33,846 nucleotides of DNA, taken from positions 1 through 33,846 of IMG/VR virus record IMGVR_UViG_3300025769_000432; one strand, 5' to 3'. This stretch comes from a virus. Positions within the stretch are counted from its first letter, which is position 1, and each line of letters begins with the position of its first letter. Positions 1-33,846 of this stretch are shown one piece after another. The position numbers and the translations under genes are program-made. A model generated the notes under the pieces. That model did no database searches and was not told where the DNA came from. It saw only the letters and a list, made by a program, of their open reading frames with translations.

Positions 1-466
1 CTTTGCTGAGCAGTCCGTCCCCGATCAGGTATTCCTTCTGAGATGCGAATACGTAGTTCTTGGAGTTACGCATCAGGAAGTAGTTCCTAGCTAGCATAGC
101 CCCTGCCTTGTAAGAGAATCCCTTACGGCGTGCCTTCAGTACAATCAGGTGTTTGTTTGTTCTTCTAGCTTCGTTTACCGCAGTGAAGTAGTGATGGTCT
201 CCGTCGTAGAAGGCAGGAAATGTTCTGTCTCTTCGGGCGATCTTGGTACCATCTGCCAGGAAGTCGTCTACGACTCGGTCGATGGGGCAAAAATTTAGGT
301 AGAAGTAGTGGTATCCGGTTAGATCTAGGTATCCCTCTAAGCATCGTTTTCTTTCTTCATCCCAGTATTCATAGTACTCCTTTGTACCTGGGATGGCATC
401 TGTGTAGAAGCCATGGTCCAAGTAGTACTGTGCTGCGGGTGAATATTTTTTGCTGTCTTTAAACAT
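1..466 (-). CDS. terL: Terminase large subunit, N-terminal part (runs off left edge)
   Basis: The first 155 codons are visible and the frame is still open at the left edge. The large terminase cuts and pumps phage DNA into proheads using an N-terminal ATPase and a C-terminal nuclease; only the start of the ATPase is here. Supporting signs are the early motif GYHYFYLNFCPI, common near the start of Bacteroidota-phage terminases, and the Walker-A-like stretch KARRKGFSYKAG (about residues 110-121), followed by a helix and the strand KNYVFASQKEYL. The ATG at 464-466 overlaps the end of the upstream glycosyltransferase by 8 bp, so it is translationally coupled to the late operon. No Shine-Dalgarno sequence is seen. 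The nuclease half lies outside the window. Confidence 0.85.
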   Translation of the reverse strand, partial: MFKDSKKYSPAAQYYLDHGFYTDAIPGTKEYYEYWDEERKRCLEGYLDLTGYHYFYLNFCPIDRVVDDFLADGTKIARRDRTFPAFYDGDHHYFTAVNEARRTNKHLIVLKARRKGFSYKAGAMLARNYFLMRNSKNYVFASQKEYLIGDGLLSK

Positions 467-1247
467 CGTGCAGTATCTCCATAATCTCCTTCACCCTATG
501 CTCTGTGGAATGTTTGGTTTCTACTATATGCCTAAGCTCCTTCTGTACTTCAACATTTGGTTCAAAGTTTTCTATCATCTCTTTAACTTCTGCAACCTCA
601 TCAAAGTAAGTTATCAATTCATCGGGAAAGAAAAAGTCCATCTGTGATGTTCTGTTTGAAATTATGTGTGTGCCGCATGCAGCATATTCAAGTGCTTTGG
701 CACGCACCTGTGGTACTATGGGGCTGTCCGTATGTATAGCCCCTGCTGCATTCTGCAGAGATGCAACATAGTTCAATCCTACCTCTCTCTTTCGCGGAAG
801 TATTCTGTGTATCCTTCGCCTAAGTGGGTACTGTCTATTTACTGTACATGGCATAATAATACCCTCCCCTCCGTATGAGGGAGTAAAGTATTTAGTGTCT
901 ACCGACCAAGGTAGCCAACTGCCATTCTCTGGTGTTCTCCCATCTTCGTCTGCACATCTGTAGAATATGTAGTTAATGCCTTCGTAGAATTTGTCTGAGA
1001 ATGATCGGTAGCAGCTGTCGTTATCAAACAGCACAGTTTTTACTTTGTGCTCCTTTACCCTTTTCAGTAAGTTCCCATAGTCCTTCCACCTGCTGTATTG
1101 GGACAGCAGCACTATGTCGTAACTGTCTAGATTGATTTCCTCTGACATGAATAAAGCGGAACCAGGCAACGAGTCGATTACATCATTGTTGACTCTATAG
1201 TTAGCACTATTCAAGTCCATCTCACTACGTAGTTTCAGTATCCTCAT
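459..1247 (-). CDS. Glycosyltransferase, CgeB/GT-B-like
   Basis: A protein of 262 residues if started at the ATG at 1245-1247, one base after the methyltransferase stop; an upstream in-frame start at 1286 would lie inside that gene and is less likely. The C-terminal half has the pattern of CgeB-like GT-B glycosyltransferases: PQVRAKALEYAACGTHIIS, then a conserved turn before FFPDELITYFD, and a helical tail with the EHRVKEIMEIL motif. This region binds the sugar nucleotide in the family. The short N-terminal domain (YDIVLLSQYSRW, KTVLFDNDS) fits the acceptor side of a compact enzyme. Substrate and acceptor cannot be read. Lying between a methyltransferase and terminase in a late operon, it may decorate a virion protein or host glycan. 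Confidence 0.7.
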   Translation of the reverse strand: MRILKLRSEMDLNSANYRVNNDVIDSLPGSALFMSEEINLDSYDIVLLSQYSRWKDYGNLLKRVKEHKVKTVLFDNDSCYRSFSDKFYEGINYIFYRCADEDGRTPENGSWLPWSVDTKYFTPSYGGEGIIMPCTVNRQYPLRRRIHRILPRKREVGLNYVASLQNAAGAIHTDSPIVPQVRAKALEYAACGTHIISNRTSQMDFFFPDELITYFDEVAEVKEMIENFEPNVEVQKELRHIVETKHSTEHRVKEIMEILHDV

Positions 1248-1248
1248 T

Positions 1249-1722
1249 TTACGAATTGTATATGACACCAAACTTCTTCTTCCCATCCACCAAGACTTCT
1301 GTCTCCCCTGAGCCTATTGCTGCCCATAGTTGTAGGAACAATGAATTTTCTGCCTGCCTCTGGATGTCATCTATGATGATCACCTTCCCACCCATCTTTA
1401 GTTCCTCTACATAGTTCAGTATTCCTAGCCTCCCTATTTTGCCTGGGGGCCCATCGATTAGGAGCATGTCGTAGTCTTTGGGTACTTCGTCTATCACAGC
1501 TGGATCGTACCACCCATCTACGATTGGGGCATGGTAATAGGTAATGCCGTCGTACTTGTTCATCCACTTCATGTCGTGCTCAATGCAGTGCATGTCGTAG
1601 TGCTCGCTAAGCTTGTGACTACCGGACCCACTCCCCATCTCCAGTATTTTGACTGGTTGTGGGGATCGTTCTCTGATCCAGTTGTACAGCTTCTCTCCTA
1701 TGGCCCACCCGCCTAGACTCAT
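1249..1722 (-). CDS. Class I SAM-dependent methyltransferase
   Basis: A 157-residue Rossmann-fold methyltransferase. Motif I is ILEMGSGSGS (about residues 26-35), the acidic end of strand 2 is CIEHD, motif IV is YDMLLIDGPPG (about 84-94), and a following strand reads KVIIIDDIQRQ. It resembles small methyltransferases found in glycan biosynthesis clusters more than DNA methyltransferases: there is no DPPY or NPPY motif and no target-recognition domain. The start overlaps the end of the upstream gene by 4 bp and the stop sits 1 bp before the glycosyltransferase start, so the two are co-translated and probably act on the same glycan. The methyl acceptor is unknown. Confidence 0.75.
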   Translation of the reverse strand: MSLGGWAIGEKLYNWIRERSPQPVKILEMGSGSGSHKLSEHYDMHCIEHDMKWMNKYDGITYYHAPIVDGWYDPAVIDEVPKDYDMLLIDGPPGKIGRLGILNYVEELKMGGKVIIIDDIQRQAENSLFLQLWAAIGSGETEVLVDGKKKFGVIYNS

Positions 1723-2216
1723 TGTGAATACTTGTTTGTGATGACACCACCTCTGTTTGGGTTGTCTTTCTGCTGATGCTTCTTGACAATCTCCTCAAGC
1801 TCATCCAAACCATTCACCACCTTGCTCATGTTTGACAGGTTGGCGATCAGGTCCTTGGCATGATAGATGGGCTTCCCATTATCATCCAGTATGTTTAGGT
1901 CTACTGTCCTAAAGTACTTCTCCAACTTGGTGACTGATGCCCTAGCAGATTTAAGGAGTTTTATGGCTGATGTTTCAGACAGTTCCTTATACTTATCTAT
2001 CGCACCTCTCACTTTAGGGGTGAACTTAACCTTTAGGTCTTGACTTATTTTTTTAACCCTCTCACTCTCGTCGTACACAGCGTAGGGGGATCGGTGATCA
2101 GAGTAGAAGTACACAGCCCCCAACTCCTGGGATTTCAATCCTTTGAATTCCTGGATGGTGAGTGCATAAGCGCTTGGAACAACTACGTTATTACTTACGG
2201 TTATCAGGTCCCTCAT
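1719..2216 (-). CDS. Hypothetical phage protein, helical C-terminal half
   Basis: A 165-residue soluble protein not assigned to a family. The N-terminal third (ITVSNNVVVPSAYAL, GAVYFYSDHRSPY) looks beta-rich. The rest is helical and charged, with a likely coiled segment near the end (VVNGLDELEEIVKKHQQKD). There is no signal peptide, membrane segment or catalytic motif. The start overlaps the HU-like gene by 26 bp and the stop overlaps the methyltransferase start by 4 bp, so it belongs to the late operon. A structural accessory or assembly role is possible from position alone. Confidence 0.6.
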   Translation of the reverse strand: MRDLITVSNNVVVPSAYALTIQEFKGLKSQELGAVYFYSDHRSPYAVYDESERVKKISQDLKVKFTPKVRGAIDKYKELSETSAIKLLKSARASVTKLEKYFRTVDLNILDDNGKPIYHAKDLIANLSNMSKVVNGLDELEEIVKKHQQKDNPNRGGVITNKYSQ

Positions 2217-2406
2217 TGTTGAGATACTTTAATCTTCCGGGGAGTACGTGAAACTTGCCTAGGTAAGGCAGTCTTACAGGTTCGAACTCTCCTGCCCTAA
2301 TGATGTCTGCGGTGTACTTGAACTGGTAGTAGACTGCTTCCTCAACCTTCTGTATCGGTAGATTGTACTTGGTCGCCAGTATCTGGAGTATCACCCTTTG
2401 GTTCAT
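2191..2406 (-). CDS. Small HU/IHF-like phage protein
   Basis: A 71-residue protein with a helical first half (NLPIQKVEEAVYYQFKYTADI) and the stretch FEPVRLPYLGKFHVLPGRLKYLN. The latter resembles the pattern of HU/IHF-type proteins, where two helices precede a strand containing a conserved LPxxGKF turn. Similar small proteins sit near structural genes in crAss-like and flavobacterial phages (recalled family knowledge). DNA binding or a structural role is possible. The start overlaps the zinc-binding gene by about 65 bp, but the N-terminal helix looks genuine and no better downstream ATG keeps it. Confidence 0.55.
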   Translation of the reverse strand: MNQRVILQILATKYNLPIQKVEEAVYYQFKYTADIIRAGEFEPVRLPYLGKFHVLPGRLKYLNNEGPDNRK

Positions 2407-2686
2407 TGGACTTAAGTTTTACTTTCTTCCCTTTTTCACCAACCTTGATTGGTTCCCATCTTACTTCGTTCTTGTCCGGGCATTTGGCTGTTGCCCATTT
2501 GGCTTTGTGCTCAACCAAGCATCCGCACAGTCCGCATCTCTCTATGTCCTTCTTCAGGTGAGGACATTCATGGCATGCTTCCAACCTCTGCTTGTATTGC
2601 TCTGGGGTAACACTTGGTGCTCCCTGCTTTGCAAACTCGTAGGCCTCTCTCGCAAAGCCTTTCACCATTTTGTAGATAGACTTCAT
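2342..2686 (-). CDS. Small zinc-binding phage protein (cysteine cluster)
   Basis: A 114-residue protein with a basic helical start, then a compact cysteine-rich module at about residues 38-69: C-x2-C-P-H-L, R-C-G-L-C-G-C and a final A-K-C-P-D. This is a likely structural zinc site. The arrangement is a recurrent small protein in Bacteroidota phages, of unknown function. The C-terminal tail (about 85-114) is charged and low in complexity and overlaps the next gene. Its start overlaps the upstream winged-helix gene by ATGA (2683-2686). Nucleic acid or protein binding is plausible, but no catalytic motif is seen. Confidence 0.65.
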   Translation of the reverse strand: MKSIYKMVKGFAREAYEFAKQGAPSVTPEQYKQRLEACHECPHLKKDIERCGLCGCLVEHKAKWATAKCPDKNEVRWEPIKVGEKGKKVKLKSNEPKGDTPDTGDQVQSTDTEG

Positions 2687-3000
2687 TGCTTTTGAATTTC
2701 AATAATTACTTTCTCGTTCAGCTCTAGGAGCTTGGAGACCCTGTACCCGTTCTTGGTTTTTACAATGGCCCCCTTGTCCTTCAACCTCTTGACGTAGATG
2801 TTCAGAGTATTGGCCTCCTTGATACCTAGATCCTCAGCTACAGCCCGCTTGTTGGAGGCAGAGCATAGATTGATTGTGGTACTCAAGTCTATAAACTTAG
2901 ACAATACCTGCATCTCCTTATCAGTAAGTTCCAATATACCATTGAACACTTGAATAAACTGATAGGTGGTGCTTGGGTTAATCGTTATTTTTCTCGACAT
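2683..3000 (-). CDS. Winged-helix-like DNA-binding protein
   Basis: A 105-residue protein. Residues about 25-95 look like a winged helix: LTDKEMQVLSKFI, then a helix-turn-helix with KRAVAEDLGIKEANTLNIYVKRLKDKGAIVK as recognition region, and a short wing GYRVSKLLEL. It probably binds DNA as a transcription factor or packaging-associated protein, but its target is unknown. It overlaps its upstream neighbour by 23 bp and the next gene by 4 bp, within the leftward late operon. A host-like regulator acquired by the phage is the alternative. The fold is inferred by eye. Confidence 0.6.
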   Translation of the reverse strand: MSRKITINPSTTYQFIQVFNGILELTDKEMQVLSKFIDLSTTINLCSASNKRAVAEDLGIKEANTLNIYVKRLKDKGAIVKTKNGYRVSKLLELNEKVIIEIQKQ

Positions 3001-3232
3001 CTTTAAATACTATTTTAGCACGGCCCTCATCTATGTTTATCCTAGATGTTATTGACTGCCTGTTGAACTCTTCTACGTACACAGAGATGGACTCTCTAGT
3101 ACATAGAAACGACAGAAATACTTCAAGCTCCTTTGCGGCACGCCCGACTCCTGCAATCTGATCCACTGCTTTTGTCTTGGCCTGCTTAAGTTCCTCGAAG
3201 TCTTCTAAGGATATGGTTACGGTTCCCTTCAT
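2978..3232 (-). CDS. Hypothetical small phage protein
   Basis: 84 residues when started at the ATG at 3230-3232, which overlaps the stop of the GroES-like gene as ATGA; an in-frame start 18 bp upstream is less likely. The sequence begins MKGTVTISLEDFEELK, a strand-helix pattern seen in many small phage proteins, continues with a helix, and ends with strands (ITSRINIDEG, RAKIVFKDVE). No family is recognised and there is no signal or membrane segment. Translational coupling to the co-chaperonin gene suggests late expression. Confidence 0.55.
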   Translation of the reverse strand: MKGTVTISLEDFEELKQAKTKAVDQIAGVGRAAKELEVFLSFLCTRESISVYVEEFNRQSITSRINIDEGRAKIVFKDVEKNND

Positions 3233-3507
3233 GTTGGGATTACTCCACAAACTTGAAACTCGTTAATCATTACATAGTCATTGCCCTCAATATCCACAAT
3301 CAATCCTTCTGAGGTTGGGTGCACCATAACTGTGTCACCTTCCTTGACCATTTCACATTTTGGTCCGGCAGCAATTACTTGAAGAATGTTGCTACGCAAA
3401 GAGTTCTCTGCGCCCCCGGTCAGGAGAATGCCAGCATCTGTTTGGTCCTTACGTTGAAGTGGGAGGACAATCCAGTCCCGTGTTGGTTTAAAGTTAATCT
3501 TTGACAT
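3229..3507 (-). CDS. GroES-like co-chaperonin
   Basis: A 92-residue protein of the Cpn10 fold. It starts NFKPTRDWIVLPL, matching the conserved first strand of GroES (RPLxDRVLV). Next come a mobile-loop region DAGILLTGGAENSLR, the strand NILQVIAAGPKC (GroES VVAVGxG), the turn KEGDTVMVHP (GDxVxF), and the closing strand NDYVMINEFQVCGVI. Phage co-chaperonins such as T4 gp31 bind host GroEL and adapt its cage for folding the capsid protein. No GroEL gene is visible, so it would have to use the host's. It has its own consensus promoter and a 7-bp inverted repeat at its start. Confidence 0.8.
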   Translation of the reverse strand: MSKINFKPTRDWIVLPLQRKDQTDAGILLTGGAENSLRSNILQVIAAGPKCEMVKEGDTVMVHPTSEGLIVDIEGNDYVMINEFQVCGVIPT

Positions 3508-3527
3508 TGTTGCTTGATTTGCAACAA
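3507..3527 (-). promoter_or_regulatory. Inverted repeat across the GroES-like gene's start site
   Basis: TTGTTGC (3507-3513) and GCAACAA (3521-3527) form a perfect 7-bp inverted repeat with a 7-base centre. One arm touches the start codon and the other overlaps the first bases of the -7 promoter box. It could be an operator or a 5' hairpin in the mRNA. It is unlike the CIRCE element that controls many groES genes. Confidence 0.5.
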
Positions 3528-3554
3528 ATATATAAAAGATTTATCTATAACCAA
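3525..3554 (-). promoter_or_regulatory. Bacteroidota-type promoter for the GroES-like gene
   Basis: Read on the minus strand: TTG (3554-3552), 19-base spacer, then TATATTTG (3532-3525), an exact match to the Bacteroidota primary-sigma pattern TTG-N17/23-TAnnTTTG. The start of transcription would be near 3518, about 10 bases before the ATG at 3507. It sits at the 3' end of the upstream glycosyltransferase gene. Confidence 0.7.
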
Positions 3555-4237
3555 TACTTTAATTCTGGGAACACACTAACTAGGTGATCTAGGTCTGCGG
3601 GTTGGGCTCTGTGGGTATGCACATGTATGTCCTCCCCAGTCTTTATATCTAGTGCTGCTTCAAACTCTCTGTAAGAGATGGCCTCTACTCTATCTCTCCC
3701 CACTGTTTTGTTCGTCATCCCATCCAGATTGCTGTTTCTCTCTAGGTTATGGACAAACCTCCCAGTCTTACCTATCTCTTCCCACAGGTCTCGGCGTGAC
3801 CCCCTTCCCACTTTGCTTATTTTCCTGGCTGCTCTGGTGTAATAGTGGGTGCATGTTTCGTTGCCTTGGTGTAGGGCAATGAAGTTTCTAAGACCAAAAT
3901 ACTCCTTGCCTCCTCGTGCTGCATCTATCCAGGCCTGTATGTATCTGTCAGACAGCAAGTTATTGCTATCCATCTCGAAAAGGTAGTCCCATTCGTACTG
4001 CAACGTGTTCAGCATTGCATTGTTGTACTTGGTTGCAACTGGGAAGTTGGGCTCTTCAAATACGTTGTATCCCCTCAGTAGGGCACGTGCCGTGTGATCT
4101 GGCTCTGAAGATGTGATGAGTACCTCAGACTCTATGCCTGCCTCTTTTAGCCTCTGCTGTATCCTGTCAAATCCTCTGTAAGTAAGCTCTGTAACTTCCG
4201 GCCTTTTCCACACGAGTGTGTGTATCAGTACTTTCAT
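3545..4237 (-). CDS. GT-A (family 2-like) glycosyltransferase
   Basis: 230 residues from the ATG at 4235-4237, which overlaps the endolysin stop as ATGA; an in-frame start at 4279 is less likely. The N-terminus MKVLIHTLVWKRPEVTEL has the first strand and turn of GT-A glycosyltransferases (nucleotide-sugar binding). LLRGYNVFEEPN and KYNNAMLN follow the family-2 order, and EWDYLFEMDSNNLL carries the acidic DxN/DxD-type metal site. C-terminal HVHTHRAQPADL may contribute acceptor or metal contacts. Donor and acceptor are unknown. Together with the second glycosyltransferase and methyltransferase in this operon it suggests phage-directed glycan synthesis. Confidence 0.7.
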   Translation of the reverse strand: MKVLIHTLVWKRPEVTELTYRGFDRIQQRLKEAGIESEVLITSSEPDHTARALLRGYNVFEEPNFPVATKYNNAMLNTLQYEWDYLFEMDSNNLLSDRYIQAWIDAARGGKEYFGLRNFIALHQGNETCTHYYTRAARKISKVGRGSRRDLWEEIGKTGRFVHNLERNSNLDGMTNKTVGRDRVEAISYREFEAALDIKTGEDIHVHTHRAQPADLDHLVSVFPELKYWL

Positions 4238-4650
4238 AGATGGTTTGGGAATTTTTTGCTGACCTTGAATCCAGGACATGCCTTTGAACTGAACTCATTG
4301 TGTCCGTGCAATGTAAGGTGTTTGTCCCACACCATTCGCAATGAGTATATCAATTCTTTGAGTGCTGCCTCTTGACAGTCATTCAGGGTGTCCTTGGGGT
4401 TCATGTCTGTGTCAGCTCCCCCAATATAGCAGATACCAATGGAGTCATCGTTGTGTCCCTTCGTGTGTGCTCCTGCGATATGTATGGGTCTTCCCCCTTC
4501 TATCGTCCCGTCTAGCTTGATCACATAGTGGTAGCCTATGTCTGACCACCCATTCCCATTCACGTGCCAGTCTCGGATTGTTGCTGCATCTATGTCTCTC
4601 TCTTCTGGAGTTGCTGAGCAGTGTAGGATTATGCGATTGATTTCTCTCAT
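4234..4650 (-). CDS. N-acetylmuramoyl-L-alanine amidase (T7 lysozyme-type endolysin)
   Basis: A 138-residue Amidase_2 protein, near the size of T7 lysozyme. It should cut the amide bond between N-acetylmuramic acid and L-alanine in peptidoglycan. Zinc ligands and catalytic residues align: H10 (ILHCSAT), Y40 (GYHYVI), H117 (LHGHNEF), K123 and C125 (SSKACPGF), matching T7 H17, Y46, H122, K128 and C130, including the 8-residue spacing of the last His and Cys. There is no signal peptide, so release needs a holin not identified here. It is the first gene of the leftward operon, behind a promoter at 4887-4917 and a long leader. T7 lysozyme also inhibits T7 RNA polymerase; nothing here shows that. 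Confidence 0.9.
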   Translation of the reverse strand: MREINRIILHCSATPEERDIDAATIRDWHVNGNGWSDIGYHYVIKLDGTIEGGRPIHIAGAHTKGHNDDSIGICYIGGADTDMNPKDTLNDCQEAALKELIYSLRMVWDKHLTLHGHNEFSSKACPGFKVSKKFPNHL

Positions 4651-4880
4651 GGATACAAGTATTCCCCCTTGGTTTTGTGTTTAACGTTGGATTTCCACTC
4701 GCCGTGTTTAGCCTACGTGGGGGCATTTCTGTCAGCCTATAGCCTTGTTCCCACCCGAGTTTTATACCAACGCACTTTTCGAAACTACCGGGGACAACGT
4801 TCACTGCCTATGGTGACAGCTACTGTAACCCGATGTCTAGGCCCCTTTTTGGTTACCGAGGGCCGGTCGCTTGTGCGGTC
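4651..4880 (-). promoter_or_regulatory. Long, apparently structured 5' leader of the endolysin operon
   Basis: About 230 bases separate the probable start of transcription (near 4880) from the endolysin ATG. No convincing gene lies in either direction. Read as minus-strand RNA it is GC-richer than the other leaders and holds several possible stems, such as ACCG/CGGT, and GGT-T-ACAG paired with CTGT-C-ACC around a TAG loop. A transcribed regulatory leader or an unrecognised small RNA are both possible. Confidence 0.35.
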
Positions 4881-4886
4881 TCTTGG

Positions 4887-4917
4887 CAAATATACATCGG
4901 ACACTACTATGACACAA
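4887..4917 (-). promoter_or_regulatory. Bacteroidota-type promoter for the leftward late operon
   Basis: On the minus strand: TTG (4917-4915), 20-base spacer, TATATTTG (4894-4887), a perfect consensus. It has the same TATATTTG box and the same TATTG at the -33 position as the promoter of the GroES-like gene. It points into the endolysin operon from the divergent intergenic region. Confidence 0.65.
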
Positions 4918-4966
4918 TAGTTGCTCAAAATTTTCTATCTTTACACACAAACAAAAGTCTCAAACT

Positions 4967-6880
4967 ATGCGTTCATTTATACTCTCACTTTTTGCTATCA
5001 CCTTAGCACTCAATATATCAGCACAGGAGTGTGCTACCGATCTTCTGCCTCAAGTTAAGATTATGGGGCTGAACCGGTCAGACGTCAACTTGGCTGATGT
5101 AGAGGTTGCCACTCTCCCCGTTGTGTTCCATATTATGCACCTTGGGGAACCTATTGGGGAAAGCTTCAACGTATCTGATGAGCAGGTTCTAGAGGCACTG
5201 GTTGAGAGCAACAACCACTTCAGAAAGGTGCCTGGTAGTACAGGTGATGGTATTGGGGTAGATACCAAGATAGACTTTTGCCTTGCTCAGAGAGATCCCA
5301 ATGGGAATCCTACGACTGGTATTGTTAGGTATGACCTGTCTGGGTATCCTGCATACGTCAACAATGGTGTTGCTGTTAGTGGGTTGGATGATGGTATGCC
5401 GGACCTGCAGCTTAAGTCACTTGGGTGCTGGGATGTGGATAGGTATGTGAATGTGTACATTGTTACTCAGATCAATGGGAGCAACGGCATCAACGGGTAT
5501 GCATACCCCGGTCCTACAAATAACTGTTTGGATGGGGTTGTTCTTCGGTACTCCAAGTTTGTGATTACTGACTCCAACCTTGGTAAGACTTTTACGCATG
5601 AGCTTGGTCACTACTTGAACCTTCAGCATACCTTCCTAAATACCTTCGACTGTGGGTCTGAGGGCAACTGCGAGACACAGGGAGATATGGTGTGTGATAC
5701 ACCCCCGACGATTACCAACGTATCCTGTGTGAGTCCTGCATGTCCTGGAGCCATGGTAGAAAACTACATGGATTATACGGGTCAGGTGTGTAGAGATTCA
5801 TACACGCAGGGGCAGGCAGAGAGAATGCATGCATGCATAGTAAATGAGAGAGCGGACCTGATTGACAACTTGAACTGCGTACCCCCTGTAGACTTCGATG
5901 CTGGTTTGGCTAACCTTGTATACAAGCCAGAGTTCTGCTTGGAGAACCAGGATGTCTCAGTCAATGTGATTGGGACTGCGCTCAATACCATGCCTGCAGC
6001 GACTGTTGTTCTTACAGCGAATGGTGTGTCTTATGAGCAGTGGGTTTACGATGTGGAATATGGGGGCTCGTACGAGGTGGTGTTTGAGGGGGTACCTGTG
6101 CAGGGTGACTTTGATGTTGTTCTTGTCTCTGAGTCTGATCAGTATGCAGGCAATGACTCTCTTTCTGGGAACGTGGCATACTCTCCTGGTGCATTGTGGG
6201 AGATGGACTTTACCAGTGGGTTCTTTGCAAGCGAGACCAACTGGGTGCTTGTGGGGCAGGATAGCAAGGATGTGATTATTGGGGATGGTCCTTGGAGTGC
6301 TGGGATTACAACTCGCAGCTACGAGACTTGTCTGTCTAGTGGGTGCTACAACTTTATTATTGAGGATGCAGGTGGGGATGGTATTCAGTATGGGGGTGAG
6401 GTAGACATGTTCCTGAACGGTGAGCTTATTGGGGTTGATGTTTCAGGGGATGACTGGAGTCAGCTTGTCTTTGACTTCTGTGTTGATGGGGTCGAGAATG
6501 ACTGCATTGCAGACATAGACAATGATGGGGTTGTTGGGGTAGAAGATGCATCTCTCTTGATGAACGACTACCAGTGTGTGGGTGATTGTGTTGGGGACAT
6601 CAACGGGGATCAGATTGTTAACGTGCTCGACCTGCTGGAGTTCTTGACTGAGTTCGGGAGAACAGATTGCCTTGTTGAACCTGCTTTGTCAATAGGTGTT
6701 GTTACGTCTGTCACAGAGCTTGAGGGTCAGCTTGAACCAAGCACAAACGGGCAAGCATCTGGCAAGCCTGTGTATTACGATATGTCTGGGAGAGTTGTCC
6801 CGGGACCTGTCGAAAATCTTGCTTCTGGTATTTACATCGTAAAGTGTAACCTGGAGACCAAGAAGATATTTGTTCAATAA
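4967..6880 (+). CDS. Secreted M43 metalloprotease with type A T9SS sorting domain
   Basis: 637 residues. A signal peptide (1-20, cleaved near SAQ) starts the protein. Residues about 45-305 form a pappalysin-type M43 zinc protease: HELGHYLNLQH gives ligands H211, H215, H221 and catalytic E212, and NYMDY (M268) is the Met-turn, followed by QGQAERM. Residues about 310-400 look like a CARDB/Ig-type domain. LSSGCYNFIIEDAGGDGI (about 457-473) begins a beta domain common in Bacteroidota exoproteins. Residues 511-568 hold two dockerin-like calcium loops (DIDNDGVVGVED, DINGDQIVNVLD). The end, YYDMSGRVV...SGIYIVK...KKIFVQ, is a type A T9SS C-terminal domain. Host T9SS would export it to the cell surface or medium. 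It is followed 14 bp later by a second T9SS protein. It looks host-derived; all catalytic residues are intact. Confidence 0.88.
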   Translation: MRSFILSLFAITLALNISAQECATDLLPQVKIMGLNRSDVNLADVEVATLPVVFHIMHLGEPIGESFNVSDEQVLEALVESNNHFRKVPGSTGDGIGVDTKIDFCLAQRDPNGNPTTGIVRYDLSGYPAYVNNGVAVSGLDDGMPDLQLKSLGCWDVDRYVNVYIVTQINGSNGINGYAYPGPTNNCLDGVVLRYSKFVITDSNLGKTFTHELGHYLNLQHTFLNTFDCGSEGNCETQGDMVCDTPPTITNVSCVSPACPGAMVENYMDYTGQVCRDSYTQGQAERMHACIVNERADLIDNLNCVPPVDFDAGLANLVYKPEFCLENQDVSVNVIGTALNTMPAATVVLTANGVSYEQWVYDVEYGGSYEVVFEGVPVQGDFDVVLVSESDQYAGNDSLSGNVAYSPGALWEMDFTSGFFASETNWVLVGQDSKDVIIGDGPWSAGITTRSYETCLSSGCYNFIIEDAGGDGIQYGGEVDMFLNGELIGVDVSGDDWSQLVFDFCVDGVENDCIADIDNDGVVGVEDASLLMNDYQCVGDCVGDINGDQIVNVLDLLEFLTEFGRTDCLVEPALSIGVVTSVTELEGQLEPSTNGQASGKPVYYDMSGRVVPGPVENLASGIYIVKCNLETKKIFVQ

Positions 6881-6894
6881 CTAAACTTTGATGA

Positions 6895-8046
6895 ATGATT
6901 AAGAAGCTTATTTGGTTTTTGATCCCACTAATGTCTTGGGGTCAGTGTGACATAGAGATCTACGGGTTCAATCCGATATCTACGGATCTTACACTTGTAG
7001 TTAACAACGGTCAGTGCGGGACAGAGGCAGATAGCATTGGGGAGTTTATTCTCGGTCTGTCGTTCAACCCCCCTGTTTTCCCATCACCGTTCCAGTGTCT
7101 TAGTGAGGACTCCCAATGGGCTCTACTTCTTTACCCCTTGAACTTCCCAGGCTTTGAGATAGGTCAGGGGCCTGACAATATCCTGCAGACGGGGGATACT
7201 ATTACGTTTAATATACTTGACGATACTCCTCTTGCTGGGAGTGGGACCCTTATGTGCTGGAGAAATGCGCTCCAGATTGGGTCCTATTTTGAGGAGTGCG
7301 TTATTCTCACAATTTTCCAGATCAATGACAGTGAGACAATACTTGGGGGACCTGGACTGGGTGGTTTCCCGTACCCAGATGTAAACATCCCTAACAACTT
7401 CCTGCAGTTCTCGCTGGCTGGTTCTTGCTACCCACCTCCTCCCCCGATTGTTTACGGGTGTATTGATGCGTCTGCTTTCAACTACAACGAGTTTGCTACG
7501 ATAAGTGACGGGAGTTGTCAGTATGGGGGATGCTTGGATGAGGAGGCAAGCAACTATGACTCTACTGCTGATGTGGATGATGGGAGCTGTGTGTACTCTG
7601 GGTGTCTGGATGTCAATGCATACAACTATGATGAGCAGGCTACTGAGGATGATGGTAGTTGTGTCTACCAGGGATGCCTAGACTTTGAGGCTCTGAACTT
7701 CTGCGAGGAGTGTACGATTGAGGGGGAGTGCATTTACGGCCCAGATGACCCCGACTGCAATGACCCGTGCATCAAAGCCCCCAACGTATTTACCCCGAAC
7801 GGGGACAACATCAATGAGTTCTGGCAGATTATAACGATTGACGAGTGCTGGTTGGAGTGGGACTGCAGACTCTACAACAGATGGGGTGATACTATATGGT
7901 ACTCAGCCGACCCATCAGATAGATGGAGTGGTGATTTCCTTGGGAGCCCTGTTTCAAACGGGGTATACGTATGGACTCTCAACGCTAGAACGTTTGAGTC
8001 TAGGAAGGTTATAGAAATGTCTGGGCACGTTACCGTGCTCCGTTAA
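6895..8046 (+). CDS. Secreted cysteine-repeat protein with type B T9SS sorting domain
   Basis: 383 residues with a short signal peptide (about 1-16, ending SWG). Residues 20-180 form a beta-rich domain of unknown type containing six cysteines. Residues 188-280 are four 24-residue repeats of pattern GCxDxxAxNYxxxATxDDGSCxY, the last degenerate; similar repeats occur in marine Flavobacteriia exoproteins, probably disulfide- and calcium-stabilised. Residues about 295-383 are the gliding-motility-associated type B T9SS C-terminal domain: PNVFTPNGDNINEFW, LYNRWGDTIWYS, WSGDF, GVYVWTL and terminal GHVTVLR. Type B substrates usually stay on or near the cell surface and need a PorP/SprF-type partner, which is not visible here. 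The ATG at 6895 follows the protease stop by 14 bp, so the two are co-transcribed. Confidence 0.85.
   Translation: MIKKLIWFLIPLMSWGQCDIEIYGFNPISTDLTLVVNNGQCGTEADSIGEFILGLSFNPPVFPSPFQCLSEDSQWALLLYPLNFPGFEIGQGPDNILQTGDTITFNILDDTPLAGSGTLMCWRNALQIGSYFEECVILTIFQINDSETILGGPGLGGFPYPDVNIPNNFLQFSLAGSCYPPPPPIVYGCIDASAFNYNEFATISDGSCQYGGCLDEEASNYDSTADVDDGSCVYSGCLDVNAYNYDEQATEDDGSCVYQGCLDFEALNFCEECTIEGECIYGPDDPDCNDPCIKAPNVFTPNGDNINEFWQIITIDECWLEWDCRLYNRWGDTIWYSADPSDRWSGDFLGSPVSNGVYVWTLNARTFESRKVIEMSGHVTVLR
7456..7734 (+). repeat. Four 72-bp coding repeats (24-residue Cys/Asp repeat)
   Basis: Repeat units begin at residues 188, 212, 236 and 260 of the type B protein, exactly 24 residues apart. Conserved positions are GC at the start, A-x-NY in the middle and DDGSC near the end. 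The fourth unit lacks the DDG signature and gains extra cysteines. The DNA copies have diverged in codon use, so this is an old tandem duplication. Confidence 0.85.
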
Positions 8047-8067
8047 CGAGACTTAAGTCTGTCGTTA
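8044..8067. terminator. Hairpin between convergent genes containing both stop codons
   Basis: The perfect palindrome AGACTTAAGTCT (8049-8060) is flanked by TAACG (8044-8048) and CGTTA (8063-8067), giving one stem with a 2-base bulge. Stop codons of both convergent genes lie in the arms. No T-run follows on either strand, so a terminator role is only likely. Confidence 0.4.
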
Positions 8068-8199
8068 CCTGCCTTGTCCGCGATATGCTTTCTTGTAGTT
8101 CTTGGACTTCTTGTGCACAGAACTTTTTGTCTTAGCATGCACTCCAGGGCGGGAGACGTTTTTACGTACGTAGATGTCAAATGCTGATTGCTTGGCCAT
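8065..8199 (-). CDS. Small basic phage protein, 44 residues
   Basis: Read on the minus strand from the ATG at 8197-8199 to TAA at 8065-8067. The protein starts MAKQSAFDIYVRKNVSRPG and ends HKKSKNYKKAYRGQGR, a very basic, glycine-terminated sequence. Short proteins ending KNYKKxYRGQGR recur in flavobacterial phages (recalled, unnamed), which supports reality despite the size. It may bind nucleic acid. It is the only leftward gene in this rightward region. A perfect TATATTTG -7 box lies at 8227-8220, about 20 bases upstream. Confidence 0.65.
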   Translation of the reverse strand: MAKQSAFDIYVRKNVSRPGVHAKTKSSVHKKSKNYKKAYRGQGR

Positions 8200-8216
8200 A
8201 ATAGTGTGGTTTACAT

Positions 8217-8247
8217 TTGCAAATATAGGACAACTTAACTAAGTTAG
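8217..8247 (+). promoter_or_regulatory. Divergent promoter region with an operator-like inverted repeat
   Basis: On the plus strand, TTG (8217-8219), 20 bases, then TAAGTTAG (8240-8247), one mismatch from TAnnTTTG, reads towards the gene at 8269. On the minus strand TATATTTG (8227-8220) reads towards the gene at 8199, with ATG rather than TTG at -33. The inverted repeat AACTTA-AC-TAAGTT (8232-8245) overlaps the rightward -7 box and lies between the two, placed to act as a shared operator. Confidence 0.45.
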
Positions 8248-8268
8248 CATTGTACCACAGGTATAGAG

Positions 8269-8430
8269 ATGGCTAAGACGAAAATAAAATTTAGACCCAT
8301 AACAACTGCTACAGCGAAGATGCATGATCCAGAGCTGTACTCCATTATGGGTAACGTCAGGGATTTGCAGTACAAGCTAAATGTGAAGCCATTCATAGAA
8401 ACTTTCCACTGGACTAGACTTCCTCGCTAA
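8269..8430 (+). CDS. Small hypothetical phage protein, 53 residues
   Basis: Starts with ATG at 8269 (MAKTKIKFRPITTATAKMHD) and ends LPR-TAA at 8428-8430. The N-terminus is basic and the middle (DPELYSIMGNVRDLQYKL) probably helical. No family is recognised. It is supported by a candidate promoter at the right distance upstream and a strong terminator whose hairpin contains the stop codon. It forms a single-gene transcription unit. Confidence 0.55.
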   Translation: MAKTKIKFRPITTATAKMHDPELYSIMGNVRDLQYKLNVKPFIETFHWTRLPR

Positions 8431-8446
8431 GGCGGGGATTTTTTTT
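8422..8446 (+). terminator. Rho-independent terminator
   Basis: CCTCGC (8422-8427) pairs with GCGGGG (8432-8437) around the loop TAAG, followed by A and eight T (8439-8446). The stop codon of the preceding gene is in the loop. Confidence 0.8.
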
Positions 8447-8642
8447 GGGAAAAATTTTTGAGAGCGGAATCCTACACCATCACAGACCCCTACGATGTAT
8501 CGGGTTTGGGAATACCCCGACCCTTTTAGTAACCTACCAATATGATAAGTGGAGTGCGCATCTAACATACACCACATCTAAACTTAAGCGCATGTAGTAA
8601 CTGAGGTAGGTTACTATTTGTCTAACCTTATATCCATACACC
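8447..8642 (+). promoter_or_regulatory. Leader with alternative RNA pairings upstream of the 81-residue gene
   Basis: No gene was found in these 196 bases. TAGTAACCTACC (8527-8538) is the exact complement of GGTAGGTTACTA (8605-8616), 12 bp. A second TAGTAAC (8595-8601) can instead pair locally with GTTACTA (8610-8616), and AGGTTA (8608-8613) can pair with TAACCT (8623-8628). The pairings compete. The last 22 bases before the ATG (8621-8642) contain no G. A partial copy of the repeat seen at 8930 lies at 8474-8489. Confidence 0.45.
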
Positions 8643-8888
8643 ATGGTACTTCCTATTAAGCAACGCACCTACGAGTCAGGCAAGGTGCTTCACTTCGTCA
8701 TCAAGGATGGCTTGGCCTACAAGATTCTTGCTGACATCACCAAGTTCTCTAACGCTGAGCACTTCTTCCGCAACTTAGTTTACTCTGCACCTGATGCTAC
8801 GTCTACCAACAAGGAGACTGGCGAGGTGTTCACAAACCGCTGGTGCACTGTCCGCTCTTACGAGGAGCAAGACTTCAGCTTCAGCTGA
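8643..8888 (+). CDS. Hypothetical phage protein, 81 residues
   Basis: A soluble protein with the compact beta-alpha pattern VLHFVIKDGLAYKILADITKF, then NAEHFFRNLVYSAP, and a C-terminal strand RWCTVRSYEEQDFSF. No family is recognised and there is no signal peptide. Codon use is even and it is bounded by its own structured leader and a strong terminator, so it is a single-gene unit probably expressed early or at high level. Single-gene accessory units like this in phages often encode host-takeover or anti-defence proteins, but nothing in the sequence shows that here. Confidence 0.6.
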   Translation: MVLPIKQRTYESGKVLHFVIKDGLAYKILADITKFSNAEHFFRNLVYSAPDATSTNKETGEVFTNRWCTVRSYEEQDFSFS

Positions 8889-8894
8889 TGACTT

Positions 8895-8925
8895 GGGGGG
8901 AGCTACGGCTCCTCCCTTGTTTTGT
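8895..8925 (+). terminator. Rho-independent terminator
   Basis: GGGGGGAGC (8895-8903) pairs over 9 bp (one G-T) with GCTCCTCCC (8908-8916) around TACG, followed by TTGTTTTGTC. It lies 6 bases after the stop of the preceding gene. Confidence 0.85.
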
Positions 8926-8929
8926 CTGT

Positions 8930-8971
8930 ACCATCAGAGACATTCGAAACACCATCAGAGACCCATTCGAA
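8930..8971 (+). repeat. Imperfect tandem repeat ACCATCAGAGA(c)CATTCGAA
   Basis: Two copies, 8930-8948 and 8951-8971, differ mainly by an inserted CC. A third, partial copy, ACACCATCACAGACCC, lies at 8474-8489 ahead of the previous gene. All are in untranslated DNA, so they could be protein-binding sites or phage promoter elements. Confidence 0.5.
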
Positions 8972-9003
8972 CCTTTAGACGTTAAGACTTAGACTGTTTG
9001 TAA

Positions 9004-9088
9004 GTGTAGCCTCTTGGCTTCACACACCACTTTCTCCCACTTTTCGACACCATATACTTTCATTCACATTCTATTCTATTACATTCCC
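9004..9088 (+). promoter_or_regulatory. Hairpin plus nearly G-free leader of a small-gene operon
   Basis: AGCC (9008-9011) and GGCT (9016-9019) close a TCTT loop, extended by GTG/CAC beyond one mismatch. From 9021 to 9088 (68 bases) there is a single G. This should leave the ribosome site unstructured, which matters in a host that does not use Shine-Dalgarno pairing. ATTCTATTCT (9068-9077) recurs at 9808-9817 in another leader. Confidence 0.45.
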
Positions 9089-9163
9089 ATGAACACAGTC
9101 TACTACCAAGGTCAGTACATCACCTACTCTTCTTACCTCAACAGCATTGCAACACAATACTAA
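9089..9163 (+). CDS. Very small peptide gene, 24 residues
   Basis: ATG at 9089 to TAA at 9161-9163, encoding a tyrosine- and serine-rich peptide (MNTVYYQGQYITYSSYL...). It follows the long G-free leader directly and ends 2 bases before the next ATG, which supports translation. No homolog is recognised. It could be a leader peptide for the small genes downstream or a mini-protein. Confidence 0.4.
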   Translation: MNTVYYQGQYITYSSYLNSIATQY

Positions 9164-9165
9164 TC

Positions 9166-9345
9166 ATGGCTAAGAACGTACTCAACAATCTTGTACTCGA
9201 CAGATACAAGAAAGCCAAGCGTGATGTAGTTACACTCGGGTCATCACTACTCGAGGAACGTCAACGCATTCAATCACAAATCTCCAACCTGCAAGAGCAA
9301 CTCAAGCAGATCAACGAAGAACTCAAATCAAACCAAGCTCAATGA
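9166..9345 (+). CDS. Small coiled-coil protein, 59 residues
   Basis: ATG at 9166 to TGA at 9343-9345. The N-terminus MAKNVLNNLVLDRYKKAKRD is basic. Residues about 25-56 form a likely coiled coil (LEERQRIQSQISNLQEQLKQIN). There is no membrane segment. It overlaps the lipoprotein gene as ATGA (9342-9345). It might pair with a membrane partner, but a spanin role is not supported because no transmembrane helix is present. Confidence 0.6.
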   Translation: MAKNVLNNLVLDRYKKAKRDVVTLGSSLLEERQRIQSQISNLQEQLKQINEELKSNQAQ

Positions 9346-9467
9346 AAGACACACTCGTCCGCTACTTACTCGTAGCATCAATGGCACTACTCATTGCATC
9401 ACTCACATCATGTGGTACAATGACACATTACTCATCAAGCTACTCTACATGCGCAGCTTATCAGTAA
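9342..9467 (+). CDS. Small lipoprotein, 41 residues
   Basis: The N-terminus MKDTLVRYLLVASMALLIAS is a lipoprotein signal peptide with lipobox LTSC (C24). The mature lipopeptide would be only 18 residues, rich in Ser and Tyr. No acidic surface-export signal follows the cysteine, so periplasm-facing anchoring is expected. It is linked by ATGA to the coiled-coil gene and overlaps the next secreted protein by 19 bp. Small phage lipoproteins in other systems act in superinfection exclusion (T5 Llp, phi80 Cor) or as outer spanins; neither can be decided here. Confidence 0.65.
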   Translation: MKDTLVRYLLVASMALLIASLTSCGTMTHYSSSYSTCAAYQ

Positions 9468-9775
9468 TACTACTACTGCTAGTCAGTATAAGTACAGCAC
9501 AATCTCAAGTCTACTGCTGTGAGGCGTTCGGTTACATACAGGATAACCACAAGAACTCTTACTGGGGGTCATTCAAGGAAGACATGACCATGATTGAGGT
9601 TACAGATAGGGACAGATGCAGTGAATCGCGTCTGCTCCCTATCACCGTGCTTGAAGTAAAACGTAGACGCAAGAATACTAGGATCGAGATCGTCATACAC
9701 TCTGATGATTTCGATTGTTGCACGTACCTGATAAAGCTATCGAACTACACGTACGATAAGTTTTATCTCAACTAA
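9449..9775 (+). CDS. Secreted or periplasmic hypothetical protein, 108 residues
   Basis: Started at the ATG at 9449 because MRSLSVILLLLVSISTAQSQ is a clean signal peptide with cleavage near AQS; the frame is open 39 bp further upstream, but that would disrupt the signal. The mature part is about 90 residues with five cysteines, including two CC pairs, and a basic strand (VLEVKRRRKNTRIEIVI) that suggests a small disulfide-bonded beta domain. No family is recognised. It overlaps the lipoprotein gene by 19 bp, so the two are translationally coupled and may act together in the envelope. The stop codon leads straight into the pseudoknot at 9775. Confidence 0.65.
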   Translation: MRSLSVILLLLVSISTAQSQVYCCEAFGYIQDNHKNSYWGSFKEDMTMIEVTDRDRCSESRLLPITVLEVKRRRKNTRIEIVIHSDDFDCCTYLIKLSNYTYDKFYLN

Positions 9776-9833
9776 TGGCGTAAGGTGACGGCCATCAACA
9801 GTCACCAATTCTATTCTTTTATTTTCTTTTATC
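9775..9833 (+). promoter_or_regulatory. H-type RNA pseudoknot followed by a G-free leader
   Basis: Stem 1: ATGGC (9775-9779) with GCCAT (9791-9795), 5 bp. Loop 1: GTAA. Stem 2: GGTGAC (9784-9789) with GTCACC (9801-9806), 6 bp. One base joins the stems and loop 3 is CAACA. These lengths suit a classic H-type pseudoknot. The following 27 bases (9807-9833) contain no G and run to the ATG at 9834. The layout recalls the autoregulatory leader of T4 gene 32. preQ1-I or SAM-II riboswitch sequence signatures were not recognised. Confidence 0.6.
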
Positions 9834-10430
9834 ATGGCACAAGCCTATGAAAACGCCCTGGCAACGGGCCAAGTTGTCATCCGTAAGTGGTGGGTTAACA
9901 CTAACTCCTCCAAGAACCAAATCACTGTTCAGTTCCAGCAGGAAGTTGAGCGTCCAGCATCTGCTGCGTCAGCCAACAGCTTGTTGATCTCACTCGAACA
10001 GGGAACTGAAGCTCTTGGTAATACGACTCGTGTTACTGCCCTTCGTTCGTTCAACGCAGACAAAGCTGCTGCCATCCTTGGATCTCGTGAAGGAGATGCT
10101 ACTCAGGGTGGTGAGACGATGTTTGCAAATGACTTCTATGCACAGCTCGGCGCTCCTGCCGGTACAGAGCTTGCAGTGCAAGTCACTGAGAACTTTGAGA
10201 AGAATCCCTACTCAAAGACTCAGACGCCTAAAGTCAACCCATCTACTGGTGAGGTTGTAATGGCACACAACGATTCTACTGGTACTGAGATGCCAGTGTA
10301 TCGTCACACTGACCTTGTTGTTGCATCTACTTGCAGCCACAAGTTTATCAGTGCATCGCAAGAGGAGGAAGCTCCTCGCGCAGCCATCGGTCGTCCGCAG
10401 TTTGCTGACGCTGGTGAGTTGATGTCGTAA
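9834..10430 (+). CDS. Abundant-type phage protein, possibly nucleic-acid binding
   Basis: 198 residues, soluble, no signal peptide. The N-terminal part has an aromatic-basic strand (VVIRKWWVNTNSS) and NQITVQFQQEVE, compatible with a beta-barrel. The middle is Ala/Ser/Thr-rich and helical, and the end is EEEAPRAAIGRPQF followed by an acidic tail. No named family is recognised. It is a single-gene unit with its own pseudoknot leader and one of the strongest terminators in the window, implying high and regulated expression. An ssDNA- or RNA-binding role is suggested only by the leader's likeness to that of T4 gene 32 and by the aromatic-basic strand. A role as an abundant early host-takeover protein is an equal alternative. 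Confidence 0.6.
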   Translation: MAQAYENALATGQVVIRKWWVNTNSSKNQITVQFQQEVERPASAASANSLLISLEQGTEALGNTTRVTALRSFNADKAAAILGSREGDATQGGETMFANDFYAQLGAPAGTELAVQVTENFEKNPYSKTQTPKVNPSTGEVVMAHNDSTGTEMPVYRHTDLVVASTCSHKFISASQEEEAPRAAIGRPQFADAGELMS

Positions 10431-10466
10431 TGCATCAACTAGCCCATACATAGGTTAGACACCTAC

Positions 10467-10514
10467 AATAGAACCCTGCCTCGATGGGCGGGACCAACAG
10501 GGTTCTATTTTTTC
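10467..10514 (+). terminator. Strong rho-independent terminator
   Basis: AATAGAACCCTG (10467-10478) pairs perfectly over 12 bp with CAGGGTTCTATT (10498-10509), followed by further T. It lies 36 bases after the stop of the 198-residue gene. Confidence 0.85.
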
Positions 10515-10589
10515 AATCAGCCGAAGTGTATTTTTTTTACAGTCTTGATTGCATGACCAGCAGACAGACGAACTTAAACCAAACAACCA

Positions 10590-10796
10590 ATGGGTAAGAT
10601 GAAAGAGATCGCAATGATCATTCAAGACGGGGACGTAGACACATTGTCCACCATCATTGATCTTGCAAAAAGAAACAAACGTTCCGGTGTATTCTTTCGA
10701 GGTAGGAACCTTACGTTTGAAGAAGCGGACACCATGCTAAACTTTGCACTAGATGAAATCAATAAGATTCGTAGGTCAGAACAGCCCCCTCAATGA
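10590..10796 (+). CDS. Small helical phage protein upstream of polA
   Basis: 68 residues, MGKMKEIAMIIQDGDVDTLSTIIDLAKRNKR..., almost entirely helical, with a central FFRGRNLTFEEADTML segment. No family is recognised. The ATG at 10590 follows a 19-base G-free stretch (10571-10589). Its last 44 bp overlap the start of the DNA polymerase gene, so the two are translationally coupled. It may be a polymerase accessory or host-takeover factor, by position only. Confidence 0.6.
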   Translation: MGKMKEIAMIIQDGDVDTLSTIIDLAKRNKRSGVFFRGRNLTFEEADTMLNFALDEINKIRRSEQPPQ

Positions 10797-12606
10797 TATC
10801 CCGACAGCGACGATACAGGAATGCCAAGCTTATTGTAAAAGCAAGACAGTTCTGGGGGTGGACACCGAGACAGAGGGTTTCGACTTCACGTGCAAGAAGC
10901 TCATCATGTTCCAGATTGGGGACAAAGACAGGCAATACGTCATCGACACACGCACAGTCAGCATCGAACCCCTCAAACAAATACTCGAGTCAAATGAGAT
11001 CACAAAGATTTTTCACAACGCTAAGTTCGACTACAAGTTCATTAAGAAGTGGGCTGGAATATCAGTTCAAAAAGTATACGATACGTTTCTTGTCGAAAGA
11101 GTTATCAATTGTGGTAAACAAGACCATGGATACTCTCTTGCCCGGTGCACAGAGAGATACCTCGGTCACACTCTCGATAAAGAGACCCGCAACAAGTTCA
11201 TCGGTCTCAAAGGTCAACCTTACACCGTCGATCAAATTACGTATGGGGCCAACGATGTGGTTTATCTGCTGGACATACGGGAGAAACAGCTTGCACTACT
11301 TCGTACGTATGAACTGGAGCAAGTCGCCCGTCTGGAGAATGAAGTAGTCAGAGTATTTGCTGAGATTGAGTACGAGGGTCTGGACATTGACAAGGACAAG
11401 TGGACAGTTATGGCAGAAAAGAATGTCAAGCTGGCATTTGAACAGGAGATCAAGCTAGACAAACTGGTATTGGAACACCCTTTGCTACAGCAGTATCGTA
11501 TCCCAGTACAGGTGGATATGTTTGCTCCCATGGAGGAGACTAGGCATACTCACATCAACTGGGGCTCCCCTATGCAGACCCTCAAACTATTTAGAAACCT
11601 AGTACCTGAACTTGAAGATGTCAACGGTAAGAAGCTCAACAAGTACAGGTACAAACACAAACTAATCGATGAATATATACGCTATAAGGAAAGGACAAAG
11701 CTCGCAAATGCCTATGGAACTAAGTTCTTCAACTACGTCAACTCAGACGGGAGAGTGCATACAAACTTCTCGCAAATACTTGATACTGGACGAGTATCTT
11801 CCTCTAAGCCTAACATGCAACAGATTCCGGGCGACAATACCTTTAGAAATTGTTTCGTCGCACCAGAGGGATGGGTCTTTGTCTCGTCCGATTACTCTAG
11901 TCAGGAACTAAACGTCATTGCATATGGAAGTCAAGACCCTGTTTGGTTGGATGCCCTTGAAAAAGGTCTCGACCTCCATGGTGTATGCGCCGACCTTGTC
12001 TTCGAAGATAAGTGGAGGAACGCTGACGCTGATGAAAAGAAGAAGCTACGCACGCAGATTAAGGCGATTAATTTCGGACTGGCCTACGGAATGGGACCCT
12101 TTAAACTGGCGGACACACTCCAGATATCAAAGCACGAGGCTGAGGCACTTATAGAGAAATACTTTACAGAGTTCCCCAACATCCGTGACTTTCTACAAAA
12201 ACTTGGTACGTTTGGTACACGCAATGGCTATATTCGTACCTTCAAGCCCTTCAAACGACGTCGCTGGTTTGACAACTGGTTCCCTAAGATTTGGAATGAC
12301 AGGTCAAAGATGCAGGAGTTTGGGAGCATTGAACGTGCCAGTAAGAACACACCCATTCAGGGTAGCTCTGCGGATATGACTAAGCTTGCGCTTATCTACA
12401 TATACAAGGAGATACAGAAGAACTGGAGGGGTGATGTCAAGATTGTCATGACTGTCCACGATCAAATCGATACGATCTGCAAAGAGAATATCGCAGGAGA
12501 GTGGGCTAGAATGATGACAATGGAGATGGAGAGAGCTGCGAAGGTCATTGTACCTAATGGCTTGCTCAAAGCCGATACAAACATCTCTCAAACGTGGGAG
12601 AAGTAG
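10753..12606 (+). CDS. polA: DNA polymerase I, family A, with 3'-5' proofreading domain
   Basis: 617 residues: a 3'-5' exonuclease domain (about 30-185) joined to a polymerase domain (about 190-617), without the 5'-3' exonuclease domain, which is supplied by a separate gene at 24471. Exonuclease motifs are intact: D37-T-E39, HNAKFD93, and Y164-x3-D168. Polymerase motif A is D380YSSQE, motif B is R433-x3-K437-x3-F441-x3-Y445, and motif C is VH569D570. Phe at 441 corresponds to E. coli F762, so the enzyme should discriminate against dideoxynucleotides. It should copy the phage genome with the DnaB helicase and primase encoded downstream. It is followed by a tRNA gene 6 bases after the stop. Confidence 0.95.
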   Translation: MKSIRFVGQNSPLNDIPTATIQECQAYCKSKTVLGVDTETEGFDFTCKKLIMFQIGDKDRQYVIDTRTVSIEPLKQILESNEITKIFHNAKFDYKFIKKWAGISVQKVYDTFLVERVINCGKQDHGYSLARCTERYLGHTLDKETRNKFIGLKGQPYTVDQITYGANDVVYLLDIREKQLALLRTYELEQVARLENEVVRVFAEIEYEGLDIDKDKWTVMAEKNVKLAFEQEIKLDKLVLEHPLLQQYRIPVQVDMFAPMEETRHTHINWGSPMQTLKLFRNLVPELEDVNGKKLNKYRYKHKLIDEYIRYKERTKLANAYGTKFFNYVNSDGRVHTNFSQILDTGRVSSSKPNMQQIPGDNTFRNCFVAPEGWVFVSSDYSSQELNVIAYGSQDPVWLDALEKGLDLHGVCADLVFEDKWRNADADEKKKLRTQIKAINFGLAYGMGPFKLADTLQISKHEAEALIEKYFTEFPNIRDFLQKLGTFGTRNGYIRTFKPFKRRRWFDNWFPKIWNDRSKMQEFGSIERASKNTPIQGSSADMTKLALIYIYKEIQKNWRGDVKIVMTVHDQIDTICKENIAGEWARMMTMEMERAAKVIVPNGLLKADTNISQTWEK

Positions 12607-12612
12607 TATCAT

Positions 12613-12686
12613 GCCTCGGTAGCACAACTGGATAGTGCAACAGCCTTCTAAGCTGTAGGTTGTGGGTTCGAGTCCCGCTCGAGGTA
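12613..12686 (+). tRNA. tRNA-Arg (anticodon UCU)
   Basis: A 74-nt cloverleaf. The acceptor GCCTCGG/TCGAGGT has G-U pairs at both ends, the D-stem is GCAC/GTGC, and the anticodon stem ACAGC/GCTGT carries loop CTTCTAA (anticodon TCT at 12647-12649). The T-arm is GTGGG-TTCGAGT-CCCGC, the discriminator is A12686, and CCA is not encoded. It reads AGA codons. It lies directly behind polA in the same transcript and needs 3' processing and CCA addition by the host. Confidence 0.9.
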
Positions 12687-12738
12687 CGCGTGTGAGGCGA
12701 CAATAAGCCTGCTCGCAGTTTTCATTCAATTACAGGTG

Positions 12739-12770
12739 AGGGGCTGGTGAAACGTCACTGGCCCCTTTTT
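12739..12770 (+). terminator. Rho-independent terminator after the polA-tRNA unit
   Basis: AGGGGCTGGTGA (12739-12750) pairs with TCACTGGCCCCT (12755-12766) over 12 positions, two of them G-T, around AACG, followed by a short T-run. Confidence 0.8.
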
Positions 12771-12801
12771 GTCGCTAAAACATTTTTCAAACATTTATAT
12801 C

Positions 12802-13263
12802 ATGAAACATTTTATTGCTATCATTTTGATGGGGGGATTTTCTATCCTCAGTTATTCTCAAAACCTTCGGGTTGAAAAAGTAGATGAGTTCACAGGGAAC
12901 GTCATCAAGGTTACTGAAAGTGTCAAAGCTGGTACTCGTGGTAACAACAAGCTGTACATCTCTGTTCGCAGGGTAAATGATTCCTATGCACTGGAGCTTT
13001 GGAGTACATCAGATCAGGGATGTGGTGGTGCAGCTGGCAACTACGCAATTCTGCTGTCTTCAGATGGGGAAAACATTAAGTACAGTTCAGACATTCTAGA
13101 CGTTGATTGCAGTGACACTGCTTCTTCTTTGTATGTCATCAACATTGAAGAGCTGAAGAACTTCGATGTATCTAAGATTAGGTTTGCTCAGTCAGATACG
13201 TACGATGACTTTTCGTACGAGTGCGAGTACACATTTCAAGAACTAATCAAAGCTGTGGAATAA
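12802..13263 (+). CDS. Secreted hypothetical protein, 153 residues
   Basis: Started at the ATG at 12802, giving the signal peptide MKHFIAIILMGGFSILSYSQ; an in-frame TTG at 12769 lies inside the terminator and is rejected. The mature protein is beta-rich (KLYISVRRVNDSYALELWST, YAILLSSDGENI) with four cysteines and no membrane segment. It belongs to no family I recognise, but its style (signal ending SQ, small beta domain) is typical of Bacteroidota periplasmic proteins. It lies between two tRNA genes, after a G-free leader (12775-12801), which suggests an accessory cargo gene acting in the envelope. Confidence 0.65.
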   Translation: MKHFIAIILMGGFSILSYSQNLRVEKVDEFTGNVIKVTESVKAGTRGNNKLYISVRRVNDSYALELWSTSDQGCGGAAGNYAILLSSDGENIKYSSDILDVDCSDTASSLYVINIEELKNFDVSKIRFAQSDTYDDFSYECEYTFQELIKAVE

Positions 13264-13274
13264 TCACAGCTCCA

Positions 13275-13347
13275 GCGCCCTTAGCTCAGTGGTTAGAGCA
13301 GATGACTCATAATCATCCGGTCGCAGGTTCAAGTCCTGCAGGGCGCA
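13275..13347 (+). tRNA. tRNA with anticodon CAU (Met elongator or Ile2)
   Basis: A 73-nt cloverleaf. The acceptor GCGCCCT/AGGGCGC is perfect, the D-stem is GCTC/GAGC, and the anticodon stem GATGA/TCATC carries loop CTCATAA (CAT at 13308-13310). The T-arm is GCAGG-TTCAAGT-CCTGC, the discriminator is A13347, and no CCA is encoded. It is not an initiator: position 1-72 pairs and the anticodon stem lacks three G-C pairs. The loop context resembles tRNA-Ile2, whose C34 is modified to lysidine to read AUA, but elongator Met cannot be excluded. Confidence 0.9.
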
Positions 13348-13363
13348 CAAATAGATTCACAAC

Positions 13364-13828
13364 ATGGACAAACTCCTTAACCCTTATCTCTACCCAGGGC
13401 TAGCTCCTCAAGCAAGAAAACAGATAATGTACAAGACGTGCTTCGACAAGGGGGAACTCCTCATCATTGCAAAAGCAGTCTGTAAGGAAAGCGATATAGA
13501 GCTTGACGAGCTAACGAGTAGCAAAAGGGATGCGAATCTGGCTGATGCCAGAAAGATATTCTATCACCTGAGTGGTAGAAAGCTATACAAGTTTACGCGC
13601 AAGAGGCTCGGTGCGTACACGGGTAGGGATCAATCGACAGTTACTTGCGCAATGCAGCGGTGTGAGGACCTGTTGGATATAGATCCCAAGTTTAGAGCCC
13701 TATACAAGGACTGTTGGGAAACAGCCACAATACAACTAAACTCCTTTGGATACGAGTTTCGACAGAGTATCCTTAACCAAGAACAAAATGAACAAAGAAA
13801 CAGAAAGCTATCTTCTTTCGCGTATTGA
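13364..13828 (+). CDS. Stand-alone DnaA domain IV (DNA-binding) protein
   Basis: 154 residues. Residues about 33-105 match the DnaA C-terminal domain: IIAKAVCKESDIELDELTSSKRD, ADARKIFYHL, and the DnaA signature as GRDQSTVTCAMQR (about 88-100), which is the recognition helix-turn-helix for DnaA boxes. There is no AAA+ domain, so it could bind an origin or promoter but not unwind DNA by itself. It starts the replication operon right after the CAU tRNA and overlaps the next small gene by 41 bp. It may mark the phage origin, recruit the helicase loader, or compete with host DnaA. The domain call is firm; the role is inferred. Confidence 0.8.
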   Translation: MDKLLNPYLYPGLAPQARKQIMYKTCFDKGELLIIAKAVCKESDIELDELTSSKRDANLADARKIFYHLSGRKLYKFTRKRLGAYTGRDQSTVTCAMQRCEDLLDIDPKFRALYKDCWETATIQLNSFGYEFRQSILNQEQNEQRNRKLSSFAY

Positions 13829-13964
13829 CAACGTGGAGAAGCAAGTCAAGACACAGAGACGTCAGCTAGTAAATTTGATTGTTAAATATAATGAGTTAAG
13901 CTATGAGCAAAACATGGGAAACAGACATCGAGAGCGACGTGGGAACGTTACGACTAAAGATTGA
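13788..13964 (+). CDS. Small coiled-coil phage protein, 58 residues
   Basis: Started at the ATG at 13788, inside the end of the DnaA-like gene. The N-terminal 40 residues are a likely coiled coil (ESYLLSRIDNVEKQVKTQRRQL). The last 20 are basic and overlap the next gene by 62 bp, so only the first part is under independent selection. No family is recognised. The pattern resembles small phage proteins placed before replication helicases. Confidence 0.45.
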   Translation: MNKETESYLLSRIDNVEKQVKTQRRQLVNLIVKYNELSYEQNMGNRHRERRGNVTTKD

Positions 13965-14142
13965 GTATTTTATAGACTACGGTCAGAAGGGCGATTATGA
14001 CTCCCCTAGCATTGAACCAGGTGTAGAGATTGAAGAGATGGAGCTGTCTATCAAGAAGCTCGATCCTGATGTAGTACAACACTTGCGTGAAGAAATACTA
14101 GAAGAGGTAGTATACTATGACCCAGAAGACGATAGAGATTAA
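13903..14142 (+). CDS. Small acidic hypothetical protein, 79 residues
   Basis: MSKTWETDIESDVGTLRLKIEYFIDYG..., strongly acidic, with strands at each end of a helical middle and the closing helix QHLREEILEEVVYY. No family or motif is recognised. It overlaps the helicase gene by 26 bp and should be co-translated with it. The acidity and small size would suit a DNA mimic or a helicase partner, but there is no direct evidence for either. Confidence 0.55.
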   Translation: MSKTWETDIESDVGTLRLKIEYFIDYGQKGDYDSPSIEPGVEIEEMELSIKKLDPDVVQHLREEILEEVVYYDPEDDRD

Positions 14143-15283
14143 ATCAAAAGAGCAGAGCAATGCCCTCAACGCATGGCATAAGGAAGGATATCGCGGTAGC
14201 ATTATTGCTGGTACTGGTTTTGGGAAAAGCCGGTGCGGTGTTCTGGGTGTTGCTCACTCTATCAAAGATGGTGGTAGAGCTCTTGTTCTTGTACCTACTA
14301 CGCAGCTTCAGGATCAATTCGAACTGGAGTTCAAGAAGTGGGGCAAGACACACTTGCTCTCAAGAGTAGACATACTCTGCTATCAGTCTGCACACAAGCT
14401 AGAAGGTGAACACTACGAGATCGTAGTATGCGATGAGGTTCACCTCGGCTTATCCCCGGTCTATCGTAGGTTCTTTGAGAACAATACATACGATAGGCTG
14501 CTGTGCATGACAGCAACACTACCGGAAGACATGGAGTACAGAGCACTGCTGCACAAACTGGCTCCCATTGTATACCTCATTACCCTGGATGAGTGTGTAT
14601 CTATGGGGCTTGTAGCACCTTACGATGTGTACTGTATTCCTGTCGATCTTACCCCAGTAGAGCGCGCAGCCTACAAGAAAGCAAACAACCTATTCGTACA
14701 ATGCAAGTACAGACTGGGTGGGTTTGATGCTTTCAATATGGCCAGCGCAATCTTGAAGGGTGCTCCGGGGGACAAAGGAGCTGCAGCTCAATTCTTCAAT
14801 GCCATAAGACAGCGTAAAGCAGTCGTGCAACATGCTTCAAACAAGATATCAGCATCAAAGCTATTGGCACAACATCATGCAGGTGAGAAGATTCTAACGT
14901 TCTCAGGGACGAATGAATTCACAAACATGATGGGTGAAGAACTGGGTGGTTTGGTGTATCACTCTGGTAAGACCACAAAGGTCAGGAGAGATATACTGGA
15001 TGAGTTCAAAGAGTCCGATGATGCAATCCTATGCAGTACCAAGGCCTTGAACCAAGGCATGGACGTACCTGACGTAGGTGTTGGGATTATTGCAGGGCTT
15101 GAAAGCAAGTCCCTGCCTATGATCCAAAGAGTTGGGAGATTGATTCGCTTCAAGAAAGGGAAACGCGGGAACATATACATACTGTATGTGCGTGATTCTC
15201 AGGAAGAGAAGTGGATGCAACAAGCAACTAGTAGTTTGAATAATGTTTATGTAGGGGTAACCCTCAACCAAATCCTTAATTAA
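14117..15283 (+). CDS. SF2 DNA/RNA helicase
   Basis: 388 residues with two RecA-like domains. Motif I is GTGFGKS (32-38), motif II DEVH (106-109), motif III TAT (132-134) and motif VI QRVGRLIR (337-344). A preceding STKALNQGMDVPDV is motifs IV-V. It is compact and lacks extra nuclease or zinc domains, like phage SF2 helicases of the UvsW type used in recombination-dependent replication and fork remodelling. It lies between small acidic and Myb-like genes in the replication operon. It is not the replicative helicase; that is the DnaB-like gene at 16083. Confidence 0.88.
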   Translation: MTQKTIEIKSKEQSNALNAWHKEGYRGSIIAGTGFGKSRCGVLGVAHSIKDGGRALVLVPTTQLQDQFELEFKKWGKTHLLSRVDILCYQSAHKLEGEHYEIVVCDEVHLGLSPVYRRFFENNTYDRLLCMTATLPEDMEYRALLHKLAPIVYLITLDECVSMGLVAPYDVYCIPVDLTPVERAAYKKANNLFVQCKYRLGGFDAFNMASAILKGAPGDKGAAAQFFNAIRQRKAVVQHASNKISASKLLAQHHAGEKILTFSGTNEFTNMMGEELGGLVYHSGKTTKVRRDILDEFKESDDAILCSTKALNQGMDVPDVGVGIIAGLESKSLPMIQRVGRLIRFKKGKRGNIYILYVRDSQEEKWMQQATSSLNNVYVGVTLNQILN

Positions 15284-15284
15284 T

Positions 15285-15569
15285 ATGTGTGCAAACACCC
15301 GATACTCAGTAGAGGACGATCAGCTCATCGTAAAGATGGTGGAGTCCGCAAAGAACAAATGCCTTGGCTTTGAGAAAGCAGCCAAAAAACTTGGTAGAAG
15401 TGATACTGCAGTCATGCAGCGTTACTACAACCAATTGCTCCCTGCAAAGAAGAGAGCTGCTAGGAAAGTGCTCAAGCAAAAGGCCCCAAGAACAACTGAC
15501 AAGATAACTGGTGCTGAGAAGGCCGTAATCTCTGTCAACGGTGTAGAAATTACCGTACTGTTTAAATAA
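15285..15569 (+). CDS. Myb/SANT-like DNA-binding protein
   Basis: 94 residues. Residues about 5-50 form a three-helix Myb/SANT-type module: RYSVEDDQLIVKMVESAK, GFEKAAKKLGRSDTAVMQRYYNQL, with aromatic anchors. It is followed by a basic linker (KKRAARKVLKQKA) and a C-terminal strand pair (AVISVNGVEITVLFK). It should bind DNA. In phages such proteins act as regulators or replication accessories. The ATG lies 1 base after the helicase stop. Confidence 0.65.
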   Translation: MCANTRYSVEDDQLIVKMVESAKNKCLGFEKAAKKLGRSDTAVMQRYYNQLLPAKKRAARKVLKQKAPRTTDKITGAEKAVISVNGVEITVLFK

Positions 15570-15574
15570 TTGTA

Positions 15575-16129
15575 ATGCTCGTAGAAGTCAACACAGAAGT
15601 TCTAAAGAAGTTTGGAATAAGTGCTGATGATTTCTTATATTTGTACCTCTTGCATGCCAATGCTAGCCATGTTGGTAAAGAGTTAGACCTCAAACCAAAC
15701 CTAGAGGACCTGCAAACCAAGGGCCTAATTAAGCTGGGGGACAAGCCTTCAGAACACGTAGTCCGATACGAGTTCTTGACAATAGTTGAGGACGACTTCG
15801 GTAGAATGTGGTCTGAACTTGTCTCCCACTTTCCTCTAAAGGTTATGGCAAAGGATGGTCTGCGCATGCTTAGAGCAAGAGACGCAAACGCAAAGACAAA
15901 CCAGAAGTCAAAGAGAGCTTACGAAAAGTACGTGGGTAAGGACAAGACAAAGCATGACCACGTCATGAAGTGTCTCAAGAACGAACTCATGCATCGTAAG
16001 CACACTAACTCTCTGGGTTGGATGCAGCAGCTCCAAACGTGGGTTAACAACCACACATGGGAGAAGTATGATACAATAGACAATGACAAATCAACAGCCT
16101 CCCAATCAAGAATCACACGCAAGCTATGA
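15575..16129 (+). CDS. Probable winged-helix helicase-loader-like protein
   Basis: 184 residues. The N-terminus looks like a winged helix (ISADDFLYLYLLHAN, LDLKPNLEDLQTKGLIKLG). The C-terminal half is basic and helical (RAYEKYVGKDKTKHDHVMKCL, MQQLQTWVNNHTWEKY), which suits partner or ssDNA binding. No catalytic motif is present. It overlaps the DnaB-like helicase by 47 bp. In many phages a small winged-helix protein directly before dnaB loads the helicase onto DNA, so that role is inferred from position and fold; a replication initiator is the alternative. Confidence 0.55.
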   Translation: MLVEVNTEVLKKFGISADDFLYLYLLHANASHVGKELDLKPNLEDLQTKGLIKLGDKPSEHVVRYEFLTIVEDDFGRMWSELVSHFPLKVMAKDGLRMLRARDANAKTNQKSKRAYEKYVGKDKTKHDHVMKCLKNELMHRKHTNSLGWMQQLQTWVNNHTWEKYDTIDNDKSTASQSRITRKL

Positions 16130-17054
16130 CCTAACAGGCATCAAGGAACTCAAGCATATCTCTCAAGACGTCAACAAATCCATTGCTGAGGTCAAGACTG
16201 CTATGTACGGGAACCGTAGAGTCTACCCCACCAAGTGGCCAAGACTCAACAGAAACCTGATGGGGGGCTTGCAGCCCGGTAAGATGTATGTAATCGCAGG
16301 TCGTCCTGGTGTGGGTAAGTCCGCTTTCTCTAACCAGTTGATCTTCGACATACTAGATACTAACGCACACAAGAACGTAGTTGTTCTGTACTGGAGCTTT
16401 GAGATGCCGGGGTATCAGCAGATACTTCGTGCAGGTTCAAAGGACACCAAGATGCAGACATTCGAGCTCTTGTCTGTGGAGAATAAACTCTCTGACGAGA
16501 AGTTTAAAGCCTACGAGGGTATGGTACAGAAGTACAAGGACTACCCAATCTTTTTCTGTTCTATTCCACAGGACATGGAGAAGGTCAAGAAGATCAATGA
16601 GGATGTGTTTATCAGGTACCCTGGTACGACAGTCATCAATCTGATTGACCACTCTCGTCTTGTGAAGGGAAATGCTGACACAGAACTGCAGAGACTCAAT
16701 GTATTGTCTAAGGCATGCATGTGGATGCAGGCTAGGATGACATGCATTACGATACTGCTATCACAGCTCAACCGTAACATTGAACAGGAGTTCCGTGCCA
16801 AACAACAATACCAGCCCCTCTTGACAGACCTATTCGGTGGTGACTCTATTGGTCAGGATGCACACGTAGTGATGATGCTACAGCGTCCCAATGACCTGTA
16901 TGGTATTACGGATAGCTATTGCGGTGAAGACCCTGTTGGTCTCATGGCAGTACACATCGAGAAGAACCGTGATGGTTTGCTTGGTATGATACCTTTCGAA
17001 ACAGACCTATCAACCTTTACGATCAATGAACGCAGTCAAAGTAGTGGTGGTTGA
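16083..17054 (+). CDS. Replicative DNA helicase, DnaB-type RecA domain
   Basis: 323 residues: one RecA-like ATPase domain and no DnaB N-terminal primase-binding domain. Walker A is GRPGVGKS (73-80), the catalytic glutamate is E107 (SFEM), and Walker B ends at D189 (VINLIDH). The sensor is LLSQLNR, and DLFGGDSIGQDAHVVMMLQR matches the conserved DnaB hairpin and arginine-finger region. It should unwind the fork 5'-3' as a hexamer. The missing N-terminal domain means it must contact the separate primase (19153) differently. It is coupled by overlaps to the probable loader before it and the small gene after it. Confidence 0.88.
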   Translation: MTNQQPPNQESHASYDLTGIKELKHISQDVNKSIAEVKTAMYGNRRVYPTKWPRLNRNLMGGLQPGKMYVIAGRPGVGKSAFSNQLIFDILDTNAHKNVVVLYWSFEMPGYQQILRAGSKDTKMQTFELLSVENKLSDEKFKAYEGMVQKYKDYPIFFCSIPQDMEKVKKINEDVFIRYPGTTVINLIDHSRLVKGNADTELQRLNVLSKACMWMQARMTCITILLSQLNRNIEQEFRAKQQYQPLLTDLFGGDSIGQDAHVVMMLQRPNDLYGITDSYCGEDPVGLMAVHIEKNRDGLLGMIPFETDLSTFTINERSQSSGG

Positions 17055-17262
17055 TGACAAGGATAAGAAGGGTAATCCCATCAAACGCAGATATATTCTG
17101 CAGACGAATGGGGACTGTGCAGTATTCAGAGAGCATCTTCTGGGGGGATACAGGCCTATACCTCTACCTGAGGGCTGTGAAGTACGGTACAAGAAGCCGA
17201 AGGATGGTCGCATCCCAATACCTTATCTAAAGTGTAGTAAGAATTTCAAAAAATATGAGTGA
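17026..17262 (+). CDS. Hypothetical small protein, 78 residues
   Basis: A basic beta-rich protein (VKVVVVDDKDKKGN, KRRYILQTNGDCAVFREHLL, CEVRYKKPKDG). It overlaps the helicase by 29 bp and the Sak4-like gene by 8 bp. No family is recognised. Position between helicase and recombination ATPase suggests replication or recombination support. Confidence 0.5.
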   Translation: MNAVKVVVVDDKDKKGNPIKRRYILQTNGDCAVFREHLLGGYRPIPLPEGCEVRYKKPKDGRIPIPYLKCSKNFKKYE

Positions 17263-17962
17263 ACTAGTACTTCCTAAGAAGGTGGTTAAAGCAGCACGCA
17301 AATCACCTAAGAACATGATTATCTATGGTCCACCGAAGATCGGTAAGACCACAGCTCTCTCCAAGCTTGAGAACTGTCTCATCATTGACCTAGAGGATGG
17401 GTCAGATATGGTGGACGCACTCAAGATCAAAGTCAACTCCCTCGCTGAGTTGGCTGAGGTTGGGAAAGCTATTATTAGCGAGGGGAAACCTTACAAGTAC
17501 ATTGCCATCGACACCATCACACAACTGGAAGTGTGGTGTGAGGAGGAGGCAAAGAAGATGTACCAGGAAACACCCATGGGTAAGAACTTCGATCCGCAGA
17601 ACAAAGGTCTGTCGGTTCTTAGCTTGCCTCAGGGTGCTGGCTATCTATGGCTTCGTAAGGCTTTCATGAAGTGGTTCCACAGACTCTCGAAGCTTGCTGA
17701 CCATGTCATCTTTGTCGGACACCTTAAGGATAAGTATCTGACCAAGAATGGTAAAGAAGTCAAGGCTAATGACCTGTCCTTGACCGGTAAGTTGCGTGAG
17801 ATTACCTGTGCTAGCACCGATGCTATCGGTCTTGTGTACAGGGGAGAAGGAGTCACAAAGATTTCGTTTGACTCTACAAACGACGACACAGCAGGCTCTC
17901 GCTGTGAGCATCTACGAGGACTTGATGCTGAACTCGAGTGGGGCAAAATTTTTATTGATTAA
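17255..17962 (+). CDS. Sak4-like RecA-fold ATPase (AAA_24), ssDNA annealing/recombination
   Basis: 235 residues. Walker A is GPPKIGKTT (25-33), followed by the conserved NCLIIDLEDGSD strand and loop. YIAIDTITQLE is the Walker B region, and HVIFVGHLKDK a sensor strand. This is the AAA_24/Sak4 pattern: short RecA-like ATPases that pair or anneal ssDNA in phage recombination with a phage SSB. The probable ssDNA-binding gene at 18300 is one gene downstream, consistent with that partnership. Confidence 0.75.
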   Translation: MSELVLPKKVVKAARKSPKNMIIYGPPKIGKTTALSKLENCLIIDLEDGSDMVDALKIKVNSLAELAEVGKAIISEGKPYKYIAIDTITQLEVWCEEEAKKMYQETPMGKNFDPQNKGLSVLSLPQGAGYLWLRKAFMKWFHRLSKLADHVIFVGHLKDKYLTKNGKEVKANDLSLTGKLREITCASTDAIGLVYRGEGVTKISFDSTNDDTAGSRCEHLRGLDAELEWGKIFID

Positions 17963-17973
17963 AAAGATTCACA

Positions 17974-18300
17974 ATGTCTATTGACGCAAGAGTAGATGTG
18001 ACACCCGATGTCACACAGGAGCAGACACCCCAAACCTTGACAATCTCGCAGCTCGTATCACACATCAAAGAAGATGGTATGAGCCGTGACGAGATCCGTA
18101 AGAAGTACGGACTCACGATTGCTGAGGCGAAGGAGATCTTCTCACATCCTAAGTTGAAGGGTATCCGTGTAAAGAAGCATAAGGTTGTACGTGTACAGCT
18201 TATTGACGACACAGCAGTAGCACCGGAGAACCAAATTACATTGATGCAGCAGATTGCATCAGATCCACATACTGATAACCAAGACGAAAACAACGACTAA
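17974..18300 (+). CDS. Hypothetical HTH-like protein, 108 residues
   Basis: Low-complexity ends around a core (about 23-80) that reads LTISQLVSHIKEDGMSRDEIRKKYGLTIAEAKEIFSHPKLKG, a helix-turn-helix pattern of the kind found in small phage proteins beside recombinases. The acidic tail ends DNQDENND. Its stop overlaps the next start as TAATG (18298-18302), so the two are tightly coupled. DNA binding is likely, but its target is unknown. Confidence 0.6.
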   Translation: MSIDARVDVTPDVTQEQTPQTLTISQLVSHIKEDGMSRDEIRKKYGLTIAEAKEIFSHPKLKGIRVKKHKVVRVQLIDDTAVAPENQITLMQQIASDPHTDNQDENND

Positions 18301-19058
18301 TGGCTATTCAATCTAATTCCTCAGACGTACAAGTCTCAGGCGGTGGGGGTATCCCCCTGTTCACTGGTATTGCACCAGTACGTGTCCTTGCAGTCAACCC
18401 TAACCTGGGTGAGCTTGCATCAATCGGTGTCAACATGAAGACTGAGCCTAGCTACAGTGTAGACATGGGTGACAAGACTGGTAAGCTTGCATTCTGGGTA
18501 CACAACGATGAGCACAACTTCAGCACTCGCTTGGAGATTCTCATCGGTAGTGAGCACAGAGCTGCATCTTCTACTGGTAAGTTCCAGATCACGAACAAGT
18601 ACGGTCAGGTGACTTGGGCTGAGAAGCCTGATTCTTCCCCTGACTGGTTCAAGAATGAGGGTGTACGTCGCATGTACCCAGGCGAGGAGATCTTGATCAA
18701 CTTCGTCAAGGCATGGGCCAACATCCCCAACGATGGTGAATGCTCATTTGATACTATCGATAACATCATGAAGGGTAACGTCGAAGAGTTGAAGTCTTTG
18801 GTTACTTCTCTCAAGGACAACAAGCTCCACGTGATGCTCGGTGTCAAGGACGGCAAGTATCAGCAAGTGTACAATCGCCACTTCGGTCGCTTGAAGCCAC
18901 GCAGAGACCAGCTCTTTGTCAAGGCTTTGAATGACGAGTACGGTACGTTCAATGCTGAGTACAACTCTGACCTGCAGTTGCAGGCATATGTACCGGAGGT
19001 TGTAACACCTAACGAAGCAGAGCCAGCAGCTGAGACAGCTGATGATCTCTGGAGCTAA
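18300..19058 (+). CDS. Probable single-stranded DNA-binding protein
   Basis: 252 residues. A beta-rich N-terminal region (FTGIAPVRVLAVNPN, LAFWVHNDEHNFSTRLEILIGS) could be an OB-type fold. A helical middle follows (NIMKGNVEELKSLVTSLKDNK), and the acidic tail ends ETADDLWS, resembling SSB protein-interaction tails. No cysteine zinc site like T4 gp32 is present. The Sak4-like ATPase is two genes upstream; Sak4 proteins are usually paired with a phage SSB. Function is inferred from tail and context, and the fold needs structure prediction. Strong, even codon use suggests an abundant protein. Confidence 0.55.
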   Translation: MAIQSNSSDVQVSGGGGIPLFTGIAPVRVLAVNPNLGELASIGVNMKTEPSYSVDMGDKTGKLAFWVHNDEHNFSTRLEILIGSEHRAASSTGKFQITNKYGQVTWAEKPDSSPDWFKNEGVRRMYPGEEILINFVKAWANIPNDGECSFDTIDNIMKGNVEELKSLVTSLKDNKLHVMLGVKDGKYQQVYNRHFGRLKPRRDQLFVKALNDEYGTFNAEYNSDLQLQAYVPEVVTPNEAEPAAETADDLWS

Positions 19059-19067
19059 GTAATTAAC

Positions 19068-19152
19068 GGGGGATCGGTAATAATTTTGAACCTAAATTTA
19101 ACACCCATGAATCAGTGTTGGTGCAAGATGCTGCTGATCCCCCAATATTACC
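19068..19152 (+). promoter_or_regulatory. Interleaved inverted repeats abutting the primase start codon
   Basis: GGGGGATC (19068-19075) pairs with GATCCCCC (19136-19143), 8 bp. The adjacent GGTAATA (19076-19082) pairs with TATTACC (19146-19152), 7 bp, whose last base touches the ATG at 19153. The order A-B-A'-B' means a pseudoknot or two mutually exclusive folds. Between them CAGTGTT (19113-19119) can pair with GATGCTG (19127-19133) around a 7-base loop, with three G-U pairs. TAATTTTG (19081-19088) also matches a -7 promoter box but has no TTG partner upstream. Confidence 0.5.
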
Positions 19153-20178
19153 ATGATACAGGCAAGAAGGAGCGAGGACATTCTAACCAAGGACGTATTG
19201 CTGTCCAAGGTATCTGAGTATCAGATATTCAAATACTTCTGTACACACTTCAACGATGTGGACAGGAAGTTCAAGAGTGATCTGCGTGAAGACAAGACAC
19301 CTACAGTTTCTATTACTGCATTCCGTGGACGGTTGTGGTACAAAGACTTTGGGTATCCTGACCACAGCTTTGATTGCTTCGCTTATGTTGGTTACAAATA
19401 CAATCTTAATTTCTATGAAACTCTTAAGTACATTGATAACTCTTTTGGTCTTGGGCTTTCTACTGGGATACGTGTTGATCGGCCTATACCAAAGGTGGAA
19501 AGCAGAAGATTCAAGGAGAAAGGAAAGGCGAACATACAAGTAAGAACCCGTCCTTGGTCTGTAGATGACGATAGATATTGGGGACAGTTCTGTATAGGTA
19601 AAAGGATTCTTCGTATATTCGACGTTCAACCTATTTCACATTACTGGATAAATGAACAACGTTTTACGTGCAATACTGTCAGCTATCGTTACCGCTTTGA
19701 CTGCGGCTATAAAATTTATCGTCCGCTTGAAAGAGATTTTAAATGGAGTTCTAACGTGGGTGTACAATGCCTACAAGGCTATCGCCAACTTCCTGAAAAT
19801 GGTGGGACTCTATTTCTCACAAGTTCCCTCAAGGATGTCATGTGTATGGCGATCCTTAAGTACCCATCCATTGCTTTACAATCAGAAATGCTTGTGCCAA
19901 GTGAAGGTACCATCAAAGAAGCGCAAGCGCGTTTCAAAGAAGTCATAGTCCTTTACGACAACGACTTTGATAACCCTCGCAACCCTGGCCAAACTATGGC
20001 TGCAAAGATTTGTAGCAAGTATGGACTTGACAACTTGGTTATTCCTTCTCATTATTGCAGTAAGGATATCTCTGATCTAATAAAGGATCATGGATTAGAA
20101 ACAGCAAAGGATGTCATCAAGGGGAAGGAGAACAGGCACTCGTACATCAAGGAAGAAAGTACGGAACGCCAAGTCTAA
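19153..20178 (+). CDS. DnaG-like primase with Toprim domain
   Basis: 341 residues. The N-terminal part (about 28-95), SDLREDKTPTVSI, RLWYKDFGYPDHSFDCFAYV and NFYETLKYI, follows the order of the DnaG zinc-binding domain, but the CHC2 cysteines are largely lost. The Toprim core is TLFLTSSLKDVM (219-230), QSE245 and VLYDNDFDN with D269 and D271 for metal. The usual glutamate of the first Toprim motif is not evident. It should lay RNA primers for the polymerase at the fork and work with the DnaB helicase. It is the first gene of the second replication block, behind a structured leader, and overlaps the endonuclease by 68 bp. Confidence 0.8.
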   Translation: MIQARRSEDILTKDVLLSKVSEYQIFKYFCTHFNDVDRKFKSDLREDKTPTVSITAFRGRLWYKDFGYPDHSFDCFAYVGYKYNLNFYETLKYIDNSFGLGLSTGIRVDRPIPKVESRRFKEKGKANIQVRTRPWSVDDDRYWGQFCIGKRILRIFDVQPISHYWINEQRFTCNTVSYRYRFDCGYKIYRPLERDFKWSSNVGVQCLQGYRQLPENGGTLFLTSSLKDVMCMAILKYPSIALQSEMLVPSEGTIKEAQARFKEVIVLYDNDFDNPRNPGQTMAAKICSKYGLDNLVIPSHYCSKDISDLIKDHGLETAKDVIKGKENRHSYIKEESTERQV

Positions 20179-20584
20179 GGAAGTAGACGGAATCAAGTTT
20201 AGGTCTCAGCTCGAGGCACACTGCTACAGACAACTCAGAGATGCTGGGATCAAGGCGGACTATGAGAAGAAGAAGTATGTTCTCATGGAAGGCTTTTACT
20301 ACAGCAACCAGTCCTTCGAGGACAATGGTAAGACTGGGTATCAGGACAAGCAGAAGTACAAAGTACGAGACATCACATACACTCCTGACTTCGTAGACCC
20401 ACAGGGTCGATGGGTGATAGAGTGTAAAGGCTATGCAAACGAACGCTTCCCACTCAAGTGGAAGATGTTCAAGAAACTGTTAATGGAACAGGACAACCCT
20501 CCTGTACTCTTCGTTCCGAGGAACCAGAAACAGAACATTGAAACAGTAAACAAAATTCTAGAACTAATAGCCCCTACAAAATAG
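20111..20584 (+). CDS. PD-(D/E)xK endonuclease (T7 endonuclease I-like / DUF1064)
   Basis: 157 residues. The nuclease core is FRSQLE35AHCYRQL, YTPD93FVDPQGRWVIE104CK106G, giving the E...D...ExK set of PD-(D/E)xK enzymes such as T7 endonuclease I, which resolves branched DNA and degrades host DNA. The basic N-terminus (about 1-22) lies in the overlap with the primase. It is probably involved in junction resolution before packaging. The terminator hairpin begins before the stop codon. Confidence 0.75.
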   Translation: MSSRGRRTGTRTSRKKVRNAKSKEVDGIKFRSQLEAHCYRQLRDAGIKADYEKKKYVLMEGFYYSNQSFEDNGKTGYQDKQKYKVRDITYTPDFVDPQGRWVIECKGYANERFPLKWKMFKKLLMEQDNPPVLFVPRNQKQNIETVNKILELIAPTK

Positions 20585-20594
20585 GGGCTATTTT
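20566..20594 (+). terminator. Terminator hairpin between endonuclease and rIIA-like genes
   Basis: AATAGCCCCTA (20566-20576) pairs over 11 bp with TAGGGGCTATT (20582-20592) around CAAAA, followed by TT-A-TT. The endonuclease stop codon is in the 3' arm, and the next ATG is only 3 bases after the T-run. The short T-run may allow read-through. Confidence 0.65.
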
Positions 20595-20597
20595 ATT

Positions 20598-23303
20598 ATG
20601 AGCATCAAGACAATTGGTAAGGCAGTGCAGAGCAACTCGGCTGGCTTACAAAAGCGGATCAACAAGTCCGCTGAGAAACTTGTCTTTGACGTTCTTCAAT
20701 CCTCACAATACTCTACCCCGATACCTTCAACCGTACGTGAGCTGGTGACTAACGCCTGCGATTCACAACGTGAGAAAGAGATTGCGTTGGAGATATTGTC
20801 AGGCAAGAAGCAGGTCGAAGACTACTACATCAAACGCGATGACGATCAGTACAAAGATTCCAACTTTAACCCGGAATACTATGATCCTGAGTATCTTTGC
20901 CGCGACAACAACAGGGTTGTCATTACGTACAAAGAAAACGATGGTACAGGGTATTGTGATGTTTTTAGCGTTGTTGACTACGGCGTGGGTATTGGCGATT
21001 CGAGACTCGAAGGTTACCTCGAACTGGGATTCTCAACCAAGAGAAACACAGCAGAGAACTTTGGAGCCTTTGGACTAGGTGCCAAGGTCCCACTATCTAC
21101 TGGGGTAGACTTCTACACCGTAGAGACAGCACACAACGGCAAGCTGTTCAAGATGAACTGCTATGCCTACAAGACGGACTTCCTGATTGGGAAGTTCCAG
21201 GCTGATGGTCAGATTGCTTTGAGTGATGGGACCACAGTCAATTACATCAATGTAAATTCAAAGAACTTCACGAAGATCTCATTCGGGGTCAAGCGGCACA
21301 ACCGCACAAAGTTTATTGATGCAGTGCAGGATCAGCTGAACTACATCGACAACGTTGACGTGAAGTACATCTACGAAGATGGTCATGAGATGGATAGGAG
21401 TGTTCGGAGTGATGTCCTCTACAACTCTGACAACCTTATCGTCTCAGATACTTGGGCTTGGAGAAGGCCCCACATTGTCATGGTTAAATCCCCAGGAGCC
21501 ACTACGGGAATCAACTATGGATATGTGGACTTCAAAGAGCTCGAGATGGAAAGCCTATGGGGTGCAGTGGGTATCAAATGCCCAGCACGTCAGGCTTATT
21601 TAGATGAGGATGGCAATGAGATCGTAATCCAGGACGGTGTCGAAGTCACTCCTTCGAGGGAAAAAGTTATATGGAATGAGCACACTAAGAACTACATCCA
21701 GGCTGCCATTGAGAGAGCATCTCAAGACGCTGCGGATGTGATTGGTGAGCAGTTAAATGAAAGCGACTTTCTTACTTGGATCAAGAAGTGCAGTGAGGTG
21801 ATCTACAAGAACACCGGCAATGACAGTGTGCTTCGACAGCTAAGTGAGATGTTGGATAAGGAAAATATCAAACCAAAGTTCGGTGATACCGGAATAGTCT
21901 TTGCCTCTCCGCAGGGTATCCTCAAAGGCTACAAGGTTCGCAATGTCTCTAGGGTTTGGAAGAATGGAAACTATCAGATTGAACGAGAAGAAGTAGGATG
22001 GGGCCAAGTGAATTGGGACAACCTGTACTTCGTCAAAGGCAACCCTTCAGCCTCTAAGGACCTGTACCTTTTGCAGGAGGGAACCCTTACTCTCATTACA
22101 GAACATCAACCAACGAATATCTACAACGACCCTAAAGTACAAGCAAAGATTGATGCACTCAATCTCCATCGAGTTGCTAACTGGGAGTTGTTCAAGGATT
22201 CGCCCATGGTGAAGTTCGACTATGACGAGATAGAAGTACCAGAAGATTTCGCTTCGAGCCTGGAAAAGAAGGAACAAGAAGAAGGTCTGAAAGGCAGGTA
22301 CCGCTTGATGACACCAGAAGAAAGACGCAGCTTTGCTAACGAGGTAGTACTCTACACTCTGCGACGTCCGTACGCTGGTGATGAAAGGTGGTGCAATAGC
22401 ATCTCAGACTGGACATGGGACAAGGTTGAAGCACCACTACAGCTGATTCAGGACACTGACATAGAAACGTACTATGGCACCAGTGAAGATGAAGCCATGC
22501 TGAAGTTGGCTGCTACAATCTGCGCCCCTACTGTCCCTGCTTGGAATGATGTGTATCCTAGCATATCTCACTATCACCCGTTCTCTAACACGGATACTAG
22601 TATGGCCAATCAGAACCCTGCCTTTACAGAGTTCAAGCCACACCGGTTCCGCAATGATTACAATGGTGAGTGGATAAGCGGGGTAGATGGACCTGCTAGC
22701 AAAGTCACAGACATACAGCTGTTCAAAGTATCAGCTACACTGTCTAAGAAGCTTGCAGGGACTAACGCCAAGCACATCAGTGAATTCTTTTCCGTCCTAC
22801 ATGAAAACAAATGGAGTATGCACAGCAAAGTTCGAGAGTGGGTTACAGGATGTATGTTGCCTGAAGTACCCAACTGGTTTGAAAAGTTGAGAGAAGTCGA
22901 TCCCAAGTACAAAGATGTAATGGTGAAGCTTCAGCCGTATGACAGATATCGCTACCACAGCAGATACTGGACCAACAGCGATGACGAATACAAAGAGATC
23001 ATTGATCTCATGAAGAAGATGCACGAGTTGCAGACCTTCATGCTAGATGGTCACGATGAAGAAGCCATCGCTCAGAAGTCCATGGAGCTGTTCAAGGTAG
23101 CAGATGCAGATTGTACGATTGCTGAGGATGATATCCATATACTCGGTGAGTACTTGAACGAGTTCCTTGAGCCACTATATCCACTCTTCGATCGCATCAA
23201 CTTCCCTTATCATCATCACAGTGATGATGATGCTAAGTTCTGGAAGGAGATTCGTGTGTACCTTGAGATGAAAAACAGACACAATTTTGAACCACCACTA
23301 TGA
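20598..23303 (+). CDS. rIIA-like: rIIA-like GHKL ATPase
   Basis: 901 residues. The N-terminal GHKL ATP-binding fold is complete: N-box RE48LVTN52ACD55, G1 box VD127YGVGIG and G2 box FGAFGLGAK (155-163) after STKRN. The long remainder is mixed and not assigned. T4 rIIA has the same design, is membrane-associated, and with rIIB governs lysis timing and resistance to RexAB-type exclusion. The rIIB-like gene follows with an ATGA overlap (23300-23303), confirming the pair. The preceding terminator suggests separate or attenuated expression. Confidence 0.8.
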   Translation: MSIKTIGKAVQSNSAGLQKRINKSAEKLVFDVLQSSQYSTPIPSTVRELVTNACDSQREKEIALEILSGKKQVEDYYIKRDDDQYKDSNFNPEYYDPEYLCRDNNRVVITYKENDGTGYCDVFSVVDYGVGIGDSRLEGYLELGFSTKRNTAENFGAFGLGAKVPLSTGVDFYTVETAHNGKLFKMNCYAYKTDFLIGKFQADGQIALSDGTTVNYINVNSKNFTKISFGVKRHNRTKFIDAVQDQLNYIDNVDVKYIYEDGHEMDRSVRSDVLYNSDNLIVSDTWAWRRPHIVMVKSPGATTGINYGYVDFKELEMESLWGAVGIKCPARQAYLDEDGNEIVIQDGVEVTPSREKVIWNEHTKNYIQAAIERASQDAADVIGEQLNESDFLTWIKKCSEVIYKNTGNDSVLRQLSEMLDKENIKPKFGDTGIVFASPQGILKGYKVRNVSRVWKNGNYQIEREEVGWGQVNWDNLYFVKGNPSASKDLYLLQEGTLTLITEHQPTNIYNDPKVQAKIDALNLHRVANWELFKDSPMVKFDYDEIEVPEDFASSLEKKEQEEGLKGRYRLMTPEERRSFANEVVLYTLRRPYAGDERWCNSISDWTWDKVEAPLQLIQDTDIETYYGTSEDEAMLKLAATICAPTVPAWNDVYPSISHYHPFSNTDTSMANQNPAFTEFKPHRFRNDYNGEWISGVDGPASKVTDIQLFKVSATLSKKLAGTNAKHISEFFSVLHENKWSMHSKVREWVTGCMLPEVPNWFEKLREVDPKYKDVMVKLQPYDRYRYHSRYWTNSDDEYKEIIDLMKKMHELQTFMLDGHDEEAIAQKSMELFKVADADCTIAEDDIHILGEYLNEFLEPLYPLFDRINFPYHHHSDDDAKFWKEIRVYLEMKNRHNFEPPL

Positions 23304-24469
23304 TCTCTATCAATGTAATAGGTGAGATGGTATCCGGTAGCTATGGTAACACCCCATACTCTCGTCGCTACGAGAAGGATATCTATGAGCAGATGGTTAA
23401 GCTTGCTGATCAAGCTGAACAAGCTGCCACAGTGGAGGAATACAACAAGATACTCGCTGAGTTCTCGTTGCTAACTGCAGAGGACCTTAGGTCTAGACAT
23501 CACATTGCAGACATTGCAGGTGATATCTACATATCTAAGGATGCCGCTGGTAGATATTTCATGGAGCTGACTGACGGGTATCTTCTCGATACCCCGATGC
23601 CAGAGTCTTTGGTTGACAGAATACTGGACTCGTTCGATACGGGTACAGATACTGCACCACTGGCTAAGCTCTGGTTGAGATGGCTACGTAATCCTATACT
23701 TCGCAAGAAGTCAAAGGAGGGCAAGGGAGATGATTTCTCTCGCCGCTTCTTTGAATTTATCGACATGAAGTACGTGCATCCTACGCTCAAGAAAGAGTTG
23801 ATGGAGGAGCACGGACTGAGTGAAGAGCTCGCTGAGAAACGAGCAACCATGTATCAAGTCAAGATCACCAAGGAAGGTCTGGTCAATGCGTTCAAGGTTT
23901 CGAGAGAAGTCTTGACGAAGTACGACACTGAGACTGGGGAAGAAGTTCCTCGCTATCAGCGTACGTTCAACCCAGACACTGGTGAGATTGATAACGATGG
24001 CAAGCCTGAGCATGTAGAAGACAGACTGTTCGAGCCCTCTATTATGGGTAAGGGTGGTGATGCATTCTACTGCGAAGGAGCCAATGGGTATGACAGCCCA
24101 CAGCACTTCATCAGAGTTGGTTGTGTACACAGACTCCCGTCATGGGATATGGTGAACACCAACGATGACAGAAGCTGTGTGCCTGGATTGCACGTTGGTG
24201 GCCTGAAGTATATCGCTTGGTACACTGGTGAGATTCACAATGTTTTTGTAGACCCAATGCACGTTGGTGCTGTCCCTGATTCAGAGGATGGTGCTATCCG
24301 TTGTCTTCAGTATTTCGTACACTCTAGCCTTGTTGGGGTGAACGGTAGTATGTATCACTCCTCCAAGTACGCTGAGCTCACCAACGAGCAGTGGGAGGAG
24401 ATGAAGGATGAGATAATAGATAAGTTCAACAAGAAAGCTGACAAGGTTGGGGAAATAAAGATGTTGTGA
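23300..24469 (+). CDS. rIIB-like: rIIB-like protein
   Basis: 389 residues. The diagnostic C-terminal part is CVPGLHVGGLKYIAWYTG (about 294-311), then FVDPMHVGAVPDS, the conserved rIIB strand and turn series, ending in a charged helix. The N-terminal half is helical and not assigned. It overlaps the rIIA-like gene as ATGA. In T4 the two proteins act together at the membrane in exclusion resistance and lysis inhibition. Its presence argues for a virulent phage that meets competing prophages or abortive systems. Confidence 0.75.
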   Translation: MISINVIGEMVSGSYGNTPYSRRYEKDIYEQMVKLADQAEQAATVEEYNKILAEFSLLTAEDLRSRHHIADIAGDIYISKDAAGRYFMELTDGYLLDTPMPESLVDRILDSFDTGTDTAPLAKLWLRWLRNPILRKKSKEGKGDDFSRRFFEFIDMKYVHPTLKKELMEEHGLSEELAEKRATMYQVKITKEGLVNAFKVSREVLTKYDTETGEEVPRYQRTFNPDTGEIDNDGKPEHVEDRLFEPSIMGKGGDAFYCEGANGYDSPQHFIRVGCVHRLPSWDMVNTNDDRSCVPGLHVGGLKYIAWYTGEIHNVFVDPMHVGAVPDSEDGAIRCLQYFVHSSLVGVNGSMYHSSKYAELTNEQWEEMKDEIIDKFNKKADKVGEIKML

Positions 24470-24470
24470 T

Positions 24471-25232
24471 ATGAGCAACATCGAGAGACTGCCCAGGGAT
24501 GGGAACATATGTCTGATAGATGCTGACTCTCTGCTGTACTATGAGATGGATAAGCCTACGTTAGAGGAGGCTGTCTATGGAATAGATGAACGGATCGGTA
24601 CGATGCTATACGAATGCAACACATCGCAATTCGCTGGCTTTCTTACTGATGGGAAGTGCTTTCGGTACAAGGTTACGGCTGACTACAAAGGCAACCGTAA
24701 AGGAAAATCGAAGCCTCCCACGTTCTATGCACTGCGAGAGTATCTCAAACAGCATTATGGTTTTTGGGGTGTGCCCGCACTTGAAGCAGATGACCTGGTT
24801 AGCTATTACTCGTACACGGACAAGCGTAGTACGATCATATGCTCACCAGACAAAGACGTTCTGTATCAATGTGTAGGCATGCACTACAACTATCAGAAGG
24901 CACATTTCCTACATACCTCACCCGATGAAGCACTGAAGTTCCTATGGAAACAAGTGTTAATGGGAGACAGTACTGACAACATCCAAGGTATTCCGGGTGT
25001 TGGGGATAAGACCTCTACGAATTGGTTGAAGAATAGAACCAAAGACTTCGAAGGCTTTGCCTTGAAGAAGTACGTAGAGAAGTTCGGTATGGTGGAAGGC
25101 ATCATGAAGTTTCATGAAACGTTCAAACTTGTTTATCTTTTGAAGTCAAGTGATGATCTAGTTCGTGAGACTGGTATGATGCTACCACCTCTTACAGTTC
25201 AAACCCTAACCAAAGAAGAAGACCTATGGTAA
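24471..25232 (+). CDS. 5'-3' exonuclease / flap endonuclease (T4 RNase H, T5 D15 type)
   Basis: 253 residues. Metal-site motifs are CLID17AD19, ADYKGNR76K, EADD108, SPDKD129 and GDSTDN (165-170), followed by the helix-hairpin-helix GIPGVGDKT. It removes RNA primers and flaps, the job missing from the polymerase at 10753, which lacks the 5'-3' domain. It starts right after the rIIB-like stop and overlaps the next gene by 7 bp. Confidence 0.9.
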   Translation: MSNIERLPRDGNICLIDADSLLYYEMDKPTLEEAVYGIDERIGTMLYECNTSQFAGFLTDGKCFRYKVTADYKGNRKGKSKPPTFYALREYLKQHYGFWGVPALEADDLVSYYSYTDKRSTIICSPDKDVLYQCVGMHYNYQKAHFLHTSPDEALKFLWKQVLMGDSTDNIQGIPGVGDKTSTNWLKNRTKDFEGFALKKYVEKFGMVEGIMKFHETFKLVYLLKSSDDLVRETGMMLPPLTVQTLTKEEDLW

Positions 25233-25999
25233 AATGTCAGGACATACAATTCACCCCTATTAGTGGGAGGACTGTACGTTTGACTGGGGATCTCTCTAAG
25301 TGTAATACAGAGAAGATTCACAACGTTATTACCTCTCTGACTTGCAACTATCCTGAATGTGATTACACGGTGAACCTTGGTGATACGATACGACCACGTA
25401 GCAAATCACCATACCGTGTCAATCTTATTCGACCGGGGGTAGATACAGGTAAGACTGTATGCTATGACCTATCAACAGCTAGGCTCACAGACAGCAGCAT
25501 CTTCGTTCTACCGATGATGGGTATGAACAGGACGCTAATGCTGTGGGACTCACTGTTTGTCAATGCATTCATTGGTACGGAGAATGACAAGGATTGTATT
25601 GCAATCCTCTATCGTTTCTCTGGTGAACCTAAGTTCGCAAAGTTTGAATCTGCTTTGTGTTCGTTCAGAAATTTTAGAAAGCGTGAGGACCCAGATCCTT
25701 ATCACGTTTTGTTTGTGTTCGATGTTCCTGAAGATGCTAAGTCATCATACGATGCATACGTACAGGGAAAATATTCAATGATTGATGATATATGGAAGCT
25801 AAGAATACTAGAGTTTCATGACTTCGACATCGATGGACACACTGGGAAGATTCTGTTTCAGTCACCTAGTCTAAGGACTCAGCTGGAGGACAAGCTTGAT
25901 GTAGTGCTGCCTAAGAATGCAGAGCTACACAGCAGGCCAGACCTACAGTTTGAGGTTTACGACAGGACGTACTACAGTCCCAGAAAACCTACTATATGA
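25226..25999 (+). CDS. Conserved-looking hypothetical protein, 257 residues
   Basis: A soluble alpha-beta protein with strands such as IFVLPMMGMNRTLMLWD, CIAILYRFSGEPK and YHVLFVFDVPED, and a cysteine pair in SLTCNYPECDY that may be structural. No known family or catalytic motif is recognised. It overlaps the flap exonuclease by 7 bp and uracil-DNA glycosylase by 4 bp, so it is embedded in a DNA-repair and replication run. It has no signal or membrane segment. Confidence 0.65.
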   Translation: MVKCQDIQFTPISGRTVRLTGDLSKCNTEKIHNVITSLTCNYPECDYTVNLGDTIRPRSKSPYRVNLIRPGVDTGKTVCYDLSTARLTDSSIFVLPMMGMNRTLMLWDSLFVNAFIGTENDKDCIAILYRFSGEPKFAKFESALCSFRNFRKREDPDPYHVLFVFDVPEDAKSSYDAYVQGKYSMIDDIWKLRILEFHDFDIDGHTGKILFQSPSLRTQLEDKLDVVLPKNAELHSRPDLQFEVYDRTYYSPRKPTI

Positions 26000-26751
26000 A
26001 CGACAATATGAAGAATAAGCTTGGGGACTGGTGGCCGGTCCTCAAGCCAATATTTGATTCACAAAGGTTTATGACTCTGCGTCAAGCTCTTAAGCAGGAA
26101 TACGCTTCAGGTCACGTTTACCCATCTCCGGGTAATGTGTTCCGTGCTTTTGAGCTTACGCAGTTTCATGACCTGCGTGTAGTGATACTAGGGCAAGACC
26201 CTTATCACAATGGAATAGCAACTGGCCTAGCCTTTGCCACCAACAATGGGAGTATGAGCCCCAGCCTGAGACACATAGTAAAAGAGCTATACGATAGCTA
26301 CGGAGTGGATGTAGATAAAAACTTCGACACTAGTCTTGAGCATTGGGCACGTCAGGGTGTGCTTCTCCTGAATACGTCATTGACTGTTCGGGAGAAGTCC
26401 CCTAATTCTCACAAGAAAATATGGGATGGGTTTACCCTTCAGGTAATCAAACGCATCATCGCCAACCACAAGAACATTGTGTTCGTAGCGTGGGGCAAGG
26501 ATGCTGCAAACCTGATGACAAAAGCCATGATACCAAAAGAAGAACCGCTGTCTATGTCCCTCTTCCCAGAGGAGGCTGAGGCATCACACTACCTGCTAAC
26601 TGCACCGCATCCTGCGGCTGAAGCATACTCAGGTGGTAAAGCAGGTTTCTTTGGTTGCAATCATTTCCTAAAGATAAATCAGTATCTTGAGGACCCTATT
26701 GACTTTCTAAACACCATTAAAGATGAGCGACGGCATTTGGTTCCAGGATGA
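25996..26751 (+). CDS. ung: Uracil-DNA glycosylase, family 1
   Basis: 251 residues. Active-site motifs are GQD68PYH (catalytic Asp, E. coli D64), GLAF (uracil stacking), LLLN126TSLTV and H205PAAEAYSGGKAGFFGCNHF (E. coli H187-P-S loop). All key residues are present, but the HPSPLS leucine loop is HPAAEA, with Ala where Ser-Pro is usual. It removes uracil from DNA. A phage enzyme argues that its DNA contains thymine, not uracil, and fits with a companion nucleotide-related gene directly downstream (26723). Confidence 0.92.
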   Translation: MNDNMKNKLGDWWPVLKPIFDSQRFMTLRQALKQEYASGHVYPSPGNVFRAFELTQFHDLRVVILGQDPYHNGIATGLAFATNNGSMSPSLRHIVKELYDSYGVDVDKNFDTSLEHWARQGVLLLNTSLTVREKSPNSHKKIWDGFTLQVIKRIIANHKNIVFVAWGKDAANLMTKAMIPKEEPLSMSLFPEEAEASHYLLTAPHPAAEAYSGGKAGFFGCNHFLKINQYLEDPIDFLNTIKDERRHLVPG

Positions 26752-27088
26752 AGCATCTGGATATTTTAAAGCATCCACTACTACTAGCAAACCATTCAAG
26801 GCAAGTACTGAGAAAGAAAAACTTGATACGATAGACGAAGTTCGTTATATTCTGCAAGGCATCTTAGAACTGCTTGAGGAGAAGAATAAAGCCTACGGAG
26901 ATTCTGCACTGAACCCGATTAGATTGTTCTCCCGAGTAGATGCAGTCGAGTCGCTTTGCGTCCGGATAGATGACAAGCTGAATCGAATCAAGAACAAAGG
27001 TATCACTCCTGATACCGAGGACTCGATACAAGATTTGATTGGATATCTAGTACTGCTTCAAATAGCAAGAAACAGAAAGGGGGCGTGA
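26723..27088 (+). CDS. Nucleotide-modification-associated (Nmad1/DUF1599-like) protein
   Basis: 121 residues. The variable N-terminus (about 1-35) overlaps uracil-DNA glycosylase. The core reads LEEKNKAYGDSALNP, RVDAVESLCVRIDDKLNRIKN and TEDSIQDLIGYLVLLQIA, the pattern of the all-helical Nmad1 family, related in fold to MazG-type NTP pyrophosphatases. Glu and Asp positions in the helices could bind magnesium-nucleotide. It probably acts on a nucleotide pool or on DNA precursors; the substrate is unknown. Its stop codon is in the terminator loop. Confidence 0.7.
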   Translation: MSDGIWFQDEASGYFKASTTTSKPFKASTEKEKLDTIDEVRYILQGILELLEEKNKAYGDSALNPIRLFSRVDAVESLCVRIDDKLNRIKNKGITPDTEDSIQDLIGYLVLLQIARNRKGA

Positions 27089-27101
27089 GCCCCCTTTTTT
27101 T
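27076..27101 (+). terminator. Rho-independent terminator ending the rightward operon
   Basis: AAAGGGGGC (27076-27084) pairs over 9 bp with GCCCCCTTT (27089-27097) around GTGA; the T-run continues to 27101. The TGA stop is in the loop. In the opposite direction the run after the stem is TTTC, so it may also weakly stop the convergent giant gene. Confidence 0.9.
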
Positions 27102-27110
27102 CGCGCCATC

Positions 27111-30100
27111 TTAGTCGAACCAACGTAACTTCTCTTCCACCGATGCTGCTCCCCTATCTGTGAGGAAGCTTGTCTGGTACCCGTTCAATACTGGGACGAC
27201 CTTCTTGATCTGATTCAGAACCTTTCTGTCTCCCTTCTCTGCGGTACCTGTTCTTCTCTGGTAGAAGATGTCATCTGCATCAGTGACACCCATCGCATAC
27301 CCAGGCTCCTTGAGTAGGAGCTGGTCTGCCAAGTCTGCGTACTTCTCAATCCAGTTCAGTGTAGCCATTGGTGCTTGAGCCATGTTCAAGAATTCACCGA
27401 GTCTCACAAACTGTGTAAGTTCCGAGTGCAATCTACGAGCCTGGTACGCACTGTATGCAAGCAGGTAGTTGTCCTCGTTCTCATCATCATCGAGCATTGC
27501 ATTGAGCACCCCATAGATTGCGTACGATGAGACAGCAAGTGCTGCGTCGTACATCACACGTCTCATGTTCTGCTTGTCTGTATCAGTCATCATCTGATAT
27601 GCACTCACAAACCCACCAGCGTCTGACACATTCTTGAAGTAACCCATCAAGCTATTGTAGGCACCTCTTGTGATATCCCCAAGCTCGTAGTCAACATGAT
27701 AGGATGAGCCATGCCCGAACCTCTTACGCAGTCCAGGGACAAAGTAGTTGCGGAACAGAAGCACAAGCTTACCAAGTGCTCGTCTGTTACCCATGGATCT
27801 ATCGTGGCTACCCTTGATCTGGTTGGCTCTCTTGTTGATGCCGTGCAGCTTACCAATCACTTGGTTCTTTGTCACGTTTGCAACACGTGGGTCAATCACC
27901 AACATGCCCTTGCTATCTTCAGTAAGCATGTCCCAGAGATCAGCCTCTTGTCCTTGCTCGTTCAGTAGGACGTTGCCGTCTTTGTCCTTGAGCTTACCCT
28001 TGTAGCTTCTGAGCAGTGCCAGCATTCTAGTACCAGTTGACTGGTGTTCCACAGCATGCTGCAGTGCAAATGCCACATCACTTTGTATCAACTTCTTAAG
28101 TCTGCTACCAGTAACCTTCTGACCTGCAGTGTCAGTCACCTCGTTCAGTGCATCAAACATCATCATGGCTTGACCGAGCTTGGACTTTGCTACGAATGCC
28201 CCAACATCACTGAGTGCACCCTTGTTTGCAGCATATGTTGCAGCAGCCCATGCGAAGTCTGCCTTCCCAAAGAACTGCCCAGCTACTGCCTCCTCACTAC
28301 CCATCAGGTTATCAAGGATGAACTGGTTACCAATCTGCAGTGTGTTGAATGCAAGGTTGGTGACAGCTGTAAACGCTGCAGCCTTGCCTGAGAGCTTGGA
28401 CATGTTCATCCCAAGGATAGATCCCTCATCAAGATCAAGCTGACCATAGAATACAGAGTCAACAAACTCCTTCAGGTGCTTGTAGTTTCTGTTGTTGCGT
28501 GGGTCTTCCTCAACAACTCCTTCCTCCACACCACGTGCCATCTGAGATACCTTGTCGATGATGGGTATACCAGTAGCATCCAGTGGGATGGTCTTACGCT
28601 GCTCGTGTATGGTGAGCATAGCCTCCACCAGTCCTACAGTCTTTGACTTCTCCTGGAACAGGTTAGCCATGTGTACAAACTGAGACATGCTAGCAGCAAC
28701 ATCTCTAGACACATTCTTGGCATCTACCCTGTTGGTGTAGAAGCGAGGTATTGACTTTGTTCTTTCTCCATCCTGGTCAGTCATCATACCGAACTGAGTA
28801 TCCGTATCCAGTCTCTGGAAGTCAGACTTAACTTCTTGAACCAGATCCTTCCAACCCTCTTGCTGCAGTGATGCAAGTCTGTCCTTACGCACTGAAGGCA
28901 TGATGTATGACATCGTATCCCATGAGTCTACGAACAGCTGGCTGTTACCAATCTGCTTCTGTGCAGCTCTGTAGGTCTCGATAATGAAGTCGTAGTACTC
29001 CTTGAGCTCTGGGGTGTTCTGTATCCGCTCGTACTTCTCGCTGGCATACATTCTGTTCCCGTTCTCGTCGTACTTCTTAGGTACAGCAAGGTCACCCATT
29101 GCTACACCAGTAGCAGTGTAGGACTCAGACTTCTTTGTCCTGAGTTCCTCGAGCTCCGTGTACATGATGTTCTTCTTGTCACGGTCCTCCTCTACTTCGA
29201 TGCGTGCCTTGAGTACTGCTATTCTAGTATCCAGCTTCTCAAGTATACCATCGATACCTTCTACAGGTTCTGTGTTCTCCTTGTACCACACAATCCTTTC
29301 CTTTCTGTAGTCCTTGTACGCCTGACTCCAAGTTCTACCTGAGTCCAGGTTCTCGTACTTCCACTTCATGAACTCCTCTCTGTCCTCTGGAATCTTGTAC
29401 TTCTTCTTCAGTCTATCATTCAAGTCTTCGACTGCCTTGTAGAACTTCTGAGTATCGTACTCAGACACAAGTGACAGCATCTCCATCCCGTCAATGGTCA
29501 CAGTAGTCAAGAGTGGTTCGTTGAACTTGGCTTCATTGAAGTCACTGCCCATGTACTCCTTGATCTTGTCGTACTTCTCTTCGAGTCTGAACAAGAATCC
29601 TCTTGTGTTGTCTGTAGCGTTGTTGATTGAATCCTTCAGCGCCATAGAGAACAGCTGTAGGTTGGCCTCACTTGAGTAGATCATTGGGTCCATGTAGTGA
29701 GAGAACCAGCTCTTGCTCTTGTGTGCATCACGCATCTCTTGAACCAGCTGCTCACGACCTATGCGCTTCTTCTTCAGCTCTTCAATCTTTACCTCAAGCA
29801 CTGCATCTGCAAACTCTTGGTTGGTGATCTCTCTCCTACGAAGCTGACCTCTAAGCTTCAGGTACTCAGGGTTTCTCTGCAGGAATGCAAATCTCCCAAA
29901 CCCACTGATGTCCTTGTTGTCACGTACCTGCTTGATCAGTGCGTCAATCTTGTCGTTGATCCCATTGTCAGCACTGGTAAGCAAGATGTCTGCCTGCAGT
30001 GGGTAGATTATATCCAGGTACTCGTCGTTCAAATCCTTCAAGTCATCGATGCTATCTGCAAGATCATCGAGCACTGCCCTGACGTTGCCTTCAGCATCAT

Positions 30101-33100
30101 CAATCTCACCATTCTTGTCCAGTCTGCGGAGCAGCTTTCTAATCTTGGTGACAGTAGACTTGTCATCCACAGTATTGTACAAGCTGTCGATAGTCATCTT
30201 CATCTCACCGATCTGTCTCAGCAGCTCAAGCTTCTCATCACGAGACATGGTATCAGATTCCATCTTGCTCTTGGCGTCTTCCATGAGAACGAACAGCTTG
30301 TCTACCCTTGCGATGACGTAATCGTTGAAGTCAAAGAATGACTCGAGCATGTCCTCACGCTCTTGAATCTTGCGGATGTTTCTCTCCAGAGTTTTGATCT
30401 CACGGAGTCTCTCCTGGTTTAGCTCTGACTCTGGTTGGTTCTGTAGTCTACGCTTCTGTCTGGTCAGAGACTTCAGTGTAGACTCAGTCACTTCCTTCAG
30501 CTCGTCTCTCAGATCTCTAGACCTCTGCAGCTTTTTGTTAAACTCACCGCTCAGTCTTTCTCTGCGTATCTCCCCACCAAACATCTGATCTGCAAGTACA
30601 GCAGCTGCATTGGGTTCTACCCCGAAGAGCTTACCTATTGCACGCATGATCTTGTTGACCAACCGCTGTAGCTTGGATGGGTTCTTGCGTTCAAGCTTTG
30701 CACCCTCCAATCCTATTGCAGTTACAAGCACCTCCTTACCAAGCTCAAGTCCTTCAAGCTCTGGGTACTTGGCTGCAACTGTACGTGACAGTGTTGGGTC
30801 AGCCTTGACTACTTGCTGTACGTACTTTCTAACCTCTGCCTCAGGCAACATGTCTACAAGGATGTGCCCAAACTCGTGGTACACAGTATCCTCCTCCATC
30901 TGCTCTGGATCAAACGTAATCACATTGCCTTCTACCTGACCTTTAACACCGATTGGGAGTTCTCCTTGCTGGACAACAACATCAATCCCTGCATCAGCAA
31001 ACACCTGGCTAAGTCTATCGATCTTGGCTTGTGCACCTACTGGTGTTTCTCTCTGGGTCATGCTGATTCTTGACTGGCTTGCGCCTGGGGAATCAATGCC
31101 CTGTGCAGGTGATGGTTGTCTACCATGTATCAGGCTTCTGTTGAGCTTCTCCCCAGTGGCAGCATTGCGTATGTTCGCTTCATAGAACATATACTGCTTG
31201 CCCTTGGTGTTACGCATCACGTATCTATCCCCCTCAAGCTCAAACAAGTATCTCTCTTTGCCTGCCTTGACTACCATGTAAGCAGACGTCCTATCCCCTC
31301 TAGGTATTCCATTCTTTCTGTAGCCTGATATTGTACCAGGTGCAGCGTCGAATACTTCTTTGACGAGCATCTCCTTCCCAATCCTGTGAGTACCATAGCT
31401 AGCCATAAACTCCTCAGTGAACCCTATCTGGTGCAGGTAGTCTGAACCTGAGTCAAGGTTCTTCATCTCCTGATTGAGATGCGTAGCAACCCCCAGTCTT
31501 TCAAACATGCTGACTGGGATGAGGTCGAAGGCTGCGTATGGTCCTGGTGCAAACCCTGATGTCACAATCATGTTGGTGAACAGAGCGTTGGAGAACTCTC
31601 GGTACTTGCCGCTAGCAACCATGCCTTCCATGGTAGCAGTCCACATGTCTTTCTCCAGTGTAGTTCTGACCTTGGATGGGTCTACTCTGAGGTAGGTGTA
31701 AGTTGTCCCATCCTCCAAAGGCTCAGTCACAACCTCAAGGCTATCCAATACCATGTTGGGTCTACCTTCGTTGACCTCCTTTGCCTGATTGAGTACAGTA
31801 GCTACTGCCCCATTGAGGAACAGTGACTCTACGTAGGTATCATCAAGCAGACCACTCTCGAATATTGGGGACCCCGGCTTGGTAACCAAGTAGTGCAGTA
31901 TCGCACGGTTGATGTCTCTGTGCTGCTTCTCATTGAAGGATGCCTGACTTCTACCTATCACGCTCTTGAGTCTGTCCTTGAACTGACTAACAGCAGGCTG
32001 TACTCCGATAAACCCAACTCTTCTCCCAACGTCAAGTGACTGTGCAATTGCAGTGTAGTATGCCTTGACGATTGGGTATGCATCACCTTCAGTAACCTGC
32101 TTCAATGCTTCCGAACCTCCAAAGGTTGTACCCTCCAAACTTCTAGCTCTATCCAAGAGAGCCAAGTGCTGAGCTGTAGTACCAGCTTTGTCGATTGCAT
32201 CTGGAGTCAACAGCTTGTACAGGTTGGATACTCCTTGCGCCTCCTCTACGATAGTAGACAGGATACCCAAGTAGTTGTTCTCCTCCTGTGGAGTAAGAAC
32301 TCTCTCACCCCTAGCAACGTCCATCATGTCTGAGCTGTCAAGAACCAGAGCTTTGGCTGGGTCAACATCCAAACTACCGAGGTACATGTTGAGAGATACT
32401 CCCTTGTCCATTGCATTCTTTACAGTACTACGGACGATAGGCACATTCAAGAATGCTACTGCTTGTGTTGGGGTCATACCCATAGACAGCATGTAGGTAG
32501 TCAGGTCAGCAGTGAGTGCGTTGTCATTGATCTGATCCTGCAGTGGGTCCTTCACCGAGTCAACTGCTGCAGACAAGTACTGCGACATGTATTGGTCTGT
32601 GTACTTGCCGGTAAATGGTGACTTCTCTGTAAGTCTATCAAGTGTGACACCATCCACAATCAACTCTCTGCCTGGGGATGACTTGAACTCTACACCACTA
32701 GCCAGCGCTACGTTTCTACCAGCAATTGCATTTGCATATGCACCACGCAGAACACCGCTAAGCATGTTGGCTATACCAGTATCTATTCTTTCGACTGGGC
32801 TATTGATGTCAATCACAGGCTTACCACCCTCCCACTTCTGTGTCTCTTCATTGAAGTCACCAAGCAGTCTAGCTCTAGCATCCTGTATGTCTGATATCTC
32901 AACACCCCCAAGTATCTCATCGAGGTGTGCAACGTTTGTACCAACAGCTGCGAATGTCTCGAAGATCATGTTGTTGAGCTGCTTCTCAGTCATGGTGGCA
33001 GGGTCCTGATTCACATCAAACTGTACCCTCTTACCGTTCTCAAGTTCTGGGAAGATGACGAAGAGCTTGTCAATGTCGAAGTCACTACCCATCATTGTAG

Positions 33101-33846
33101 TGATACCAGCAGGAACTCTTACAGATGTAACAGCTGACTCTGGGAGCAGTCTACGGATCTTCATCACAAGCATGGATGACTTACCCTGCTGTGGAATACG
33201 ATACCCGAGCAGTCTCTGCACCTCCTTGTTGATCTCTTCAATGGGCTGATTGATATCCACACCCATAGCTCTAAGCACTGCAGGGTGTATGTCTACCTCT
33301 GCCTCTACAATGTTCTTACCTTCTATTGAGTAGAATGCCAAGTCATTGCCTTCTTCAAGCTCCCCAAACTCAGCAAACTGTACCATCTCCTGACCTGCAA
33401 GCTTCTGCTGATACACCTCTGTGCGGAACAAGCCAAGCAAGAGTTGATCAAGCTTAGAGTGAACTGATGGGAATGACAGCGGGAGACGTGTAGTCAGGTT
33501 ACCATCTGCATCCTTTGTAAGCTGAAGCGAGTCAAGGAAGTTCTGTGTATAGTCCTTCTCAACACCAAGGTCCTGCATCTTCTTACGCAGCTTTGGGAGC
33601 ATGTCTTCTACAGCCTTCTGACGCTCTGCAGTACGAGGCTCTGTCTCAAGAACCTTGTCATACCCAAGCTCCCTGAAGATGCGCTGCTTGTTGAGTTCAA
33701 GCTTGGCAGTCAATGCATTCTGATAGTTCCTCTTTAGCTCTGATCCCTTGATCTTCTTGCCATTGAACATGTAGTCAGTGCCATCATTGATGTTTGCTAT
33801 CATGTTCTTACGAGGCTGTCTGCCGAAGGTCATCAAGTCCTTGTAA
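27111..33846 (-). CDS. Giant virion RNA polymerase-zincin-ejection polyprotein (N-terminus off the right edge)
   Basis: More than 2,240 codons, and the frame is still open at the right edge (TAC AAG GAC upstream of the first apparent start), so the true start lies outside. Numbering from 33836: residues about 120-262 hold an RNA-polymerase active-site region, with K145 in TEVYQQKLAGQ, then GYRIPQQGKSS and GSD252FDIDK, the DxDxD metal loop of double-psi barrel polymerases as in phi14:2 gp66. Around H987 is a zincin site HEFGH with a candidate third ligand in GKEVLVTAIG. Residues about 1090-1225 are charged coiled coils. Residues about 1820-1900 and 2094-2149 are Ala-rich amphipathic helices like ejection proteins. 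It should be packed in the virion and injected. Confidence 0.75.
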   Translation of the reverse strand, partial: YKDLMTFGRQPRKNMIANINDGTDYMFNGKKIKGSELKRNYQNALTAKLELNKQRIFRELGYDKVLETEPRTAERQKAVEDMLPKLRKKMQDLGVEKDYTQNFLDSLQLTKDADGNLTTRLPLSFPSVHSKLDQLLLGLFRTEVYQQKLAGQEMVQFAEFGELEEGNDLAFYSIEGKNIVEAEVDIHPAVLRAMGVDINQPIEEINKEVQRLLGYRIPQQGKSSMLVMKIRRLLPESAVTSVRVPAGITTMMGSDFDIDKLFVIFPELENGKRVQFDVNQDPATMTEKQLNNMIFETFAAVGTNVAHLDEILGGVEISDIQDARARLLGDFNEETQKWEGGKPVIDINSPVERIDTGIANMLSGVLRGAYANAIAGRNVALASGVEFKSSPGRELIVDGVTLDRLTEKSPFTGKYTDQYMSQYLSAAVDSVKDPLQDQINDNALTADLTTYMLSMGMTPTQAVAFLNVPIVRSTVKNAMDKGVSLNMYLGSLDVDPAKALVLDSSDMMDVARGERVLTPQEENNYLGILSTIVEEAQGVSNLYKLLTPDAIDKAGTTAQHLALLDRARSLEGTTFGGSEALKQVTEGDAYPIVKAYYTAIAQSLDVGRRVGFIGVQPAVSQFKDRLKSVIGRSQASFNEKQHRDINRAILHYLVTKPGSPIFESGLLDDTYVESLFLNGAVATVLNQAKEVNEGRPNMVLDSLEVVTEPLEDGTTYTYLRVDPSKVRTTLEKDMWTATMEGMVASGKYREFSNALFTNMIVTSGFAPGPYAAFDLIPVSMFERLGVATHLNQEMKNLDSGSDYLHQIGFTEEFMASYGTHRIGKEMLVKEVFDAAPGTISGYRKNGIPRGDRTSAYMVVKAGKERYLFELEGDRYVMRNTKGKQYMFYEANIRNAATGEKLNRSLIHGRQPSPAQGIDSPGASQSRISMTQRETPVGAQAKIDRLSQVFADAGIDVVVQQGELPIGVKGQVEGNVITFDPEQMEEDTVYHEFGHILVDMLPEAEVRKYVQQVVKADPTLSRTVAAKYPELEGLELGKEVLVTAIGLEGAKLERKNPSKLQRLVNKIMRAIGKLFGVEPNAAAVLADQMFGGEIRRERLSGEFNKKLQRSRDLRDELKEVTESTLKSLTRQKRRLQNQPESELNQERLREIKTLERNIRKIQEREDMLESFFDFNDYVIARVDKLFVLMEDAKSKMESDTMSRDEKLELLRQIGEMKMTIDSLYNTVDDKSTVTKIRKLLRRLDKNGEIDDAEGNVRAVLDDLADSIDDLKDLNDEYLDIIYPLQADILLTSADNGINDKIDALIKQVRDNKDISGFGRFAFLQRNPEYLKLRGQLRRREITNQEFADAVLEVKIEELKKKRIGREQLVQEMRDAHKSKSWFSHYMDPMIYSSEANLQLFSMALKDSINNATDNTRGFLFRLEEKYDKIKEYMGSDFNEAKFNEPLLTTVTIDGMEMLSLVSEYDTQKFYKAVEDLNDRLKKKYKIPEDREEFMKWKYENLDSGRTWSQAYKDYRKERIVWYKENTEPVEGIDGILEKLDTRIAVLKARIEVEEDRDKKNIMYTELEELRTKKSESYTATGVAMGDLAVPKKYDENGNRMYASEKYERIQNTPELKEYYDFIIETYRAAQKQIGNSQLFVDSWDTMSYIMPSVRKDRLASLQQEGWKDLVQEVKSDFQRLDTDTQFGMMTDQDGERTKSIPRFYTNRVDAKNVSRDVAASMSQFVHMANLFQEKSKTVGLVEAMLTIHEQRKTIPLDATGIPIIDKVSQMARGVEEGVVEEDPRNNRNYKHLKEFVDSVFYGQLDLDEGSILGMNMSKLSGKAAAFTAVTNLAFNTLQIGNQFILDNLMGSEEAVAGQFFGKADFAWAAATYAANKGALSDVGAFVAKSKLGQAMMMFDALNEVTDTAGQKVTGSRLKKLIQSDVAFALQHAVEHQSTGTRMLALLRSYKGKLKDKDGNVLLNEQGQEADLWDMLTEDSKGMLVIDPRVANVTKNQVIGKLHGINKRANQIKGSHDRSMGNRRALGKLVLLFRNYFVPGLRKRFGHGSSYHVDYELGDITRGAYNSLMGYFKNVSDAGGFVSAYQMMTDTDKQNMRRVMYDAALAVSSYAIYGVLNAMLDDDENEDNYLLAYSAYQARRLHSELTQFVRLGEFLNMAQAPMATLNWIEKYADLADQLLLKEPGYAMGVTDADDIFYQRRTGTAEKGDRKVLNQIKKVVPVLNGYQTSFLTDRGAASVEEKLRWFD

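Follow-up and report, generated by a model that had tools for sequence, protein, structure and literature searches.

The closest described counterpart of the locus studied here is Cryophage, which encodes three type A cargo proteins of the type IX secretion system (T9SS), an endoglucanase, a GH39 and a PA14 protein, and for which hijacking of the host T9SS has been proposed (Bellas et al. 2020, PMC7468147). Literature searches found no other description of phage T9SS cargo than this one, and its publication in 2020 overturns the statement, made in a preliminary description of our locus, that no phage system of this kind had been described. Among characterised M43 proteases, mirolysin and cytophagalysin are secreted proteins. 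Cys23, from a Cys-Gly motif, acts in mirolysin as a cysteine switch that blocks the zinc (PMC6949598). Cytophagalysin of Cytophaga is presented, in the passages of PMC11674741 that concern it, as a 137 kDa pappalysin that has Ig-like domains and whose C-terminal domain is similar to the sorting domain of RgpB. Bacteroidota signal peptidase I substrates have a mature N-terminal Gln (the Q-rule), an argument used earlier for exported phage proteins of P. gingivalis (PMC10367356). Spanins used by Bacteroidetes phages are unimolecular only, according to a survey (PMC12596118).

Here we analysed a window of 33,846 bases that makes up an entire IMG/VR virus record. Phage genes occur all along it. 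The left end has a terminase fragment, and the other genes include those for an amidase endolysin, a DNA polymerase, a DnaB-like helicase and a DNA glycosylase. Among them lie two + strand open reading frames, separated by 14 bases, that encode an M43 protease and a type B T9SS cargo protein (Table 1), in agreement with the earlier claim of phage-resident genes bearing Bacteroidota export signals. The window also holds phage tRNA genes for Arg(tct) (12613-12687) and Met(cat) (13275-13348), and two further small proteins (9410-9775 and 12769-13263) that by inspection have signal peptides fitting the Q-rule and that lack a sorting domain.

Domain architecture and export signals

The M43 protease comprises, in order, a signal peptide, a short pro-segment, the catalytic domain, a CARDB/Ig-like domain, a Cys-rich beta region, dockerin-like repeats and a short type A-like tail. 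It exceeded the PF05572 cut-off of 23 bits by a wide margin (73 bits), all of its catalytic residues are kept across 17 phage homologues, and 60 of the 61 distinct phage M43 proteins have the zinc motif. The predicted model matched mirolysin with a Z score of 20.7 over 220 residues and ulilysin with a Z score of 19.6. These results confirm that the protease is catalytically complete, as first described. Cys22 sits two residues after the mature N-terminal Q20. The Gly that would complete a Cys-Gly motif is kept only in three deep-branching homologues (L007, L025 and L026) and not in the window protein; latency of the phage enzymes through the pro-segment cysteine seems likely. Further along the protein, the M43 family profile matched dockerin structures (E 1.5e-5).

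We compared the tail of the protease (SGRVV...LASGIYIVKCNLETKKIFVQ) with the type A sorting-domain profile TIGR04183, which has a cut-off of 23 bits. There was no match in the window at E 1e-3, nor in the M43 protein at E up to 10, and the homologues matched partially, mostly over model positions of about 23-72 (the last two thirds), at 9.6-15.9 bits. Membership of TIGR04183 is ruled out by these sub-threshold scores. The motif GR...L..GxYi....KK.fv, present at the C-terminus of 52 of the 61 distinct proteins, may be read as a clue to type A likeness. One clade (L037, L176, L178, L182, L188 and L207) has no tail, its proteins ending at the dockerin region, and retains the type B partner. Short M43 proteins with dockerin-like repeats and no type A-like tail were also seen elsewhere (L126:6516-7664, L128:1-702 and L142:5198-6394).

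The type B protein begins with a signal peptide and an N-terminal domain that we saw in phages only; four Cys repeats follow, and a type B sorting domain ends the protein. The sorting domain scored 45.2 bits against a TIGR04131 cut-off of 35, which was also passed in 16 of 29 related records, these being all 16 that matched at all. The predicted model of residues 288-383 resembled PorZ (Z 8.8) and the NucA sorting domain as seen within the T9SS translocon (Z 8.7, 2.1 A over 73 residues); Z scores near 8 mark a moderate match, and several T9SS domains were high in the ranking. Of the two sorting domains originally reported as intact, the type B domain was thus upheld and the type A domain, falling below its cut-off, was not. 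The N-terminal domain had no family in Pfam or PHROGs and no match in a PDB sequence search; the fold search covered mainly the C-terminal domain and therefore says nothing on the fold of the N-terminal one. Its absence from 395 sampled Bacteroidota genomes at 1e-8 is supportive only, because that search had no positive control among cells. Cys repeats similar to those of the window protein occur in proteins of cyanophage S-CAM3.

Signal peptides were assigned to both proteins by inspection, and in each case the predicted mature N-terminal Gln is invariant among homologues. Profile scores, together with conservation in divergent phages, place the features of the pair beyond chance. There is good support for the view that both proteins are designed to be exported in a Bacteroidota-type host. 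The evidence points strongly to passage of the type B protein through the T9SS; for the M43 protease such passage is plausible.

Table 1. Positions of the cassette features and of the neighbouring endolysin in the window
Feature	Position	Strand	Evidence
Phage pappalysin (M43) protease, 637 aa	4967..6880	+	PF05572 73 bits; 17-row alignment; mirolysin/ulilysin fold match
M43 signal peptide MRSFILSLFAITLALNISA, predicted cleavage before Q20 (Q-rule)	4967..5023	+	Q20 invariant in 17 homologues
Cys22, candidate cysteine-switch residue of pro-segment	5030..5032	+	Invariant in 17 homologues
Zinc-binding motif HELGHYLNLQH, residues 211-221	5597..5629	+	Catalytic residues invariant in 17-homologue alignment
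Met-turn ENYMDY, residues 265-270	5759..5776	+	M268, D269, Y270 invariant (17 homologues)
CARDB/Ig-like domain, about residues 307-408	5885..6190	+	3idu Z 12.3, rmsd 2.0 over 101 residues
Dockerin-like calcium-binding repeats, residues 513-566	6503..6664	+	NF041540 18.4 bits, PF00404 15.2 bits, both below cut-off
Short type A-like T9SS tail YYDMSGRVVPGPVENLASGIYIVKCNLETKKIFVQ	6773..6877	+	Below TIGR04183 cut-off; motif kept in 52/61 phage homologues
Type B T9SS cargo protein, 383 aa	6895..8046	+	TIGR04131 45.2 bits; PF13585 54.6 bits; 13-row alignment
Type B protein signal peptide MIKKLIWFLIPLMSWG, predicted cleavage before Q17 (Q-rule)	6895..6942	+	Q17 invariant in 13 homologues
N-terminal domain without known family	6943..7419	+	0/395 Bacteroidota genomes match at 1e-8; model confidence low
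Four repeats GCxDxxAxNYxxxATxxDGSCxY	7453..7740	+	Sequence
Type B T9SS C-terminal sorting domain, residues 293-383	7771..8043	+	TIGR04131/PF13585; model pLDDT about 70-92
Endolysin, N-acetylmuramoyl-L-alanine amidase	4234..4650	-	PF01510 53.2 bits; phrog_822 E 2.7e-52; divergent from M43/type B pair

Distribution and origin among phages

Every related phage sequence comes from a metagenomic contig in IMG/VR. One of these contigs (L001) repeats the block together with its left junction and left-hand neighbours at 99-100% identity, and dozens of others carry homologous M43/type B pairs among phage genes. When the viral collection was scanned, M43 relatives had 29-62% identity and those of the type B protein 27-73%. 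The loci that we gathered fell into 38 M43 clusters at 80% identity; where at least 2 kb of flank was available on each side, a type B gene was adjacent on the same strand in 19 of 30 clusters, its start usually overlapped by the M43 gene. GenBank phage records (INPHARED) held no close relatives of the pair and gave partial matches only. Sorting-domain-like stretches were seen in two huge uncultured phage genomes (LR745206.1:27526-27963 and LR756502.1:519121-519387). Related phages encode further large secreted proteins whose ends are type A-like (L076:2322-4811, near the amidase, and L188:12332-14401, near the pair).

In the M43 tree, 30 phage catalytic domains formed one group with moderate support (89/70), apart from the sampled cellular relatives, and two other phage pairs were placed outside it. 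There may therefore have been more than one capture. Identity to the best cellular M43 relatives is about 30-47% and extends over part of the protein, and the best cellular sequence found covered model positions 37-525 of 646 at 34-39% identity. Although the terminases of the window phage and L023 are 89% identical, their M43 proteins fall into different supported subclades, which suggests that M43 genes have been exchanged between phages.

Within the clade of the window phage the cassette is patchily distributed. Among 23 larger records with the same terminase type, two encode a short, tail-less M43 protein and two others a type B domain; in four, another protein has a type A domain that exceeds the cut-off. 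The rarity of the M43 and type B genes in these records implies that the cassette is accessory and dispensable for lysis in this clade. T9SS-tagged cargo is thus recurrent but variable in the phage group to which the window belongs.

Gene neighbourhood and proposed role

To place the pair in its genomic setting, we recorded its neighbours across loci. An endolysin lies within 1.5 kb of the M43 gene in 11 of 30 clusters, compared with 8% of 403 control open reading frames from the same loci; when a coiled-coil gene is counted too, the figures are 13 of 30 and 9%. This control is rough, since the loci are centred on the cassette and two endolysin types only were sought, and the endolysin signal thins to 3 of 12 when clusters are drawn at 60%. 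In several lineages the M43 gene is followed by the type B gene, which is sometimes missing, then by a gene for a 67 aa TM coiled-coil protein and finally by an endolysin gene (M15 or amidase). The coiled-coil protein weakly resembles a holin (phrog_1296, E 3.4e-4 in L013 and 0.0047 in L033) and has no Pfam family over cut-off. Amidases that are 42-50% identical adjoin the pair in L021, L022 and L033-L035, short M43 genes lie directly upstream of an amidase in L126 and L128, and in nine of the L246-L258 loci an M15 endolysin precedes a type B gene that has no M43 with it. Elsewhere (L160, L163, L168 and L198) the pair comes after replication or nucleotide genes, and the genes that it faces are on the other strand; together with its divergence from the amidase in the window, this position means that expression may be timed earlier.

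A conserved structured RNA element (4651-4894, - strand) lies immediately upstream of the amidase gene in the window, and similar sequence is found in more than 40 related phage loci. In an alignment of 28 sequences, 15 of 45 pairs had changed on both sides, a result reached by none of 500 shuffles, with slid controls far lower. An Rfam search with E up to 1 gave no match, and the 5' end of the element opens with a Bacteroidota -7-like TATATTTG. The element is a candidate new late-operon leader RNA.

We tentatively propose, at a little short of an even chance, that the M43 and type B proteins are phage-encoded T9SS cargo placed on the surface of the infected cell, most likely serving the end of infection through lysis or egress. 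The proposal draws on the type B domain over its cut-off, the invariant Q-rule Gln, the intact catalytic site, the mirolysin-like fold with its conserved Cys22, the secretion of mirolysin and cytophagalysin, the conservation of the pair, the endolysin linkage and the lack of an integrase in 25 records; it is weakened by the sub-threshold M43 tail and the tail-less clade, by the loci in which the pair is divergent from the amidase or follows replication genes, by the rarity of the cassette among records with the window's terminase type, and by the tendency of accessory genes to cluster near late genes anyway. From sequence, domain content, fold, conservation and synteny we infer export, activation, anchoring, timing, substrate and role as follows. 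The host Sec pathway would take both proteins out, and signal peptidase I would cut both before Gln. The host T9SS would move both over the outer membrane, using the type B domain of the type B protein and, less certainly, the short type A-like tail of the protease. The pappalysin would travel latent through its pro-segment cysteine and turn active outside, and the type B protein would end up at the cell surface or close to it. Cleavage of outer-surface proteins would then open the envelope and let progeny leave rather than stick to debris, complementing the endolysin and holin. A bolder version, which we regard as rather unlikely, would make the pair a T9SS-dependent lysis/egress module of virulent phages of Bacteroidota-type hosts, in which the pappalysin, latent at first, and the type B surface protein would strip or open the outer surface in a spanin-like manner but from outside.

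The preliminary description had suggested that the exported proteins remodel receptors, block superinfection or process extracellular polymer; going by synteny, lysis or egress is an equally or more likely role. The main rival is receptor destruction or superinfection exclusion, whereby the exported protease would strip receptors displayed by the T9SS or on the outer membrane so that infected cells and debris no longer adsorb phages or progeny. Such a role was already proposed for the Cryophage cargo (PMC7468147), and it is consistent with a catalytically complete protease bearing surface-export signals, with the earlier expression that a place among replication genes would fit, and with the patchy presence and exchange expected of a fast-evolving interaction trait. 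Taken alone, it does not predict the repeated linkage to endolysin and TM coiled-coil genes; we consider it somewhat unlikely.

T9SS cargo proteins are often degradative enzymes, and the secreted protease could instead have an auxiliary function, releasing nutrients from extracellular polymer or aiding host competition. The variable cargo of Cryophage, which include an endoglucanase and a GH39 enzyme (PMC7468147), would fit such a function. It becomes improbable in view of the linkage to lysis genes and of the 25 records examined for an integrase, none of which has one. The latter result makes a lasting benefit to a lysogen unlikely for these phages and disfavours lysogenic conversion. A role in the virion, for example as a tail-associated enzyme and adhesin, might be read from the position of the pair after large, tail/fibre-like genes (so classed by position) in L021 and L033, and from the similar Cys repeats of a cyanophage protein annotated as virion structural, but it is highly improbable for proteins whose signal peptides and sorting domain lead out of the cytoplasm, where virions are assembled. 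That the block is an assembly chimera or recently captured host DNA, as might be supposed from the commonness of M43 pappalysins in Bacteroidota and as had been raised at the outset, is contradicted by its repetition in L001, the dozens of homologous pairs among phage genes, the distance of cellular M43 relatives, and the lack of matches to the type B N-terminal domain in 395 sampled Bacteroidota genomes.

If the end-of-infection role is correct, phages would routinely export their own enzymes through a bacterial secretion system during infection, and this export would be tied to lysis, a poorly understood step in Bacteroidota phages. The M43 and type B gene families provide concrete markers for cultured phage-host pairs.

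Comparison with known systems

The type B protein shares with the TIGR04131 cargo family a C-terminal domain over the curated score and the sorting-domain fold. It differs in an N-terminal domain found here only in phage contigs, and in that the exporter would be a virus-infected cell. The phage M43 proteins have the catalytic fold, the zinc and Met-turn motifs and the conserved pro-segment cysteine of mirolysin and ulilysin. Unlike these cellular enzymes, they add CARDB/Ig, dockerin-like and short tail regions, and most have only the Cys of the Cys-Gly motif. Cytophagalysin is the nearest bacterial design, with Ig-like domains and a sorting-domain-like end in common with the phage proteases, but it is a larger, bacterial protein, and the passages of PMC11674741 that describe it mention neither a phage link nor a type B partner.

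The likeness to phage spanins is one of function only, both being proposed to target the outer membrane as lysis is completed. The phage pair features a secreted protease rather than a membrane-fusion protein, and hydropathy and inspection revealed no lipobox and no internal or C-terminal transmembrane stretch in either protein. Another close system is Cryophage, whose cargo is likewise phage-encoded, bears T9SS sorting domains, has been proposed to use the host T9SS, and varies between Cryophage variants. There the cargo comprises three type A proteins, whereas here an M43 protease and a type B protein recur as a pair in many lineages and are linked to endolysins. Phage T9SS cargo itself thus has precedent; what is new is that a pappalysin and a type B protein recur as a pair, in many phages and frequently next to lysis genes.
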